Source: Kitasatospora sp. DSM 101779 (GTDB lineage: Bacteria; Actinomycetota; Actinomycetes; Streptomycetales; Streptomycetaceae). Taken from it: a stretch of DNA of 64,000 nucleotides. A program made the position numbers and the translations under genes. Shown here piece by piece: positions 1-64,000 of this stretch. Within the stretch, counting starts at the first letter, position 1; every line of letters begins with the position of its first letter. The stretch covers positions 3,297,581-3,361,580 of the forward strand of contig NZ_JAHTIK010000001.1 of assembly GCF_025655475.1 (NCBI RefSeq). The letters are read 5' to 3'. The notes under the pieces were generated by a model that saw nothing but the letters and a program-made list of their open reading frames with translations, was not told the origin of the DNA and did not search any database.

Positions 1-323
1 GGGCCGGGCAGGGCAGGGCCCGGCGGCCGGGCAGGGCCGGGCCGGAGTCGAACCCGGTCGCGCGGCCTGCGGGACCGGGGCAATGGTGCCCCCGGCCGGG
101 TGCCCGGCGGAGCCGGGTGGGTCGGCGAGCGCACGGATCCAAGGGGCGCACAGTGCCACGCTTCGTGCGCCCTGTGCTCGCGCCGCCACCACCGTCAACA
201 CTGGTGGTGGCGGCGCGATCATCGTGTCCGGGCGCGACTCCCCACGGGCGCGCCCTCCCCCACCACCCAGGGGCGCCGCCGCGCTGGGCACAGCGCGACA
301 CGACCGAGACGGGGAGACGGGCG
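1..323. other. GC-rich intergenic stretch, no gene seen
   Basis: The first ~50 bases are low-complexity runs of GGGCCGGGC/GGCAGGGC. A T-loop-like GGAGTCGAACC (46-56) hints at a tRNA on the minus strand, but flanking arms do not pair into a cloverleaf. The rest is the 5' region of the phosphatase at 324. I see no supported gene here. Confidence 0.5.
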
Positions 324-1085
324 ATGGCAGAGGCCGGCACCATCCTGAACGGGCACCGCACCGAACGCGAGGACAGCCGCCCGCTGCCCTCCGTCCTGAT
401 CGCCACCCGGCACGGCGAGTCCGTCGCCAACGTCGAGTTCCGGCTGGCCGAGGAGACCGGTGCCCTGACCGTCCCGATCAACAGCCGCGACGCCGACATC
501 CCGCTCTCCCTGCACGGGCAGGCACAGGCGCAGGCGCTCGGCCGCTGGTGGGCCGAGCTGCCCGCCACGGACCGGCCGCGGGCGGTGTGGTGCTCCCCGT
601 ACGTCCGCACCACGGAGACCGCGCGGATCGCCGTGGCACAGGCCTCCGGACTGGGGGCGGTGCCGGTGGGCGTCCCGGTGCGGTACGACGAGCGGTTGAG
701 GGACAGAGAACTCGGCGTGCTGGAGATGCTCACCCGGGCCGCCATCGAGAAGGAGCACCCTGCGGAGGCCGCACGGCGGCGACGGATGGGCGAGCTGTAC
801 TACCGGCCGCCCGGCGGTGAGTCGTGGCTGGACGTGGCGCTGCGGGTGCGGGGGGTGCTGCGGGACCTCTGCGAAGAGGAGGCGGGACGGCCCGTCCTGG
901 TGGTTGCGCACGACTGCACGGTGCTGATGCTCCGGCACATCCTGGACCGACTCACCGAGGCACAGCTGCTCGCCCTGGAGCCCGTCCGCAACTGCTCGAC
1001 CAGTCTGTGGCGCGCCTCGGACGGCCGGCTGCACCCGGACTTCTGGAACACCACCGACCACCTGCCGGGCGGCCGGGCCGGGTAG
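324..1085 (+). CDS. Histidine phosphatase (phosphoglycerate mutase-like) family protein
   Basis: A 253-residue cytoplasmic protein of the histidine phosphatase superfamily, which removes phosphate from sugar phosphates, nucleotides or phosphoproteins through a phosphohistidine. The RHGES motif (R29, H30, E32) carries the nucleophilic His; SPYVRTTETA (91-100) is the family's second conserved block, and AHD at 195-197 supplies the second catalytic His, so all key residues are present. An open frame continues upstream to 117, but ATG 324 places the RHG motif about 30 residues in, as is usual, and the upstream stretch is low-complexity. Single gene; nothing nearby indicates the substrate. The response regulator on the other strand ends 229 bp downstream. 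Confidence 0.85.
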   Translation: MAEAGTILNGHRTEREDSRPLPSVLIATRHGESVANVEFRLAEETGALTVPINSRDADIPLSLHGQAQAQALGRWWAELPATDRPRAVWCSPYVRTTETARIAVAQASGLGAVPVGVPVRYDERLRDRELGVLEMLTRAAIEKEHPAEAARRRRMGELYYRPPGGESWLDVALRVRGVLRDLCEEEAGRPVLVVAHDCTVLMLRHILDRLTEAQLLALEPVRNCSTSLWRASDGRLHPDFWNTTDHLPGGRAG

Positions 1086-1314
1086 CCGCGCCGGGTAGCC
1101 GCGCCGGATAGCCGGGCCCGGTGGCCGAGCGGGCTGGCCGGACAGCAGGGCTGGGTGGCGGGACAGCCGGGCAGGGTGGCGGCGCTGCCGAGCCGGGTGG
1201 CCAGGCAGCCGCGACGGGTGGCCGGACAGCAGGGCCGGGACCGCGACGGGTGGCCGGACAGCAGGGCCGGGGCCGCGCCGGGTGGGCCGAGCAGGCGAGC
1301 CGGCGCGCGGGTGG
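1086..1314. repeat. Degenerate GCCGGGTGGCCGGACAGCAG minisatellite
   Basis: The gap between two convergent genes is filled by degenerate copies of a roughly 20-30 bp unit built from GCCGGGTGGC and CCGGACAGCAGG. Examples are at 1154-1164, 1190-1206, 1217-1233 and 1249-1265. Frames through it are open on both strands only because it lacks A/T-rich triplets; no gene is supported. Confidence 0.7.
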
Positions 1315-1944
1315 TCATCGCAGCAGGCGGCGCTCCTTGGCGGTGGCGACGGCGCCGGCGCGGGTGTCGACGCCGAGCTTGTCGTAGATCCGGCTGAGGT
1401 GGGTCTTGACGGTCGCCTCGCTGATGAACAGGGCACGTGCGATCTCCCGGTTGCCCAGTCCTTCGGAGAGCCGGGCGAGGATCTCCTGTTCGCGGTCGGT
1501 GAGCCGGGGGGCGGGGGCCCGCATCTGGGCCATCACCCGGCTCGCCACCGGCGGCGAGAGCACCGTGCGGCCGGCGGCTGCCGCGTGGACGGCGGCGAAC
1601 AGCTCTTCCGGGCGCTCGGCCTTGAGCAGGTAGCCGGTGGCCCCGGCGTCGATGGCGCGGGTGATGTCGGCGTCGGTGTCGAAGGTGGTGAGGACGAGGA
1701 CGTACGGCCCGTCGGGGTCTGCGGTGATCCGCTTGGTGGCCTCGACGCCGTCGATGCCGCTGCCCAGTTGGAGGTCCATGAGGACCACTTGCGGTCGGAG
1801 CCGGGCGGCGAGGGTGACGGCCTCCTCGCCGCTGCCGGCCTCTCCGACCACCTCGATGTCGCCGGCGCTGGCGAGCAGCGCGAGCAGGCCCGCCCGGACA
1901 ACCGTGTGGTCGTCGCAGACGAGGAGCCGAACCGGCGGGTTCAT
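1315..1944 (-). CDS. NarL/FixJ-type response regulator (SenR-like)
   Basis: A 209-residue transcription factor with a receiver domain (about 1-120) and a LuxR-type helix-turn-helix (about 145-205, with TDREQEIL and ISEATVKTHLSRIYDKL). The acidic pocket (D11, D12), phospho-acceptor D57 and conserved K108 are intact. Its start overlaps the stop of the upstream kinase gene by 4 bp (ATGA), so the two are translationally coupled partners. Divergent from the pair lies a secreted HbpS/GlcG-domain protein. In Streptomyces reticuli the SenS/SenR system is controlled by a secreted haem-binding HbpS, and SenR regulates redox genes; this locus has the same three components. Equivalence to SenR is inferred from context. 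Confidence 0.9.
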   Translation of the reverse strand: MNPPVRLLVCDDHTVVRAGLLALLASAGDIEVVGEAGSGEEAVTLAARLRPQVVLMDLQLGSGIDGVEATKRITADPDGPYVLVLTTFDTDADITRAIDAGATGYLLKAERPEELFAAVHAAAAGRTVLSPPVASRVMAQMRAPAPRLTDREQEILARLSEGLGNREIARALFISEATVKTHLSRIYDKLGVDTRAGAVATAKERRLLR

Positions 1945-3329
1945 CCCGGCCTCCCGGTGTGCAGGGGAACGGCGGCGGAGAGCACGGTGCCCTCGCCGGG
2001 GGTGCTCTCGACGGTGAGGGTGCCGCCAAGCTGGCGCAGTCTGGCCCGCATGGCGGGCAGTCCATGGCCGCGGGAGGCGGTGGCCCCGGAGGTGTCCAGG
2101 GGCAGGCCGCGGCCGTTGTCGGCTATGTCGAGCACGGCCTGGTCACCGAGGTAGGAGAGGGTGAGGGCGGCGGCCGAGGCGTCGGCGTGCTCGCGGACGT
2201 TCGCAAGGGCGCCCTGTGCTATCCGCAGTAGGGCTGCCTGGGCGGCGGGCGGCAGCGGGACGGGCGTGCCGTCGAGGTGGAAGCGGACGGGCAGGCCTGT
2301 CTCGGCGCTCTCTCGGTCGGCGAGGGCCCGCAGGGCGTGGTCGAGCCCGCCGCCGTCGGCCAGCTCGGCCGGAGCGAGGTCGTGGACGAAGCGGCGGGCC
2401 TCGGCGAGGTTGCGGCCGGTGACGGCGGCGGCCGTACGGACGTGGCGGCGGGCCGTGTCCGGGTCGGTGTCCCAGGTGCGGTCGGCGGCCTGGAGGAGCA
2501 TCTGCTGACTGGATAGGCCCTGGGCGAGGGTGTCGTGGATCTCCATGGCGAGGCGTTCCCGTTCGGCGAGGGTGCCCTCGCGGCGCTCGGTGGAGGCGAG
2601 GTCGCGACGGGTGCGGACGAGGTCGTCGACGAGCGCCCGTTGCCGGGCGGTCTGTCTCCGCATGGTGAGGAAGACCGCGGTGGCGAGGGCCGCGACGGTG
2701 GGCGGCAGGATCAGCAGGGTGGCGTCGGCCTGACCGGGCAGCCGCGCCTGGCCGACGGTGACCAGCGCGGTGAGCGCGGCGACCAGCGGGAGCGCGGCCT
2801 TGGTGGGCAGGGTCCGCAGCGCGGTGTAGACCAGCGGAACGGCGCACCAGGCGAAGCTGGGCGCCATCAGGACGAGGACCACCCAGAGGGCGACGACCAG
2901 CGCGAGGGCTGCTGCCGCGGTACGGCTGCGGCGGGTGGCGTACCTGGCGGTGCGACCGTCGGCCGGGCCGTCGGCCGGGCCGTCGGCCGGGCCGGGGCTG
3001 CCGCCGCCGGCCCGGGTGGCGATGTCGGGGGCGGCGATGTCGGGAGCGGCCCCGTCGACGCGGTCGGCCCCGTCGGCGCGGTCGGCGCAGTCGGCCTCAC
3101 CCGCGCCCGGGGCGCCCCTGCGGGGCGGGGCGAGCAGCCGGGAGCCGGTGAGCTGGGCGGCGGCGAGGGCAGCGGAGAGGCCGATCACCCAGGGGGTGGC
3201 CGGGCTGTCCGGGTGGTGGGTGAGGAAGCGGCTGAGGGACCCGACGAGGAGCAGCAGAAAGGCCGCGTCGAGGACGAGCGCGAGGCGGCGCTCGTCGGTG
3301 TCGGCGTCGTTGCGCTGCGGCGGTCGCAC
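1941..3329 (-). CDS. Membrane sensor histidine kinase, HisKA_3 type (SenS-like)
   Basis: A 462-residue sensor kinase. The N-terminal half has about five hydrophobic segments (near 17-36, 46-62, 138-156, 178-194, 205-222). The second and third are separated by a long polar linker (about 70-135) containing ADGADRVDGA and GPADGPADGPADG repeats, probably extracytoplasmic. The dimerisation box ERLAMEIHDTLAQGLSSQQM carries the phospho-accepting H265 of the HisKA_3 family. An ATP-binding domain follows (N-box near 370-385, DNGRGLPLD near 418). Five membrane segments, NarL-type partner and divergent HbpS-type gene match SenS of S. reticuli, whose activity is modulated outside the cell by HbpS. The repeat-rich linker is unusual and could be the contact region or a variable insertion. 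Confidence 0.88.
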   Translation of the reverse strand: MRPPQRNDADTDERRLALVLDAAFLLLLVGSLSRFLTHHPDSPATPWVIGLSAALAAAQLTGSRLLAPPRRGAPGAGEADCADRADGADRVDGAAPDIAAPDIATRAGGGSPGPADGPADGPADGRTARYATRRSRTAAAALALVVALWVVLVLMAPSFAWCAVPLVYTALRTLPTKAALPLVAALTALVTVGQARLPGQADATLLILPPTVAALATAVFLTMRRQTARQRALVDDLVRTRRDLASTERREGTLAERERLAMEIHDTLAQGLSSQQMLLQAADRTWDTDPDTARRHVRTAAAVTGRNLAEARRFVHDLAPAELADGGGLDHALRALADRESAETGLPVRFHLDGTPVPLPPAAQAALLRIAQGALANVREHADASAAALTLSYLGDQAVLDIADNGRGLPLDTSGATASRGHGLPAMRARLRQLGGTLTVESTPGEGTVLSAAVPLHTGRPG

Positions 3330-3791
3330 GTGCTCCTCCTGTTCTGCCGCGCTGTGCTGACGGGCTCCGCTGTGTGGTGCGGGGCGGTTGGTTGGTCGGT
3401 CCGACGTGGCGGTGTGGGACGGCGCGCAGGCCCCCCGATGGGTGGGGCGCTGCGATGGCCGCGGCGCTCCGCGGACGGGGCGCTCCCATCGTCACCGGCC
3501 GGCAGTCACCGGCGCCCTCCGGCCGCCCTCCGACCGCCGGCGGACCGCCCGCCGGCCGCCGGCCGGCCGAGGACCGGGCCGCAAGGACCGGTCACGAACC
3601 GGCCGTGGCCTGGTTCGGATTCTTGCCGGTCCACCGGCGCCACACATCGGCCGATCGGTTGACCCAGGTGTCCTCCATCATGCCTGCGGAGACCAGCCGG
3701 GACGCCGACGCGGTGGAGGGGGTGCGGCCCTGAGGATCGATGTGGAGTCCGTGCCGCAGGGGCCGGACCGGTGATTCGCCGAGGAGTCGGA
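3330..3791. promoter_or_regulatory. Divergent control region between kinase operon and HbpS-type gene
   Basis: A 462-bp intergenic region that must hold both promoters. The only clear element is the ribosome binding site GAGGAG (3781-3786), 5 bp before ATG 3792. The segment 3530-3590 is a run of CCGGCCGCCGGCCGGCC-type palindromes. I found no confident -35/-10 pair or SenR-type repeat. Confidence 0.45.
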
Positions 3792-4352
3792 ATGAAGAGG
3801 ACGTCGATGCGGGCACGGGTGCTGGGCGGCGCTGTGGCGGTGGCCGCCCTGGGGGCGGGCACCTTCGGTGCGGTGGCGGCGAGCGCGGAGACCCCTGGCG
3901 CCGCCGGCGCTCCCGCGGTGGCCCGTGCCGAGGTCGGTGGCAAGGGCGTGGTGTCCTCCTCGCACCTGTCGGTGGACGCCGCAACCAGGGCCGCGCTGGC
4001 GGCGATGGATGCAGCCGACAAGGGCGGCTACAAGGTCTCGGTCGCCGTGGTGGACCGCAACGGCAACACGATCGTGGCGCTGCGCGGCGACGGCGCCGGC
4101 CCGCAGTCGCCCGAGTCGGCGGAGCGGAAGGCCTTCACCGCGGTCTCCTGGAACGCCCCGACCTCCGAGCTGGCGAAGCGGCTGGCGCAGACGCCGAACC
4201 TGAAGGACATACCGGGCACCCTGTTCCTGGGCGGCGGTGCCCCGGTGCAGGCTAAGGGTGCGCCGGTGGCGGCCATCGGCGTTGCCGGTGCGCCGAGCGG
4301 CGACCTCGACGAGCAGTTCGCCCAGGCGGGCGTCGCCGCGCTGGGCAAGTAG
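3792..4352 (+). CDS. Secreted HbpS/GlcG-family haem-binding protein
   Basis: A 186-residue precursor. The N-terminus is a typical signal peptide (basic MKRTSMRARVL, then an Ala/Gly-rich core, cleavage likely after AASA near residue 31). The mature part is a GlcG/HbpS domain: SHLSVDAATRAALAAMDAAD, SVAVVDRNGNTIVALRGDGA and the C-terminal hallmark DLDEQFAQAGVAAL. HbpS of Streptomyces reticuli is an extracellular octameric haem- and iron-binding protein that tunes the SenS/SenR two-component system. This gene is divergent from a kinase/regulator pair of that type. Start: ATG 3792 has GAGGAG 5 bp upstream; GTG 3771 in the same frame lacks one. Haem binding here is inferred from family only. Confidence 0.85.
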   Translation: MKRTSMRARVLGGAVAVAALGAGTFGAVAASAETPGAAGAPAVARAEVGGKGVVSSSHLSVDAATRAALAAMDAADKGGYKVSVAVVDRNGNTIVALRGDGAGPQSPESAERKAFTAVSWNAPTSELAKRLAQTPNLKDIPGTLFLGGGAPVQAKGAPVAAIGVAGAPSGDLDEQFAQAGVAALGK

Positions 4353-4582
4353 CACCGGGGCTGCCACCAGCAGGCACTCCGACCCGCGACCTGCGCCCCG
4401 CGCCCCGCCTCCCGCGCCCCGCGCCCGGTCAGGCGGCCGCCGCCCTCCGTCCTACGTTCGCCCTGCCTGGGAGGCCGCGCCGGCCGCCCCACCACCACGT
4501 GCTCGCGCACCCCCTCACCTCGCCCGGACCACCCACCACGCCTTGGCACCCCCTCAAGCACGTTCCGCTGCGCGCACCTTCG

Positions 4583-5566
4583 CTACACCCCCGCCGCGAT
4601 CTCGGGGCTGGCGAACGCGCGGCGGTAGGCCTGCGGGGTGGTGCCGAGGCGGCGGGCGAAGTGGTGGCGGAGGGTGGCGGCGTTGCCGAAGCCGCAGCGG
4701 GCGGCGACGGCATCGATCGGCTCCGCGGTGCCCTCCAGGAGCCGCTGGGCGAGCAGCAGGCGCTGGCCGGTCAGCCAGCGGTGCGGGGTAGTGCCGGTCT
4801 CCTGCTGGAATCGCCGGGCGAAGGTCCGCGGGGACATGTGGGCGAGGGCGGCGAGCCGCTCCACGGTCGCTTCCTCGTCGAGGTGGTGGCGCATCCAGTC
4901 GAGGACGGGGGCGAGCGAGTCGACGCCGGGTTCGGGCAGCGGGCGGTTGACGAACTGGGCCTGGCCGCCCTCGCGGTGCGGGGCGACGACCATGCGCCGG
5001 GCGATGCCGCGGGCGACCTCGGCGCCCTGGACCTTGCGGACAAGGTGCAGGCAGGCGTCGATCCCTGCGGCGGTGCCCGCGGAGGTGATGACCGGGTCCT
5101 CGTCGACGTAAAGAACATCCGGTTCGATCGTGGTGAGCGGGAAGCGGCGGGCCATCTCGGCGGCGTGCTTCCAGTGGGTGGTGGAGCGCCGGCCGTCGAG
5201 GAGCCCGGCGGCGCCGAGCAGGAAGCTGCCGCTGCAGATGGACAGGGCACGGGCGCCGCCTTCGACGGCTGCCCGGAGGGCCGCGACGAGGGCGGGCGGG
5301 TACTCGTCGCGCAGGCCGGTGGCGGTGAGGACTATCAGGTCGGCCTGCGCGAGGCGTTCGGGCCCGTGCGGGACGTCGATGCTGAAGCCGGCATGGGTGC
5401 GCTTGGGTCCCGGCCGGTCCGAGGCGAGGGCGAACTCGTAGACGGGCAGCCCCTCCTCGCTGCGGTCGAGGCCGAACACCTCGCAGGCGACACCGAGTTC
5501 GAAGGGATGGACTTCCTCCAGCACGACGGCGACCACGTTCTTCAGCACGGATTCGGGCTTCGGCAT
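4583..5566 (-). CDS. GlxA-type AraC-family transcriptional regulator
   Basis: A 327-residue regulator with an N-terminal DJ-1/PfpI-like (class I glutamine amidotransferase-like) domain (about 8-195), including the nucleophile-elbow-like SICSGSFLLGAAGLL with C111, and two AraC helix-turn-helix motifs (about 220-320; MSPRTFARRF and CGFGNAATLRHHF). This GlxA/FtrA architecture is abundant in Streptomyces; the N-terminal domain usually senses rather than catalyses. The frame runs further upstream, but MPKPESVLKNVVAVVL at 5566 matches the usual start just before the first strand, with GGAG close upstream. Divergent from a small membrane ORF and a GNAT gene, possible targets. The 230 bp between its stop and the HbpS-type gene shows nothing recognisable. 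Confidence 0.88.
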   Translation of the reverse strand: MPKPESVLKNVVAVVLEEVHPFELGVACEVFGLDRSEEGLPVYEFALASDRPGPKRTHAGFSIDVPHGPERLAQADLIVLTATGLRDEYPPALVAALRAAVEGGARALSICSGSFLLGAAGLLDGRRSTTHWKHAAEMARRFPLTTIEPDVLYVDEDPVITSAGTAAGIDACLHLVRKVQGAEVARGIARRMVVAPHREGGQAQFVNRPLPEPGVDSLAPVLDWMRHHLDEEATVERLAALAHMSPRTFARRFQQETGTTPHRWLTGQRLLLAQRLLEGTAEPIDAVAARCGFGNAATLRHHFARRLGTTPQAYRRAFASPEIAAGV

Positions 5567-5654
5567 GACTCCAGGATGAGCCTTGGCAGTAATTCGATGC
5601 AAGGGGGCATTCCTGCCACTCGTCGTACTCCCGACCGGCCTGGAGAGTAGTGGC

Positions 5655-6077
5655 ATGACTTCCACCGTGTTCGAGAACGCCATCGCCCTCTCCGTCTTCG
5701 TCGGCGTGTTCGCCCTGATCGGGGCCGTCGTCGGCCGGGATCTCGACCGCACCGGTCGGCACGGCCGCGACAACTGGCACCGCCCCGGCGGCTATCCGGC
5801 CGATCCGTCCGTCCCCGATCGACTGCACCGACCCCCGGCCACCCGGTTCCACGTCACGGAAGGCAGACTGGACGGATGGACGTCGTCATCCGCCGCGCCC
5901 GCGAACGGGATCTCGAACCGGCCGGCGAGCTCTCGGTCGAGGTCTACGTCGGTGACGGCTTCAGCCTCGCCGGCGGGCCGTACTCCGGACTTCTCCGCGA
6001 CACCCGCCGCCGCAACGAGGAGGCAGAGCTCCTCGTCGCTGTCGACGCCCAGGACGAGCATGTGCTCGGCTGCGTGA
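5655..6077 (+). CDS. Small membrane protein whose frame overruns the next gene
   Basis: ATG 5655 has a good ribosome binding site (GGAGAG, 7 bp upstream). Residues 1-30 form one hydrophobic helix (ENAIALSVFVGVFALIGAVVG), followed by a polar R/D/H-rich segment to about residue 70. After that the frame runs 200 bp into the acetyltransferase gene in a different frame and becomes Ser/Ala/Arg-rich shadow sequence before stopping at 6077. Either the protein really has this 140-residue form, or an earlier stop was lost by mutation or sequencing error. No family recognised. Confidence applies to the N-terminal part. Confidence 0.4.
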   Translation: MTSTVFENAIALSVFVGVFALIGAVVGRDLDRTGRHGRDNWHRPGGYPADPSVPDRLHRPPATRFHVTEGRLDGWTSSSAAPANGISNRPASSRSRSTSVTASASPAGRTPDFSATPAAATRRQSSSSLSTPRTSMCSAA

Positions 6078-6370
6078 CCTTCGCGGTGGGCGGTACGGCC
6101 TGGGCCGACATCTCGCAGCCGGACGAGGGGGAGATCCGGATGCTGGCGGTCGCCCGGGCCGCCCGCGGCCGCGGCGTCGGCTCCGCCCTCGTCCAGGCCG
6201 CGATGGACCGCAGCCGCGAACTGGGCCTGGCCGGCATGGCCTTCTCCACCCGTCCGGACATGACGGACGCCCATCGGGTCTACGAACGGCTCGGCTTCCG
6301 CCGCGCCCCCGAGCGGGACTGGGCCCCGATGCCCGGCATCGACCTGATGGTCTACGCCCTGACGTTCTGA
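5876..6370 (+). CDS. GNAT-family N-acetyltransferase
   Basis: A 164-residue acyl-CoA-dependent acetyltransferase. It opens with the IRRARERDLEPAGEL strand-helix common to GNATs. The acetyl-CoA-binding motif A follows the central strand (IRMLAVARAARGRGVGSALV), with the R-G-R-G-V-G pyrophosphate loop, and YERLGFRRAP near the C-terminus is the usual motif B end. Length is normal for a single-domain member. The substrate cannot be inferred. It overlaps the small membrane ORF by 202 bp out of frame, and its own ribosome binding site is weak, so translation may depend on that upstream ORF. Confidence 0.85.
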   Translation: MDVVIRRARERDLEPAGELSVEVYVGDGFSLAGGPYSGLLRDTRRRNEEAELLVAVDAQDEHVLGCVTFAVGGTAWADISQPDEGEIRMLAVARAARGRGVGSALVQAAMDRSRELGLAGMAFSTRPDMTDAHRVYERLGFRRAPERDWAPMPGIDLMVYALTF

Positions 6371-6470
6371 CGAAGACGTTCCGAAGAAGCCCTTCCGGCG
6401 AAGGCGCTCTGCCGAAGCTCCTCGGACACCCGGCCCGGGACCGAGGCCCGCCTGGTCGCACCCGGGATCC

Positions 6471-6522
6471 GGACTCGTCGACCGGGATCCTCGACCGGAC
6501 TCGTCGACCGGGATCCTCGGCC
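6471..6522. repeat. Tandem 26-bp repeat, two copies
   Basis: Two adjacent 26-bp units (6471-6496 and 6497-6522) beginning GGACTCGTCGACCGGGATCC differ at one base. They sit 100 bp after the acetyltransferase stop, in a gene-free stretch from 6371 to the nrd promoter at about 7035. Confidence 0.9.
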
Positions 6523-6643
6523 GGCAGGCCGGCCACCCGCCAACCCCGCCACCGCCGTCGAATTGAAGACACAGGCAGTCAGGACACGGAGAACGCCTCA
6601 GGCCACTGGACCCGCCATTGCCGCGAGCAAACCCCCGCCCGGA

Positions 6644-6757
6644 AGCCGGACGCCACACCGACGTTGGACGCCCTACCGAGGCCGGACGCCCCACCGAGGT
6701 CGAAAACGCCACCGAGGCCGGGCGTCACACCCGTGCCGGACGCCACACCCGAGCCGG
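6644..6757. repeat. Degenerate GCCGGACGCCACACCGAG array
   Basis: About five to six decayed copies of an 18-22 bp unit (GCCGGACGCC then CACCGAG) lie head to tail. They give both strands open but compositionally odd frames. No protein family is seen and I treat the interval as non-coding. From 6758 to 7034 nothing else is recognisable. Confidence 0.7.
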
Positions 6758-7034
6758 GGACAGCACCTGAGGCCACGGTCCGGGCGGCAGGGCCGATGCC
6801 CCTCGTGCTGCGGGATTCGCCGCCCCCTGGGCCCCCGGCCACCCCGACCGACCTGGCGGTGCCCCCGTACCGTCGCTCATGACTGGAGATCGTAGGCCAT
6901 CCGGCGCGGCCCCCCTCCCGGGTGGTGGCCGTTCCGTGAGGGCGGCGCGGGGGCGACGGGTGGATCGGATGTGGCCGAGGTGTGCACGGCACGTCCGGCA
7001 GGGCTGCGCCAGCCACGGACGCGACACGCTACGT

Positions 7035-7081
7035 GCACAAGATATGGGGGCACATCAGGGAGACACCACAACATGTATGCT
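7035..7081 (+). promoter_or_regulatory. Candidate tandem NrdR boxes in the nrdAB promoter
   Basis: Two related 16-bp sequences, GCACAAGATATGGGGG (7035-7050) and CCACAACATGTATGCT (7066-7081), match the NrdR-box consensus ACACWATATATWGTGT at about 11 and 10 of 16 positions. They lie exactly 31 bp apart, about three helical turns, which is the spacing expected for tandem NrdR boxes. In Streptomyces coelicolor NrdR represses both reductase operons. The boxes immediately precede the cobalamin riboswitch, so they should overlap the promoter. The call rests on spacing plus partial matches. Confidence 0.6.
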
Positions 7082-7215
7082 CACTCTCGCTGTCGACGCA
7101 GGGGAACCCGGTGCGAGTCCGGGACTGCCCCGCAACGGTGAGCAGGCCCGTGAACGCCCGGGCCCGCGCAGTCCGAGGGCCTGCCGACGGTGTGCCACAG
7201 GCTTCCCCGCAGATG
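7078..7215 (+). promoter_or_regulatory. Adenosylcobalamin riboswitch upstream of nrdAB
   Basis: The conserved core is clear: GGGGAACCCGGTGCGAG, TCCGGGACTGCCCCGCAACGG, then the B12-box-like GCAGTCCGAGGGCCTGCCGACGG (about 7168-7191). These are the signature segments of the AdoCbl riboswitch in their usual order. A leader of about 170 bases separates it from the nrdA start and contains a short hairpin, CCCCCG/CGGGGG near 7326-7347, that may belong to the expression platform. In S. coelicolor a B12 riboswitch shuts off the class Ia nrdABS operon when B12 permits the B12-dependent class II enzyme. Exact ends are approximate. Confidence 0.92.
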
Positions 7216-7388
7216 CCATGAAGCACAGCTGTACGTCCGGGCCTCGCGGGTGGGCCGGGTGGCGACGCGCACCTCCGACACGGTCGGGTGTGCCGGTCCC
7301 CCCTGCCGCGCGCATGCCCGGACGCGCCCCCGGCCCACGGCTCGGGGGTGTCCGAAGCGTCCGCTGCCGCCACAGGAGAGAGTGCGCC

Positions 7389-9797
7389 TTGACCGTCGCT
7401 GCCTCAGTCACCCTGCCCTCCCAGGGATCCGCCGACAACGACCGGCCCGACCCCGGTGCCGCGCTGCTCCGGCTGCTCACCGACCGCAGCACCGACCTTC
7501 CCCAGGTGGACCCCGGCCACGTCGCCGCCGCCGCGCTGCGCGGCCGCCACGCCGGTTCGGACTTCGCCGAGCTCCGCGGGCTGGCCGTGGAGGCCGCCGC
7601 GTCGATGATCGCCGAGGACCCGCAGTACTCGAAGCTCGCGGCCCGCCTGCTGGCGCTGGAGATCCGCGACGAGGCGGTCTCCCAGGGTGCGGTCTCCTTC
7701 GCCGCCTCGATCGCCGTCGGCCACACCGAGGGCCTGATCGGCGACACCACCGCCGAGTTCGTGGCCAAGCACGCGGACGCCTTCGACGCGCTGGTCGACC
7801 TGCAGGGCGACGACCGCTTCGAGTACTTCGGCCTGCGTACCGTGCAGTCCCGCTACCTGCTGCGTCACCCGATCACCCGCAAGGTGATCGAGACCCCGCA
7901 GTTCTTCCTGCTGCGCGTGGCGGCCGGCCTCGCGGTCGGCGACACCGAGCAGTCGGTGGCCGAGGTGGCGGAGCTGTACCGGCTGATGAGCCGTCTGGAG
8001 TACCTGACGTCCTCTCCGACGCTGTTCAACTCCGGTACCAAGCACCCGCAGATGTCGTCCTGCTACCTGCTGGACTCGCCGCTGGACAACCTGGACTCGA
8101 TCTACAACCGCTACGCGCAGATCGCCCGGCTGTCCAAGCACGCCGGCGGCATCGGCCTGTCCTACTCGCGGATCCGCTCCCGCGGCAGCCTGATCCGCGG
8201 CACCAACGGCCAGTCCAACGGCATCGTGCCGTTCCTGCGCACCCTGGACTCCTCGGTCGCCGCGGTCAATCAGGGCGGCCGCCGCAAGGGCGCGGCCTGC
8301 GTCTACCTGGAGACCTGGCACGCCGACATCGAGGAGTTCCTGGAGCTCCGCGACAACACCGGCGAGGAGGCCCGGCGCACCCACAACCTCAACCTGGCGC
8401 ACTGGATCCCGGACGAGTTCATGCGTCGGGTGAACGCCAACGAGGACTGGTCGCTGTTCTCCCCTGCCGACGTCCCCGAGCTGGTCGACCTGTGGGGCGC
8501 CGACTTCGACGAGGCGTACCGCAAGGCCGAGCAGGCCGGCAAGGCCGTCCGCACCATCCCCGCGCAGACCCTGTACGCCCGGATGATGCGCACCCTGGCG
8601 CAGACCGGCAACGGCTGGATGACCTTCAAGGACGCCTCCAACCGGGCCGCCAACCAGACCGCGCTGCCGGGCCGCACCGTGCACTCGTCCAACCTGTGCA
8701 CGGAGATCCTGGAGGTCACCGACGACTCCGAGACGGCCGTCTGCAACCTGGGCTCGGTCAACCTGGGCGCCCACGTGGCCGCCGGTGCCACCGCCGCCGA
8801 CCTGCTGAACGCCATGGACTGGGAGCGGCTGGACGCGACCGTCCGCACCGCGGTGACCTTCCTGGACCGGGTCATCGACATCAACTTCTACCCGACCACC
8901 GAGGCCGGCACCTCCAACTCCCGCTGGCGGCCGGTCGGCCTCGGCGTGATGGGCCTGCAGGACGTCTTCTTCCAGCTGCGGATCGACTTCGACTCCGCCG
9001 AGGCGAAGATCCTCTCCACCCTGATCTCCGAGCGCATCATGCTCACCGCCTACGAGCGCTCCGCCGACCTGGCCGAGCAGTTCGGCCGCCACGAGGCGTA
9101 CGGCGAGACCCGCGCCGCCCGCGGCGAGCTGCACATCGACCACTTCAACGCCGCCGCGCCGCAGTGGACGGAGCGCTGGGACGCGCTGCGCGCCCGGATC
9201 GCGGAGACCGGCCTGCGCAACTCGCTGCTGCTGGCGATCGCGCCGACCGCGACCATCGCCTCCATCGCGGGCGTCTACGAGTGCATCGAGCCGCAGGTGT
9301 CCAACCTGTTCAAGCGCGAGACGCTCTCCGGCGAGTTCCTCCAGGTCAACCCGTACCTGGTGCGCGAGCTGAAGGAGCTCGGCGTCTGGGACCAGCAGAC
9401 CCGGGACGCGCTGCGCGAGACCAACGGCTCGGTGCAGGACCTCAACTGGCTGCCCGCCGAGGTCCGTTCGCTGTACCGCACGGCCTGGGAGCTGCCCCAG
9501 CGCGCGCTGATCGACCTGGCCGCGGCCCGCATGCCGTACATCGACCAGAGCCAGTCGCTGAACCTCTTCATGGCGGCGCCGACCATCGGCAAGCTCAGCT
9601 CGATGTACGCGTACGCCTGGAAGGTCGGTCTGAAGACCACCTACTACCTTCGGTCGCGCCCGGCGACCCGGATCGCGCAGGCCGCCACGGGCGCCCGCGC
9701 CGCCGTGCCGGTGCCCGCGCCGACCATGAGCCAGGAGGAGCAGGACGCCATCGCCTGCTCCCTGGAGAACCCCGAGTCCTGCGAGGCCTGCCAGTGA
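7389..9797 (+). CDS. nrdA: Ribonucleoside-diphosphate reductase, large subunit (class Ia)
   Basis: An 802-residue catalytic subunit that reduces ribonucleoside diphosphates to deoxyribonucleotides. Redox cysteines are C225 (QMSSCYLL) and C451 (AVCNLGSVNL). The active-site NLCTE (435-439) supplies the radical cysteine C437 with N435 and E439. TTYY near 755 carries the radical-transfer tyrosine pair. The C-terminal CEAC (C798, C801) is the swinging-arm dithiol for thioredoxin. No N-terminal ATP-cone is evident. Start TTG 7389 has AGGAG (7374-7378) upstream; the frame stays open far upstream but crosses the riboswitch. Overlaps nrdB by 4 bp. Control: B12 riboswitch and candidate NrdR boxes. An nrdS-like third gene does not follow. 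Confidence 0.95.
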   Translation: MTVAASVTLPSQGSADNDRPDPGAALLRLLTDRSTDLPQVDPGHVAAAALRGRHAGSDFAELRGLAVEAAASMIAEDPQYSKLAARLLALEIRDEAVSQGAVSFAASIAVGHTEGLIGDTTAEFVAKHADAFDALVDLQGDDRFEYFGLRTVQSRYLLRHPITRKVIETPQFFLLRVAAGLAVGDTEQSVAEVAELYRLMSRLEYLTSSPTLFNSGTKHPQMSSCYLLDSPLDNLDSIYNRYAQIARLSKHAGGIGLSYSRIRSRGSLIRGTNGQSNGIVPFLRTLDSSVAAVNQGGRRKGAACVYLETWHADIEEFLELRDNTGEEARRTHNLNLAHWIPDEFMRRVNANEDWSLFSPADVPELVDLWGADFDEAYRKAEQAGKAVRTIPAQTLYARMMRTLAQTGNGWMTFKDASNRAANQTALPGRTVHSSNLCTEILEVTDDSETAVCNLGSVNLGAHVAAGATAADLLNAMDWERLDATVRTAVTFLDRVIDINFYPTTEAGTSNSRWRPVGLGVMGLQDVFFQLRIDFDSAEAKILSTLISERIMLTAYERSADLAEQFGRHEAYGETRAARGELHIDHFNAAAPQWTERWDALRARIAETGLRNSLLLAIAPTATIASIAGVYECIEPQVSNLFKRETLSGEFLQVNPYLVRELKELGVWDQQTRDALRETNGSVQDLNWLPAEVRSLYRTAWELPQRALIDLAAARMPYIDQSQSLNLFMAAPTIGKLSSMYAYAWKVGLKTTYYLRSRPATRIAQAATGARAAVPVPAPTMSQEEQDAIACSLENPESCEACQ

Positions 9798-10813
9798 GCA
9801 CCGACGACCGCCAGAAGATGCTGCTCGACCCTGGCTTCGAGCTGACGCTGCGTCCGATGCGCTACCCGTCGTTCTACGACCGGTACCGCGACGCCATCAA
9901 GAACACCTGGACGGTGGAGGAGGTGGACCTGCACTCCGACGTCGCCGACCTCGCCAAGCTGAGCGAGGGCGAGCGGCACATGATCGGCCGCCTGGTCGCC
10001 TTCTTCGCCACCGGTGACTCGATCGTCGCCAACAACGTGGTGCTGAGCCTCTACAAGCACATCAACTCGCCCGAGGCCCGGCTCTACCTGTCCCGGCAGC
10101 TGTTCGAGGAGGCCGTGCACGTCCAGTTCTACCTGACGCTGCTCGACACCTACCTGCCCGACCCGGACGACCGCGCGGCGGCCTTCGCGGCGGTGGAGAA
10201 CATCCCCTCCATCCACCAGAAGGCGCAGTTCTGCTTCAAGTACATGAACGCGGTCGACCACATCGACTCGCTGCAGACCAAGGAGGACCGCCGCGCGTTC
10301 CTCCTGAACCTGATCTGCTTCGCGGCCTGCGTCGAGGGCCTGTTCTTCTACGGCGCCTTCGCGTACGTGTACTGGTTCCGCAGCCGCGGCCTGCTGCACG
10401 GCCTGGCCACCGGCACCAACTGGGTGTTCCGCGACGAGTCCATGCACATGGACTTCGCGTTCTCCGTCGTGGACACCGTCCGCGAGGAGGAGCCGGACCT
10501 CTTCGACGACGAGATGGCCAAGCAGGTCACCGAGATGCTGGAGGAGGCCGTCGAGGCCGAGCTCCAGTTCGCCCGCGACCTCTGCGGCGAGGGTCTGCCC
10601 GGCATGAACACCGAGTCGATGCGCCAGTACCTGGAGGCCGTCGCCGACCAGCGCCTGGCCCGTCTCGGCCTGCCGATCCGCTACGGCTCCACCAACCCCT
10701 TCGGGTTCATGGAGCTGCAGAACGTCCAGGAGCTGACCAACTTCTTCGAGCGCCGGGTCTCCGCGTACCAGGTCGCCGTCGAGGGCTCGGTCTCCTTCGA
10801 CGACGACTTCTAG
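9794..10813 (+). CDS. nrdB: Ribonucleoside-diphosphate reductase, small (radical) subunit
   Basis: A 339-residue ferritin-like subunit that houses the diiron-tyrosyl radical. Iron ligands read as D75 (FATGDS), E106/H109 (EEAVH), E181 (CVEGLFF) and E215/H218 (RDESMH). The radical tyrosine Y113 stands four residues after H109, matching Y122 of the E. coli enzyme, so this is a tyrosyl-radical type, not a Mn/Fe tyrosine-less variant. The acidic-aromatic tail SFDDDF fits the peptide that docks into NrdA. GTG 9794 overlaps the nrdA TGA. A strong hairpin follows 57 bp after the stop. Confidence 0.95.
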   Translation: MSTDDRQKMLLDPGFELTLRPMRYPSFYDRYRDAIKNTWTVEEVDLHSDVADLAKLSEGERHMIGRLVAFFATGDSIVANNVVLSLYKHINSPEARLYLSRQLFEEAVHVQFYLTLLDTYLPDPDDRAAAFAAVENIPSIHQKAQFCFKYMNAVDHIDSLQTKEDRRAFLLNLICFAACVEGLFFYGAFAYVYWFRSRGLLHGLATGTNWVFRDESMHMDFAFSVVDTVREEEPDLFDDEMAKQVTEMLEEAVEAELQFARDLCGEGLPGMNTESMRQYLEAVADQRLARLGLPIRYGSTNPFGFMELQNVQELTNFFERRVSAYQVAVEGSVSFDDDF

Positions 10814-10869
10814 GCCGCACCGCATTCTGCGCCGCAGCGTGCGGACCGCCCTCTGGGCCGCAGCAAGCC

Positions 10870-10904
10870 GAAGGGCCGCACCCGGGATCCGGGTGCGGCC
10901 CTTC
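10870..10904. terminator. Bidirectional terminator, nrdAB / def
   Basis: A perfect 16-bp stem (GAAGGGCCGCACCCGG paired with its complement) with a 3-base loop lies between the convergent nrdB and def genes, 57 bp after nrdB and 22 bp after the def stop. GC-rich stems without a long T-run are usual in this group. Confidence 0.85.
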
Positions 10905-10925
10905 GCCGTTCGTTCCGCCGCGCCG

Positions 10926-11549
10926 TCAGTCGTTCGGCACGGTGGCGTACTTGGGGGTGCCCTCGGACATCTGCCGCAGTGCGTCCTTGCGGTCGCGCTT
11001 GGAGAGCCGGTCGATGTACAGGTAGCCGTACAGGTGGTCGGTCTCGTGCTGCAGGCAGCGGGCGAAGAATCCGGTGCCCTCGACCCGGATCGGGTTGCCG
11101 TCCTTGTCCTGGCCGGTCACCGCGGCGAAGTCGGGTCGGGCCAGCTCCATGTACGCGGTCGGCACGGAGAGGCAGCCCTCCGGCGAGTCGTCCAGTGCGC
11201 GGCGGCCGGCCGGCAGCTCCTCCAGCACCGGGTTGACGACGTGGCCGACGTGCCGCACGCCCTCGTCGTCCGGGCAGTCGTACACGAAGACCTTGAGGTC
11301 GACGCCGATCTGGTTCGCGGCCAGGCCGACCCCGTCGGCGGCGTACATCGAGACGAACATGTCGTCGATGAGCGAGGCGAGTTCACCGTCGAACGAGGTC
11401 ACCGTGGCGACCTCGCGGTGCAGCACCGGGTTGCCGAACACGGTGATCGGGCGGGCGGTGCCCTTCGAGACGTCGGGCAGCTCGCCGACGACCTGCTGCT
11501 CCGCCGTCTCGTCCTGCTCGGGGTGGTCGTGCTCGTGCTCGTCGGCCAT
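10926..11549 (-). CDS. def: Peptide deformylase
   Basis: A 207-residue metallohydrolase that removes the formyl group from nascent polypeptides. All three motifs are intact: GVGLAANQ (73-80), EGCLS (124-128, metal ligand C126) and QHETDH (167-172, ligands H168/H172, catalytic E169). A 25-residue acidic, His-rich N-terminal extension ([12 protein letters not shown]) is added to the core and could hold metal. Located convergent with nrdAB and 167 bp downstream of the TPR gene on the same strand. Confidence 0.95.
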
Positions 11550-11614
11550 CGCTGGTTTCCGCTCCGTGGTTCCGTCCGGGTGTACCGCTCAAGGGTACGG
11601 CGCCGGACCCGACC

Positions 11615-11705
11615 GGACGCCCGCACAGGACGGACGCCCGCACAGGACACCCGTGCAGGACGAACGCGCAGGAAAGACGACTGGACCGGACGCGCAGGAC
11701 GGACG
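11615..11705. repeat. 17-bp tandem repeat between TPR gene and def
   Basis: Two perfect 17-bp units GGACGCCCGCACAGGAC (11615-11631, 11632-11648), then decayed GTGCAGGACGAACGCGCAGG-type copies to about 11705. It fills most of the def 5' region, so def transcription either reads through it or starts in the 65 bp left. Confidence 0.8.
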
Positions 11706-11716
11706 GGCGAACCCGC

Positions 11717-12706
11717 TCAGCAGACCTCCTCGAGGTCCCGGTACGCCCGCGTGGCGGGGGAGGCGGCCACCCAGCGGTCCAGCAGGGTGCGCACCAGCGA
11801 GGCGGGTGCGGCGATCCCGCACTCGCGCTCGGCGAGCCAGGAGGTGCCGGCACTGCCCTGGCTGAGGTGGCTCAGGTGGCCGGGGTGGGTCGGGTCGCCG
11901 TCGTCGTGCGGGTCGTGGTGCGCGGTGTGGCCGTCGTCGATCGCCATCCGGCTCTCCGAACAGGCCCGGCACAGCAGCCGCACCGAGCTCGTCCAGTCCT
12001 CGGCGGCGTACCCGGCGTCGGCGACCAGCCGCTCCAGGGCGTCCCGGTCGCCCGCGGTGGCGGCCTGCAGCAGCACGACGAAGGTCGGCACCGGCGAGGG
12101 CGCCCACAGCTCGATCTCGTCGAAGACGGGGTAGGCGACGCCGTCCGCGACCCGCTCGCCGTGCGGGGCGCCGTCGTGCAGCACGACCTCGCCCCAGCGG
12201 CGGCCGGAGGACGGGAGCGGGATGGACAGCACCTCGATCCGGGCCGGGTCCAGCCGGCGGCCCCAGACCACCTCGGACTCGCCGTCCGGGGAGAGCCGCA
12301 CCGGGGTGGTGCCGAGGTCGAGGTCGACGGGCCCGTCCGCCGGGCCACCGGGCCCGCCGGGAAGTCTCAGTCCGTACGCCTGCCAGGCCCGGCGGGCGAG
12401 CGGCCAGTCCTGCAGGGCGGTGGCGGTGATGCCGAGGTTCCACCAGTCGGGGGCGCCGGTCTCGCGGTCGAGCAGGGCGACGGCGCGCAGGCCGGCGGTG
12501 CGGGCCTGCTCCCAGTCGCGGCGGAACTTGTGCAGCAGGGCGAGGTTGAACCAGGAGTCGGAGAGCCACGGCTCCAGGTCTGCGGCCATGACGAGCAGCG
12601 CGCCGGCGTCCTCGTAGCGGCCGTCGCCGATGAGCGTGAAGGCACGGTCGGTCGTCTGCCGCCAGGTGGCCGACGGCCGGTGCCGTGCGCGGTGGAAGAT
12701 CCTCAC
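11717..12706 (-). CDS. TPR-containing protein of unknown function
   Basis: A 329-residue soluble protein. The N-terminal third is helical with tetratricopeptide-like units (ATWRQTTDRAFTLIGDGRYE, DSWFNLALLHKFRRDWEQA, DWWNLGITATALQDWPLARR), usually protein-binding. The middle is a beta-rich region (VRLSPDGESEVVWGRRLDP, LSIPLPSSGRRWGEVVLHDG) and the C-terminus carries CRAC and a His/Asp-rich segment (HTAHHDPHDDGD) that might bind metal. I recognise it as a conserved streptomycete protein with no assigned role. Start GTG 12706 (VRIFHRARHR) chosen because the added upstream residues are compositionally unlike the protein. Upstream of def on the same strand. Confidence 0.75.
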   Translation of the reverse strand: MRIFHRARHRPSATWRQTTDRAFTLIGDGRYEDAGALLVMAADLEPWLSDSWFNLALLHKFRRDWEQARTAGLRAVALLDRETGAPDWWNLGITATALQDWPLARRAWQAYGLRLPGGPGGPADGPVDLDLGTTPVRLSPDGESEVVWGRRLDPARIEVLSIPLPSSGRRWGEVVLHDGAPHGERVADGVAYPVFDEIELWAPSPVPTFVVLLQAATAGDRDALERLVADAGYAAEDWTSSVRLLCRACSESRMAIDDGHTAHHDPHDDGDPTHPGHLSHLSQGSAGTSWLAERECGIAAPASLVRTLLDRWVAASPATRAYRDLEEVC

Positions 12707-12869
12707 GTTCCGTCCCTGCCGTTGTCGTCCGCCAGTTCTCAGCACCTGCTCCGAGGCCGGCTGCTGCAACGGGAACGATCCGGTGTGCCGGGTGGCCCCG
12801 CATCCGGTGTTCCACGCTACGACCGCATCCAACCACGCCTGCGGCGGCCCGCGCTCCCTGCGCGGCGGT

Positions 12870-14219
12870 TCATGCCGGTTCGCGGCCCGCGGCGCCCGCT
12901 CTGGCCAATGCGTCGACGACGGCGGGGTCGTACGCGCCGCCCCGCTCCAGCCGCAGCCGCTCCAGCGCGGCCAGGCCGGCGGTGGCCTCGGAGAGCCCCC
13001 GGGCGCGGGCCTCCGTTCGCAGGTCGTCGTGGGCGTTGGCGACCCGGATGATGCGCGCGGCCAGCGGCAGGCTGCGGTCGGCGGCGCCGCCCGGCAGCCG
13101 GCAGGGGTCGGCGAGCCGGGCGACCTGCTCGCCGACCCGCCGCGGTACGCCGGTGCGCCGGATGACCTCGCTGCCGAGGCGGGCGATCCGCTGCTGCTCG
13201 GCGGCGGGCAACAGGGCGGTGGCGCCGCCGGGAACGGGTTCGACGAGGGAGAGCTGGCCGATGTCGTGCATCAGGGCGGCGTACTCCAGTAGGGCGAGGT
13301 CCCGGGTTCCGAGCCCGAGTTCGCGCCCCAGCGCGCACGCCGTGTCGGCAACCCGGCGCGCATGCCCCGGCGGGGTGTAGCCGGCGGTCTCGGTGGCCCG
13401 GGCGAGCGCCTCGATGGTCTGGCCGGTGGTGGCGCGGATCTCGGCGGCCCGCCGGAAGGAGGCCTGGGCGAGCAGCAGCGGGGTGCAGAACAGCGGCAGC
13501 GCCCACAGGCCGACCTCGCCGGCCAGCAGGCTCACCAGCATGCCGGTGGCGACGATCGCGGAGCCGATGCCGAGCAGTGAGCGCAGCTCGTCCTCCAGCG
13601 CGGCGCCGAACCGCAGGCCGGCGCGGGCCCGGTGCAGGACGGCGGCCAGCACGGTGTCGCACAGTGCGGTCAGGGCCGCCACGGCGGTCAGCAGGGCCCC
13701 GTAGACCGGTCCGGAGAGCGGGTCGCGGTCGAGCAGCCCGCTGCCGTAGACCGGCTGGAAGAGCAGGGCGGCGAAGGCCGTGGTGAGCAGCCGCCGGGCG
13801 GCGGTGTCGGCCCGGACGGTGTGGACGGTGTCGGGGCCGGAGCCGCCGGTGCGGCCCGGGTCGGGGCGGCGGCGGGCGCGGACGGCGGGCAGCGCGAGCT
13901 GCAGCAGCCCGGCCAGGGTGCCGAGGCCGGTGACCGCGACGACCTGCAGCGTTCCGTGGCCGGTGGGGGTCGAGTGGAGCGGTCCGAGCAGGGCGTAGGC
14001 GAGTGCGGCGGCGCTGCCGAGCGGCGCCTGCTCGCGGTCGCCGGGCAGGGTGATGCGCGCCCACTCGCCGACCGCGACGACCGCGCCGAAGGCGAGCGCC
14101 ACCCGCGGCTGGGCGAAGCCGTGCAGGGCGACGTGCAGCAGGGCTGCGGCGAGCAGCAGCCCTGCTGCGGCGTGGACGGCGGACGGCCGCAGCAGGAGGC
14201 CGCGCCGGCCGGTTCTCAC
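12870..14219 (-). CDS. Membrane protein with degenerate HD/HD-GYP domain
   Basis: A 449-residue protein. The N-terminal ~230 residues contain about six hydrophobic segments (for example AVHAAAGLLLAAALLHVALHG, TAFAALLFQPVYGSG, IGSAIVATGMLVSLLAGEVGLWALP). The C-terminal ~170 residues are an HD-type phosphohydrolase fold with ALMHDIGQLSL carrying the HD pair. The position where active HD-GYP enzymes have HHExxDGxGYP reads DPCRLPGG, so second-half metal and GYP residues are missing and the domain is probably catalytically poor. Start GTG 14219 overlaps the stop of the intact HD-GYP gene by 4 bp (GTGA): the two are translationally coupled and may form a heteromer with an active and a regulatory partner. 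Confidence 0.8.
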   Translation of the reverse strand: MRTGRRGLLLRPSAVHAAAGLLLAAALLHVALHGFAQPRVALAFGAVVAVGEWARITLPGDREQAPLGSAAALAYALLGPLHSTPTGHGTLQVVAVTGLGTLAGLLQLALPAVRARRRPDPGRTGGSGPDTVHTVRADTAARRLLTTAFAALLFQPVYGSGLLDRDPLSGPVYGALLTAVAALTALCDTVLAAVLHRARAGLRFGAALEDELRSLLGIGSAIVATGMLVSLLAGEVGLWALPLFCTPLLLAQASFRRAAEIRATTGQTIEALARATETAGYTPPGHARRVADTACALGRELGLGTRDLALLEYAALMHDIGQLSLVEPVPGGATALLPAAEQQRIARLGSEVIRRTGVPRRVGEQVARLADPCRLPGGAADRSLPLAARIIRVANAHDDLRTEARARGLSEATAGLAALERLRLERGGAYDPAVVDALARAGAAGREPA

Positions 14220-15784
14220 GGGGCGCCGCCCGCGGTGATCCGACCGCCGGGCCCGGGCACCCGGCGGGCGGGCTCGGGCACGCCGAGCGGGATGTCGGGC
14301 ACCTCGCCGTCCCAGCCGCCGGGCGGCGGCGGTTCCGGCTGCCAGCCGTGCCGGTCGACGGCGGCGACCAGGGCGGTGACCATCGCCGGGTCGAACTGGC
14401 TTCCGGCGCAGCGCCGGAGTTCGGCGACGGCTTCGGCGACCGGGCGGCCGCGCCGGTAGGAGCGGGTGGAGGTCATCGAGTCGAAGGCGTCGGCGACGGA
14501 GATGATCCGGGCGAACTCGGGGATCCGGTCGCCGGCCAGCCCGGCCGGGTAGCCGCGGCCGTCGAGCCGCTCGTGGTGGTGCAGGATGCCCTCGCGGGCC
14601 TCGCCGAGGAAGGCGAGGTCGCGGACGAGTTCGTGGCCGAAGACGGGGTGCACCTCGACGGCACGGCGCTCGGCCTCGGTGAGCGGGCCGGTGCGGCGGA
14701 GCAGTTCGGTGGCGACGCCGAGCTTGCCGACGTCGTGCAGGGTGCCGGCGAAGTGCAGGGTGCGGATGCGGTCCTCGGCCATGCCGAGCTGGCGGGCCAT
14801 CAGGACGGCGGCGCGGCCGACCCTCTCGCTGTGACCGCGGGTGTAGGCGTCCTTGATCTCCACGGCCTGGACGAGGGCGCGGACGGTGGCCTGGTGGGCG
14901 TTGGCCTCGCGGTGGCCCTGGGCGAACATCCAGGCGGAGATGGACAGCGGCAGCAGCGCGAGCACGGCGGCGAACGCGCCGTACGGCCCCTGCCACAGGA
15001 CGGCGACCATCAGTCCGCCGGCGCCCTGGACGAGGGCGGGCAGCACGACGGCGCCGGTGGCCCTTGCCAGGTCCACGGCGTGGGCGCCGCGGGCCGGGCG
15101 GGCGGCGCAGAGGTGCCGCATCACGCCGACCAGCGCGGCGTTGACCAGGCAGAACACGGCGACGGCGGCCAGTGCGCCGAGGGCGGCGGTCGGGAAGTGC
15201 GCGCCGAGCAGCAGGTGCGGTCCGCCGAGCAGGCGGTAGACGGCGGCGGCGGTGAAGGCGGCGACGGCCAGTTGGGCGGCGTTCCACAGTCGGCGCAGTC
15301 GGCGGGGTGCCGGGAGGTGGGCGGTGAGCGCGCCGGGGACGGCGACCAGGGCCGCGGCGGCGGGCGGCAGCAGCAGCACGCCGGCGAAGAGCACCGGGAA
15401 GAAGCCGCGGCCGGGCAGTGCCCGGGCCGCCTCGCGGGCCTCGCGGGGCGGTCGGCGCAGCAGTCGGCGGCCGAGCCGGGCGCACGGGGTGGGGAGGCCG
15501 AGGGCGAGCGATTCGGCGCAGGTGTGCAGGAAGGCGAGCAGCCCGAGGCGGGGCCAGTCGACGGTGCCGCCGAGCGCGCCGCGGACGGTCCCGGCGAGCG
15601 GGATCAGGCAGCAGAGGGCGCCGGCCAGTACGGCTGCGGCGTACCGGGCCGCGGCGCCGGTGAGGGCGTCCCCCTCGCGTTCACTGGCGATGTCAGCCTC
15701 CCCCGCCGTGCCCGGCCCGTCCCGTTCGCGGGCCAGTGAGGAGAATAGGGCCCGGTTCGCGGGCCGGGGCGCACGATCGCGCAA
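14216..15784 (-). CDS. Membrane HD-GYP phosphodiesterase
   Basis: A 522-residue protein with about seven hydrophobic segments in residues 45-290 and a C-terminal HD-GYP domain (about 300-480). Metal and catalytic motifs are complete: GHSERVGR (317-324), HD at 350-351 (TLHDVGKLG) and HHERLDGRGYP (403-413). HD-GYP domains hydrolyse cyclic di-GMP or related cyclic nucleotides; c-di-GMP controls development through BldD in Streptomyces. Which nucleotide is used here is unknown. The membrane part resembles no named sensor. The longest frame begins at TTG 15784 without a good ribosome binding site, so the start is uncertain within about 40 residues. First gene of a two-gene operon. Confidence 0.88.
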   Translation of the reverse strand: MRDRAPRPANRALFSSLARERDGPGTAGEADIASEREGDALTGAAARYAAAVLAGALCCLIPLAGTVRGALGGTVDWPRLGLLAFLHTCAESLALGLPTPCARLGRRLLRRPPREAREAARALPGRGFFPVLFAGVLLLPPAAAALVAVPGALTAHLPAPRRLRRLWNAAQLAVAAFTAAAVYRLLGGPHLLLGAHFPTAALGALAAVAVFCLVNAALVGVMRHLCAARPARGAHAVDLARATGAVVLPALVQGAGGLMVAVLWQGPYGAFAAVLALLPLSISAWMFAQGHREANAHQATVRALVQAVEIKDAYTRGHSERVGRAAVLMARQLGMAEDRIRTLHFAGTLHDVGKLGVATELLRRTGPLTEAERRAVEVHPVFGHELVRDLAFLGEAREGILHHHERLDGRGYPAGLAGDRIPEFARIISVADAFDSMTSTRSYRRGRPVAEAVAELRRCAGSQFDPAMVTALVAAVDRHGWQPEPPPPGGWDGEVPDIPLGVPEPARRVPGPGGRITAGGAP

Positions 15785-15942
15785 TGACGCTGCCGACGCC
15801 GGGTCAGCTCACCCGAACGAGTGAAACGATCCAATGGTGGGGACGACTTGAGTCCGCCTCACCCCGGGCGCGGCCCTGAGAGCGCTTCCCGAAGGCTTCC
15901 TTAAGAGAGGCCCAAGCCTCGCCCAGGACTCTTGACCCGGCC

Positions 15943-15958
15943 AGTGGTCCAGTCCATT
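15943..15958 (+). promoter_or_regulatory. Candidate DasR-responsive element (dre) of the chitinase-like gene
   Basis: AGTGGTCCAGTCCATT matches the DasR palindrome ACTGGTCTAGACCACT at 12 of 16 positions, including TGGTC and the CCA half. It lies 147 bp before the GH18 start, just after TTGACC (15932-15937), a possible -35. DasR is the GntR regulator that represses chitin and N-acetylglucosamine genes in streptomycetes, and chitinase genes are its classic targets. The 15785-16105 gap otherwise shows only GGAGAGG (16093-16099), the ribosome binding site. Confidence 0.65.
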
Positions 15959-16105
15959 TTGGGGATTGACCCCGTCCGGAAGGGGGCGGCCGCCAGCGCG
16001 GCCGCAGCTGATCCACGGCATCGTGCGCGGATGCCGACCGTCCTTGTACCCGGCGCCGCCCGAACCTCCCGGGCGGCGGTCCCCCATGCCCCGGAGAGGT
16101 CCCCG

Positions 16106-17404
16106 ATGGAACGTGCCCAGCTCCACTCCCCCGCACCCGGCCGGCACCGTCGCCGGCGCGGTGCCACCGCCGCGGCCGCGATCGCCGCACTCGGCCTGGT
16201 CGCCGCCGGCGCCGCCGCAGCGCTGAGCGGTGGCGACGCCCTGGCCTCCACAACCGCGGCGGCGCCGCTCGGCAGCAACTGGTACGCCTCGGCCCCGTAC
16301 CTGATGCCGGAGGACAACTCGCCGCCGGACGCCGCCGCGGTGATGGACGCGACCGGTCAGAAGGCCTTCCAGCTGGCCTTCATCCTCGACTCCGGCGGCT
16401 GTACCCCGGCCTGGGGCGGCACCTCCTCCATCGACACCGACACCGCCATGCCCGCGGTGATCCAGAAGATCCGCTCGAAGGGCGGCGACGTCTCCGTCTC
16501 GGTCGGCGGCTACGGCGGCAACAAGCTCGGCCAGGGCTGCGGCACCCCGGAGGCGACCGCGGCCGGCTACCAGAAGGTGATCACCAAGTACCAGCTGAAG
16601 GCGATCGACTTCGATCTGGAGGAGCCGGAGTACGAGAACGCGGCGGCGATCCACAACGAGATCGGCGCGGCGAAGATCCTCCAGCAGAACAACCCCGGCC
16701 TCTACATCTCGATCACCACCGCGGGCACCAACGCGGGCACCGGCTGGTTCGGGACGCAGATGCTGAACGAGGCCAAGTCGCAGGGCTTCACGCCGAACAA
16801 CTACTCGATCATGCCGTTCGACGGCGGCTTCAACGGCGCCGCGGCCCAGACCGACGCGCTGGTGAAGTTCAACAAGATCCTGCAGACCACCTTCGGCTGG
16901 GACGAGGCCACCGCCTACGCCCACGAGGGCGTCTCGCTGATGAACGGTCGCACCGACGCCGCCGAGTACTTCAAGCAGGCCGACTTCCAGACGGTGCTGG
17001 ACTTCGCGACCGCGCACAAGCTGGCCCGCTACACCTACTGGTCCGTCAACCGGGACCGGCAGTGCGCCGGCACGGTGGACCCGGGCCTGTCCGGCTCCTG
17101 CTCCAGCGTGGCCCAGAACGACTGGGACTTCACCAAGTTCACGGTGAAGTTCGCCGGGGCGACCCCGCCCACCAGCACCCCGACCGCCACCCCGACCTCG
17201 TCCACCTCGCCCACCTCGTCGGCCTCCCCGACGGGCAAGCCGGGCACCTGCACCCTGCCCGCGTGGAACGCGTCCACCGTCTACACCAACGGCAACAAGG
17301 TCTCGTACCAGGGGCACAACTACCACGCGAAGTGGTGGACCCAGAACGAGATCCCGACCAACAGCGGGCAGTGGGGCGTCTGGGCCGACGACGGCCCCTG
17401 CTGA
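16106..17404 (+). CDS. Secreted GH18 chitinase-like enzyme with C-terminal chitin-binding module
   Basis: A 432-residue precursor: RRRR-containing signal peptide (about 1-48, Tat or Sec), a glycoside hydrolase family 18 domain (about 55-365), a Thr/Ser/Pro linker (about 353-386), and a C-terminal CBM5/12-type module (388-432) with aromatic AKWWTQNE and flanking cysteines. Catalysis in GH18 needs the DxxDxDxE signature; here AIDFDLEE gives D168-x-D170-x-E172, with the acid E172 kept but Lys in place of the outermost Asp. Domain order (catalytic then binding) is the reverse of some streptomycete chitinases. Start ATG 16106 has GGAGAGG 6 bp upstream. Expected to be extracellular and chitin-induced, supported by the candidate dre site. 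Chitinase is likely; endoglycosidase or non-catalytic lectin remain possible. Confidence 0.85.
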   Translation: MERAQLHSPAPGRHRRRRGATAAAAIAALGLVAAGAAAALSGGDALASTTAAAPLGSNWYASAPYLMPEDNSPPDAAAVMDATGQKAFQLAFILDSGGCTPAWGGTSSIDTDTAMPAVIQKIRSKGGDVSVSVGGYGGNKLGQGCGTPEATAAGYQKVITKYQLKAIDFDLEEPEYENAAAIHNEIGAAKILQQNNPGLYISITTAGTNAGTGWFGTQMLNEAKSQGFTPNNYSIMPFDGGFNGAAAQTDALVKFNKILQTTFGWDEATAYAHEGVSLMNGRTDAAEYFKQADFQTVLDFATAHKLARYTYWSVNRDRQCAGTVDPGLSGSCSSVAQNDWDFTKFTVKFAGATPPTSTPTATPTSSTSPTSSASPTGKPGTCTLPAWNASTVYTNGNKVSYQGHNYHAKWWTQNEIPTNSGQWGVWADDGPC

Positions 17405-17410
17405 TACCTG

Positions 17411-17456
17411 CGGCGCGGGCCGGCGACCGGGCACGACCGGTGGCCGGCCCGCGCCG
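17411..17456. terminator. Bidirectional terminator, GH18 / rsrA
   Basis: A perfect 14-bp GC stem (CGGCGCGGGCCGGC and complement) around an 18-base loop starts 6 bp after the chitinase stop and ends 35 bp beyond the rsrA stop. Confidence 0.8.
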
Positions 17457-17491
17457 GTGCTGTCGGGGTACGGCCGCCGTGCGGGCGGAGG

Positions 17492-17824
17492 CTACTCGGT
17501 GGCGGCAGCCGTGGCCGTGGTGGCGCCGTGCCCGGCACCCTCCTCGGCCGGCACCTGGGCGGCGCGCTGGCCGGCCCGGATGGAGTCGATCCGGGCGAGC
17601 ACCTTGGTGCGCAGGTCCGCCGGGGTGTCGTCACAGCCGCAGGAGCGCTTGATCAGCGCCTTGATGGCCTGTTCGAGCCCGTACTTCTCCAGGCAGGGCG
17701 AGCACTCCTCGAAGTGCACGCGCAGCTTGACGCAGTCGCCCTCGGCCATCTCGTTGTCGAGGAATTCGTAGAGGTGGTCGAGCACCTCGCCGCACTCGGT
17801 GTCGTGCGGATCGCCGCAGCTCAT
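17492..17824 (-). CDS. rsrA: Zinc-binding redox-sensing anti-sigma factor RsrA
   Basis: A 110-residue anti-sigma factor that holds SigR inactive in reducing conditions and releases it on disulfide stress. All residues known to matter in S. coelicolor RsrA are present: C3, H7, C11 and the H37-x3-C41-x2-C44 zinc motif, plus C31 and the later SCGC pair (C62, C64). The C-terminal 30 residues are a low-complexity Ala/Thr tail. Its ATG overlaps the sigR TGA (ATGA), the coupling expected for sigma/anti-sigma stoichiometry. Confidence 0.96.
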
Positions 17825-18714
17825 GAGCCCGCGCCCTTCGCTTCCTGCCCTGCGCCGCTGCCCGCCGGGACGAGTCCGCGCTCACGGGCGTAGTCCTCCA
17901 GCATGCCGCGCAACTGGCGGCGGCCACGGTGCAGCCGGGACATCACCGTACCGATGGGTGTACCCATGATGTCCGCGATCTCCTTGTAGGCAAAGCCCTC
18001 GACGTCCGCCAGATACACGGCGATCCGGAATTCCTCCGGGATCGCCTGCAGCGCGTCCTTGACGTCGCTGTCCGGCAGGTGGTCCAGCGCCTGGGCCTCG
18101 GCCGACCGCAGGCCGGTCGACATGTGCGACTCGGCCCGGGCGAGCTGCCAGTCCTCGATCTCCTCGGCCGCGGTGCGCTGGGGCTCGCGCTGCTTCTTGC
18201 GGTACGAGTTGATGAACGTGTTGGTGAGGATGCGGTACAGCCACGCCTTGAGGTTCGTGCCCTCGCGGAACTGGTGGAAGGACGCGTAGGCCTTCGCGAA
18301 GGCCTCCTGGAGGAGGTCCTCGGCGTCCGCCGGGTTGCGGGTCATCCGCAGGGCGGCCGAGTACATCGGGTCGAGGAAGGCCAACGCGTCGCGCTCGAAC
18401 CGCTCGCGGCGCGCGTCCTCACTCTCGTCCGCGGACACCCGGAAGGTGTCCTCACCGATCGCCTCGGCAAGCTCGTCACCGGTGAGCGTCCCGCCCTCCG
18501 GCAGGCCCTCGCCCGGCACGGCCTCGTCCTCGGTCCCGACGACCGGACCCACCTCCTCGGAGCTGCGGGGCCCACCCACCGCGGGCCGACCCGAAATGGA
18601 GGATATCCGGCCCACCGGCTTCTCGCCCGCGACAATCCATTCCGACCAGTCGGGCACGAAGGCGCCTTGCGCCGCGCGCTCCTCCGGCCGCTCGGGGCAC
18701 GCGATCGAACCCAT
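17821..18714 (-). CDS. sigR: ECF sigma factor SigR (thiol-oxidative stress), with extended SigR' start
   Basis: Region 2 (about 105-175: [40 protein letters not shown]) and region 4 (about 225-275: [34 protein letters not shown]) define a group-4 sigma factor. SigR directs thioredoxin, mycothiol and proteolysis genes and its own operon. The frame from ATG 18714 gives 297 residues. S. coelicolor SigR starts at the segment matching [12 protein letters not shown], here GTG 18552 (243 residues); the extra 54 residues correspond to the 55-residue extension of the unstable SigR' isoform made from the SigR-dependent promoter. Both starts may be used. Operon with rsrA; promoter at 18756-18782. Confidence 0.96.
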
Positions 18715-18755
18715 GGACGCTGCCTTTCACCCGGGACTCTGCTGACGGTCCTGAC

Positions 18756-18782
18756 AACCGTCCGGCACCGCCGCGCATTCCC
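18756..18782 (-). promoter_or_regulatory. SigR-dependent promoter of sigR-rsrA
   Basis: On the minus strand GGGAAT (-35) and GTT (-10) are separated by exactly 18 bases, the SigR consensus GGAAT-N18-GTT. The -10 lies 42 bp before ATG 18714, so transcripts include the long SigR' start. This equals the autoregulatory sigRp2 arrangement of S. coelicolor. Confidence 0.9.
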
Positions 18783-18790
18783 GCCGTCGC

Positions 18791-19432
18791 TCACCCGATC
18801 GACGGAACCGATCCGAGCCAGTCCCCGACCGCCGCCACCAGCCCCTCCAGGACCTCCTCCTGGCCGACCGGGGCCCGCTTGGGCACCGCGAAGCCGTGGC
18901 TGCCGTACGGCACCTCGACCAGCCGGTGGCCCTCCGGCAGCACGGGGAACTCCTCCGGGGTGCCGAAGGTGTCCGCGCCGCCCTGCACCACCAGGGTCGG
19001 CAGGCCGGTGTTCAGCAGTTCCTCGGCCCGGCTCTTCTCCGGCTTGCCCGGCGGGTGCAGCGGGAAGGCCAGCGCGAGCACCGCGGCCGCCCCCGAGGCG
19101 AGGCCCGTCCGGCAGGCCACCCGGGCACCGGCGCTGCGGCCGCCCACCACGAGCGGCAGGCCCTCGGCGGCGAGTCCGGCCGCCACCGGCAGCCAGGCCT
19201 CGTCCAGGGTCTTCGGCGCCGGGCCCAGCCGCTTGCCGGCCACCCGCCAGGGCTGCTCGACCAGCGCCACCGACACGCCCCGGGCCGGCAGGGCGGCGGC
19301 CAGCGCCTGCAGGTCCCGCGCCTCCACCCCTCCGCCGGCCCCGTGCCCGAGCGCCAGCAGCACCCGGGGCTCCTCGGCCGCGAACATCGTCACCCGGGCA
19401 TCGCCGACCGCTGTCGGCACCAGCTTCTGCAT
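18791..19432 (-). CDS. Small alpha/beta-hydrolase (KANL3/Tex30-like)
   Basis: A 213-residue soluble hydrolase of the dienelactone-hydrolase-like type. GHGAGGG (29-35) forms the oxyanion region, GGRSAGARV (97-105) is the nucleophile elbow with S100, PTLVVQGGADTFG carries the acid and YGSHGFAVP the catalytic His. Substrate unknown. ATG 19432 (MQKLVPT) is preferred over an in-frame ATG 24 bp upstream: a TAGGCT -10-like hexamer ends 7 bp before it and there is no ribosome binding site, suggesting a leaderless message. Directly upstream of the sigR promoter on the same strand. Confidence 0.8.
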   Translation of the reverse strand: MQKLVPTAVGDARVTMFAAEEPRVLLALGHGAGGGVEARDLQALAAALPARGVSVALVEQPWRVAGKRLGPAPKTLDEAWLPVAAGLAAEGLPLVVGGRSAGARVACRTGLASGAAAVLALAFPLHPPGKPEKSRAEELLNTGLPTLVVQGGADTFGTPEEFPVLPEGHRLVEVPYGSHGFAVPKRAPVGQEEVLEGLVAAVGDWLGSVPSIG

Positions 19433-19504
19433 GGGCCCGAGCCTAGGACGTGCCACTGGACGTGCCGGCGGACGCGCCGGGCCGCCGCCCTCGGACCGGC
19501 GCCG

Positions 19505-20254
19505 TCAGAAGAGCGTCGTGCGGTCGTCCTCGGTGAGCTCCCGGACGAGTTCGGGGCCGTTGTTGCGGATGCTGCCGACCGCCGCGCCCACCGGGTGCAC
19601 CGTGAGCGCGCCGGGCGCCGGCGGCACCAGCAGGCCGCGCAACGCGTCCGGGTCGTCCAGGCCGGGGTCGAGCCAGGCGTCGAAGGAGCCGGGGTCGAGG
19701 AAGAGCGGCATCCGCTCGTGGATCGGGGCGAGCATCGGCTCGGCCTCGGTGGTGACCACGGTGCAGGTCACCCGCCAGGCCTGCGGGTGGTCGGCGGGCA
19801 GGGTGCGGTCCCGCCAGAACTCGTACAGGCCGGCCAGCGCGAGCGGGCGGCCGTCCGCCCGGGAGACGAAGTACGGCTGGCGCGGCGGCCGGTCGGGTCC
19901 GGCCGGGGCGGTCTGCCACTCGTAGTAGCCGTCGACCGGGAGCAGGCAGCGGCGGGAGGCGAAGGGCTGGCGGTAGGCCGGCTTCTCGTGCACGGTGTCC
20001 GCCCGGGCGTTGATCATCTTGACCGCGGTCTCCGGCGACTTCGCCCAGGACGGGATCAGGCCCCAGCGCAGCACCCGCAGCTGCCGCACCGGCCGGCGCT
20101 GCCCCTTCGGCGGGCGGTCCAGCACCGCGTAGACCGGCGAGGTCGGGGCCACGTTCCAGCTGGGCGCGATCGTCCCGGCCGGGTCCCACTGCTCGACGCC
20201 GAACACCTCGACGATGTCCTCGGGCCTGCTGCTGGAGGCGAAACGACCGCACAT
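19505..20254 (-). CDS. SOS response-associated peptidase family protein (YedK/HMCES type)
   Basis: A 249-residue SRAP protein, which crosslinks to abasic sites in single-stranded DNA through its N-terminal cysteine and protects them from breakage. The start must be ATG 20254 so that C2 (MCGRF) becomes N-terminal after Met removal; an in-frame codon 18 bp upstream would bury it. Other active-site residues are visible: N in SWNVAPT, E in GYYEWQ, H in IHERMP. Length is close to E. coli YedK (about 220) with a Pro/Gly-rich insertion. Divergent from the M50 peptidase. Confidence 0.92.
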   Translation of the reverse strand: MCGRFASSSRPEDIVEVFGVEQWDPAGTIAPSWNVAPTSPVYAVLDRPPKGQRRPVRQLRVLRWGLIPSWAKSPETAVKMINARADTVHEKPAYRQPFASRRCLLPVDGYYEWQTAPAGPDRPPRQPYFVSRADGRPLALAGLYEFWRDRTLPADHPQAWRVTCTVVTTEAEPMLAPIHERMPLFLDPGSFDAWLDPGLDDPDALRGLLVPPAPGALTVHPVGAAVGSIRNNGPELVRELTEDDRTTLF

Positions 20255-20445
20255 GGGGGCCAAGCCTGCCACGCCGGGCGTCCCGCCCGGGGCCGGTTCC
20301 GGCAGCCGGACGGGCGCCCCGGGAGGGGGCCGGCGACGGGGCCCGGGACCGGCCGGGGACGAACCGGAGCGAACCGACCGCTACCGCCGCGGCGTCCTCG
20401 CATGGGAGGCTGCCGGACCGGCAGCACACGGGAGGCAGGACGAGC

Positions 20446-21156
20446 ATGGAGATCGCGGACGTCTGGCAGCGGGTGGCGGGCGTCCAGCCCGAGCCGCCGG
20501 GCTGGCTGGTGCTCACCACCGCCGCGCTGGCCCTGCTGGCGATCCTGCCGGCGCCGGTGTGGCGGGTCAGCCGCACCGTGGTGACCATCGCCCACGAGGG
20601 CGGCCACGGCGTGGCGGCGCTGCTGACCCGGCGGCGGCTCTCCGGGATCCGGCTGCACTCCGACACCTCGGGCCTGACCATCTCCTCCGGCCGCCCGACC
20701 GGCCCCGGGATGATCCTCACCGCGGCGGCCGGCTACGTGGCGCCCTCGCTGCTCGGCCTCGGCGGCGCCGCGCTGCTCGCCGACGGCCGGATCACCGCGC
20801 TGCTGTGGATCTCCATCCTGCTGCTGGCCGGGATGCTGGTGATGATCCGCAACGCCTTCGGCCTGCTCGCGGTGGTGCTCACCGGCGCGCTCTTCCTGGT
20901 GGTGTCCTGGTACGGCGGCACCCAGGTGCAGGCCGCCTTCGCCTACCTCGGCGTGTGGTTCCTGCTGCTGGCCGGGGTGCGTCCGGTGGTCGAGCTGCAG
21001 GCCAAGCGGCGCTCCGGCGGGGCCCCGGACTCGGACGCGGACCAGCTGTCCCGGCTCACCGGGGTGAGCGCGGTGCTGTGGGTGGCGCTGTTCCTGGTGG
21101 TGTCGCTCTCCTGCCTGCTGGGCGGGGCGAGCTGGCTGCTGCACTGGAAGCACTGA
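20446..21156 (+). CDS. M50-family (site-2-protease-like) membrane metallopeptidase
   Basis: A 236-residue membrane protein with about six hydrophobic helices. The second carries the zinc motif HEGGH (H50, E51, H54) of S2P-like intramembrane proteases, followed by a G/L-rich helix (GMILTAAAGYVAPSLLGLGG). The second-half D-containing metal motif common in S2P enzymes is not obvious. Members of this small group are conserved in actinobacteria without a defined substrate. GGAGG lies about 12 bp before ATG 20446. Confidence 0.8.
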   Translation: MEIADVWQRVAGVQPEPPGWLVLTTAALALLAILPAPVWRVSRTVVTIAHEGGHGVAALLTRRRLSGIRLHSDTSGLTISSGRPTGPGMILTAAAGYVAPSLLGLGGAALLADGRITALLWISILLLAGMLVMIRNAFGLLAVVLTGALFLVVSWYGGTQVQAAFAYLGVWFLLLAGVRPVVELQAKRRSGGAPDSDADQLSRLTGVSAVLWVALFLVVSLSCLLGGASWLLHWKH

Positions 21157-21271
21157 ACCCGGCGGCACCGGCGCGCCGCTGACGGCGGGTGGGCACACCG
21201 TCCCCACCGAATCGCCGCAGACCCCCCGTCCGCCATGCGATCGGGCACCGGGCCGTCGCCGGGCGGCCCCC

Positions 21272-21284
21272 TAGACTTGGCGCA
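21272..21284 (+). promoter_or_regulatory. Leaderless promoter of aroA
   Basis: TAGACT (21272-21277) ends 6 bp before ATG 21284 and no ribosome binding site is present, the geometry of a leaderless transcript. No good -35 is visible. Confidence 0.5.
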
Positions 21285-22603
21285 TGACCGATGCCCTGTG
21301 GCCCGCCCCCGTCGCCACCGCAGCCGTGGACGCGACCGTCACCATCCCCGGCTCCAAGTCGGCGACCAACCGCGCGCTGGTGCTGGCCGCGCTCGCCGAC
21401 GGCCCCGGATGGGTCCGCCGGCCGCTGCGCAGCCGCGACTCCCAGCTGATGGCGGACGGCCTGCGGGCGCTCGGCGTGACGGTCGAGGAGACGGTCAACG
21501 AGGCCAGCGGCGGCACCGGCGGCGGCGAGGCCTGGCGGGTCATCCCGGCACCGCGGCTGCTCGGCCCGGCCCGGGTGGACGTGGGCAACGCCGGCACGGT
21601 CATGCGCTTCCTGCCCCCGCTCGCCGCGCTCGCCGACGGCGCGGTGCACTTCGACGGCGACCCGCGCTGCTACGAGCGCCCCCAGCACGGCGTGATCGAC
21701 GCGCTGCGTGCCCTCGGCGTGCGCATCGACGACGGCGGCCGCGGCGGCTTCCCGCTGACGGTGCACGGCACCGGCGCGGTGGACGGCGGCGCGGTGGACG
21801 TGGACGCCTCCTCGTCCTCGCAGTTCGTCTCCGCCCTGCTGCTGTCCGGCGCCCGCTACAACAACGGCGTGGAGATCCGGAACATCGGCGAGACGGTGCC
21901 CTCGCTGCCGCACATCCGGATGACGGTCGACATGATCCGCAAGGCCGGCGGCCAGGTGGACGCGCCCGAGGACGGCGGCGAGAAGGACGTCTGGCGGGTC
22001 ACCCCCGGCGCGCTGATCGGCCGCGACCTGGTAGTCGAGCCGGACCTCTCGAACGCGGCGCCGTTCTTCGCCGCCGCGCTGGTCACCGGCGGCCGGGTGA
22101 CCGTCCGCGACTGGCCGAAGCACACCTACCAGCCGGGCGACCAGCTGCGCGACATCTACACCCAGATGGGCGGCGCCTGCCGGTTCACCGACGAGGGCCT
22201 GGAGTTCACCGGTACCGGCAAGGTCCACGGCATCGAGGCCGACCTGCACGACGTGGGCGAGCTGACCCCGGTGATCGCCGCGGTGGCCGCGCTCGCAGAC
22301 TCCGAGTCCCACCTGTACGGCATCGCCCACCTGCGGATGCACGAGACCGACCGGCTCGCCGCGCTCGCCAAGGAGATCAACGACCTGGGCGGCGACGTCT
22401 CGGAGACGGAGGACGGTCTGCGGATCCGGCCGCGTCCGCTGCACGGCGGTGTCTTCCACACCTACGAGGACCACCGGCTGGCGACCGCCGCCGCGGTGAT
22501 CGGTCTCGCGGTGGAGGGCGTCCGGGTGGAGAACGTGGCGACCACCGCCAAGACCCTGCCGGACTTCCCGCAGATGTGGGCCGACCTCCTCGGCCAGGGC
22601 TGA
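21284..22603 (+). CDS. aroA: 3-phosphoshikimate 1-carboxyvinyltransferase (EPSP synthase)
   Basis: A 439-residue enzyme of the shikimate pathway joining shikimate-3-phosphate and phosphoenolpyruvate. PGSKSATNRALVLAALADG (about 25-43), GNAGTVMRFLPPLAA, the S3P-binding SSSSQFVSALLLSGA and HETDRLAALAKE near 358 are all present, and length is normal. The loop that in E. coli reads GNAGTAMRP has Phe instead of Pro after MR (GNAGTVMRF), a position affecting glyphosate binding; it looks typical of actinobacterial enzymes. Probably leaderless; followed after 15 bp by rsgA, with which it likely forms an operon. Confidence 0.95.
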   Translation: MTDALWPAPVATAAVDATVTIPGSKSATNRALVLAALADGPGWVRRPLRSRDSQLMADGLRALGVTVEETVNEASGGTGGGEAWRVIPAPRLLGPARVDVGNAGTVMRFLPPLAALADGAVHFDGDPRCYERPQHGVIDALRALGVRIDDGGRGGFPLTVHGTGAVDGGAVDVDASSSSQFVSALLLSGARYNNGVEIRNIGETVPSLPHIRMTVDMIRKAGGQVDAPEDGGEKDVWRVTPGALIGRDLVVEPDLSNAAPFFAAALVTGGRVTVRDWPKHTYQPGDQLRDIYTQMGGACRFTDEGLEFTGTGKVHGIEADLHDVGELTPVIAAVAALADSESHLYGIAHLRMHETDRLAALAKEINDLGGDVSETEDGLRIRPRPLHGGVFHTYEDHRLATAAAVIGLAVEGVRVENVATTAKTLPDFPQMWADLLGQG

Positions 22604-22618
22604 CGGGGGCAGAGCAGC

Positions 22619-23674
22619 ATGCGCCGCTACGGCAAGGACGCCGACGAGGACGACATCCGCAACCGCCCGGCCCGCCGGGGCTCCCGGCCCCGCACCCGGA
22701 TCCGGCCCAAGCACGAGGACGCCGCCGAGGCGATGATCCTCACCGTCGACCGCGGGCGGCTGACCTGCCTGGTCGACGCGGGCACGAAGAAGGAGCGCGA
22801 GGTCGTCGCCATGAAGGCCCGCGAACTGGGCCGCAAGGGCGTCGTCGTCGGCGACACGGTGAGCCTGGTCGGCGACCTGTCCGGGGAGCCGGACACGCTG
22901 GCCCGGATCGTCCGGGTCTCCGAGCGCACCTCGGTGCTGCGGCGCACCGCGGACGACGACGACCCGTACGAGCGGATCGTGGTCGCCAACGCCGAGCAGC
23001 TGGCCATCGTCACCGCGCTGGCCAACCCGGAGCCGCGGCCGCGGTTGATCGACCGCTGCCTGGTGGCGGCGTACGACGCCGGGATGGAGCCGCTGCTGGT
23101 GCTCACCAAGTCCGACCTGGCGCCGGCCGAGCCGCTGCTGGAGTCGTACGCGCCGCTGGGCATCTCCTACGTGGTGACCCGGCGGGACGAGCTGGAGACG
23201 ACCGGCGCGGAGGCGGTGCGCGAGTACCTGCGCGGGCGGTCGACCGTCTTCATCGGGCACTCCGGCGTCGGCAAGACCACGCTGGTGAACGCGCTGGTGC
23301 CGGAGCGGCAGCGGACGACCGGGCGGGTCAACGCGGTAACCGGCCGCGGACGGCACACCACCGTCTCGGCGCTGGCGCTGCGGCTGCCGCCGCCGCCCGG
23401 GGCCAAGCCGGGCTCGAAGAAGGCTCTCGACCCGGGCTGGGTGATCGACACCCCGGGATTCCGCTCGTTCGGCCTGTCCCACATCGACCCGTCCCGGGTC
23501 ATCCTCGCCTTCCCGGACCTCGAACCGGGCACGGCGGACTGCCCGCGCGCCTGCAGCCACGACGAGCAGGACTGCGCCCTGGACGCCTGGGTGGCGGACG
23601 GGCACGCCGAGCCCGCGCGGCTGTACTCGCTGCGCCGACTGCTCGCGAGCCGCGAGACGCGCGAGGGCGACTGA
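22619..23674 (+). CDS. rsgA: Ribosome small-subunit-dependent GTPase A
   Basis: A 351-residue circularly permuted GTPase assisting 30S maturation. Order: basic N-terminus and OB-fold (about 38-110), then G4 LTKSD, G1 GHSGVGKTTLVN, G3 DTPGFRSFG, and a C-terminal zinc knuckle (DCPRACSHDEQDC). The permuted order G4-G1-G3 is diagnostic. Lies 15 bp after aroA. Confidence 0.95.
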   Translation: MRRYGKDADEDDIRNRPARRGSRPRTRIRPKHEDAAEAMILTVDRGRLTCLVDAGTKKEREVVAMKARELGRKGVVVGDTVSLVGDLSGEPDTLARIVRVSERTSVLRRTADDDDPYERIVVANAEQLAIVTALANPEPRPRLIDRCLVAAYDAGMEPLLVLTKSDLAPAEPLLESYAPLGISYVVTRRDELETTGAEAVREYLRGRSTVFIGHSGVGKTTLVNALVPERQRTTGRVNAVTGRGRHTTVSALALRLPPPPGAKPGSKKALDPGWVIDTPGFRSFGLSHIDPSRVILAFPDLEPGTADCPRACSHDEQDCALDAWVADGHAEPARLYSLRRLLASRETREGD

Positions 23675-23696
23675 CCGCCACTGCGGGGACTCCGGG

Positions 23697-23716
23697 CCGT
23701 CCGAGGTGTCGGACGG
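23697..23716 (+). terminator. Probable terminator after aroA-rsgA
   Basis: CCGTCCGA and its complement TCGGACGG flank a 4-base loop, 22 bp after the rsgA stop. The stem is short (8 bp) with no T-run. Confidence 0.5.
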
Positions 23717-23788
23717 CGCCCGGCCGGTGATCCTAGGAGCGTGGGACACGCTCGCATGGATGCTCCGAGGGGCAAGGGAGTCAGCCCG

Positions 23789-24112
23789 ATGGCATGGGCC
23801 ATGGTGATCCTCGCCGGTCTGCTGGAGACCGGCTTCGCGATCAACCTCAAACTGAGCCACGGCTTCACCCGGCTCTGGCCCACCATCAGCTTCTGCGCGT
23901 TCGCGCTGGGCAGCTTCGGCCTGCTGACGCTCTCCCTCAAGTCGCTGCCGGTCGGTTCGGCGTACGCGGTCTGGACGGGGATCGGCGCGGCCGGCACCGC
24001 GGTGTACGGGATGGTCTTCCTGGAGGAGTCCAGCAGCGTGCTGAAACTGGTGTCGATCACCCTGGTGATCGCCGGCGTGGTGGGCCTCCAGCTGAGCGGC
24101 TCCGGACACTGA
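23789..24112 (+). CDS. Small multidrug resistance (SMR) family transporter
   Basis: A 107-residue protein with four transmembrane helices. The essential membrane glutamate is E13 in GLLETGFAINLKLSHG; later blocks PVGSAYAVWTGIGAAGTAVYG and LKLVSITLVIAGVVGLQLS are typical. SMR proteins exchange protons for quaternary ammonium compounds or guanidinium (Gdx/SugE subtype); the sequence leans to SugE-like but I cannot settle it. AAGGGAG lies 8 bp before ATG 23789. I looked for a guanidine riboswitch upstream and did not find one. Confidence 0.88.
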   Translation: MAWAMVILAGLLETGFAINLKLSHGFTRLWPTISFCAFALGSFGLLTLSLKSLPVGSAYAVWTGIGAAGTAVYGMVFLEESSSVLKLVSITLVIAGVVGLQLSGSGH

Positions 24113-24147
24113 TCCGCACGCTGGTTCGGTCCGCTGTGCGAGCCGCG

Positions 24148-24184
24148 CTGACCGAAAGGGCCCCGGGTCGCTAGGGTGCGGGCA
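24148..24184 (+). promoter_or_regulatory. Leaderless promoter of hisN
   Basis: CTGACC (24148-24153), an 18-bp spacer and TAGGGT (24172-24177) precede ATG 24184 by 6 bp; there is no ribosome binding site. The spacing suggests transcription begins at the start codon. Confidence 0.6.
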
Positions 24185-24981
24185 TGGCCGATTACCACGA
24201 CGACCTCCGACTCGCCCACGTCCTCGCCGACTCGGCCGACTCGATCACCCTGGAGCGCTTCAAGGCGCTGGACCTCAAGGTCGAGACCAAGCCCGACCTC
24301 ACCCCGGTCAGCGACGCCGACAAGGCGGCGGAGGAGCTGGTCCGCAGCGTGCTGCAGCGGGCCCGCCCGCGCGACGCGGTGATGGGCGAGGAGTACGGCC
24401 TGCAGGGGTCGGGCCCGCGCCGCTGGGTGATCGACCCGATCGACGGCACCAAGAACTACGTCCGCGGCGTGCCGGTCTGGGCGACCCTGGTGGCCCTACT
24501 GGAGGAGGGCATCGACGGCGAGATGCAGCCGGTGGTGGGCATCGTCTCCGCGCCGGCGCTGAACCGCCGCTGGTGGGCGGCGCGCAACCTCGGCGCGTAC
24601 GCCGGGCGCAGCCTCGCCAAGGCGACCCGGATCCACGTCTCCGAGGTGTCCCGGGTCGAGGACGCCTCCTTCTCGTACTCCTCGCTGACCGGCTGGGAGG
24701 AGCGCGGCCGCCTCGACCCGTTCCTGGACCTCACCCGGGCCTGCTGGCGCACCCGGGCGTACGGCGACTTCTGGTCGTACATGATGGTCGCCGAGGGGGC
24801 GGCGGACATCGCGGCGGAGCCGGAGCTGAGCCTGTGGGACATGGCCGCGCCGTGCATTGTGGTGCAGGAGGCGGGCGGCCGGTTCACCGGCCTGGACGGG
24901 GTGGACGGCCCGAACGGCGCCGACGCGGTGGCCACCAACGGACTGCTGCACGCGGAGACGCTGCGCCGGCTGAGCGTCTGA
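24184..24981 (+). CDS. hisN: Histidinol-phosphatase, inositol-monophosphatase fold
   Basis: A 265-residue Mg2+-dependent phosphatase. Metal motifs: GEEYG (68-72), DPIDGTKNY (84-92; D84, D87, T89) and WDMAAP near 218. In S. coelicolor the orthologous gene in this neighbourhood, hisN (SCO5208), supplies histidinol-phosphate phosphatase, the step missing from its his cluster. That assignment is transferred here on family and gene order; a generic inositol phosphatase is the alternative. Single gene behind a leaderless promoter. Confidence 0.85.
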
Positions 24982-25014
24982 AGGCCGAGCGTGTGAACGG
25001 CTGACGGGCCCGTC

Positions 25015-25080
25015 CGGCGGGCGTGTTTCGGCGGGCGTGTTTCGGCGGGCGTGTTTCGGCGGGTGTGTTTCGGCGGGTGG
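25015..25080. repeat. 14-bp tandem repeat CGGCGGGCGTGTTT, about 4.7 copies
   Basis: Three perfect units (25015-25028, 25029-25042, 25043-25056), one with a C-to-T change (25057-25070), and a partial copy to 25080. It lies between hisN and the sensor kinase, about 175 bp before the latter's start, in a 271-bp gap with no other feature except GAGGGGGA before GTG 25254. Confidence 0.95.
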
Positions 25081-25253
25081 TCGGCGAGGTTGCCGGCCAC
25101 CCGCAGCGCGTTCCGGACGGCGCTGAGGGCGCGGCAACTCCCTTGCAACAGCAGGCCCCTAGGCTCGTCGGGCCAACGGCCGGTACCCGGTACCGCGCCT
25201 CCGTTCCCCGTGCGCCCCACCCCGCCGGGCCACTGCCGAGGGGGACTCCCCAC

Positions 25254-27143
25254 GTGCACAAGCTCCGCAGCATCCGCCACCGGCTCGCCCTGCTGCTGGC
25301 CCTTCCGACCGGCGCCCTGGTGCTCCTCGGCGCAGTCGGCACGGCCGCGCAGGCCGGGCGGTTCGCCGACGCCGCCCGGACGGGCGACCGGGTGGCCCTG
25401 GTGGTCGCCACCGAGGAGTTCGTCCATCAGCTCCAGCGCGAGCGGGGCCTGACCGCGGGCCTGCTCGGCGGTGAGGAGTCGTTCCGGGCCAGGCTCGGTC
25501 CGCAGCGGGAGGCCGCCGACACGGCCCGGCGGGCACTCGACCGACGGCTGGCCGCCGATCCGCCCGGCGCGGAACGGGTGCGTACGGCGCTCGGCGGGCT
25601 GAGCACCCTGGCCGGGCTGCGCGGCCGGGCCGACACCGGCGCCGCCGACCGGGCGGAGGCACTGAGGTTCTACACGGCTGCGGTCACCGCGCTGAACGCG
25701 GCGGCCCTCGCCGACCGGGACACCACCGGCGACCGGCGGCTGGCCGATGCGCTCGCCACCCTGGAGGCGCTGAGCCGGGCCACCGAGGCGGCGGCGCTGG
25801 AGCGCGGCACGCTGAGCGGCGTGCTCGCGGCCGGCTCGTTCCGGGGCGGCGACTACCCGGCATTCGTGCGGATCACCGCCGACCGGGGCGCGGCGCTCGC
25901 CGAGGTGCCGCGCACCGCCCTGCCCGAGCGGACCGCCGCCCTGGACGCCGCGCTGCGCGGCCCCGCCGCGGTGGCCGCCGCCGGCATGGAGCAGCAGGCC
26001 CTGGACGGCTGGGCGGCCACCCGGCTGCCGGTCCGCGCGGACGCCTGGTGGCAGGCGGCGACGGAGCTGGTCGACGGCCTGTACGTGGTGCAGTCCCAGG
26101 CGGCCGGCGACAGCTCCGCGCGGGCCGGGGAGCTGCGCTCGCAGGCGCTGCGGGCCCTGCTGGTGGACGCCGGGCTTGCGCTCGCCGCGGCCGTCGGCGC
26201 GGTCCTGCTCGGCCTGCTGGCGACCCGGTCGATCACCCGGCCGGTGGCGGCGCTCGCCGTGGAGGCGGAGGAGCTGGCCGACCGGGTGCTGCCGGAGGCG
26301 GTGGAGCGGGCCCAGGCGGGCGACAGGGCGGCCACGCCGGGGTCGGCCGCGGCGGCGGGCACCGCGGAGCTGGAGGTGCTGGGTGCGGCGCTGGACCGGG
26401 TGGCGGGGACGGCCGTCCGGCTGGCCGTCGAGCAGTCGGTCCTGCGCCGCAACACCGCGCAGTCACTGGCCGGTCTGGGGCGCCGGAACCAGTCGCTGGT
26501 GATGCGTCAGCTCGGTCTGCTGTCGGCACTGGAGCGGGGTGAGCAGGACCCGGCGGCGCTGGCGAGCCTGTTCGAGCTGGACCACCTGGCGACCCGGATG
26601 CGCCGCAACGCGGAGAGCCTGCTGGTGCTGGTCGGCGAGGCGAGTCCGCGCCGCTGGCCGCAGCCGGTGGCCCTGGGTGACGTGGTCCGCTCGGCGCTGG
26701 GCGAGGTGGAGGACTACCGCCGGGTCGTGCTGCGCCAGGTGGACGGGGTCCTGGTGGACGGCGGCGCGGTCGCGGAGGTGGCGCACCTGCTGGCCGAGCT
26801 GATCGAGAACGCCCTGGCCGCCTCGCCGCAGGACGCCGATGTGGAGGTGTTCGCGCGGCTCGGCGTGGACGGCTGCCTCATCGTGGTGATGGACCGCGGG
26901 CCGGGCCTGGACGAGTCGGCACTGGACCGGGCGAACGCCCGGCTGGCGGCCCGGGAGAGCTTCCTGGTGGACGGCGGCGGCCAGCTCGGCCTCTACGTGG
27001 TGGGCCGGCTGGCGGAGCGCCTGGGCGCGGTGGTGCGCCTCGCCCCGGCGCCGGTGCACGGGGTGACCGCGACGGTGGCGCTGCCGCCGGCGCTGCTGGC
27101 GGACGGGGTGCGGCAGGTACCGGCGGTCGGGGTGGCGGGATGA
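25254..27143 (+). CDS. CvnA-type sensor kinase with NIT (nitrate/nitrite-sensing) domain
   Basis: A 629-residue membrane kinase of the conservon type: N-terminal helix (about 10-35), an extracytoplasmic NIT domain (about 45-300) with FVHQLQRERGLTAGLL, a second helix (about 305-325), HAMP-like segment, and a dimerisation region of CvnA kinases (RRNQSLVMRQLGLLSALE, LFELDHLATRMRRNAE). The GHKL ATPase domain has ELIENALAASP and DRGPGLDE. No phospho-accepting His of the classical H-box is evident, as is usual for CvnA. GTG 25254 has GAGGGGGA upstream. It overlaps a DUF742 gene by 4 bp, but the roadblock (CvnB) and GTPase (CvnD) genes that complete a conservon are absent. Confidence 0.88.
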   Translation: MHKLRSIRHRLALLLALPTGALVLLGAVGTAAQAGRFADAARTGDRVALVVATEEFVHQLQRERGLTAGLLGGEESFRARLGPQREAADTARRALDRRLAADPPGAERVRTALGGLSTLAGLRGRADTGAADRAEALRFYTAAVTALNAAALADRDTTGDRRLADALATLEALSRATEAAALERGTLSGVLAAGSFRGGDYPAFVRITADRGAALAEVPRTALPERTAALDAALRGPAAVAAAGMEQQALDGWAATRLPVRADAWWQAATELVDGLYVVQSQAAGDSSARAGELRSQALRALLVDAGLALAAAVGAVLLGLLATRSITRPVAALAVEAEELADRVLPEAVERAQAGDRAATPGSAAAAGTAELEVLGAALDRVAGTAVRLAVEQSVLRRNTAQSLAGLGRRNQSLVMRQLGLLSALERGEQDPAALASLFELDHLATRMRRNAESLLVLVGEASPRRWPQPVALGDVVRSALGEVEDYRRVVLRQVDGVLVDGGAVAEVAHLLAELIENALAASPQDADVEVFARLGVDGCLIVVMDRGPGLDESALDRANARLAARESFLVDGGGQLGLYVVGRLAERLGAVVRLAPAPVHGVTATVALPPALLADGVRQVPAVGVAG

Positions 27144-27481
27144 CCGGGTTCGACGCGGGCGAGGTGGTCCGCCCGTTCGTGATCACCGCGGGCCGGACGC
27201 AGCCGGTCCGGGACGAGCTGCGGGTGGAGACCCTGGTGACGGCGCAGCCGGCGGCGCTGGCGGCGCCGCTGGGATTCGAGCGGCACCGGATCGTGGAGCT
27301 GTGCCAGTACCCGCGGTCGGTGGCGGAGCTGGCTGCACTGCTGGCGGTGCCGCTGGGGGTAGCCCGGGTGCTGGTCGCCGACCTGGCGGCGGAGCGGTAC
27401 GTGCGGGTTCACGAGCGGGCGGCGGAGGACGTCTCGGTGGCCCTGCTGGAGCGGATCCGGGACGGCCTGCTGCGGCTCTAG
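27140..27481 (+). CDS. DUF742 (CvnC-type) protein
   Basis: A 113-residue DUF742 protein: RPFVITAGRT, LRVETLVTA, FERHRIVELCQYPRSVAELAALLAVPLGVARVLVADL, then a conserved hydrophobic end (LLERIRDGLLRL). The central part is a winged-helix-like unit. In conservons CvnC accompanies a kinase (A), roadblock protein (B) and small GTPase (D). Here it is coupled directly to the kinase (ATGA) and followed by a terminator, so this is a complete two-gene transcription unit, not an edge effect. Confidence 0.88.
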   Translation: MTGFDAGEVVRPFVITAGRTQPVRDELRVETLVTAQPAALAAPLGFERHRIVELCQYPRSVAELAALLAVPLGVARVLVADLAAERYVRVHERAAEDVSVALLERIRDGLLRL

Positions 27482-27504
27482 GGCTCCGGGGCCGGGCGTG
27501 GTTC

Positions 27505-27542
27505 GCGGGCCCCGGGTGCGCCGTGGCGTTCCCGGGGCCCGC
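27505..27542. terminator. Bidirectional terminator, conservon / catalase
   Basis: A 12-bp perfect stem (GCGGGCCCCGGG and complement) with a 14-base loop between the convergent DUF742 and catalase genes. Confidence 0.8.
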
Positions 27543-27554
27543 GGTCTCAGGCCG

Positions 27555-29033
27555 TCACTTCTGCTTGCGCAGCTCGCGGACGGCGTTCTCCAGGCGGCGG
27601 CCGTAGTCGGCGTCGGCCCTGCGGAAGTTCTCGATCGCACGCTCGACGATGTCGTCGCGGTCGGCCGAGACCTTGGCGATGAAGCCGGAGAGGTTCTCGA
27701 TCAGGCGCTGCTTCTCGCCGTCGTCCATCAGCCGGTAGAGGTTGCCGGCCTGCACGAAGTCGTCGTCCTCGGCGTGCGAGGGCGCCTCGTGGTTGCCGGT
27801 GGGGCCGCTGACCGGGACGGCGGACCAGAGCGGGCGGCCGGTCTGGACGGGACCGCCGAAGCTGTTCGGCTCGTAGTTCTTCTGCCGGCCGTGGCGGCCG
27901 TCGTAGAGGTGTCCGTCGCGGCTGTTGGTGCGGGCCTCGGTGGCGTGCGGGCGGTTGACCGGCAGGTGGTCGGCGTTGATGCCAACGCGGTAGCGGTGGG
28001 CGTCCGCGTACGCGAAGAGGCGGCCCTGCAGCATCTTGTCCGGGGAGGGGCCGATGCCGGGCACGAAGTGGGCCGGGGAGAAGATCGACTGCTCGACCTC
28101 GGCGAAGATGTTGTCGGGGTTGCGGTTGAGCTCCAGCGTGCCGATCTCGATCGGCGGGTAGTCCTCGTGCGGCCAGACCTTGGTCAGGTCGAACGGGTTG
28201 AAGCGGTAGGTCGCGGCGTCGGCGGCGGGCATGATCTGCACCTGGACCGTCCAGGTCGGGAACTCGCCGCGCTCGATGGCCTCGCGCAGGTCGCGCTGGT
28301 GGCTGTCGGGGTCCTCGCCGGCGAGGGCGTTGGCCTCGGCCTGGGTGAGGTTCTCGATGCCCTGGTCGGTCTTGAAGTGGTACTTCACCCAGAAATGCTC
28401 GCCGGCCTCGTTCTGCCACTGGTAGGTGTGCGAGCCGTAGCCGTTGAGGTGGCGGTAGGTGGCCGGGATGCCGCGGTCGCCGAAGAGCCAGGTGACCTGG
28501 TGGGTGGACTCGGGCGACAGGCCCCAGAAGTCCCAGACGTTGTCCGCCTCCTGCGAGCCGCTGTACGGGTCCCGCTTCTGGGTGTGGATGAAGTCCGGGA
28601 ACTTGATGGCGTCCTTGATGAAGAAGACCGGGGTGTTGTTGCCGACCAGGTCGTAGTTGCCCTCCTCGGTGTAGAACTTCAGCGCGAAGCCGCGCGGGTC
28701 GCGCACCGCGTCGGCCGCGCCGAGGTTGCCGGCCACCGTGGAGAAGCGGAGGAAGGTCTCGGTCTGCTTGCCGACCTCGGAGAGGAACGCCGCCCGGGTC
28801 CAGGGCGTGACGTCGGCGGTGACGGTGAAGGTGCCGTAGGCGCCGGCGCCGCGGGCGTGCACCACGCGCTCCGGGATGCGCTCGCGGTTGAAGTGGGCGA
28901 GCTTCTCGAACAGCAGCTGGTCCTGGAGGAGCGCCGGGCCGCCGATGCCGGCCGTCTCGGTGTTCTGGTTGTCGGCCACCGGAGCACCGGACTCCGTGGT
29001 GAGGGTGGGCCGCAGCTCGTCCTGGGTGGTCAT
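27555..29033 (-). CDS. katA: Monofunctional haem catalase
   Basis: A 492-residue catalase dismutating H2O2. Distal residues H59 (RVVHARG) and N132 ([12 protein letters not shown]) and the proximal haem ligand Tyr in [13 protein letters not shown] are present; FRFSTV and [12 protein letters not shown] surround the pocket. The length fits small-subunit (clade 3) catalases. Divergent from a Fur-family gene with a palindrome between them, the catalase/CatR arrangement used for peroxide induction in Streptomyces. Conventional streptomycete names are catA or katA. Confidence 0.95.
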
Positions 29034-29076
29034 GGGGAGGTCCTTCGGTCGTCCGGTCGTATCGGAGCTGATCCTA

Positions 29077-29095
29077 ACTTGGACCTAGTCCAAGT
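29077..29095. promoter_or_regulatory. Palindromic CatR/Fur-type operator between catalase and catR
   Basis: ACTTGGACCTAGTCCAAGT is a perfect 8-3-8 inverted repeat, in the most A/T-rich part of the 104-bp divergent region. It is 43 bp from the catalase start and 42 bp from catR, so one bound repressor could control both. CatR of S. coelicolor binds a palindrome in its own promoter and is inactivated by peroxide. Confidence 0.85.
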
Positions 29096-29137
29096 CAACA
29101 CTAGAACCAAATCAAGAACGTGCCTTACTGTGGATTC

Positions 29138-29554
29138 ATGAGCGACCTGCTGGAACGGCTTCGTGGACGCGGCTGGCGACTGACCTCGCAGCGCCGGGCG
29201 GTGGCGGAGGTCCTCGAAGGCGACCACGTCCACCTCACCGCGGACGAGGTGCACGCCCGTGCCGTGGCGAGACTCCCGGAGATCTCCAGGGCCACCGTGT
29301 ACAACACGCTCGGCGAACTGGTCTCGCTCGGCGAGATCCTGGAGGTCTCCACCGACGGCCGCGCCAAGCGGTACGACCCCAACGCGCACCAGGCCCATCA
29401 GCACCTGGTCTGTTCCGGCTGCGGCACCGTGCGCGACGTCCGTCCGGAGGGCGACCCGATGGCCGCCCTCCCCTCCACGGAGCGCTTCGGCTTCACCGTG
29501 ACCGGCGCCGAGATCACCTACCGCGGGCTCTGTCCGGACTGTTCGCCCACCTGA
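29138..29554 (+). CDS. catR: Fur-family peroxide-responsive repressor (CatR/PerR-like)
   Basis: A 138-residue Fur-family regulator: winged helix (about 1-80, with TSQRRAV and ISRATVYNTLGELVSLG) and dimerisation domain. Structural zinc site CSGC (C92, C95) plus CPDC (C132, C135); regulatory metal ligands are likely in HQAHQH (84-89). The divergent catalase and intervening palindrome point to a peroxide sensor repressing both genes. TACTGT at 29126-29131 ends 6 bp before ATG 29138 with no ribosome binding site, so the mRNA is probably leaderless. Confidence 0.9.
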   Translation: MSDLLERLRGRGWRLTSQRRAVAEVLEGDHVHLTADEVHARAVARLPEISRATVYNTLGELVSLGEILEVSTDGRAKRYDPNAHQAHQHLVCSGCGTVRDVRPEGDPMAALPSTERFGFTVTGAEITYRGLCPDCSPT

Positions 29555-29568
29555 CCCCGCTGCGCGCC

Positions 29569-31494
29569 CTACGCGCTCAGCTCGGCGCTCAGCGCACCGA
29601 GCAGCCTCGCCGCCCGCTCCGCCACCTCGGCCGGGCCGGACTCCGCGGCCCGCCGGCACCAGTTCTCCGCCTGCACCGGCTCGCCGCGGCGCAGCGCCAG
29701 CAGCGCCAGGCGCAGCGCCGCCCGCCCGTGCCCCGCGTCGGCGGCCCGGGTGTACCAGAGCACGGCCTCGCTCTCGCCGTCGTGGCGGGCCAGCAGCAGG
29801 CCGAGGTTGAACGCGGCGCTGCGGCTGCCGGCCTCGGCGGCGCGCCGGTACCAGTGCTCGGCGGTCTGCAGCTCGCCGCGCTCGGCGGCGCGCACGCCCA
29901 TCCGCACCTGGGCCCTGCGGTGGTCGGCCTCGGCCGCCACCGTGTACCAGTGCTCGACCTCGACGTCCGCGTCGCCGCGCCGCTCCAGCACCGCGGCCAG
30001 CCGGAAGGCGCCCTCGGCGGAGCCGCCGGTCGCGGCCTGCCGGTAGCGCTCCAGCGCCCCGGCGGCGTTGCCGCGCTGCTCGTGGACGACGGCGAGCTGC
30101 AGGGCGGCCTCGCCGTGCCCCTCGGCGGCGGCCCGGGCGTACCACTCGTGGGCCTGCGGGAGTTCGCCGCGGCCGGCGTGCAGCACACCGAGGTTGAAGG
30201 CGCCGTCGACGCTGCCCGCCTCGGCGGCCTTGGAGAACCACGGCTCGGCGCCGGACTCGTCGCCGCGCTGCAGCAGCACCACGGCCAGCGCGTTGCAGGC
30301 CTCCCGGTGGCCGGCGTACGCGGCCTTGCGGTACCACTGCTCGGCCTGGGTCTCGCGGCCCGTCCCGGCGCAGAGCAGGCCGAGGTTGAAGGCGCCGTTG
30401 TGGTCGCCGGCGTCCAGGGCGGCGCGGTACCAGCGCTCCGCCTCGGCGGCCTCGCCGCGGCCGGCGTGCAGCGCGCCGAGCGCGTTGGCGGCGTTGCCGT
30501 CGCCGGCCTCGGCCGCCTCCTGCCACCACTCGGCGGCGGCCACGAGGTCGCCCGCGTCGCGCAGCAGGAAGCCGAGGGCGCAGGCCGCCCGCGGTTCGCC
30601 GTTCTGCGCGGACTGCCGGTACCAGCGGGCCGCCTCGTCGAGTTCGCGGCGCTCCTCCAGCAGCACGCCGAGCCGCAGCGCGGCGCGGGCGTGGCTGCGC
30701 GCGGCGGCGGTGCGGTACCAGGTCTCGGCGGTCTCCTTGTCGCCCGCCGCCTCGCGCATCCGGGCGAGGCGGTAGGCGGCCTCGCGATGGCCGGCGTCGG
30801 CGGACACCTTGAACCAGCGCTCGGCGCGGACGTCGCGCCGATGCTCCATCAGATCACCCAGGGCGTAGGCCCCGAGGGGGTGGCCGTGCTCGGCGGCGAA
30901 GTGCAGCCAGTACTCGGCGGCCTCCTCCTCGCCCTGGTCGCGCAGCTGGAGGCCGAGCGCGTGGGCGGCCGGCGCGGAACCGGCGACGGCGGCCTGCCGC
31001 CACCACTGGGCGGCCTCGGCGCGGTGGCCTCGCTGGTGCAGCAGCACGCCGAGGTTGTTGGCGGCGGCGCGCAGCCCGGCCGCGGCCGCGGCGCGCAGAT
31101 ACGGTTCGGCGTCCTCCAGGTCGCCGCGGCGCAGCAGCATCGCGCCGAGCTGGCTGGCGGCGCCGGGGTCGCCGGCGTCCGCGGCGGAACGGTGGCGGCT
31201 CTCCAGGGCGGCCTGCTCGCGGGCGGCGAGGGCGGTCTCGAAGCTGGCGGCGTCCTCCGGTTCGCCGGCGGGCTCGTCGTCGTCCGCGGCCGGGTAGCGG
31301 CCGACGGCGTCGACGAGCTGCTGGGCGGAGATCCGGACGAGGCTCTCGGGGCCGTAGCTGCGCTGGGCCGGCAGGCCCTGCTGGGTGTCCTCGGCGGACT
31401 GCGCCCAGGCGTCGGTGTCGGCCACGGCGTGCGCCTCCGACACGGCGGCCGGTACGGACCTCGCCCCCGTGTCGTTCCTACCGATCAGCTTCAT
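29569..31494 (-). CDS. Large Sel1/TPR repeat protein
   Basis: A 641-residue soluble protein made almost entirely of about 14 tandem Sel1-like units of about 36 residues (residues 105-635), each with a pattern such as AERWYRAALDAGDHNGAFNLG and HEWYARAAAEGHGEAALQLA. The first ~100 residues are non-repetitive and acidic. Such solenoids are protein scaffolds; a partner cannot be read from sequence. The repeat DNA is also repetitive. ATG 31494 has GGGAG 5 bp upstream and is preferred over a start 33 bp earlier. It ends 14 bp from the convergent catR stop. Confidence 0.88.
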   Translation of the reverse strand: MKLIGRNDTGARSVPAAVSEAHAVADTDAWAQSAEDTQQGLPAQRSYGPESLVRISAQQLVDAVGRYPAADDDEPAGEPEDAASFETALAAREQAALESRHRSAADAGDPGAASQLGAMLLRRGDLEDAEPYLRAAAAAGLRAAANNLGVLLHQRGHRAEAAQWWRQAAVAGSAPAAHALGLQLRDQGEEEAAEYWLHFAAEHGHPLGAYALGDLMEHRRDVRAERWFKVSADAGHREAAYRLARMREAAGDKETAETWYRTAAARSHARAALRLGVLLEERRELDEAARWYRQSAQNGEPRAACALGFLLRDAGDLVAAAEWWQEAAEAGDGNAANALGALHAGRGEAAEAERWYRAALDAGDHNGAFNLGLLCAGTGRETQAEQWYRKAAYAGHREACNALAVVLLQRGDESGAEPWFSKAAEAGSVDGAFNLGVLHAGRGELPQAHEWYARAAAEGHGEAALQLAVVHEQRGNAAGALERYRQAATGGSAEGAFRLAAVLERRGDADVEVEHWYTVAAEADHRRAQVRMGVRAAERGELQTAEHWYRRAAEAGSRSAAFNLGLLLARHDGESEAVLWYTRAADAGHGRAALRLALLALRRGEPVQAENWCRRAAESGPAEVAERAARLLGALSAELSA

Positions 31495-31823
31495 GCCGAC
31501 TCCCGCTCCCCCAGAGTGCTGCGGCATCCGCCGGGGGCGCCGTGTCGGCGGCCGCCGCCCCCTGCCGGTCCGAAAGGGTGTCGGTCCGAAAAGGAGTCAA
31601 CAGCCGTTCGGCTTCCCCCATGTGGTCCATCGTCGCATCACCCGGAACCCGCGTACACCTGCCCCGGACCACGTCTGGGCGGAGCGGGCCGAAGCCTGCG
31701 GGACTTGCTTCAGCGCTTTGTCGATTTCCCGACACTCGGGCCGCACAAACCCCGGCAGCAACAACGGGACCGGGGCGGCCGATTCGATACTACCGGAGCC
31801 CGCCCCCTCTTGATCGGAAAACG

Positions 31824-31869
31824 TCAGGGCCCGGAGCGCCAGATTGCTCTGGCGGCCTCCGGGCCCTGA
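31824..31869 (-). terminator. Terminator of the initiator tRNA gene
   Basis: A 13-bp outer stem (CTCCGGGCCCTGA with its complement) encloses an inner hairpin (CGCCAGA/TCTGGCG), and on the minus strand the hairpin is followed by CGTTTT. Starts 8 bp downstream of the tRNA. The rest of 31495-31823 is the 5' region of the Sel1 gene and holds no other recognisable feature. Confidence 0.88.
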
Positions 31870-31876
31870 TCTTCAG

Positions 31877-31950
31877 TAGCGGGGACAGGATTTGAACCTG
31901 CGACCTCTGGGTTATGAGCCCAGCGAGCTACCGAGCTGCTCCACCCCGCG
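31877..31950 (-). tRNA. Initiator tRNA-Met (CAT)
   Basis: A 74-nt cloverleaf on the minus strand with anticodon CAT in CTGGGCTCATAACCCAG. Three G-C pairs at the base of the anticodon stem and an unpaired first base (C1 opposite T72 in the CGCGGGG/CCCCGCT acceptor) mark it as the formyl-methionine initiator, not the elongator. D-loop AGCTCGGTAGCT and T-arm GCAGGTTCAAATCCTGT are intact. CCA is not encoded. Confidence 0.95.
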
Positions 31951-31961
31951 TCGGTGAAAGA

Positions 31962-31989
31962 ACCATAGCACGGACGCGGGGTGGACCAA
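31962..31989 (-). promoter_or_regulatory. Promoter of the initiator tRNA
   Basis: On the minus strand TTGGTC (31989-31984), a 16-bp spacer and TATGGT (31967-31962) stand 11 bp before the mature tRNA 5' end, a good vegetative promoter. Confidence 0.7.
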
Positions 31990-32007
31990 CAAATCGGTTC
32001 TCGCAGC

Positions 32008-34929
32008 TCAGGGCGTCGCCGAGGCCGAGGGCGACGGCGAGGCGGACGGCGCCGGGGTCGCCGATCCGCTGCCCGGCTGCGCCTTGGCGGCCCGGTCCAG
32101 CGCGTCCTGGAGCGCCTTCTGCGCCTGCCCGTACGCCGCCCAGTCGCCGTTCTTCAGCGCGGTCTGACCGTCGGTGAAGGCCTTCTGGGCGTCCTGCAGT
32201 GCCTTCTGCAGGTCCTGGCCGGCACCCGTGCCGGGTGTGGTGGGAGCGGGCGTGGTCGGAGTGGCGGGGGCGGTCGGAGTGGCCGTCGCGCTGCCGGACG
32301 CGCCGGGCAGCACGGCGGCGAGCGCCTTGGCCAGGTTGTCCTCCAGGGCCACCTTGTCGCCGTAGACCGCCAGCACCTTCTGCAGCACCGGCGCCTTGGC
32401 GCCGCGGCCGAGCAGGTAGACCGGCTCGATGTTGAGCAGGCCGCCGCCGACCGGCAGGGTCAGCAGGTTGCCGTACTCGATGTCCGAGTCGCTGCCGGTC
32501 TTCAGCAGGGTGAGCTGGTTGGCCACCGCCTTCTCGGAGTTGAACTTCGCCTGGGTCAGCTTGGGCCCGAGCGCACCCGATCCGGCCGGCACCTTGAGCA
32601 CCCGGATCTTGCCGTACTCCGGCCCCGGGTCCGCGCTGACCGCCATGAACGCCGCCAGGTTGTCGCGGCCGCTCGGCACGAAGCTGCTGGAGAGCGAGAA
32701 GCTCGCCGAGGGGGCGCCGGGCATCTTCAGCGTCAGGTAGTACGGCGGCTGGACCTCACCGGTGTTGGTGGTGGGGTCGAGCGGCACCTGCCAGATGTCC
32801 GTGCCGTTGAAGAACGCGTCGGCGTCGGTCATGTGGTACTGGCCGAGCAGATCGCGCTGCACCTTGAACAGGTCCTGCGGGTAGCGCAGGTGCGGCATCA
32901 GCGCGGCCGGGATCGCCGAGCGGGCCTTGACCGTGCCGGGGAAGGCCTTCATCCAGGTCTTCAGCACCGGGTCGCTCTCGTCCCACTGGTACAGCGTCAC
33001 CTCGCCGGTGTACGCGTCGACCGTGGCCTTCACCGAGTTGCGGATGTAGTTGACCGTGTTGACGGCGGTCAGGGTGCGGCCGCGCTGGTCGGTCAGCGAG
33101 TCCTTGGTCGACTCGCCCAGGGTGGTCTTGGAGGAGAACGGGTAGCCGTCCGAGGTGGTGTAGCCGTCCAGCACCCAGACCAGCTTGCCGTCCTGCACCA
33201 CGGGGTACGGGTCGGCGTCGATCGACAGCCACGGCGCGACCTTCTCCACCCGCTCCTTGGGCGTGCGGTCGTAGATCACCCGGGCGCCGTCGGTGATCGC
33301 CCCCGAGTACAGGATCTGCGGCTCGGAGAACTTCATCGCGTACGCGGCCCGGGTCAGCGGGTTGTCCAGCGAGACGCCGCTGCCGCCGTCGTAGGTGAAG
33401 GTCTGGTCGGCGCCGCTCTCGGAGGTGTAGTCGATCTCCTGGTTGCTGCCGCCGACGATGGAGTACGTCCGGGTCTTCTCGCCGTAGTACACCCGCTGGC
33501 GGTAGTCGCCGAAGGTGCCGTCGGTCGGCAGGCCGGACTGGGTGTAGACCGGGTTGCCGTTGCCGTCGACCTGGTTGCCCTTGGCGGCGACGACGCCGTA
33601 GCCGTGGGTGTACTTGAAGTGGTCGTTGATCCAGTTCCGCTGCTGGACGCCCGCGAGGTCGAGCTCGCGGACACCGAGCACCGTGTCCTGGTTGCCGTAC
33701 CGGTCGACGTCCAGCGTCCGCGGGAAGGCGTAGTACTTGCGCAGCGCCTCGTTCTGCTGGAACGTCGGCGCGACCACGTTCGGGTCCAGCAGGCGGATGT
33801 CCGCAACCGTCTGCGCGTCCGGCGCCGGGGCACCGGCCTTGGTGCCCTCCTTCGGGTCGTACTGCTGGGTCTCGGCGCCCGCGATGCCGTACGCCTTGCG
33901 GGTCGCGTCGATGTTCTTCTGGATGTACGGCGTCTCCTTGGCCTGCTCGTTCGGCTTGACCTGGAACTGCTGCACTATCGCCGGGTACACCCCGCCGATC
34001 AGCACCGCGGAGAGCGCCATCAGACCGAAGCCGATCAGCGCCGGCGCCCAGGTGCGGCGGATCGGCGTCAGGAAGAAGAGCAGCGCGCAGATGACGGCGA
34101 CGAAGAACAGGATCGTCTTGGCCGGCAGGAAGGCGTTGGCGTCCACGTAGCGCAGGCCCGTCCAGCCGTCCACGCCCTTGTAGGCACCGGACTTGACCGC
34201 CAGGCCGTACCGGTCCAGCCAGTAGGCGACGGCCTTCAGCAGGACGAACACACCGAGCAGCACCGCGAGGTGGCCCTGCGCACCGCGGCTGGCGCGGCGG
34301 CCCGGACCCTGCAGGCGGAGGCCGCCGTAGAGGTAGTGCACCAGCACGGAGGCCATCAGCGAGACGATCACCGCGCTGAACGCGAAGCCCAGGATGAACT
34401 CGTACCAGGGCAGGTCGAAGGCGTAGAAGGCGACGTCCCGGTGGAACTGGGGGTCCTTCACCCCGAACGGCGTCCGGTTGGTCCACAGCAGCCAGGTGCG
34501 CCACTGCCCGGAGGCCGCGGCGCCGGCGACCAGGCCGACCAGCAGCGCGACCGCGACCAGCAGCCACTTCTTGTACGGGGCCACGCCCATCCGGTAGCGG
34601 TCCAGGCTCTGCTGCTCGACCGACATCGCGGCCAGCGGCGGCCGCAGCCGGTGGGCCAGCCAGACGTTGAGGCCGACCACCACGGCCATCAGCAGGCCGA
34701 AGACGGCGAACAGCCCGGCCTTCGTCCACAGCTGGGTGGTGAAGACCGTGGCGTAGTCGACCGATTTGAACCACAGCCAGTCCGTCCAGAATCCGGACAC
34801 CAGCGCGAACAGCATGAACAGCACGGCGAGCACGCCCGCCGTCAGCAGCAGGACCCTGGTGCGCCGCGAGGGCGGGCCGACTCTGGCACGGAAGCCCGGC
34901 TCCGGGCGGTCCGGCATCTGGAAAACCAA
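32008..34929 (-). CDS. UPF0182-family large membrane protein
   Basis: A 973-residue protein with seven or so transmembrane helices in the first ~330 residues (for example [59 protein letters not shown]) followed by a very large extracytoplasmic domain (about 340-880) and a Pro/Thr/Ala tail with a coiled-coil-like segment ([20 protein letters not shown]). This is the COG1615/UPF0182 family, conserved in actinobacteria and cyanobacteria, function unknown; TGDIWQVP-, HLRYPQDLF- and LTAVNTVNY-type blocks are typical. Start TTG 34929 has GAGGTG 6 bp upstream; an internal ATG 12 bp later is less well placed. Confidence 0.92.
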
Positions 34930-35094
34930 GGTGGCACCTCTGCTGTGTCGTGAAGGTGGTCGGATCGGTCCTCAGTGCAACTTAGACCGTCTTCACCTGA
35001 GTTCCCGCCGGGCCGCCCGCCCGCTCTCCCGAGACCCGACCGTTACCGGGCCCGGCAAGGCCTCCGGGCACCGCGGGCATGTGAGGATTGGGGC

Positions 35095-35655
35095 ATGTCC
35101 GATGCACCCCTCACGCCCGCCGACGGCCTGCCGCCGGCCGCGTCCCCGCTGACCCGCGCCGCCCTGGAGATCGACGAGTACGCGGCCACCCTCGGCTGGG
35201 ACCTCCCGGCCCGGCTGTTCGCGCTGGTCGACACCGCCGCGCTGCGCAAGGCCGACCCGAAGCTGGCCCGCCAGCTCGGCCTGGCCGACGACGAGGCCAC
35301 CGGGCTGACCCCGGTCGAGCAGGAGGAGCTGCCGGCCGGCGCCGAGCTGGACAAGTTCCTCGGCACCATCGCCTGGCCGGACCAGGTGGCCGGCTGTGCG
35401 CTGGTCGTCGAGCGGCTGATGCTTCCCCCGGGTGCCGAGCAGTCCCGCCCGAAGAACGCCACCGAGAAGGAGCTCGCCGACTGGGTGGCGAACCACCCGC
35501 AGCGGCAGGAGGTCCGGATCACCGCCGCCGTGCTGCGCGACGGCTCCCGGGAGATCGCCCTGCGGCTGCGCGAGAAGGACGTCGCCCGCGAGGTGCTGAC
35601 CGGCCCCGACCTGGTGCCGGGGCTCACCGAGGCCCTGCTGGCCACCTTCTCCTGA
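35095..35655 (+). CDS. PPA1309-family conserved actinobacterial protein
   Basis: A 186-residue soluble protein beginning LTRAALEIDEYAATLGWDLPARLFALVDTAAL, with AGAELDKFLGTIAWPDQVAGCALVVERLMLPP and a C-terminal half EVRITAAVLRDGSREIALRLREKD. This family is restricted to actinobacteria and has no assigned function. It is divergent from the UPF0182 gene, an association I believe is common in streptomycetes. ATG 35095 is preceded by GAGGATT. Confidence 0.8.
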   Translation: MSDAPLTPADGLPPAASPLTRAALEIDEYAATLGWDLPARLFALVDTAALRKADPKLARQLGLADDEATGLTPVEQEELPAGAELDKFLGTIAWPDQVAGCALVVERLMLPPGAEQSRPKNATEKELADWVANHPQRQEVRITAAVLRDGSREIALRLREKDVAREVLTGPDLVPGLTEALLATFS

Positions 35656-35664
35656 ACCGGGCCG

Positions 35665-35691
35665 GCCGGGGCCCCCACGGGGCGCCCCGGC
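35665..35691. terminator. Probable bidirectional terminator
   Basis: GCCGGGGC and its complement with an 11-base loop, 10 bp after the PPA1309-family stop and before the convergent YlbL stop. Short stem; moderate support. Confidence 0.5.
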
Positions 35692-35758
35692 CCGCTCCTG
35701 CGCGTTGCGCTCCTGCGGCTTTGCGCGCCGGCTCGCTGTGCCCCGGCCGGGCGCCCCG

Positions 35759-36910
35759 CTACTTGGGGCAGGACGGCAGCGCCGAGGTGTTGCCGGAGCG
35801 GATCTGGTCCAGCGCCTTCAACGCCTCGCCGAGGCTGTCCACCTTGACCAGGGTCAGCCCGCCCGGGGTGCCCTTCGACGCCTCGGTGCAGTTCTCGGCC
35901 GGCGTCATGAAGTACTCGGCGCCCTTGTCCCGGGCCGCGATCAGCTTCATCTGGATGCCGCCGATCGGGCCGACCTCGCCCTCGTCGCTGATGGTGCCGG
36001 TGCCGGCGACGAACTTGCCGCCGGTCAGGTCACCGGGCGTCAGCTTGTCCACGATGCCGAGCGAGAACATCAGGCCGGCGCTGGGGCCGCCGACGTCCTG
36101 CAGGCCGATGTCGATGGTGAACGGGTAGGTGTGGTCCGTCCCCGGCAGGATGCCGACGATGGCCCGGCCGTCGGAGGCCTTGCCGGTGGTGACGGTGACC
36201 TTCTTCTCGGCCGCCTTGTCGGTCGCCGTGCCGTTCGTACCGGCCGAGCCGTTCGTGCCCGCCGAGCCGTTCGTGCCCGCGGAGCCGCCGGTGCCCGCCG
36301 CGGCGGTGTGCGGGACGACCGTGAACTCCACCGTCTCGCCGGGCTTGTGCTTGGTCACCAGCGCCGCCACCTGCTCCTTGGCGGTCACCGGGGTGCCGTC
36401 CACCGCGACGATCCGGTCGCCCGCGTGCAGCTTGCCCTCCGAGGGCCCGCCGGCCACCACCGAGGAGACCACGATCTGCGTGCCGACCGGGATGCCGAGC
36501 TGCTTGAGCGCCGCCGTCTTGGCGCTGTCCTCGGAGGTGGCGAACTGCTCGGCGTTCTCCTGCTGGGCCTCCTTGTCGGTCTGGCCCTTCGGGTAGACGT
36601 TGTCGTGCGGCACGACGAGGACGTCCTTGCGCAGCCAGCCGATCACCGCGGAGACCAGGCTCGGCTCGTACTTGGCGCCGGTGACCTGCACCGTCGTCAT
36701 GTTGAGGTGGCCGCTCGTCGGGTACGTCTCGTGGCCGCTGATGGCGATCACCGGGACGGAGCCGCCCGACTTCTTCTCCTGCTCACCGAGCGTGTTGTAG
36801 GTCGGGCCCGGGCTCATCTCGGTGTACGGCACCCGCATCAGCACGGAGGCGCACAGCAGGCCTATGAGCAGCAGGGTGGCGGCGAGCATCGTCGCGGAGC
36901 GGCGTGGCAT
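35759..36910 (-). CDS. Membrane-anchored PDZ-Lon-like protease (YlbL type)
   Basis: A 383-residue protein: an N-terminal membrane anchor (about 7-27), a PDZ domain (about 130-200, GKLHAGDRIVAVDGTPV) and a C-terminal S16 Lon-type peptidase domain with catalytic S277 (DVGGPSAGLMF) and K322 (GGIQMKLIAA), so both residues of the dyad are present. Between PDZ and protease sits an odd insert (206-228) of three GSAGTN repeats, probably recently expanded. It lies outside the cell and presumably handles envelope proteins. Preceded on the same strand by the small membrane gene. Confidence 0.92.
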   Translation of the reverse strand: MPRRSATMLAATLLLIGLLCASVLMRVPYTEMSPGPTYNTLGEQEKKSGGSVPVIAISGHETYPTSGHLNMTTVQVTGAKYEPSLVSAVIGWLRKDVLVVPHDNVYPKGQTDKEAQQENAEQFATSEDSAKTAALKQLGIPVGTQIVVSSVVAGGPSEGKLHAGDRIVAVDGTPVTAKEQVAALVTKHKPGETVEFTVVPHTAAAGTGGSAGTNGSAGTNGSAGTNGTATDKAAEKKVTVTTGKASDGRAIVGILPGTDHTYPFTIDIGLQDVGGPSAGLMFSLGIVDKLTPGDLTGGKFVAGTGTISDEGEVGPIGGIQMKLIAARDKGAEYFMTPAENCTEASKGTPGGLTLVKVDSLGEALKALDQIRSGNTSALPSCPK

Positions 36911-36960
36911 GGATCGACAGTACGGGACGGCGGCGGTGGGGCGCTGCCCGGGCCGGGGCG

Positions 36961-37143
36961 TCAGCGGCGGGGGCCGTCGCCGGAACCGACGGTGGATCGC
37001 TCCATCGCGGCGCGGAACCGCTCGTGCTCGGCGAGCGAGGCCGGATCACCGGTGGCGCGGGGGGTGCGGGCCGCCCAGCCCGCCCAGACCATGGCGGCCA
37101 GTGCGGCGGCGACGGGGATGATCAACCAGGCGAGCGCAGCCAT
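36961..37143 (-). CDS. Small single-helix membrane protein
   Basis: A 60-residue protein: one N-terminal transmembrane helix (ALAWLIIPVAAALAAMVWAGW) and a charged tail with LAEHERFRAAMERS. ATG 37143 has GGGAG 8 bp upstream, and the position just before the YlbL gene (50 bp) suggests an operon. It resembles a conserved streptomycete hypothetical in the same context. The 237-bp region between it and moaE holds nothing I can name. Confidence 0.65.
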   Translation of the reverse strand: MAALAWLIIPVAAALAAMVWAGWAARTPRATGDPASLAEHERFRAAMERSTVGSGDGPRR

Positions 37144-37380
37144 GTCCGTACTCCCAGCTCGTCGTGTCTATCAGCAGATTAACCGTCCGCGCAGACAACG
37201 GCGGCGGCGGGCACCGGGTTACGGCCACGGTTCACCCTCAGCAGGGTCGCGGCACGCCTGTGACGGGGCTGCAGGAGGGCCACCACGGGGGCCGCGGAGA
37301 GCACGGCGGGGCCGCCGCGCACCGGGCCGGGACCGGGAGCGGCCCCTGGGGGCAGTGAGGCGAACGGGGGACGGCGGCGG

Positions 37381-37830
37381 TCAGCAGGTGCCCGCGCCGA
37401 CCCACTCCTCCTCGCCGTCGCTGAAGACCTGGTGCTTCCAGATCGGCACCTGGTGCTTGAGGTCGTCGATCAGCCGGCGGGCCGCCTCGAAGGCCTCGCC
37501 GCGGTGCGCGCAGGAGACGGCGACGATCACCGCCTTGTCGGTGATCTCCAGCCGGCCGACCCGGTGCACCGCCGCCAGCGCCTTCACCGGGAAGTCCGCG
37601 ACGATCTTCTCGGCGATCCGGCGCATCTCCCGCTCGGCCGTCGGGTGGGCGCTGTACTCCAGCGCGGAGACGGACTTGCCGCCGTCGTGGTCGCGGACCG
37701 TCCCCACGAAGACCGTGGTGCCGCCGGCCGCGTCGTCGCCGACCGCCTCGTACACCTCGTCCAGCGACAGCGGGGTGTCGCGGATGGCGAGCAGGCGGAT
37801 CGGGTCGTGGTTCTCGGACATGGTCACCAT
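37381..37830 (-). CDS. moaE: Molybdopterin synthase catalytic subunit MoaE
   Basis: A 149-residue subunit that, with thiocarboxylated MoaD, inserts the dithiolene sulfurs into precursor Z in molybdenum cofactor synthesis. GTTVFVGTVRDHDGGKSV, LEYSAHPTAEREM, HRVGRLEITDKAVIVAVSCAHRGEAFEA and the active-site lysines in LKHQVPIWKHQVFSDGEEEW are conserved. ATG 37830 (MVTM) has GGGG nearby; ATG 37821 is an alternative. No moaD lies adjacent. Confidence 0.93.
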   Translation of the reverse strand: MVTMSENHDPIRLLAIRDTPLSLDEVYEAVGDDAAGGTTVFVGTVRDHDGGKSVSALEYSAHPTAEREMRRIAEKIVADFPVKALAAVHRVGRLEITDKAVIVAVSCAHRGEAFEAARRLIDDLKHQVPIWKHQVFSDGEEEWVGAGTC

Positions 37831-37921
37831 GATTCCCCATGACGGGTGCCGCCCGGCAAGGGCTTCCGCATCACGATTGTGGCATTCCGCAGTGCGGAAA
37901 GCCGGGACGGGTAGGGATGGC

Positions 37922-39073
37922 TCAGAACCTTCGGCGCTTGCGGGCGCGCCGGACCAGGGCGGCGGTGCCCACCAGCGCCACGGTGGCGCCGGCCGCACCC
38001 AGGCTGGTGGCCGCCTCCTTGCCGCCGAGCCGGCGGCCGGCCACCGCGTGCTTGCCGGAGACCTGGGCGAGCAGTTCGGCGAGCACCTCCTCGTTGCTGT
38101 GCTCCGGGCGCCAGCCCGCCTCGTGCAGCCGGCTGCCGGAGACCACCCACGGGTACATGGTGTAGGCGAGGTCGCCGGCCGGGGCCGGGGTCAGCCCGAG
38201 ACGGTGCAGCCGGGCCGCGGTGCCGAGGGCCAGCGAGGCCGGCAGCTCCATGCGGCGGATGCCGGAGAGCTCCTCCACGTCCTCCTGCTCCAGCCAGCCG
38301 TCGGAGCCGACGGTGACCTCCCCCTCGACCAGGCCGAGCGCCGCGTACTCCAGCGCCGAGGCGAGGTCGTCGACGTGACAGAACTGCCAGCACGGCCGCG
38401 AGCCGGCCACCACCAGCAGCCTCGGCGCCTCGAAGTGCCTGGTCAGCACGGTGTCGATGCCCGGGCCGACCACCACGGCCGGGCGGAGCACGGTGATCTG
38501 CAGGCCGGGGTGGGCGCGCGGGGCGCGCCGGGCGAGCCGTTCGATCTCCAGCAGGTCGCCGACGAGCGTGGCCTCCTCGGTGGCCCGCAGCTCGGAGTCC
38601 TCGGCGAGCGGCACCTCGTTGTCCGGCAGCGCGCCGTAGACCATCGCCGAGGTGCACAGCACCACCCGGGAGACACCGGCCGCCGCGGCGGCGGTCACCA
38701 CGGTCTGCGCGCCCCGCACGTTGTACGCGCTCCGGGCCCGCGGGTCGGTCTCCATGCCGAGGTCCATGGCCAGGTGGACGACCACGTCGACCCCGGCCAG
38801 TCGCTCCGCCACGGCCGGGTCGCGGACGTCGAGGATGCGCCAGTGCACGCCGGGCACCTCGCCGCGGCGGTCGTCGATGGCCAGCACCCGGCGGACCCCC
38901 GGCGAGTCGACCAGCCGGGCCGCGACCCGCTCGCCGAGCACGCCGGCCGCCCCGGTGACGGCCACGGTCAGCGGCTTGCCGCCGTAGGCTGGAGACGGTG
39001 AACCCGCGGCGGCCGCGCGGTCGTCCTCACCTCCGGTCAGCCCAGAGCGAACGTCCGAAGGCGGGGAACTCAC
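37922..39073 (-). CDS. SDR-fold (NAD-dependent epimerase-like) protein, probably non-catalytic
   Basis: A 383-residue extended-SDR protein: GAAGVLG dinucleotide loop (41-47), DVRDP, VVHLAM and CTSAMVYG are present, but the YxxxK catalytic pair expected about 15-25 residues after VYG is replaced by a segment such as TLVGDLLEIERL. The C-terminus ends in a hydrophobic helix and basic tail (ATVALVGTAALVRRARKRRRF), suggesting membrane attachment. It may bind NAD(P) as a sensor or chaperone. GTG 39073 has GGAGG 8 bp upstream. Divergent from the DUF2342 gene. Confidence 0.82.
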   Translation of the reverse strand: MSSPPSDVRSGLTGGEDDRAAAAGSPSPAYGGKPLTVAVTGAAGVLGERVAARLVDSPGVRRVLAIDDRRGEVPGVHWRILDVRDPAVAERLAGVDVVVHLAMDLGMETDPRARSAYNVRGAQTVVTAAAAAGVSRVVLCTSAMVYGALPDNEVPLAEDSELRATEEATLVGDLLEIERLARRAPRAHPGLQITVLRPAVVVGPGIDTVLTRHFEAPRLLVVAGSRPCWQFCHVDDLASALEYAALGLVEGEVTVGSDGWLEQEDVEELSGIRRMELPASLALGTAARLHRLGLTPAPAGDLAYTMYPWVVSGSRLHEAGWRPEHSNEEVLAELLAQVSGKHAVAGRRLGGKEAATSLGAAGATVALVGTAALVRRARKRRRF

Positions 39074-39263
39074 CGGCCATCCTCCACGGTTAGCTTATGT
39101 GCGTACGTACGAGTGTCACGTACCGTCCATCCTGCCCGAGGCAAGGGCCCGGCGGGCGCACCCGGCGCCATCGGGCCGCGAGACCATGGACACGTCCCGC
39201 CTCCGCGGGCACACGAATTCCCCGCCACATCCCGCGTGACGGCCGAGCAGATCTGAGGACCCC

Positions 39264-40769
39264 GTGAGCGACCTCCCCTTCGGATTCTCCGTCCCGCCCG
39301 AGGAGCCCGAGGACGGCAAGGGCAAGCAGGACGACCAGGGCGACGCCGCCGCCGAGGGCAAGGGCGGCCAGGGCGAGACCCCGCAGCAGCCCTTCGGCTT
39401 GGGCGCGGGCAACCCGCTCGGCGCGCTGTTCGGCATGGGCGGCGCCGGCGGCGACAACCCCTTCGGCGCGATGATGGGCAACCTCAACCCCAACGACCTC
39501 GGCGCGGCCTTCCAGCAGCTCGGCCAGATGCTGTCCTTCGACGGCGGCCCGGTGAACTGGGAGCTGGCGCAGAACATCGCCCGGCAGACGGTCGTCGCCG
39601 AGCCCGCCGAGGGCCGCAGCAAGGACCGCTCGGTCGGTGCGGCCGAGCGCAACGCGGTCGTCGAGGCCGTCCGCCTCGCCGAGCTGTGGCTGGACGCGGC
39701 CACCGAGTTCCCGTCCGGCTCGACCACCGCCGTGGCGTGGAGCCGCGCCGAGTGGATCGAGGCGACCCTGCCGGTCTGGAAGGACCTGGTCGACCCGGTC
39801 GCCGAGCGGGTCGGCAACGCCATGGGCGGCGTGCTGCCGCCGGAGATGCAGGCCATGGCCGGCCCGCTGATGGGCGTCATGCGCTCGATGGGCGGTGCCA
39901 TGTTCGGCACCCAGATCGGCCAGGCGCTGGGCGCGCTCGCCGCCGAGGTGGTCGGCTCGACCGACGTCGGCCTGCCGCTCGCGCCGTCCGGCAAGGCCGC
40001 GCTGCTGCCGCAGAACATCGCCGAGTTCGGCGAGGGCCTGAGCGTGCCGGCCGACGAGGTGCGGCTGTACCTCGCCCTGCGCGAGGCCGCCCACCAGCGC
40101 CTGTTCGCACACGTGCCGTGGCTGCGGGCGCACCTGTTCGGCGCGGTCGAGGCGTACGCGCGCGGCATCAAGGTCGACACCTCGCGGATGGAGGAGCTGG
40201 TCGGCCAGCTCGACCCGACCAACCCGGAGGCGCTCCAGGAGGCGCTGGCCGGCGGTCTGCTGCAGCCCGAGGACACCCCCGAGCAGAAGGCCGCGCTGGC
40301 CCGGCTGGAGACGGCGCTCGCGCTGGTCGAGGGCTGGGTGGACGCGGTGGTGCACGCCGCGGCCCAGCCGCACCTGCCGCAGGCCGCGGCGCTCCGCGAG
40401 ACGCTGCGCCGCCGCCGGGCCACCGGCGGCCCGGCCGAGCAGACCTTCGCCACCCTGGTCGGCCTGGAGCTGCGCCCGCGCCGGCTGCGGGACGCCTCCC
40501 GGCTGTGGGCCTCGCTCGCCGACGCCCGCGGCATCGAGGGCCGCGACGCCCTCTGGGAGCACCCGGACATGCTGCCGACCGCCGCCGACCTGGACGACCC
40601 GGACGGGTTCGTGCACCGCGCGGAGGAGGGCGGCATCGACTTCGACGCGCTCGACAAGCTGCTCGGCGACGCCGCCCGCGGCGAGGACAAGCCCGGCTCG
40701 GCGAGCACCGGCGGCCCCGAGGGCACCGCGGGCACCGACAACGACGAGGACGAGGACGGCGGCAAGTGA
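39264..40769 (+). CDS. DUF2342 family protein (annotated as zinc-dependent metalloprotease)
   Basis: A 501-residue protein. The first ~95 residues are a Gly/Gln/Asp-rich low-complexity segment with FGLGAGNPLGALFGMGG; the DUF2342 domain (about 95-450) contains MGVMRSMGGAMFGTQIGQALG, LREAAHQRLFAHVPWLR and a long helical region. The family is usually labelled zinc-dependent metalloprotease, but no classical HExxH is visible; H277 in REAAHQRLF is the conserved His. Actinobacteria-specific. GTG 39264 has GAGGA upstream. Overlaps the Nudix gene by 4 bp (GTGA). Confidence 0.88.
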   Translation: MSDLPFGFSVPPEEPEDGKGKQDDQGDAAAEGKGGQGETPQQPFGLGAGNPLGALFGMGGAGGDNPFGAMMGNLNPNDLGAAFQQLGQMLSFDGGPVNWELAQNIARQTVVAEPAEGRSKDRSVGAAERNAVVEAVRLAELWLDAATEFPSGSTTAVAWSRAEWIEATLPVWKDLVDPVAERVGNAMGGVLPPEMQAMAGPLMGVMRSMGGAMFGTQIGQALGALAAEVVGSTDVGLPLAPSGKAALLPQNIAEFGEGLSVPADEVRLYLALREAAHQRLFAHVPWLRAHLFGAVEAYARGIKVDTSRMEELVGQLDPTNPEALQEALAGGLLQPEDTPEQKAALARLETALALVEGWVDAVVHAAAQPHLPQAAALRETLRRRRATGGPAEQTFATLVGLELRPRRLRDASRLWASLADARGIEGRDALWEHPDMLPTAADLDDPDGFVHRAEEGGIDFDALDKLLGDAARGEDKPGSASTGGPEGTAGTDNDEDEDGGK

Positions 40770-41335
40770 GCGACGCCCTGCACCAGGACGCCGTCCGTAC
40801 CCTGCAGGACTGGAAGACCGCCGACCCCGGCCAGGACCAGCTGCGGCTCGACTACCTGGACCACCTGGCCGGCCACTCCGACGGGCTGATGCGGGCCTGC
40901 CTGCCCGCCCACATCACCGCCAGCGCGGTGGTGGTGGACCCGGCCGCCGGCCGGGTGCTGCTGACCCTGCATCCGAAGGTCGGCCGCTGGCTGCAGATGG
41001 GCGGCCACTGCGAGCCCGGTGACGACACGTTGGCGGCCGCCGCGCTGCGCGAGGCCACCGAGGAGTCCGGCATCGCGGGGCTGTCCCTGCTCACCGGCGT
41101 CGACGGGCTGCCGGTGCCGGTGAAGCTCGACCGGCACCAGGTGCGCTGCGCCGGCAAGGACAGGCCGGAGAACACCCACCTCGACGTGCAGTACGTGGCC
41201 GTCGCCCCGCCCGGGGCGCAGGAGCTGATCAGCGAGGAGTCGCTGGACCTGCGCTGGTTCGGCTTCGACGAGCTGCCCGAGCTGAGTGACGACTCGGTGC
41301 GCACCCTGGTCGGCATCGCCCGCGCCCTGGTCTGA
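40766..41335 (+). CDS. Nudix hydrolase
   Basis: A 189-residue Nudix protein, translationally coupled to DUF2342. The Nudix box reads GGHCEPGDDTLAAAALREATEESG, with spacing G-x5-E-x7-REATEESG and the metal-binding glutamates in place. It carries an N-terminal helical extension (about 1-45). Substrate unknown; nucleoside-diphosphate derivatives are typical. Confidence 0.9.
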   Translation: MSDALHQDAVRTLQDWKTADPGQDQLRLDYLDHLAGHSDGLMRACLPAHITASAVVVDPAAGRVLLTLHPKVGRWLQMGGHCEPGDDTLAAAALREATEESGIAGLSLLTGVDGLPVPVKLDRHQVRCAGKDRPENTHLDVQYVAVAPPGAQELISEESLDLRWFGFDELPELSDDSVRTLVGIARALV

Positions 41336-41357
41336 TCGGCCCGGTCCGCACACGACA

Positions 41358-41394
41358 GCCCGCCCCCGCGCCCGACGGCGCACCGGGGGCGGGC
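41358..41394. terminator. Bidirectional terminator, Nudix / AIM24 operon
   Basis: A perfect 11-bp stem (GCCCGCCCCCG and complement) around a 15-base loop, between the convergent Nudix and AIM24 genes. Confidence 0.75.
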
Positions 41395-41403
41395 CCTCTC
41401 GTC

Positions 41404-42117
41404 TCAGCCGCGCGGCACGCGCTGCGGCGGCAGCAGCTCGCTGGGCTGCACGATCACGAAGCCGCGGCCGGTGAAGGCCAGCTCCCAGCCCTCGGTCGCG
41501 GTGCCGCGCCGGCGCCAGGCCTCGGTGTTGGTGCTCTGCGCCTGCAGCTGCACCTCCAGGCCGGAGGACCAGCCGACCACCGCGTCGGCGTCGCCGTAGA
41601 CGTAGCTGCCGGGTTCGACCGGCATCACCAGCGGGCGGCCGGAGGTCATCAGCACCAGGCCGCCGGTGCCGGAGACCTCCAGGCAGCGGCTGCCGACGCC
41701 GGCGATCCGGTCGCCGTTCTCGATCGCGACGGTGTGCCAGTCCAGGGTGGTGTCGAGGGCCAGCACGTAGCTGTTGGTGACGACCAGGCGCTCCTGGCTC
41801 AGCTGCAGGACGTGCAGGTGCTGGGCCAGGTTGGCCAGGTAGACCGTGCCGGTGCCGGAGCAGCGCATCAGGTCGAGCGCGCCGGCGTCGCGGTGCCGGT
41901 TGCCGGCGTTGCCGCCGCCGTTGCGGTTGCCACGGCGGTTCCCGGCGGGCGGCGTCCAGCCGGTGAAGTCCACCTTGCCGACGTGGGCGACCATGGCGCC
42001 GGTACGGGCGAGCACCTCGGACCGGCCGTCCAGGGTGACCCGCAGCAGCTGCGGGTTCTGCAGCGCGAAGCGGTCGGTGCCGGTGCCGGCGGTGTGCGCC
42101 AGGAGGGGGCTCTGCAC
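41404..42117 (-). CDS. AIM24-family protein (third gene of TerD-AIM24 operon)
   Basis: A 237-residue beta-helical AIM24-family protein. The family signature is LLRVTLDGRSEVLARTGAMVAHVGKVDF at the start, VYLANLAQHLHVLQL in the middle and RGFVIVQPSE at the C-terminus. A Gly/Asn/Arg insert (NRRGNRNGGGNAGNRHR) near residues 60-77 looks like a disordered loop. AIM24 is named after a yeast mitochondrial protein; bacterial members have no firm role. GTG 42117 has GAGGAG 6 bp upstream; 22 bp after the middle gene. Confidence 0.85.
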   Translation of the reverse strand: MQSPLLAHTAGTGTDRFALQNPQLLRVTLDGRSEVLARTGAMVAHVGKVDFTGWTPPAGNRRGNRNGGGNAGNRHRDAGALDLMRCSGTGTVYLANLAQHLHVLQLSQERLVVTNSYVLALDTTLDWHTVAIENGDRIAGVGSRCLEVSGTGGLVLMTSGRPLVMPVEPGSYVYGDADAVVGWSSGLEVQLQAQSTNTEAWRRRGTATEGWELAFTGRGFVIVQPSELLPPQRVPRG

Positions 42118-42139
42118 GGGGGCTCCTCGAACTCGGTTC

Positions 42140-42832
42140 TCAGCCGCGGATCTTGAGACGGTCGCCGGTGTCCTCGCTGGGCTGCACCACGACGAAGCCG
42201 TGGCCCCGGAACCCGAGCTGCAGCGCCTCGCCGCTGCCGCGGCCGATCAGCGAGCCGACCTTGACCGTGCGGCGGGTGCGCACCTCCAGGCCACCGGTCC
42301 ACGCGACGAGCGCGTCCGGGTCGACGAAGGTCTCGGTCTCCGAGCAGTCCAGCACCGCAGGCACGCCGCGGGAAGTGACGGAGACCCAGCCGCTGCCCGT
42401 CACGGTGACGTTGTAGAGGCCGGTGCCGGCCAGCAGGGCCGGGCCGCGGACCTTCTCCACGGTGCAGCCCAGAGTGGCGTCCATGGCCAGCAGGTGGGAG
42501 CCGTTCACGGACAGCGACTCCTCGGCGAGCTGCAGGTTGAGCACGTCGGCGCCGAGGTCGGCGAGGTAGAGCGTGCCGTCCCCGGCCCACCGCAGCAGCG
42601 GGCTGCGCTCGCCGGACGCCCACTCGCCGAGCGCCCTCCGCAGCGACTGCGGCACCGGCTCGTACTGCAGGAAGCCGTCGTAGGCCACCATCGCGCCGGC
42701 CTTGGCGTAGACGTCGGAGGCGGACGTCAGCGCCACCCGGCACATGGCGGTGCCGTGGTTGCTCATCCGCGCGCCGGTGTCGGCGGCCCGGTACGCGTCG
42801 AGCCCGCCCCCGGAGAGGAACTGTGCCTGCAT
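42140..42832 (-). CDS. AIM24-family protein (second gene of TerD-AIM24 operon)
   Basis: A 230-residue AIM24-family protein paralogous to its neighbours: DVYAKAGAMVAYDGFLQYE, TLYLADLGADVLNLQLAEESL, and GHGFVVVQPSE. ATG 42832 has AGGAGG 5 bp upstream and is 15 bp after the TerD-AIM24 stop. Three different AIM24 domains in one operon suggest a heteromeric assembly. Confidence 0.85.
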   Translation of the reverse strand: MQAQFLSGGGLDAYRAADTGARMSNHGTAMCRVALTSASDVYAKAGAMVAYDGFLQYEPVPQSLRRALGEWASGERSPLLRWAGDGTLYLADLGADVLNLQLAEESLSVNGSHLLAMDATLGCTVEKVRGPALLAGTGLYNVTVTGSGWVSVTSRGVPAVLDCSETETFVDPDALVAWTGGLEVRTRRTVKVGSLIGRGSGEALQLGFRGHGFVVVQPSEDTGDRLKIRG

Positions 42833-42847
42833 GACTCCTCCTGGACC

Positions 42848-44338
42848 TCAGACCTCGAACGGCTGGACGACGACGAAGTTCCCCGGGGCGCCGCGGAACT
42901 GCAGGCTGTACGACTCCGCCGCGTGCCCGGCGTAGGCGGAACGGCGGATCCGCACCGGCGCGGTGGTGATCACCTGCGAGCCGCGCGACCAGGCGACCAG
43001 CGCCTGCACGTCCACGTACGTCTCCGGGGCCGGAGTGACCGGTAGCACCACCGGGGTGCCGTTGGTCTTCACCACCACCGTTCCGTGGCCGCTGAACTGC
43101 AGGGTGAAGAAGCCGCCGTTCGGCAGGCCCTCGCCCTCGATCCGGCGCACCTCGTGCTCCAGGCCGGCCTCGAAGGCCAGCACCCGGTCCGAGCCGACGC
43201 AGAAGGAGTCACCCTCCAGCCGCACCACGTGCAGGTCGCAGGCCTCGTCCGCGAGGAACACCTGCCCCTCGCCGGTGATCCGCATCAGCTTCAGCTGCTG
43301 GCCCGTCAGATTGCCGACCAGCGTGCGCAGCATGCCGGAGCTCTCGTGCGCGAAGTCGGCCTTGCCCTGGTAGGCGACCATGCTGCCCTGCAGGGCCAGC
43401 ACGTCCTTGCCCTTGGACAGGCTGACCCGGACGAGCTTGTCGTTCTGCTTCACCCAGTCCTGGCCCGCCGCGGCGTCGGTGTACTTGGTCAGCTCCGCGT
43501 ACTTGGTCAGGGAGATGCGCACCCCGGCGGACTGCGGCGGGACGGCAGGCTGGGGCGGCACGGCGGCCTGGGGCGGCACGGCCGGCGCAAACGGAACGGC
43601 CTCCGGCGGCACGGGCACGGCGAGCAGGGTCGCGTCCGGGTGGGGCAGCGGCGCGGCGGGGACGGGGACGGGAACGGGGACGGCGAGCAGGGTCGCATCG
43701 GGGGACTGCTGCGGCGCGGGGACGGCGGCGGACGGGGTCTGCTGCGGTACCGGGGCGGCCGGGGCAGGGGCCGCCGGTGCGGCGGGAGTGGCCGGTGCGG
43801 GCTCGTCCTCCAGAGCCTCGCCGCCGAAGTTCTCCAGCAGGGCGCGCAGCCCACCGTCGAAGCCCTGCCCGACCGCGGCGAACCGCCACTCGCCACCCCG
43901 GCGGTAGACGTCCGCCAGCATCACGGCCCGCTCGGTGGAGAACTCGGCGCCGGTGAAGCTGTACCGGCCGACCTCGGTGCCGCCGGCCACGATCCGCACG
44001 TAGCCGGAGGCCACCTGGGACATCTGTCCGTCGCCGTCGATGGTGGCGGTGAGCGCCAGCTTGTGGACGGCCTCCGGGACGGCGGGCAGCGCGACCGCGA
44101 AGGACTCCGAGTCGCCGCCCTGTGCGCCCAGCAGCCGGATCGACTGCTCGGGGCTGGCCGGCTGGTTGAAGAAGACGAAGTAGCGGTCGTCGCTCAGCCG
44201 TTCGTCGGCGTCCAGGCCGAAGCAGCTGATGTCGAAGGTCAGCCCCGGCGCCGTGATGTGCACCCCGAGGTAGAGCTCGGTGCTCGGGGTCAGCTCGCTG
44301 ATCCGGACACGGGACGCCTTGACGAGTTCCCTGGACAT
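42848..44338 (-). CDS. TerD-AIM24 fusion protein
   Basis: A 496-residue two-domain protein. Residues 1-185 are a TerD domain (LYLGVHITAPGLTFDISCFGLDADERLSDDRYFVFFNQPASPE, EFSTERAVMLADVYRRGGEWRFAAVGQGFDGGL) with the acidic calcium-binding residues of tellurite-resistance proteins. Residues 190-290 are a Pro/Ala linker in which the DATLLAVPVP segment occurs twice. Residues 295-496 are an AIM24 domain (LVRVSLSKGKDVLALQGSMVAYQGKADF, GNFVVVQPFEV). First gene of a three-gene operon. TerD proteins form calcium-dependent stress assemblies; fusing one to AIM24 suggests a tethered complex. The fusion is real on sequence; function is inferred. Confidence 0.88.
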   Translation of the reverse strand: MSRELVKASRVRISELTPSTELYLGVHITAPGLTFDISCFGLDADERLSDDRYFVFFNQPASPEQSIRLLGAQGGDSESFAVALPAVPEAVHKLALTATIDGDGQMSQVASGYVRIVAGGTEVGRYSFTGAEFSTERAVMLADVYRRGGEWRFAAVGQGFDGGLRALLENFGGEALEDEPAPATPAAPAAPAPAAPVPQQTPSAAVPAPQQSPDATLLAVPVPVPVPAAPLPHPDATLLAVPVPPEAVPFAPAVPPQAAVPPQPAVPPQSAGVRISLTKYAELTKYTDAAAGQDWVKQNDKLVRVSLSKGKDVLALQGSMVAYQGKADFAHESSGMLRTLVGNLTGQQLKLMRITGEGQVFLADEACDLHVVRLEGDSFCVGSDRVLAFEAGLEHEVRRIEGEGLPNGGFFTLQFSGHGTVVVKTNGTPVVLPVTPAPETYVDVQALVAWSRGSQVITTAPVRIRRSAYAGHAAESYSLQFRGAPGNFVVVQPFEV

Positions 44339-44436
44339 GGCGCGGACCGGCCCCCTCCCGTACGGCTGCTGATCCCGGAGACCCTATCCCAGCGGCCCGC
44401 CCCCGCAGCAGCCCCGACCACAGCGGTTTCTCCGTC

Positions 44437-45198
44437 TCAGTCGCAGCCGTCGGTGTCCGCGGTTCCGCCCGTGGGCGGCCCGTCGGCGGCGGCGTCCCCG
44501 GCGTCTCCGCCGCGGGCGCCCGGCAGGTGCGGCAGCCGGCCTGCGGCGGCCACCCCCTCCAGGTAGCCACGGGCGCGCTCGGTGCGCGGGTAGGCCTCCA
44601 GCAGCGCCCAGAACCGCGGGCCGTGGTCGGCCACCAGCAGGTGCGCCAGCTCGTGCAGCAGCACGTAGTCGACCACGTAGCCGGGCATGCCCTGCAGCCG
44701 GTGGGAGAGCCGGATCGAGCCCTCGGCCGGAGTGCAGGAGCCCCAGCGGGAGTTCTGGTTGGTGACCCAGCGGACCCGGCGCGGCACCGCCCGGCCGTCC
44801 AGGTACGCCGCCGACAGCTCGCGGGCGCGGGCCTCCAGCGCGTCGTCGCCGAGGGTGCGGCGGCTCTCCTGGCGGGCCAGTCGCTCGACCATCTGGGAGA
44901 CCCAGCGCTGCTCCTCGGCCTTCGACATCCGGGCCGGGATCAGCACGACGGTGCGGTCGCCCTCGCGGTACGCGGACACGGTACGGCTGCGACGGGTGCT
45001 GCGGCGGACCTCGACGTTCGACCGGTCGACCGCCGCCGGGGCTGATGGGGCGGACGGCTCCGGGGCCGGCCGCTGCTGCGCGGTGGTCTCCGCCTGCTGG
45101 GCGCGCCCGCGCGCGCCGCCGGCCGCGGCACCGTAACCGGAAGCGGCCCGGGTACGCCGGCGCGGCGAGGGGGATCGGGTGTCCGGTTCGGCCGCCAT
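44437..45198 (-). CDS. YgjP-type (SprT-like) zinc metallopeptidase
   Basis: A 253-residue protein with a disordered Ala/Arg/Pro N-terminus (1-65) and a YgjP/DUF45 metallopeptidase domain (about 75-225). The signature NSRWGSCTPAEGSIRLS (149-165), zinc motif HELAH (H182, E183, H186) and third ligand H192 (DHGPRFW) are intact. Family members are putative zinc peptidases with no defined substrate. ATG 45198 is chosen because residues before it are encoded by spacer sequence. Divergent from the E1-like gene, 303 bp away. Confidence 0.85.
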   Translation of the reverse strand: MAAEPDTRSPSPRRRTRAASGYGAAAGGARGRAQQAETTAQQRPAPEPSAPSAPAAVDRSNVEVRRSTRRSRTVSAYREGDRTVVLIPARMSKAEEQRWVSQMVERLARQESRRTLGDDALEARARELSAAYLDGRAVPRRVRWVTNQNSRWGSCTPAEGSIRLSHRLQGMPGYVVDYVLLHELAHLLVADHGPRFWALLEAYPRTERARGYLEGVAAAGRLPHLPGARGGDAGDAAADGPPTGGTADTDGCD

Positions 45199-45412
45199 GA
45201 CACCCGACGTTACCCGTCGGGTCCGACGGATCGGCGCCACCGGGGCCGCCGCCCGGGTGCAGGGTCGGCACACGCCGGGCGAACAGAAGTTGTCCACAGG
45301 GTGTACGCACAGATGGTCGTACAAGCCGACCGGGCCTGTGGACAACGCGTTTCACGGGCCAGGCCGGCCTCGGGCATCCTGCCGTCACCGGGATCACCCG
45401 ACTGGCCCCGCC

Positions 45413-45472
45413 CGCACCTGTCCGCACCTGTCCGCACCCGGCCATGCCCGTCCATGCCCGTCCATGCCCGAT
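45413..45472. repeat. Six consecutive 10-bp repeats upstream of the E1-like gene
   Basis: CGCACCTGTC, CGCACCTGTC, CGCACCCGGC, CATGCCCGTC, CATGCCCGTC, CATGCCCGAT are exactly head to tail. They lie 30 bp before ATG 45502, between the two divergent genes, and leave only GGAGTGA as ribosome binding site. Phase is one helical turn per unit. The remainder of 45199-45412 shows no other feature. Confidence 0.9.
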
Positions 45473-45501
45473 CCGCCCCACGCCGCACCGGAGTGACGCC
45501 C

Positions 45502-46638
45502 ATGCGCCCGATGCTCAAACCCGGACTCGCCCGCCTCCGGCGGGACGAGCTGACCCTGCAGTTCGGCACCGTCCGCCGGTACGCCCGGCTGGTCGAGCAG
45601 GCCGACGCCACCGTCACGGCCTTCCTCGACCTCGTCGACGGCACCCGCGACACCGCCGAACTGATCACGGCCGGCGAGCGGCTCGGCCTCGACCCCGGTC
45701 TGGGCCGGGCACTGCTCGACTCGTTGGCCGGCGGCGAGCTGCTGGACGACGCCGAGGCCCTCCGGCAGGCCCTGGGCGGCTTCCCGCAGCCGCAGCGGGA
45801 GCTGCTCGGGCCGGATGCGGCCGGGCTCTCGCTCGTCCATCCGGAGCCGGGCGAGGCCGCGGAGGTGCTCGCCGCCCGCCGGCTGGCCCGGGTGGAGGTC
45901 CGGGGTGCCGGGCGGGTCGGGGCGGCGCTGGCCGCCGTCCTGGCCGCGGGCGGCATCGGCACCGTGACGGTGGCCGACGGCGGCCGGGTCGACCCCGGGG
46001 ACTGCTCCCCCGCCGGGATCCCGTCCACCGACGTCGGACGGCTGCGCAGCACCGCGGCGCGCGAGGCCGTGCTCCGGGCCGCCGGGGCCGCTCCGGCCGC
46101 GCGGCACCGTCCCGCCCCGGTGGCGGCCGGGCCGCCCGCCCTGGTCGTCCTCGCGCCGCGGGACGGCGCCGGCGCCTGGACGGGCCGTGCCGTCGAGGCG
46201 CACGAGCTGGCCCGGGCCGGCGTGCCGCACCTGTACGTGGGTGTGCTGGAGCACCTGGGTGTGGTCGGGCCGCTGGTGGTGCCCGGGGCGTCCGCCTGCG
46301 GCAGCTGCGCCGCGCTCACCCGCGCCGACGAGGACGAGGGCTGGCCCGGGCTGCTCGCGCAGCTGGAGGGCGCCGGTTTGGACGGCCGCCCGGCCTGCGA
46401 CAGCGCACTGGCCACTGCGGTCGCCGGGCTGGCGGCGCTGCACGCTCAGCTCTTCCTGGACGGTGTGCTGCCGCCGAGCGTGGACGGCTGGTGCGAGCTC
46501 TCCGCCGCGGACGGGATGGTGCGGCGGCTGCGACTTCCGGCCCACCCCTCCTGCGGCTGCCAGTGGCCGGGCGGACGGCCGCCGCTGGCCGTCCCCGGGG
46601 CGGGCGCCTGCTCCGGTACCGGGCGGGGTGGCACGTGA
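45502..46638 (+). CDS. E1/ThiF-like protein with possible RiPP-recognition-like N-terminus
   Basis: A 378-residue protein. Residues 1-85 resemble a winged-helix RRE/PqqD-like domain (LTLQFGTVRRYARLVEQADA, FLDLVDGTRDTAELI). Residues 125-260 are an E1-like Rossmann domain with GAGRVG (135-140) and VADGGRVDPGD followed by DVGRLRS, where E1 enzymes have a Lys; adenylation may be reduced. Two Cys pairs (C266/C269 SACGSC; C351/C353 PSCGC) likely hold zinc. This layout resembles the cyclodehydratase partner (TOMM leader-peptide-binding protein) of azoline biosynthesis, but no YcaO or precursor gene is nearby. ATG 45502 has GGAGTGA upstream; the preceding frame is repeat DNA. Confidence 0.75.
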   Translation: MRPMLKPGLARLRRDELTLQFGTVRRYARLVEQADATVTAFLDLVDGTRDTAELITAGERLGLDPGLGRALLDSLAGGELLDDAEALRQALGGFPQPQRELLGPDAAGLSLVHPEPGEAAEVLAARRLARVEVRGAGRVGAALAAVLAAGGIGTVTVADGGRVDPGDCSPAGIPSTDVGRLRSTAAREAVLRAAGAAPAARHRPAPVAAGPPALVVLAPRDGAGAWTGRAVEAHELARAGVPHLYVGVLEHLGVVGPLVVPGASACGSCAALTRADEDEGWPGLLAQLEGAGLDGRPACDSALATAVAGLAALHAQLFLDGVLPPSVDGWCELSAADGMVRRLRLPAHPSCGCQWPGGRPPLAVPGAGACSGTGRGGT

Positions 46639-46684
46639 CCGCACCGGTGCCGACCGCCCCCTGGCCGCCCGGTTAGACCGGACT

Positions 46685-46780
46685 CCCGTGCCCCGAACCT
46701 CCCGTGCACCGGGTGTCCCGTGCCCCGAACCTCCCGTGCACCGAACCTCCCGTGCACCGAACCTCCCGTGCACCGGGTGT
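46685..46780. repeat. Six 16-bp tandem repeats in A-B-A-C-C-B order
   Basis: Six perfectly phased 16-bp units share CCCGTGCxCCG: A = CCCGTGCCCCGAACCT, B = CCCGTGCACCGGGTGT, C = CCCGTGCACCGAACCT. C differs from A at one base and combines the front of B with the end of A, implying recombination between variants. They begin 46 bp after the E1-like stop. The remaining gap to 47153 shows no gene; GGGAGG before 47154 is the next ribosome binding site. Confidence 0.95.
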
Positions 46781-47153
46781 CCCGTACGGCCGGGCCGCCT
46801 TGCATCGATCGGCCCTCGTGCTGCCGGGGCCTCGTCCGGTCAGTACCTGCGCTCTGGCGAGGTCCCCCGTTCGGGCGGCCGGGCACTCGGGCCGGCTGAC
46901 GGGAACCTCCCTCGGGCGGGTGAACGCAGGCGGTCGGGGTCGGCGAGGACCCCGCCGATGGGCCGCGGGGGTGAATTCCACCGGGCGCGCCTCCTCCTCC
47001 GCTTGCGCGCCCGAATACCAGTCCGGATGATTCGCCGGATCCAGGGCGGCGAGCGGGCACAATGGCGTGGTGACCACTGCCCGGCGGCAGGCCGTGTCCG
47101 GTGCTCCGCGCCGGGCCGCCCCGGCGGGCGCGATCCGACTGGGAGGCCCCGGG

Positions 47154-48482
47154 GTGAGCGATCTTCCGCGCAAGGCCGTGACGCGGACGGCGCGACTGGC
47201 GGCGCTGCCGCTCGGCTTCGCCACCCGTGCCACGCTCGGGCTGGGCAAGCGACTCGGCGGCCGGCCGGCCGAGGAGGTCACCGCCGAGCTCCAGCAGCGC
47301 ACGGCCGAGCAGCTCTTCTCGACGCTCGGTCAGCTCAAGGGCGGCGCGATGAAGTTCGGCCAGGCGCTGTCCGTCTTCGAGTCGGCCCTGCCGGAGGACG
47401 TGGCGGGCCCCTACCGGGCCGCGCTGACGAAGCTTCAGGACTCGGCCCCGGCGATGCCCGCGGCCACCGTGCACCGGGTGATGGCGGAGCAGGTCGGTGC
47501 GGACTGGCGGGAGAGGTTCCGCAGTTTCGACGACCGGCCGGCCGCCGCGGCGTCCATCGGGCAGGTGCACCGTGCGGTCTGGCACGACGGACGGCGGGTC
47601 GCCGTCAAGGTGCAGTACCCGGGCGCCGGGGACGCCCTGCTGAGCGACCTCGGCCAGTTGGCCCGGCTCGCGCGGGTGCTGGGGCCGCTGATCCCCGGGA
47701 TGGACATGAAGCCGCTGATCGCCGAGATGCGGGCCCGGGTCACGGAGGAGCTGGACTACGGCCTGGAGGCGGAGGCCCAGCGGGCCCACGCGGTCGAGTT
47801 CGCCGAGGACCGGGACATCGCCGTGCCGCAGGTCGTCGACCGGTCCGGGCAGGTGCTGGTCACCGAGTGGATGGACGGCACGCCGCTGGCCCGGGTGATC
47901 GCCTCGGGCTCGCGGGAGGAGCGGGACCGGGCCGGCCAGCTGCTGGCCCGCTTCCTGTTCGCCGGGCCGACCCGCACCGGCCTGCTGCACGCCGATCCGC
48001 ACCCGGGCAACTTCCGGCTGCTGGGCGACGACGGCCCGGTGGAGGAGTGGCGGCTCGGCGTCCTCGACTTCGGCACGGTGGACCGGCTGCCCGGCGGGCT
48101 GCCGGAGCCGATCGGCGCCTCGCTGCGGCTCGCGCTGGCCGGCGAGGCAGGCGCCGTCTACGACCTGCTCCGGCAGGAGGGCTTCGTCCGGCCCACCATC
48201 ACGCTGGACCCGGACGCGGTGCTGGACTACCTGCTGCCGATCATCGAGCCCACCCGGGTCGAGGAGTTCACCTTCACCCGGGACTGGATGCGCGCACAGG
48301 CGGCCCGGATCGCCGACCCCCGTTCGCCCGCCTACAACCTCGGCAAGCAGCTCAACCTGCCGCCCTCGTACCTGCTGATCCACCGGGTGACGCTGAGCAC
48401 GATCGGCGTGCTCTGCCAGCTCGGCGCGACCGTGCGGATGCACGAGGAACTGACCACCTGGCTGCCGGGCTTCACCGACTAA
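47154..48482 (+). CDS. ABC1/UbiB (ADCK)-family atypical kinase
   Basis: A 442-residue ADCK/UbiB-family protein, an atypical kinase/ATPase linked to isoprenoid quinone metabolism in other bacteria. Diagnostic: K67-x-G-Q70 (MKFGQALS), the Ala-rich loop AAASIGQVH, VAVKVQYPG with the invariant Lys K152, LHADPHPGNF and LDFGTV. All catalytic elements are intact. GTG 47154 with GGGAGG 7 bp upstream is much better than the GTG 87 bp earlier in the same frame. It ends just before a strong terminator. Confidence 0.9.
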   Translation: MSDLPRKAVTRTARLAALPLGFATRATLGLGKRLGGRPAEEVTAELQQRTAEQLFSTLGQLKGGAMKFGQALSVFESALPEDVAGPYRAALTKLQDSAPAMPAATVHRVMAEQVGADWRERFRSFDDRPAAAASIGQVHRAVWHDGRRVAVKVQYPGAGDALLSDLGQLARLARVLGPLIPGMDMKPLIAEMRARVTEELDYGLEAEAQRAHAVEFAEDRDIAVPQVVDRSGQVLVTEWMDGTPLARVIASGSREERDRAGQLLARFLFAGPTRTGLLHADPHPGNFRLLGDDGPVEEWRLGVLDFGTVDRLPGGLPEPIGASLRLALAGEAGAVYDLLRQEGFVRPTITLDPDAVLDYLLPIIEPTRVEEFTFTRDWMRAQAARIADPRSPAYNLGKQLNLPPSYLLIHRVTLSTIGVLCQLGATVRMHEELTTWLPGFTD

Positions 48483-48558
48483 CTAAGGCCTGTCTGGCGG
48501 ATCTTGCCTGGCGCACCGCACGGCGCGCGGCGCCGGCTGCGTCCTCCACCGTGAACGG

Positions 48559-48594
48559 CGACGGCCGCCCCCTTCCGCAGGGGGGCGGCCGTCG
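48559..48594. terminator. Terminator after the ABC1 kinase
   Basis: A perfect 14-bp stem (CGACGGCCGCCCCC and complement) with an 8-base loop, 77 bp after the kinase stop and 79 bp before the convergent small gene's end. Confidence 0.85.
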
Positions 48595-48672
48595 TTCGTG
48601 GTGTTCTGCCTGGTCCATGGACGGGCCGCACCGTTCCCGGGATCGGGGGTCCCGGGTTGGGGCGGCGGTCCG

Positions 48673-48915
48673 TCACATCAGAGCGACGGCAAGCGCCCTG
48701 CGGGCGCGCAGCGAGGCACGCTCGGCCTTCCGCCGGAGGCGGTCGGCCCGTGCGACGCGCGCGCCGAGGCGTTGGCGCTCGGCCTCGCGGATGCGTTCGT
48801 GCATATGGGCGCGGGCCAGGGATTCCTGGAGAAGATTCATGTCGAAGTTCCTGTTCCGGATTCGGAGTTCGGCGTTGTGCTCGAAGCTGGCGGTGTGATC
48901 GGCGACGGGGGTCAT
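48673..48915 (-). CDS. Small basic helical protein downstream of wblC
   Basis: An 80-residue protein, mostly helix: MTPVADHTASFEHNAELRI, then MNLLQESLARAHMHERIREAE and an Arg/Ala-rich C-terminal half ending ARRALAVALM. A coiled coil with strong positive charge, so nucleic-acid or acidic-partner binding is plausible. ATG 48915 has AGGA about 8 bp upstream. Conserved with a WhiB gene in related genomes, as far as I recall; function unknown. It follows wblC on the same strand by 164 bp. Confidence 0.6.
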   Translation of the reverse strand: MTPVADHTASFEHNAELRIRNRNFDMNLLQESLARAHMHERIREAERQRLGARVARADRLRRKAERASLRARRALAVALM

Positions 48916-49079
48916 GTGGTGGTCCTGCTCGTGGTGCGTGCTCGGGAAGGGGCGGTGGGCTAGGGCATCGGCCTTGGCGGCGGCGATGCGTACGGAGCGG
49001 CGCAGGTGGTTGTCCTTCGGGGGCTGCTCTCCCCGTCGGACTCCTGCGGTTCCGTGACCGGAGGACATGTCGGCGGTGA

Positions 49080-49448
49080 TCACGCCATGACCTCGGTCTT
49101 GCGCGGACGGCCCCGCGGCCGCTTGCGGGCCACGACCACGCCCTGCACGAAGAGCTCGCCGCCCCAGACACCCCACGGCTCACGCCGCTCCAGCGCGCCG
49201 GCCAGGCAGGCCTCCTTCACCGGGCAGGTGCCGCAGAGGGACTTGGCGTACTCGACGTCCGCCGGCGTCTCGGCGAAGAACACCTCCGGGTCGAAGGCCC
49301 GGCACGGGATGGTGCGGCCGAGAGCGTCGGCCTCGTCGAGCGAGTTGAGCTGCTGCATCAGGGAAACCTCCGGGGGGTCGGCCTGGTCGGCCTTGGTGAA
49401 CTTGTCTGTCGGTACGGACGGGAGGGGCGGTGTGATGACCGTGGACAC
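49080..49448 (-). CDS. wblC: WhiB-family regulator of the WhiB7/WblC type
   Basis: A 122-residue iron-sulfur transcription factor. Cluster ligands are C49, C72, C75, C81 (C-x22-C-x2-C-x5-C), the beta-turn GVWGG is at 93-97, and the C-terminal basic AT-hook RGRPRK (112-117) is specific to the WhiB7/WblC subclass, which binds the vegetative sigma factor and activates intrinsic antibiotic-resistance genes on AT-rich promoters when ribosomes are inhibited. GTG 49448 has GAGGAAGAA upstream. The S. coelicolor orthologue wblC (SCO5190) lies in the matching chromosomal region. A strong terminator hairpin stands 90 bp before the start, suggesting attenuation-type control. Confidence 0.92.
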   Translation of the reverse strand: MSTVITPPLPSVPTDKFTKADQADPPEVSLMQQLNSLDEADALGRTIPCRAFDPEVFFAETPADVEYAKSLCGTCPVKEACLAGALERREPWGVWGGELFVQGVVVARKRPRGRPRKTEVMA

Positions 49449-49539
49449 TTCTTCCTCGTCTTTTCTCAGTGGTTCCGGTCCAGCTGGCTGGTGGGGCCGG
49501 ACCGGAGGCCCCGAAGGACCTGGGTTTGTCTTGACGTAC

Positions 49540-49590
49540 CGGACAAAACAGAAGGGCCGCGGATCCCGGTGGTGACGGGTTCCGCGGCCC
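49540..49590 (-). terminator. Intrinsic terminator/attenuator upstream of wblC
   Basis: On the minus strand a 10-bp stem (GGGCCGCGGA/TCCGCGGCCC, 49590-49554) extended by CCCG/CGGG, then a T-rich TTCTGTTTTG tail. A smaller hairpin CCTGAG/CTCAGG (49614-49598) precedes it. It separates the 155-residue gene from wblC by 90 bp, so it may either end that gene or control readthrough into wblC, whose counterpart in mycobacteria uses leader attenuation. Confidence 0.8.
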
Positions 49591-49612
49591 TGGAGACCGA
49601 CCTGAGGCTGAC

Positions 49613-50080
49613 TCAGGTTCGTTCACTCCAGGGTGCTGGGCCGCGGAAGGCCCTCATCCGGATGGCCTGGGCGCCCGTGTGGGCGGCCTGGGCCTGGTTG
49701 ATCAGCTGCTCGTCCTGCTTGGCTGCTCCGGCACCGGAGACGCGCACATAGCCGCCGTGCTTGGCTGCCACTGCCACTGCCTTCGGTGCCTGGGTCGGTC
49801 GCTCGTCGCGCAGCTCGAGGCCGCCGCCGAAGATCGCCCAGTCACGGGACAGACCCGTCTCGAAGGAATCGGCGCCGCCGAGGCCAGTGAAGCCGGAGCC
49901 ACTGACAACGGAGACATCGGTGCCCTGGAGACCCAGCCCGTTTTCGGCCAGCACGACCACGCCGCGCAGACGCGAGACGACGGTCGAGGTGCCACGGGTG
50001 CCGAACATCGAGGGAGCGCACACGGGCATGGCGAAAACGGTCTGGCCAGTCAGTTTGGTGATCGTCTTCGTGGTTTCCAC
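49613..50080 (-). CDS. Unrecognised protein upstream of wblC
   Basis: A 155-residue protein from GTG 50080, which has an excellent ribosome binding site (GAGAGGAGG, 8 bp upstream). No signal peptide or membrane helix. A Gly/Ser/Val-rich middle (LRGVVVLAENGLGLQGTD, SVVSGSGFTGLGGADS) suggests beta structure; the last third is Gln/Ala-rich helix. I do not recognise a family. It is preceded by a WhiB7-type AT-rich promoter and followed by the hairpin ahead of wblC, so it may share wblC's control. Confidence 0.65.
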   Translation of the reverse strand: METTKTITKLTGQTVFAMPVCAPSMFGTRGTSTVVSRLRGVVVLAENGLGLQGTDVSVVSGSGFTGLGGADSFETGLSRDWAIFGGGLELRDERPTQAPKAVAVAAKHGGYVRVSGAGAAKQDEQLINQAQAAHTGAQAIRMRAFRGPAPWSERT

Positions 50081-50275
50081 TGTCTTCGCCTCCTCTCGGC
50101 GTCTCGCGGTGCCCAGTCCCCCGGGCCCCGGTGTTCGGATATTGGTCGGTCCTGCTGGTGATGCTGTGTGGAGCTGTGGTGGCCGGTAGGTCCTCACGGA
50201 CCCGGCCGTGCTCGAACGGCACGCGGAAGTGGGCCTTCCACGGCCTTGCGATCTCGTCCCCTTGACCGCTCCGGC

Positions 50276-50314
50276 AGGCTATTGCGCGCGGCGTACGGGG
50301 CGCAAACTATTTTT
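50276..50314 (-). promoter_or_regulatory. AT-rich promoter of WhiB7/WblC-dependent type
   Basis: On the minus strand TTGCGC (50305-50300), an 18-bp spacer and TAGCCT (50281-50276), with an AT-only stretch AAAAATAGT (50314-50306) directly upstream of the -35. An AT-rich tract before -35 is the hallmark of WhiB7-activated promoters. The start would be about 190 bp before the 155-residue gene. The 50081-50347 gap has no other feature. Confidence 0.55.
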
Positions 50315-50347
50315 CCGGCGAGTTCCGGAGTGATCTCCACGAGCGGC

Positions 50348-52600
50348 TCAGGCCGGCTCGGTCGGCTCCCCCACGAGCCCGTCCGCGGTCTCATCGGAGA
50401 CCACGTCTACGAGCTCTTCCCCCGCGCACAACGAGAGCACAGCGGCGCCGTACTTGTCCAGTTTCATGGCGCCCACCCCGGAAATCCGGGACAGTTCGCG
50501 CTCGTCCGCCGGGACGTCCTCGGCGATCGCCATCAGGGTGGCGTCGGTGAACACCACGTAGGCGGGCGCGCCCTGCTTCTTCGCCTGGGCCGCGCGCCAG
50601 GCGCGCAGCCGCTCGTACAGGGCCTCGTCCATCGAGGAGGGGCAGCCCTCGCAGCGGCGCAGCTTGCGCTCGACCGCCTCGGTGAGGGTGCGGCCGCAGA
50701 CCCGGCAGGTGACGGGGCCGCGCGGGGCGCGGCGGGAGGCCCGGGCCTCGCCGTGCTCGACGCCGCCGCGTCCGCCGCGGGATCCCGCGCGGGCGGTGCC
50801 GGAGCCGGGCCGCAGGCCGTCCAGGAAGCGGGTGGGGCGGCGGCTCGCGCGGCCGCCGGGGGAACGTGAGAGCGCCCAGGAGAGCATCAGGTGCTGCCGT
50901 GCGCGGGTCACGCCGACGTAGAGCAGCCGGCGCTCCTCCTCGACCTGCTCGTCGGTCTTGGCGTAGATGATCGGCAGGGTGCCCTCGCTGAGGCCGACGA
51001 GGAAGACGGCGTCCCACTCCAGGCCCTTGGCGGCGTGCAGCGATGCCAGGGTGACCCCCTCGACGGCCGGGGCGTGCTGGGCGGCGGCTCGGGCGTCGAG
51101 CTCGGCGACGTAGGCGGCGAGGTCGGTGCTCTCCCCCGCGCTGCGGCGGCCGGCCTCGAACTCCTCGGCGAGCCGGACGAGCGCGGCCAGCGACTCCCAG
51201 CGCTCGCGGACGGCGCCGGAGCCGGCCGGCGGGGTTGCGGTGAAGCCGCGGGTGGCGAGCACCGCGCGGACCTGGCCGGCGAGGTCGGGCTCGTCGGCGG
51301 TCAGCGGGTCGGACGCGGCCCGGGCGGCGCCCTTGAGCAGCACCCCGGCCTCGCGGACCTCGGGTCGTTCGAAGAACCGCTCCGCGCCCTTGAGCTGGTA
51401 GGGCAGGCCGAGGTCGGAGAGGGCCTGCTCGTAGACCTCGGACTGGCCGTTGGTGCGGAACAGCACGGCGATCTCGCTCGCCCGCACACCGCTGTCCAGC
51501 AGCTTGCGGATGCGGTGCGCGGTGGACTCCGCCTCGGTCGGCTCGTCCGGGTACTCGGCGTACTCGGGCTCGGGCCCGGCCTCGCGCTGCGAGACCAGCT
51601 CCAGCCGGTGCTGGGCGGCCTGGCCGCGGGCCTGGGCGAGCAGCCCGTTGGCCAGGTGCACCACCTGCGGGCTGGAGCGGTAGTCGCGCACCAGCTTCAC
51701 CACGGTGGCGTCCGGGTGCCGGGTGCGGAAGTGCAGCAGGTACTCGGGGGTCGCGCCGGTGAAGGAGTAGATGGTCTGGCTGGCGTCGCCGACCACGCAG
51801 AGGCTGGCGCCGCCGGCCGTCCACTGGTCCAGCAGCCGTTGCTGGAGCGGGGAGACGTCCTGGTACTCGTCCACGGTGATGTGCCGGTACTGGGCGCGGA
51901 CCCGCTCGGCGATCTCCGGCCGGTCCTCCAGGATGGCCGCGGTCAGCAGCAGCACGTCCTCGAAGTCGATCACGCCGCGGTCGCGCTTGGTCTGCTCGTA
52001 CGTCGCGTAGACCCGGGCGATCTCGGCCGGGTCGCGCGGGGCCTCGCGGCCGGTCTTGGCAACGGCGGCCGGGTAGTCGTCCGGCACGATCTGGGTGACC
52101 TTGCACCACTCGATCTCGCCGGTGAGGTCGCGCAGCTCGGTGCGCTGCACCCGCAGGCCGGTGCGGGCGGCGGCCTCGGCGACCAGCTGGACCTTGCGCT
52201 CCAGCAGCCGCGGCACCTCGCCGCCGACCGCCCGCGGCCAGAAGTACTGGAGCTGGCGGAGCGCCGCCGAGTGGAAGGTGCGGGCCTGCACGCCGTCCGC
52301 GCCGAGCTGGCGGAGCCGGCCGCGCATCTCGCCCGCGGCCCGGGCGGTGAAGGTGACGGCGAGGACCTGCTGGGGCTGGTAGACGCCGCTGCGCACCCCG
52401 TAGGCGATCCGGTGGGTGATCGCCCGGGTCTTCCCGGTGCCGGCGCCCGCGAGCACGCAGACGGGCCCGGTGAGGGCGGTGGCGACGGCGCGCTGCTCGG
52501 GGTCGAGCCCGGCGAGCACCGCGTCGGCGCCGGCGGGGGCGGCGGCGTAGGAGCCGTACGGGTCGTACGGGCCGGACATGCCCGAGAGCTCTTCCTGCAT
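50348..52600 (-). CDS. uvrD2: UvrD2-type superfamily 1A DNA helicase with HRDC domain
   Basis: A 750-residue 3'-5' helicase. Motif I GAGTGKTRAITHR, motif II VDEYQDVS, motif III QTIYSFTGA, motif V LHAAKGLEWDAVFL and VI VGVTRARQHL are intact. A C-terminal tetracysteine module (CRVCG...CEGC) and an HRDC domain (last ~90 residues) give the exact architecture of mycobacterial UvrD2. ATG 52600 has AGAGGATGG upstream; the longer open frame adds an Arg-rich, non-homologous segment. Divergent from the mycoredoxin gene. Confidence 0.93.
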   Translation of the reverse strand: MQEELSGMSGPYDPYGSYAAAPAGADAVLAGLDPEQRAVATALTGPVCVLAGAGTGKTRAITHRIAYGVRSGVYQPQQVLAVTFTARAAGEMRGRLRQLGADGVQARTFHSAALRQLQYFWPRAVGGEVPRLLERKVQLVAEAAARTGLRVQRTELRDLTGEIEWCKVTQIVPDDYPAAVAKTGREAPRDPAEIARVYATYEQTKRDRGVIDFEDVLLLTAAILEDRPEIAERVRAQYRHITVDEYQDVSPLQQRLLDQWTAGGASLCVVGDASQTIYSFTGATPEYLLHFRTRHPDATVVKLVRDYRSSPQVVHLANGLLAQARGQAAQHRLELVSQREAGPEPEYAEYPDEPTEAESTAHRIRKLLDSGVRASEIAVLFRTNGQSEVYEQALSDLGLPYQLKGAERFFERPEVREAGVLLKGAARAASDPLTADEPDLAGQVRAVLATRGFTATPPAGSGAVRERWESLAALVRLAEEFEAGRRSAGESTDLAAYVAELDARAAAQHAPAVEGVTLASLHAAKGLEWDAVFLVGLSEGTLPIIYAKTDEQVEEERRLLYVGVTRARQHLMLSWALSRSPGGRASRRPTRFLDGLRPGSGTARAGSRGGRGGVEHGEARASRRAPRGPVTCRVCGRTLTEAVERKLRRCEGCPSSMDEALYERLRAWRAAQAKKQGAPAYVVFTDATLMAIAEDVPADERELSRISGVGAMKLDKYGAAVLSLCAGEELVDVVSDETADGLVGEPTEPA

Positions 52601-52771
52601 GGCTACCATCCTCTCAGCCCGGCGGGCGGTGCGGACCGGACCGCACATCCTGGCAGCCGGCGGTGACAGCGGCCGGGTTCTCCACAGGCGTCCGCCCCGC
52701 GGCCGGCAGCAGCGGTACGACGATCGCTCCGCCGCCCGGCGTGTGGCCTTCCGCACGCGCCGGGCTCGTGC

Positions 52772-52797
52772 GGAATGACGGATGCGCGCCGTGCGTT
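52772..52797 (+). promoter_or_regulatory. SigR-dependent promoter of the mycoredoxin gene
   Basis: GGAAT (52772-52776), exactly 18 bases, then GTT (52795-52797): a perfect SigR promoter, 44 bp before ATG 52842. Same geometry as the sigR-rsrA promoter in this window. Confidence 0.9.
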
Positions 52798-52841
52798 GGG
52801 ACCCCTGACCGTACGCCCCCTCTCCGAAGGAGCACGCCGCC

Positions 52842-53099
52842 ATGTCCGGCACCGTCACGATGTACAGCACGACCTGGTGCGGCTACTGCAACCGCCTCAA
52901 GAGCCAGCTTGAGCGCGAGGGCATTTCCTACACCGAGATCAACATCGAGCTGGACCCGGCCTCGGCGAGCTTCGTGGAGTCGGTGAACAACGGCAACCAG
53001 ACCGTGCCGACCGTGCTGGTCGAGCCGAAGAGCGGCGGCGAGCAGGTCGTGATGACCAACCCGAGCCTGCGCCAGGTCCAGGCGGCGCTGGCCGGCTGA
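52842..53099 (+). CDS. mrx1: Mycoredoxin (Mrx1-type glutaredoxin-like protein)
   Basis: An 85-residue thioredoxin-fold protein with active site WCGYC (C13, C16) at the start of the first helix and QTVPTVLVE providing the cis-proline. It reduces mixed disulfides with mycothiol, the streptomycete low-molecular-weight thiol. AAGGAG lies 9 bp before ATG 52842. The SigR promoter and mycothiol dependence place it in the SigR thiol-stress regulon. Glutaredoxin-like NrdH is the alternative, but NrdH usually sits with nrdEF. Confidence 0.92.
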   Translation: MSGTVTMYSTTWCGYCNRLKSQLEREGISYTEINIELDPASASFVESVNNGNQTVPTVLVEPKSGGEQVVMTNPSLRQVQAALAG

Positions 53100-53136
53100 C
53101 GGCGCACCGGAACGCACCGCCGTTCCGAAGGCCCTG

Positions 53137-53171
53137 CACGGCCCCGGCGGAGGTCCTCCGCCGGGGCCGTG
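53137..53171. terminator. Terminator after mrx1
   Basis: CACGGCCCCGGCGGAGG and its perfect 17-bp complement separated by one base (the real loop opens a few pairs). Lies between the convergent mrx1 and GntR genes. Confidence 0.88.
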
Positions 53172-53233
53172 CCGCGTTCCGGTTCCGCCCCCCGAGGTCG
53201 ACCGAGGACCGTCGGGGCGCCGGTGCGGGCGGG

Positions 53234-54058
53234 TCAGGGGACGCCGGCCGCCGCCCGGGCGGGCGCGTCGGTGCCGGCCTGCGCCGTCCCGAGTCCGTAG
53301 AGCAGCCGGCAGCGGTCGGCCGCGTACCGGGTCTCGACCACCCGGACGGGGCCGCGGGCGTCACTGGTGACCCGGGTCTGCACCAGCAGCGGCACCCCTG
53401 GGCCGACCTCGAACCAGGCGGCCTCCTCCGGCCCCGGCATCCGGGCCACCAGCCGGTCGGCCGCGGCGCACTCGCAGCGCCCGATCGCGGCGAGCACCGT
53501 CTCGTCGCCGCCGGGCACCGGTTCCGGCTCCATCAGCGGCGTCCCGGCGGCCAGGCCCGCCCGGTAGTGGCTCTCCTCGATCGAGTACGGCTCGCGGTCG
53601 GTGAGCCGGAGCTGCCGGCGGACCACCACGGCCTCCCCGGGCAGCATGCCCAGCAGCTCGGCGATGTCGGCCCGGGCGCGCACCACGAGCATCTCGAAGT
53701 CGCAGGTGAGCCGGCGGCCGGCGGCCCGGGCCTCCTCGGCGTAGACCTCGGAGGGGGCGGACAGGCAGTCCTGCGGGCCGGCGGTCTGCCGCGGCGGCCC
53801 GAAGGCCCGGTGGTCCAGCATCGGCTGCTGCTTCAGGTAGGTGCCCTTGCCCTGGAGACGGACCAGCCGCCCCTCGTTGACCAGGACGTCGACCGCGAGG
53901 CGCACGGTGTTCCGGGCCACGCCGTAGTGGTGCTCCAACTCGGTCTCGACGGGCAGCTGTGCCCCGCCCTGCCACTCACCGGACTCGATCCGGCGGCGCA
54001 GGTCGGCGGCGAGGCGCTGGTACTTGGGAGCGGGCACTCCGGCTCGGGGGATCGTCAC
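53234..54058 (-). CDS. GntR/HutC-family regulator with UTRA domain
   Basis: A 274-residue regulator: N-terminal winged helix (about 10-76; LAADLRRRIESGEWQGGAQLP, HYGVARNTVRLAVDVLVNEGRL) and C-terminal UTRA ligand-binding domain (about 100-250). UTRA regulators sense small metabolites such as sugars, urocanate or phosphonates. DasR belongs to the same family, but nothing here marks this protein as DasR. GTG 54058 has no ribosome binding site; TACATT ends 7 bp upstream, so a leaderless start is likely. Confidence 0.85.
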   Translation of the reverse strand: MTIPRAGVPAPKYQRLAADLRRRIESGEWQGGAQLPVETELEHHYGVARNTVRLAVDVLVNEGRLVRLQGKGTYLKQQPMLDHRAFGPPRQTAGPQDCLSAPSEVYAEEARAAGRRLTCDFEMLVVRARADIAELLGMLPGEAVVVRRQLRLTDREPYSIEESHYRAGLAAGTPLMEPEPVPGGDETVLAAIGRCECAAADRLVARMPGPEEAAWFEVGPGVPLLVQTRVTSDARGPVRVVETRYAADRCRLLYGLGTAQAGTDAPARAAAGVP

Positions 54059-54313
54059 ACCGGTGAATGTAGTCAGCCGGGTTCCTGCATTTCAGGGAAA
54101 CGGGCCAAGAACGCCGTCGAGAGGTTTCGACCGGGCGCGAACCGCGCACACGGGCGCACTCCGTCGCAGGTGGGCGCCGGTCCGAACGGCTTCGGTCGCA
54201 CTTCGCACCGATATCGCCGCTTGAACGGAAGCCGGACGGAAGTCGGACGAAAGGCGGGCGGAACGCCGGCCGTGGTCGGGCGGCACGGACGAAAGAAAAG
54301 GGATTCCGAAGCA

Positions 54314-54350
54314 GAAAGGGGCGCGCAGACAATGTCCGCGCGCCCCTTTC
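54314..54350 (-). terminator. Terminator of nudC
   Basis: GAAAGGGGCGCGC and its perfect 13-bp complement with an 11-base loop, 39 bp after the nudC stop. The 250 bp between it and the GntR start carry that gene's promoter region; nothing else is recognisable. Confidence 0.8.
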
Positions 54351-54389
54351 CCGACGGTGGCCCGGGCTGCACCGGGCCGGGCCGGTGAC

Positions 54390-55322
54390 CTACCAGCGGG
54401 CCGCCGCCGGCAGCGGTTCGCCGTACCAGAGCTCGACCAGGTGCCGGGCGATCGAGATCCCGGACGGCGGCAGGATCTCGCCCGCCGCCATGCCGGCGGC
54501 CAGCTCCTCGCGGGAGAACCAGCGCGCCTCGGCCAGCTCCTCGCCGTCCACGGTGATCGCGGTGCCGGCCGGGTCCGCCCGTCCGACGAAGCCCAGCATC
54601 AGGCTGGAGGGGAACGGCCAGGGCTGGCTCGCCACGTACTCGACGTCACTGACCCGCACGCCGGCCTCCTCGAAGACCTCGCGGGCGACCGCCTGCTCGA
54701 TCGACTCGCCCGGCTCGACGAAGCCGGCCAGGGTGGACCAACGGCCCTCCGGCCAGATCGCCTGACGCCCCAGCAGGCAGCGGTCCCGGTCGTCGGTGAT
54801 CAGCATGATCACCGCCGGGTCGGTCCGCGGGTAGTGCTCGGCCGCGCAGGAGGTGCACCGGCGGACGTGGCCGGCACCGGCCTTCTCGGTGCGGTGGCCG
54901 CAGCGCGAGCAGAAGCTGTGCAGCCGGTGCCAGTGCTCCAGGGCGACGGCGTGCACCAGCAGCCCGGCGTCCCGGTCGGAGAGCGCGGCGCCGACCTCGC
55001 GCAGCCCGGCCGGGCGGGCGTCGCCGTCCAGCCGGCCCGGCAGGCTCTCGCCGGCCAGCGCGAAGTAGGAGACGCCGTCGTCGTCGGTGCCGAGGTAGAA
55101 GCGGTCGCCGCCGTCCGGCGCCTCGAAGGAGGGCAGCAGGACGAGCTCGGTGCCCCGCTCGGTGTCGACCACGAAGGCCTCGCCGCCGGCGATCGGCAGC
55201 ACCTTGGTGGTCGGGTGGCTCCAGGCCGCGGCCAGCCACGGCTCGTCGAACCGATGGTGCGCGGCACGGTCCACCCCGGCGCGGGCCAGGGCCAGGTGCC
55301 TGGTGTCAGACGCGCTGCTCAA
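54390..55322 (-). CDS. nudC: NAD(H) pyrophosphatase NudC
   Basis: A 310-residue Nudix enzyme hydrolysing NADH and NAD-capped RNA. A zinc ribbon (CSRC then CTSC, about 137-160), the Nudix box GFVEPGESIEQAVAREVFEE and the downstream SQPWPFPSSLM motif that defines the NADH subgroup are all present. TTG 55322 is the longest start; its ribosome binding site is weak. Same strand as, and about 50 bp downstream of, the dipeptidase gene. Confidence 0.93.
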   Translation of the reverse strand: MSSASDTRHLALARAGVDRAAHHRFDEPWLAAAWSHPTTKVLPIAGGEAFVVDTERGTELVLLPSFEAPDGGDRFYLGTDDDGVSYFALAGESLPGRLDGDARPAGLREVGAALSDRDAGLLVHAVALEHWHRLHSFCSRCGHRTEKAGAGHVRRCTSCAAEHYPRTDPAVIMLITDDRDRCLLGRQAIWPEGRWSTLAGFVEPGESIEQAVAREVFEEAGVRVSDVEYVASQPWPFPSSLMLGFVGRADPAGTAITVDGEELAEARWFSREELAAGMAAGEILPPSGISIARHLVELWYGEPLPAAARW

Positions 55323-55373
55323 CTCGGTCCATCCCCGTTCGAAGTCGCATCTTCCGAATCGTCGTCACCCGGA

Positions 55374-56768
55374 TCACGGCCGGGTCCCGGCCAGCTCGCC
55401 CCACAGGTACGCCGAGGTCTCGACGCCCTTGCGCAGCAGGTCCAGCTCCACCTTCTCGTTGACGGAGTGCCAGCCGTCCGAGGGCACCGAGATGCCCAGG
55501 AACAGCACCGGCGCCCCCAGCACGTCCTGCAGGTCCGCGGCGGGGCCGGAGCCGCCCTCCCGGGTGAACAGGACCTTCTGCTCGAAGGCCCGGCCCATCG
55601 CCCGGACGACCGCCTGCAGCGCCGGGTGGTCCAGCGGGGTCAGGCAGGGCCGGGTCGCACCGGGGAAGACGATCTCGTACCGGACGCCCTGGGGCACCTG
55701 CTCGGCGACCCAGGCGCGGACGGCCTCCCGGACCTTCTCCACCTCCTGCCCGGCGACCAGCCGGAAGGAGAGCTTCAGGTGCGCCTCGGAGGGCACGATG
55801 GTCTTGCCGCCGGGCCCGGTGTAGCCGCCCCAGATGCCGTTGACCTCGGCCGTCGGGCGGGCCCAGATCCGCTCCAGGGTGGAGTAGCCGGCCTCGCCCT
55901 GGGTTCCGTACGACTTGGCCACCCGCAGCCACTGCGCCTCGTCGAAGGGCAGCTCGGCGAAGAGCTCGCGCTCGCGGTCGGTCAGCTCGACCACGCCGTC
56001 GTAGAAGCCGGGGACGGCGACCCTGCGGTCGGCGTCGTGCAGAGCGGCGGCCAGCGAGGCGGCCACCTCGGCCGGGTTGGGCACCGCGCCGCCGAAGGAG
56101 CCGGAGTGGATGTCGGTGTCCGGGCCGAAGAAGTCGATCTGGCAGTCGGCCAGGCCGCGCATGCCGGTGCAGACGGTCGGCGTGGTCTCGGACCACATGC
56201 CGGTGTCCGAGATGACCACCACGTCGGCGGCGAGCCGCTCGGCCTCGCGGCGCACCAGGGCGGCGAAGTTCGGCGAGCCGGACTCCTCCTCGCCCTCGAT
56301 CAGCAGCTTGAGGTTGACCGCGGGCGCGGTGCGGCCGGTGGCTGCGAGGTGGGCGCGCACCCCCAGCGTGTGGAAGAAGACCTGGCCCTTGTCGTCGGCC
56401 GCGCCGCGGGCGAACAGCTGCCGGCCGACCACGGTCGGGGTGAACGGCTCGGTCTCCCAGCCGTCCTCCTTCGCCGCGGGCTGCACGTCGTGGTGCCCGT
56501 AGACCAGGACGGTCGGCGCGGACGCCTCCCCGGACGGCCACTCGGCGAACACCGCCGGCAGCCCGTCGGTCTCCCACACCTCGGCCACCGGGAAGCCGGA
56601 GCCGCGCAGCGCGCCGGCCAGCCACTCGGCCGAGCGACGGACGTCGCCGGCCCGGTCCGGGTCGGCGGAGACGGAGGGAATGCTCAGCCAGTCGGAGAGT
56701 TCCCGCAGGAAGGCGGGCTCGTGCTCGTCGATGTAGGAGCGGACGACGCTGTCCGGGGTTTTCGTCAT
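55374..56768 (-). CDS. M20-family dipeptidase
   Basis: A 464-residue zinc peptidase of the M20/CNDP-like type. Metal residues are visible in VYGHHDVQP (H and D), ARGAADDKGQ (bridging Asp), IEGEEESGSPN (catalytic Glu pair), VVISDTGM and the C-terminal SDGWHSVNEKV. Two domains: catalytic (about 1-190 and 380-464) and dimerisation (about 195-375). Substrates are likely dipeptides or N-acyl amino acids. Probably cotranscribed with nudC. Confidence 0.92.
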   Translation of the reverse strand: MTKTPDSVVRSYIDEHEPAFLRELSDWLSIPSVSADPDRAGDVRRSAEWLAGALRGSGFPVAEVWETDGLPAVFAEWPSGEASAPTVLVYGHHDVQPAAKEDGWETEPFTPTVVGRQLFARGAADDKGQVFFHTLGVRAHLAATGRTAPAVNLKLLIEGEEESGSPNFAALVRREAERLAADVVVISDTGMWSETTPTVCTGMRGLADCQIDFFGPDTDIHSGSFGGAVPNPAEVAASLAAALHDADRRVAVPGFYDGVVELTDRERELFAELPFDEAQWLRVAKSYGTQGEAGYSTLERIWARPTAEVNGIWGGYTGPGGKTIVPSEAHLKLSFRLVAGQEVEKVREAVRAWVAEQVPQGVRYEIVFPGATRPCLTPLDHPALQAVVRAMGRAFEQKVLFTREGGSGPAADLQDVLGAPVLFLGISVPSDGWHSVNEKVELDLLRKGVETSAYLWGELAGTRP

Positions 56769-56830
56769 ACGGACGACTTTAGTTCGCCCGGACGGGTGCG
56801 CGCCCCGCCCCGTCGACGCAGCCGCCCGTA

Positions 56831-56876
56831 ACCTCGGTCACCTCCCGCGCCGGACGGGGCGGGAGGTGACCGAGGT
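56831..56876 (-). terminator. Terminator of the ABC exporter operon
   Basis: An 18-bp perfect stem (ACCTCGGTCACCTCCCGC and complement) around a 10-base loop, 37 bp after the permease stop and 62 bp before the M20 gene. Confidence 0.88.
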
Positions 56877-56913
56877 GGGGGCGGGTCGCAGAGGACCCGC
56901 CGGTGCGGGCGGG

Positions 56914-59763
56914 TCAGGCGGCGCGGCGGCCGAGCACCAGCCGGGAGCGGGTGCACAGCATCGCCAGTCCCACGGCCAGCAGCGGCAGGCCGACCAGGGT
57001 GACCACGAGGTCCGTCCACGGGAAGGCGATCACCGCGTGGGCGGGCTTGATCATCCCGTACTGCGAGTCGTACAGCGCGGACGCCTCCATCTTGCGCAGC
57101 GCGACCGCCGGGATCACGCCGCAGACCGTGCCGAGGACGGTGCCCATCGCGGCGATCACCCCGCACTGGAAGCCGGAGAGCCGGCGCCGGATGCCGCCGG
57201 TGGCACCGACCGCGGCCAGGGTGGCCAGGTCGCGCTGCGAGTCGGCGGCGGCGAGGCCGGTCGCGATGCCGGCGGCGCCGAGGGCGACCAGGCCCGCGAA
57301 GCCGGTCAGGGCGAGGCCGGTCAGGGTCTGCTGCGAGCGGTAGCCGCGTTCCACCGTGACGCCGACGCCGTCGTCCAGCTTGGCCACCGCGTCGGACGCC
57401 TTCTGCTCCGCGCCGTCGGAGGGCGCCGTGGCGGGTCGCCAGACGCTGCCGGCCTGGCGGGTGCTCAGGCCGAGCCGCTTCGCGGTCTCCGGGCTGACCA
57501 GCGCCTGGGCGGCCGGCGTCTCCGGCTTGGTGTAGACGGCGTCGACCGTGACGTGGTGCACGGTCGGCCGGCCGGCCGGCGTCGGGTTGAGGACGTCCTC
57601 CTTGGTCTCCGTCTGCTCCACGGTCAGATCGAGGGTGATCTTCCCGTCCTTGATCAGCTTCCGGTCGAAGACCACCGCCCTGCCCGCGGCGAGCGCCTGC
57701 TCGGCGGCCTGGTCGGTCACCCCGAACATGTTGTGCAGCACGGTCGCGTCGCCGGCCGGGACGTAGCCGGCCATGCTGCCGTAGGTCGGCTCCTCGGCGC
57801 AGCGCGGGTCCTCGCGGAGGATCCGCTGGACCTGGTCGGTCGACATGCTCGCGCTCTCGACGTCAGGGTCCCGGACCGGGCAGCGCAGCTCCTTGGGGAC
57901 GGACACCTCGACCCAGCCGCAGGACCGCTGCTGGCAGTTGGTGCCGTACTGGGTGGCCAGCGGGTCGGCGCGCGGGCCGAGGTCGGGGATGGACCGCTCC
58001 ACGGCGGACCGCAGGGCGGTCAGGTCGGCCGGTGCGGAGCTCGGGCCCTGGTCCGCCATCAGCCGGACGGAGCCGGCGGGCAGTTCGGCCCGGTACTGCT
58101 GCCGCTGCTCCAGGTCGGAGCTCGCGGTGTAGATGCCGACCGCGACGGAGCCGGCGACCGCGGCCATCACGGCGGCGACCGCGGGAGCGGTGCGGCCCCG
58201 GTGGCGCACCGCGTCGCGCAGCGCGAGGCGGGGGCTGAGCGGCAGGTGGCGGCCGAGCCGGCCGAACAGGCCGACCAGCATCGGGGTGCAGGCGATCATG
58301 CCGAGTTCGGCGAGTGCCGAGCCGCCGAGCACGCCGAGGGTGCGGCCGGCGGCACCGGTGAAGGTGCCGAGCAGGGCGAGCGCGGCGCCGATGCCGACCG
58401 TCAGCAGGCCGACGACGGCGAGCCGGCGGCTCGGGGGCCGGACGGAGCCGCGGCCGGTGAGCGCCTCGACGACGTCCGTGCGGGCGGCCTGGAAGGCCGG
58501 GACGACCGCCGCGAGCAGGCCGGTGACCAGGCCGATCAGGGCGATGCAGAGCAGGTCGAGCGGCTGCAGGTCGAGGTGGCCGAAGCGCTGTCCGGCGACC
58601 TCCTCGGCCCACGGGCGGAGCACCGCGACCGTGGCGACGGCGAGGACGACACCGACCACGGCGCCGGCCAGGCCGAGCACCAGACCGCCGCCCAGCACCA
58701 CGGCCCGGATGTGCGAGCGGTCCCCGCCGCCGGCGGCGAGCAGGCCGAGCTGGCGGCGCGAGCGGCGGGCGCCGACCGCGAAGGCGGGGCCGGCGAGCAG
58801 CACGATCTCCAGCAGCGCCATGCCGACGACGGTGCCGACGACGACCAGGCCGATCGTGTCGACGCCCCCGAAGCCGTGCTGGTCCATGTCGACGTAGTAC
58901 GGCACCTGCGCGCGGGGCGGCGGGTCCATGAGGACGGTGCGGGAGGTCAGCCCGAGCCCGTAGTTGTTGAGCTCCAGCACCTTCGGCCAGTCGAGGACGG
59001 CCCCGTGCGGCAGCCGGACCAGCCAGCGCTCGCCGCCGAAGCGGTCGCTCTGGTCGGCGCCGCGGTTGGCGGCGCGCAGCGGGGCGACGAGTTCGCCGGG
59101 GCGGCCGATCAGGGTGACGGCCCGCAGCTCGCCGGGGAACTCGGCGACGGCGGTGATGTGGAACGGGGTGCCGTCCAGGCCGTGCAGCACCGTGCGGTCG
59201 CCCACGTTCAGCCCGGACTTGTCGAGGAAGGCCCGGGTGGCGGCGATCTCGTGCGCGCCGCTCGGGGCGCGGCCCTCGACGACGTTCAGCCGGCCGCGCC
59301 AGATCGGGTCGGTGAGGTCGGCCTCGGTGGTGTCGACGCCGAGGCGGCCCTCCTTGCTGGTGGCCGAGGCGTTCTCGCCCATCGGGAAGGGCACCAGCAC
59401 GGTGCCGGCCGGCAGCAGCTCCTTGGCGAGCGTCACGGGGTCGGTCTTCGCGCTGCGGACCTGCTCGGCGGTGGGCTTCTTGCCCTCCCCCACCGGGGCG
59501 CCCCAGCCGCCGTCCTCGGCGTTCGGCGGCTGGAGCACGATCGTGCCGCGGCCGAAGGAGTGGAGCAGTCCGTCGGCCGAGCCCATCACGCGGACGGCCT
59601 GCTCGGCGGGCTCCAGCTCGCCGCTGCGGTACATCACGTCGGCGCCGGCCACACCGAGCACGGGCAGGGCGATCATGGCGAGGACGAGGGCGCTGCGGCC
59701 CTTGGCCCGGGTGGCGTCGCGGCGGGCTATCCGCAGGGCTGCGCGCCAGGATCGGAGGCTCAC
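56914..59763 (-). CDS. FtsX-type ABC transporter permease
   Basis: A 949-residue MacB/FtsX-type permease with a duplicated plan: one helix (about 28-48), a large extracytoplasmic domain (about 50-300), three helices (about 310-430), three more helices (about 455-580), a second large external domain (about 580-800) and three terminal helices. Such permeases act as mechanotransmission exporters or envelope stress devices. GTG 59763 overlaps the ATPase stop by 4 bp. Probable function: export or protection from an envelope-active compound. Confidence 0.9.
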   Translation of the reverse strand: MSLRSWRAALRIARRDATRAKGRSALVLAMIALPVLGVAGADVMYRSGELEPAEQAVRVMGSADGLLHSFGRGTIVLQPPNAEDGGWGAPVGEGKKPTAEQVRSAKTDPVTLAKELLPAGTVLVPFPMGENASATSKEGRLGVDTTEADLTDPIWRGRLNVVEGRAPSGAHEIAATRAFLDKSGLNVGDRTVLHGLDGTPFHITAVAEFPGELRAVTLIGRPGELVAPLRAANRGADQSDRFGGERWLVRLPHGAVLDWPKVLELNNYGLGLTSRTVLMDPPPRAQVPYYVDMDQHGFGGVDTIGLVVVGTVVGMALLEIVLLAGPAFAVGARRSRRQLGLLAAGGGDRSHIRAVVLGGGLVLGLAGAVVGVVLAVATVAVLRPWAEEVAGQRFGHLDLQPLDLLCIALIGLVTGLLAAVVPAFQAARTDVVEALTGRGSVRPPSRRLAVVGLLTVGIGAALALLGTFTGAAGRTLGVLGGSALAELGMIACTPMLVGLFGRLGRHLPLSPRLALRDAVRHRGRTAPAVAAVMAAVAGSVAVGIYTASSDLEQRQQYRAELPAGSVRLMADQGPSSAPADLTALRSAVERSIPDLGPRADPLATQYGTNCQQRSCGWVEVSVPKELRCPVRDPDVESASMSTDQVQRILREDPRCAEEPTYGSMAGYVPAGDATVLHNMFGVTDQAAEQALAAGRAVVFDRKLIKDGKITLDLTVEQTETKEDVLNPTPAGRPTVHHVTVDAVYTKPETPAAQALVSPETAKRLGLSTRQAGSVWRPATAPSDGAEQKASDAVAKLDDGVGVTVERGYRSQQTLTGLALTGFAGLVALGAAGIATGLAAADSQRDLATLAAVGATGGIRRRLSGFQCGVIAAMGTVLGTVCGVIPAVALRKMEASALYDSQYGMIKPAHAVIAFPWTDLVVTLVGLPLLAVGLAMLCTRSRLVLGRRAA

Positions 59764-60527
59764 TCGCCGGGCCCCTTCACGCTGTTGGTGGCGGCGGCGA
59801 CCAGCAGGCTCGCCGCGTCGCGGCTGACGCTCTGGTCGACCAGCCGGCCGTCGCGCAGGAAGACCACGCGGTCCGCCCAGGCGGCGTGCCGGGCCTCGTG
59901 GGTGACCATCATGGCGGCGGCGCCGGCGTCGCAGCGGGCGCGCAGCACGGCGAGGACGGCCTCGCCGGTGGTGGAGTCGAGGGCGCCGGTGGGCTCGTCG
60001 GCGAGGACGAGGCGGCGGTCGCCGATCAGGGCGCGGGCGATGGCGACGCGCTGCTGCTGGCCGCCGGACATGTCGTCGGGGAAGCGGTCGGCGAGCTCGG
60101 GGATGCCGAGTTCCTCCAGGGCGGCGAGCGCCTCGCGGCGGGCCGTCCGGCCGGAGACCCCGTCGAGCTCGCGCGGCAGGGCGATGTTCTCTGCGGCGGT
60201 GAGCGCCGGGATCAGGTTGTAGTCCTGGAAGACGTACCCGACCGAACGGCGCCGGACCTGGGCCTGCTGCTTGCGGGAGAGCTCGCCGAGCACGGCGCCC
60301 TCGACCAGCACCCGGCCGGAGGTCGGGCTGTCCAGCCCGCCGGCCAGCGTCAGCAGGGTGGACTTGCCGGAGCCGGAGGGGCCCATCACGGCGACCAGCT
60401 CGCCGGGGTGGACGACCAGCTCGACGCCGCGCAGGGCGTGCACCTCGGCGGCGCCGTGGCCGTGCACGCGGCTGACCTGGTCGAGGTGCAGCACGGGCGG
60501 CCGCGGTTCGGTGTGGGTGGTGCTCAT
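59760..60527 (-). CDS. ABC transporter ATP-binding protein (LolD/MacB type)
   Basis: A 255-residue ATPase: Walker A GPSGSGKSTLL, Q-loop in VFQDYNLIPALT, signature MSGGQQQRVAIARAL, Walker B RLVLADEPTGALD and the switch His in VTHE. LolD/MacB-type ATPases pair with FtsX permeases. ATG 60527 has GGGGGA upstream; located 22 bp after padR and coupled to the permease. Confidence 0.95.
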   Translation of the reverse strand: MSTTHTEPRPPVLHLDQVSRVHGHGAAEVHALRGVELVVHPGELVAVMGPSGSGKSTLLTLAGGLDSPTSGRVLVEGAVLGELSRKQQAQVRRRSVGYVFQDYNLIPALTAAENIALPRELDGVSGRTARREALAALEELGIPELADRFPDDMSGGQQQRVAIARALIGDRRLVLADEPTGALDSTTGEAVLAVLRARCDAGAAAMMVTHEARHAAWADRVVFLRDGRLVDQSVSRDAASLLVAAATNSVKGPGE

Positions 60528-60549
60528 GCTTCCCCCTGCTGTGGATGGG

Positions 60550-61149
60550 TCAGATGCGGGACCGGCGCGGCCGGCCCGTGGTACTGGCGGGCGGCGCGGG
60601 TGCGGGCGCCGGGGCGGAGCGGGCGGCCTGCTGGGCGAGACGGCTCTCGCAGTGGTCCAGCCAGCGGATCTCCGCCTCCGTCTGGAAGATCAGCTGCTCC
60701 AGGACGAGCAGCCAGGCGAGGTCGCTCTGCTGCTCACCGGCGTTGAGCGCCTGCGCCTTCAGCCGGGTGTAGTCCTGCAGGGCCTTCATGCTGTGCCGGC
60801 GCTGCGACTGCACCACGGCCTGGACGTCGACCCCGGGGACGCCCACGGCCATCGCCAGCTTGATCGCGAGTTCGTCGCGGGGCGGATTGGTCCGGGGCAC
60901 CGGGGTGTCGAACCACTGGCGCAGTTCCGTGCGTCCTGCCTCGGTGACGGCGTAGAAGAGGTGGCCCTCGTCGTCCTCTCCGGCGGGCTCCACGAGCCCG
61001 TCGCGCTCCAGCCGCCCGAGCGTGGTGTACACCTGGCCGACGTTGAGCGGCCAGGTGGCGCCGGTGCGGGCCTCGAACTCGGAGCGCAGCTGGTAGCCGT
61101 ACCGGGGGCCCTGGTCGAGGAGGGCGAGGAGACCATGACGGATCGACAT
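60550..61149 (-). CDS. PadR-family repressor of the ABC exporter
   Basis: A 199-residue PadR-family regulator with an N-terminal winged helix (GLLALLDQGPRYGYQLRSEFEAR, LNVGQVYTTLGRLERDGLV) and a C-terminal helical dimerisation domain. Its ATG begins at the edge of a near-palindromic operator and it is first in the padR-ATPase-permease operon, a layout in which PadR represses its own exporter until a ligand, often the exported drug, binds. Proline/Ala tail at the end. Confidence 0.92.
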   Translation of the reverse strand: MSIRHGLLALLDQGPRYGYQLRSEFEARTGATWPLNVGQVYTTLGRLERDGLVEPAGEDDEGHLFYAVTEAGRTELRQWFDTPVPRTNPPRDELAIKLAMAVGVPGVDVQAVVQSQRRHSMKALQDYTRLKAQALNAGEQQSDLAWLLVLEQLIFQTEAEIRWLDHCESRLAQQAARSAPAPAPAPPASTTGRPRRSRI

Positions 61150-61186
61150 ACCGAGTATGTATACCCGGTATGCCCTGGAGCCTCAA
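61148..61186 (-). promoter_or_regulatory. padR promoter and overlapping operator
   Basis: On the minus strand TTGAGG (61186-61181), a 17-bp spacer and TATACA (61163-61158) precede ATG 61149 by 8 bp with no ribosome binding site, so transcription is probably leaderless. A 24-bp near-palindrome (61148-61171, 20 of 24 positions symmetric, arms ATACCG and CGGTAT) covers the -10 and start site: a strong PadR autorepression site. It also lies 70 bp before the divergent gene at 61242. Confidence 0.85.
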
Positions 61187-61241
61187 GCCCCGCCGCCCCG
61201 ACCGGGCGGTCCGGGGCCGGACAGCGGGTACGGTCGGGGAT

Positions 61242-62213
61242 GTGAGCCAGCTGCGCATCGCCACCTTCAACCTGCTCCACGGTCAGCCGCTCGCCGCCGA
61301 CGGGGCACCGCTGCCCTATCCGGCCGAGCCCGCCGCGCCGCTCGGCGACGCGATCGCCGAACTCGACGCCGACGTCCTCGCCCTGCAGGAGGTCGACCGC
61401 CACCAGGAGCGCTCCGGCCTGGTCGACCAGGCCGCCGTCGCCGCCAAGGCGATGGGCGCGGCCGACTGGCGCTTCGCCGCGGCCCTGCACGGCCGGCCCG
61501 CACCGCTCGCCGGCTGGCTGACCGACCCGGCGATGACCTCGCTGCAGGTCTACGGGCCCGCGGAGGTCGACACCGCCACCGGCCTGCCCTCCTACGGCAC
61601 CGCGCTGCTGACCCGCCTTCCGGTCCGGCACTGGCGGGCCCGCCGGTTCGCCCCGGCACCGTTCGGACTGCCGCTGCGGGTCGCCGGGCGGCGCGGGCTG
61701 ACCCCGGTGCCGGACGAGCCGCGGGCCGCGCTCGCCGCCGTGCTCGAAGGCCGGCACGGGCCGTTCACCGTGGTCGCCGCGCACCTGTCCTTCGTGCCCG
61801 GCTGGAACGTCTCGCAGCTGGCCGCGATCCGCCGCTGGATCGCCGACCTGCCCCGGCCCTACCTGGTGCTCGGCGACTTCAACCTGATCGGGGCCGTCCC
61901 GCGGACGGTGCTCGGCGGGGCCGCCGCACTGGACCGCACCACCGCACGGGACCGGGTCCGCGAGGCGCGGGCCGCCCGCCGCACCCGGCTCGAACAGGAC
62001 GGGGGCCGGCGGCGCCGCGTCCGCGAGCCCCGCCCCCGTCCGCAGGGCTGGTACGACCTGGCGCGCACCCCCACCTACCCCTCCCACAAGCCGGCCGTGC
62101 AGTTCGACCACGTCCTCGCCGTCGGAGTCCCCCGCACCGCCGTCGGCCCCGCCGCGGCCCCCCGCACCACCGTCTCCGACCACCGCCCCCTCGTCGTCGA
62201 GGTCGACCTGTAG
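61242..62213 (+). CDS. Endonuclease/exonuclease/phosphatase (EEP)-family protein
   Basis: A 323-residue EEP-fold enzyme: RIATFNLLHG, LALQEVDR (metal Glu), VAAHLSF, GDFNLIG and the terminal SDHRPLVVEV (catalytic Asp-His) are all present. An Arg-rich insert (RTRLEQDGGRRRRVREPR) near residue 250 is unusual. Substrates of EEP proteins range from DNA to phospholipids and sphingomyelin; none is indicated. GTG 61242 (VSQLRIATFN) fits the fold start. Confidence 0.85.
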   Translation: MSQLRIATFNLLHGQPLAADGAPLPYPAEPAAPLGDAIAELDADVLALQEVDRHQERSGLVDQAAVAAKAMGAADWRFAAALHGRPAPLAGWLTDPAMTSLQVYGPAEVDTATGLPSYGTALLTRLPVRHWRARRFAPAPFGLPLRVAGRRGLTPVPDEPRAALAAVLEGRHGPFTVVAAHLSFVPGWNVSQLAAIRRWIADLPRPYLVLGDFNLIGAVPRTVLGGAAALDRTTARDRVREARAARRTRLEQDGGRRRRVREPRPRPQGWYDLARTPTYPSHKPAVQFDHVLAVGVPRTAVGPAAAPRTTVSDHRPLVVEVDL

Positions 62214-62243
62214 AAGGCGCCACCGCCTCAAGGGCAGTACCCG

Positions 62244-62349
62244 GGGGCGCGGGGAACTGCGCAGTCCGGGGGTGGCGCACCTGCCGACCAGGGCTCGCCC
62301 CTGGTTCGCACGGTGGCCCATATCCGAATTGCGCAGTTCCCCGCGCCCC
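62244..62349. repeat. Palindromic intergenic repeat element
   Basis: Perfect 20-bp inverted arms (GGGGCGCGGGGAACTGCGCA at 62244-62263 and its complement at 62330-62349) flank about 66 bp that contains a second hairpin (ACCAGGG/CCCTGGT, 62287-62305). The arm sequence is one I recognise as a widespread intergenic repeat in streptomycete genomes. It may act as a bidirectional terminator here, between convergent genes. Confidence 0.85.
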
Positions 62350-62369
62350 TGAAGTGCCGCCCTGGGGTA

Positions 62370-63569
62370 CTAGACCCGCCCCGAGCCCTTGGCGAGCATG
62401 GGGCGGCCGCCCTGGACGGGGAGGTGCGGGCCGACCGGCTCGTACTGGAGGAGGAGCATCGCCGCGTCGTCGCCGAGCTTGTGCCCGACGTGCCGGACGA
62501 CGTCCTGGTGCAGGTTCCGCAGCACCTCGACCGGGGAGCCGGTGGCGCAGTGCGGCAGCCGGTCGGTGAGCGGGTAGAAGGCGCCGCCGCCGTCCCGGGC
62601 CTCGATCACGCCGTCGGTGTAGAGCAGCACCCGGTCGCCGGGCCGCAGCGGCAGCCGCTGCACCGGCGGGCGGACGTCCGCCGGGTCGAGGACGCCGAGC
62701 GGCGGGACGGGCTCGGCGGGCTCCAGCAGGGCGACGTCCTCGCCGGTGCGCAGCAGGACGGGTGCCGGGTGCCCGCAGTTGACGACCTCCGCGGTGCCGT
62801 CGGAGCGGATCCCGATCAGCACGAGGGTGACGAACTCCTCCTCGATGCCGGGGTGGTCGTTCTCGTGCAGGGCACGGTCGAGGCTGACGGCGAGCCAGCC
62901 GGCCACCCGGTCCAGCGAGGCCTCCTGGTGCGCGGCCTCGCGGAAGGCGCCGAGCACCGCGGCGGCGGTCTCCACGGCGGCGAGGCCCTTGCCGCGGACG
63001 TCGCCGACCACCGCACGCACCCCGTGCCGGGTGTTGACCACCTCGTAGAGGTCGCCGCCGATCGAGGCGTGCGCGTGCGCCGCCGCGTAGTGCACGGCGG
63101 CGCGGACGCTGCCGACCCGGTCGGGGACGGGCCGCAGCAGTACCCGGCGGGCGATCTCGGCCACCAGCTGGGCCTCCGCCAGGGCGAGCTCCTGACGGAG
63201 CCGCAGCGTGGTGGAGACCCAGCCGATGCCGGCGACCAGGGCGATCGCGAAGACGGTCGCGCTGTGCACCGACTCGCCGAGCACGTCGTTGTAGCCGGCC
63301 ATCAGGAAGGCGGCCAGCTCGGTCAGCACGCCGATGAGCAGCGGGTACCAGGTGCGCCGGCTGACGACGGCGGCGAGCGCCGGGACGGCGGTGAGCGCGG
63401 GCTCGACCGTCACCTCGGTGTTGCTGAAGAAGTCCAGGGAGACCACCAGCGCCATGCCGATGAACGGCAGCGCCAGTGCGGTTCTCGGCCAGGTGCCCGT
63501 CACCGTGCCTGGGTCTGCCCCCGGGGTGGGCCCCGCGAGCCGGTCTCTGATCCATCCGGTCGCGCTCAA
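62370..63569 (-). CDS. Membrane-bound SpoIIE-type (PP2C) serine phosphatase
   Basis: A 399-residue protein with three to four N-terminal helices (about 30-130) and a SpoIIE/RsbU-type PP2C domain (about 145-390). Metal residues are in ASIGGDLYEV, VGDVRGKGL, LYTDGVIEA and LGDDAAMLLLQ. Such phosphatases dephosphorylate anti-anti-sigma factors. TTG 63569 has GGAGAG 7 bp upstream, much better than the ATG upstream. No anti-sigma gene is adjacent. Confidence 0.9.
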   Translation of the reverse strand: MSATGWIRDRLAGPTPGADPGTVTGTWPRTALALPFIGMALVVSLDFFSNTEVTVEPALTAVPALAAVVSRRTWYPLLIGVLTELAAFLMAGYNDVLGESVHSATVFAIALVAGIGWVSTTLRLRQELALAEAQLVAEIARRVLLRPVPDRVGSVRAAVHYAAAHAHASIGGDLYEVVNTRHGVRAVVGDVRGKGLAAVETAAAVLGAFREAAHQEASLDRVAGWLAVSLDRALHENDHPGIEEEFVTLVLIGIRSDGTAEVVNCGHPAPVLLRTGEDVALLEPAEPVPPLGVLDPADVRPPVQRLPLRPGDRVLLYTDGVIEARDGGGAFYPLTDRLPHCATGSPVEVLRNLHQDVVRHVGHKLGDDAAMLLLQYEPVGPHLPVQGGRPMLAKGSGRV

Positions 63570-63696
63570 CGTCGGTCTCTCCAGCAGAAGGTGGCCGGTG
63601 CCAGGGGACACCTGCAGTGATGACGGGGGGTCAGGGGTTTGCGGCCCCCGCATGCGGCCGGAGTACGGGGTTGACCGGTTACCGACCCCACAATAG

Positions 63697-63729
63697 GTGC
63701 GAAAAGTGCACAGTGCACAGATTTCGCAC
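63697..63729. promoter_or_regulatory. Nested palindrome upstream of the SpoIIE phosphatase
   Basis: GTGCGAAA (63697-63704) and TTTCGCAC (63722-63729) are outer arms; an inner GTGCACAGTGCAC is almost concentric. It is 128-160 bp before the phosphatase start, with TATTGT (minus strand, 63696-63691) beside it as a possible -10. Likely an operator; regulator unknown. Confidence 0.6.
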
Positions 63730-63761
63730 GATCCCGTGACGGCTTGAATGCTCTGCGTGAC

Positions 63762-64000
63762 TCATTCTTCACTATTCCCGATCAGGAGCCTGGTCAACTC
63801 TTTTCGGTCAGGAAGTCCTGCGGGTCTGACGACCCGGCCGCTGCGGACGTAGAGGAACGCCGCACTGACCTGCTCGGGCTCGACGCCCGCCCGCTCCGCC
63901 CAGGCCAGCCGGTAGATGGCCAGCTGCAGCGGGTCCGCGGTCTCCTCCCGGTGGGTCTTCCAGTCGACCACCTCGTAGCGCCACGGGTGTGGTGACCCTG
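63762..64000 (-). CDS. C-terminus of an AdnAB/AddAB-type helicase-nuclease (partial)
   Basis: The 3' end of a large gene running off the window. Visible residues include GSPHPWRYEVVDWKTHREE, the catalytic D-x-K motif (VDWKT) of RecB-like nuclease domains, then DPLQLAIYRLAWAERAG, the QLxxY motif of that nuclease fold, and FLYVRSGRVVRPAGL. Actinobacteria use AdnA and AdnB, each with helicase and RecB-type nuclease domains, for double-strand break resection. DWKT and QLxIY fit; which subunit this is cannot be decided from the fragment. Confidence 0.82.
   Translation of the reverse strand, partial: GSPHPWRYEVVDWKTHREETADPLQLAIYRLAWAERAGVEPEQVSAAFLYVRSGRVVRPAGLPDRKELTRLLIGNSEE

Follow-up and report, generated by a model that had tools for sequence, protein, structure and literature searches.

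AIM24 genes that adjoin TerD genes were described by Anantharaman, Iyer and Aravind in 2012, and an interaction of the two proteins was proposed (cited in PMC5822837). In the Group I ter clusters, TerD and an AIM24 protein (TIGR00266) are encoded side by side. Both folds are known from bacteria. 1yox (PA3696) and 1pg6 (SpyM3_0169) are solved AIM24/DUF124 structures of single proteins, the former with six chains in the entry, a count that need not be its biological oligomer. For TerD there are the structures 3ibz from S. coelicolor and 2kxt from Klebsiella. AIM24 proteins with scaffold-like roles are further known from fungi, namely yeast Aim24 and EOP-1/IDC4 (PMC3975624, PMC13075794, PMC6162560). 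Fungal EOP-1 self-associates and carries a Pro/Gln-rich disordered arm in front of its AIM24 domain.

The window analysed here, a stretch of 64,000 nucleotides from Kitasatospora sp. DSM 101779, encodes TerD and AIM24 in a different manner. A reading of this DNA from its sequence alone had pointed out a TerD-linker-AIM24 gene followed closely by two further AIM24 genes, and we could confirm this row on the minus strand. The first gene (A1, 44338-42848, ATG start) encodes 496 aa, the second (A2, 42832-42140, ATG start) 230 aa and the third (A3, 42117-41404, GTG start) 237 aa; the gaps of 15 bp (42833-42847) and 22 bp (42118-42139) both contain an RBS-like GGAGGAG or GAGGAG. With dN/dS values of 0.07-0.15 against the nearest relative, the three genes as a whole, and likewise the TerD part and the AIM24 part taken separately, are under purifying selection, and since the orthologues are in addition syntenic we regard the open reading frames as real genes. 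Unlike the Group I clusters, TerD is here fused to AIM24, three AIM24 paralogues are present, TerC is not nearby and the hallmark motif of TerD is lost. The sequence-only reading had considered the locus a candidate undescribed system. This does not apply to the TerD/AIM24 neighbourhood as such, which PMC5822837 traces to 2012, but we did not find the three-paralogue cassette, with its motif-less TerD and its all-or-none inheritance, in the literature searched, nor the linker motif or the Nocardia fusion described below; the 2012 paper may already list TerD-AIM24 fusions of this kind.

According to Pfam, A1 begins with a TerD domain (PF02342, aa 1-171, E = 1.3e-38, 132.7 bits at a cut-off of 25.3) and ends with an AIM24 domain (PF01987, aa 299-493, 4.3e-29), and a Pro/Ala-rich disordered linker (about aa 172-285) lies between them. 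A2 (1e-31) and A3 (1e-23) are also members of the AIM24 family, all three matches being above the curated cut-off, while the scores of A1, A2 and A3 against the equivalog TIGR00266 (21.9, 44.8 and 24.4 bits) stay below its cut-off of 96.6. The AlphaFold model of A1 shows two folded parts joined by a linker which is mostly around or below a pLDDT of 50. Foldseek matches the TerD part with 3ibz and 2kxt and the AIM24 part with 1pg6 and 1yox. The model of A2 (pLDDT 77) likewise has the fold of 1yox and 1pg6, with a Z of 17.6 over 182-192 residues, and given these two solved proteins the claim that AIM24 domains are structurally unexplored in bacteria was overstated. In contrast to A1, neither of the two structures has a TerD domain or a disordered arm; yeast Aim24 and fungal EOP-1, which act at the mitochondrial inner membrane or in fungal cell fusion, also differ from A1 in having no TerD. 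No membrane-span-like stretch was found in any of the three proteins, and PHROGs returned nothing specific for them. The top Foldseek match of the TerD part is 9a6r (a GlpD-SCP2 model). This suggests a possible lead toward a respiratory-enzyme partner, an idea that is not mentioned in two likely source papers of 9a6r.

The TerD part of A1 shares the fold of 3ibz and 2kxt at about 30% identity, yet it lacks the acidic loop that both structures retain. The loop motif GDNxTG..DDE, which we take to be the calcium loop of TerD, is absent from A1 and from every fusion checked but is present in six of seven other TerD regions of the same genome that were compared. In A1 a shortened LLGAQGGDSE stands in place of TGDNxTGEGxGDDE, and FDISCF replaces FDLDAS, so that the second aspartate is missing. 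One could nevertheless suppose that the cassette is a calcium-responsive stress or tellurite resistance system of the ter type with a calcium-binding TerD domain. The TerD fold is clear, and D36, D76 and D101 are invariant in the TerD parts of the A1 type, which leaves room for weak or altered metal binding. Calcium binding is published for Klebsiella TerD, a different TerD protein, and in S. coelicolor SCO2368 has an effect on calcium homeostasis (both cited in PMC8123226). However, besides the missing loop and aspartate in the fusions tested, the TerC genes of this genome are located at 2.67 and 5.69 Mb, thus more than 0.6 Mb from the triad at 3.34 Mb; the scanned neighbours of the triad are unrelated genes, and where the cassette is relocated no ter genes turned up among the flanking proteins that were scanned. 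Because the hallmark motif is missing and TerC is not nearby, we find no support for the calcium-binding TerD and the TerC link that had been anticipated, and consider a ter-type system improbable. TerD matches in the phosphoproteome of S. rimosus were also looked at but could not be mapped to the A1 gene.

A scan with one genome per species gave 412 related stretches, of which 79 loci from Streptomyces, Kitasatospora, Streptacidiphilus, Actinacidiphila, Embleya and Frankia were kept. TerD and AIM24 lie in one frame at 59 of these loci and in different frames at four, probably due to sequencing errors in the repeat-rich linker; at the other 16 only the TerD part is seen since the contig ends there. 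A2 was found at the 63 loci where A1 is not truncated, and an A3 orthologue occupies the same place at 62 of them; at the remaining one the contig stops after A2. A survey of 395 genomes of the class, with A2 in place of the full 496-aa fusion as query, gave a strong A2 match in 38 of the 39 genomes from the large sister genus, which is presumably Streptomyces, and in about 30 genomes from Frankia's family. Apart from copies cut at the ends of the DNA that was fetched, the fused triad is present at the sister-genus loci and in five genera of Frankiaceae, each represented by one genome. The fusion is therefore not an isolated feature of one strain, and the search for further TerD-AIM24 fusions was successful both for triads and, singly, in Nocardia. 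At the 15 loci that were examined in other families, AIM24 stands as a single gene, in two cases with an N-terminal DUF2510 and in one with TerD. The two DUF2510-AIM24 fusions (L165:5558-6415 and L169:5298-6329, from other Actinomycetes) show another N-terminal head. An AIM24-like protein with 40% identity to A2 is also encoded by a phage from human faeces whose record is unannotated (MT835541.1:9803-10414).

Within Kitasatospora the cassette is retained or lost as a whole. An A2 orthologue is present in 15 of 70 genomes and all 15 also have A1 and A3, as read from five AIM24 matches which correspond to the triad and two members of a second triad (see below). Besides the window there are 14 Kitasatospora loci, of which seven have the YgjP/ThiF and Zincin genes as neighbours and seven are placed among unrelated genes. 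The latter code for a LacI regulator, glycoside hydrolases, an ABC permease, a metallo-beta-lactamase fold, an alanine dehydrogenase-like protein, a berberine-type oxidase, a MerR/TipAS regulator and a beta-lactamase. In ten genomes the canonical site is empty, with the YgjP and NUDIX genes adjoining at about 45-155 bp between the aligned ends, and four of these genomes carry the cassette elsewhere. Empty canonical sites and relocated copies with unrelated flanks delimit the unit to three genes and rule out the upstream YgjP-like gene as a member; judging from these junctions, the triad is a discrete movable cassette with clean boundaries.

In the window this YgjP-like metallopeptidase gene (44437-45345, minus strand) and the downstream Zincin_2 gene (39264-40769, plus strand) were assigned by Pfam scan, and the convergent gene, also downstream, which ends at 41335 on the plus strand was called NUDIX-like for its NUDIX-box-like sequence. 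The cassette probably carries its own leader (44339..44436, minus strand). An upstream comparison revealed a -10-like GGGATAGGGTC in it, and a -10-like TARGGTC is kept before A1 of the relocated copies, in most of them about 50 bp upstream; we infer that the element is the cassette promoter. After A3 follows a strong hairpin (41340..41403, minus strand, -44.8 kcal/mol, z -3.1), likely a terminator common to A3 and the convergent NUDIX-like gene. Further upstream of the triad, a ThiF-like protein (45301-46638, plus strand) matches the TOMM leader-binding model TIGR03882 with a score under the cut-off, and an ABC1 atypical kinase (47067-48482, plus strand) has a strong match to the model of the macrolide-binding ATPase MABP-1, which at 459.8 bits is still below the cut-off of 800. 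Between these two genes lies a tandem array (46683-46785) with about three to six copies of a 16/32-bp unit.

A cassette that relocates and is patchy within Kitasatospora could also serve in anti-phage defence, and a link between ter systems and resistance to phages has been drawn (PMC8123226). Yet none of the three proteins matches a PADLOC model, defence genes are absent from the scanned flanks of the relocated copies and, unlike typical defence genes, the cassette is near-universal and syntenic in the sister genus. In our view a role in defence is very improbable.

In the tree, A1, A2 and A3 form separate supported clades, each of which has members from both Streptomycetaceae and Frankiaceae; A1 and A3 are sister clades. 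From this topology the three are old paralogues, which either predate the split of the families or travelled together. A single loss of one of them was not seen in the genomes examined. The genome of DSM 101779 contains a second AIM24 triad, here called B, about 178 kb from the first (L015:6523-8878 on the same contig). Its members have 212, 216 and 355 aa, and the third, B3, has a Pro/Gln-rich N-terminal arm which resembles the arm of EOP-1, as does the Pro/Ala-rich linker of A1. According to PMC6162560 such disordered arms are absent from bacterial AIM24 proteins; this does not hold for B3. Two members of triad B occur in nearly all Kitasatospora genomes with any match (59 of 70), and the third was present in all ten loci read. 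The neighbours of triad B look like MarR, MeaB and an acetyl-CoA acetyltransferase, names taken from sequence. We also considered triad A as a block duplication of triad B and rejected it, as the tree separates A1-A3 from B1-B3 (the B branches being long).

In Nocardia a single gene encodes a TerD-linker-AIM24 fusion, and at least 21 of the 40 genomes examined from this genus show it in one frame. Its AIM24 domain falls among solo proteins in the tree, and its TerD domain groups with another TerD of the Kitasatospora genome, apart from the A1 type. The Nocardia fusion likely has an independent origin, which falls short of proof because both branches are long. The Kitasatospora TerD with which it groups (contig C1, 5698093-5698620) has no GDNxTG either, and further matches to TerD and TerC lie within a few kb of it.

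The linker of A1 contains DATLLAVPVP twice, at aa 214-223 and 235-244 (positions 43699-43670 and 43636-43607, within the stretch 43607..43699 of the minus strand), as had been noticed from the sequence. Among the orthologues the stretch between TerD and AIM24 measures 37 to 222 residues, and in this otherwise drifting region APT-hydrophobic..AP appears to be a conserved short motif. Of the 58 linkers, 49 contain the pattern A[APQHS]T[LIVM] (mean of 3.2 and maximum of 8 in shuffles) and 43 the stricter Hx[AP][APHQ]T[LIVM] (mean of 0.14 in shuffles), a contrast that is descriptive because the patterns were picked after inspection of the sequences and the sequences are related. In three further linkers QPT replaces APT. 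DATLLAVPVP of the window resembles the family motif but is no exact match to either pattern. Some Nocardia linkers show RTDPTVVAQP or NDPTIVAP, with seven motifs in six of 21 linkers (shuffle mean 0.14, for a pattern chosen post hoc); the linker of locus L181 is that of N. farcinica. A docking or phosphorylation site common to the linkers of triad A and of Nocardia is a hypothesis which these motifs bring up.

Genes that are kept, lost and moved together suggest a single mixed protein assembly, and a dedicated TerD-AIM24 assembly can fairly be inferred. We propose, with a probability of about 60%, that A1, A2 and A3 form one obligate hetero-oligomeric AIM24 scaffold with tethered TerD arms, in which the contact, the partner and the role are presumed. 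The core would consist of the three non-interchangeable AIM24 domains, most likely as a trimer or a multiple of a trimer. On its long flexible Pro/Ala linker the TerD domain of A1 would not sense calcium but serve as an arm that binds a partner, and the APT-hydrophobic..AP motif could be a second place for docking, perhaps through a phosphothreonine. As a soluble particle the scaffold might then gather stress- or envelope-related proteins, in line with the roles supposed for AIM24 and TerD proteins elsewhere. We favour this scaffold because of the all-or-none retention in the 15 A2-bearing Kitasatospora genomes, the whole units at the sister-genus and Frankiaceae loci, the clean three-gene boundaries with unrelated flanks at relocated copies, and the preservation of all three old paralogues. 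Further reasons are the loss of the TerD motif in every fusion checked together with the conservation of the linker motif, the second triad with an arm in the same genome and the lack of a membrane-span-like stretch.

Co-inheritance can, however, also come about in a common pathway without contact, and the cassette is missing from 55 of the 70 Kitasatospora genomes, so its function is dispensable there. The three proteins could thus be separate homo-oligomers which act in one pathway and are inherited together without physical contact. Solo AIM24 proteins in many Actinomycetes and the one-gene fusions in Nocardia indicate that AIM24 proteins can work without two partners. On the other hand, strict triads occur in two separate AIM24 groups, A and B, and no paralogue of triad A was lost singly in the genomes examined. 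We therefore regard separate homo-oligomers as unlikely. Going beyond the single cassette, we put forward only tentatively that the actinobacterial AIM24 triads might be a new class of hetero-oligomeric cytosolic scaffold, built on a core of three fixed paralogues with one disordered-arm subunit and assembled at least twice; the arm would carry a docking motif and an exchangeable TerD head in triad A and no head in triad B.

AIM24 proteins occur in all domains of life and matter for the organisation of the mitochondrial inner membrane and for fungal cell fusion. A compact and movable bacterial AIM24 triad, in a genetically tractable group with natural gain and loss, offers a direct route to what an AIM24 assembly holds together, and triad A in addition a route to the role of TerD domains once the canonical acidic motif is gone.
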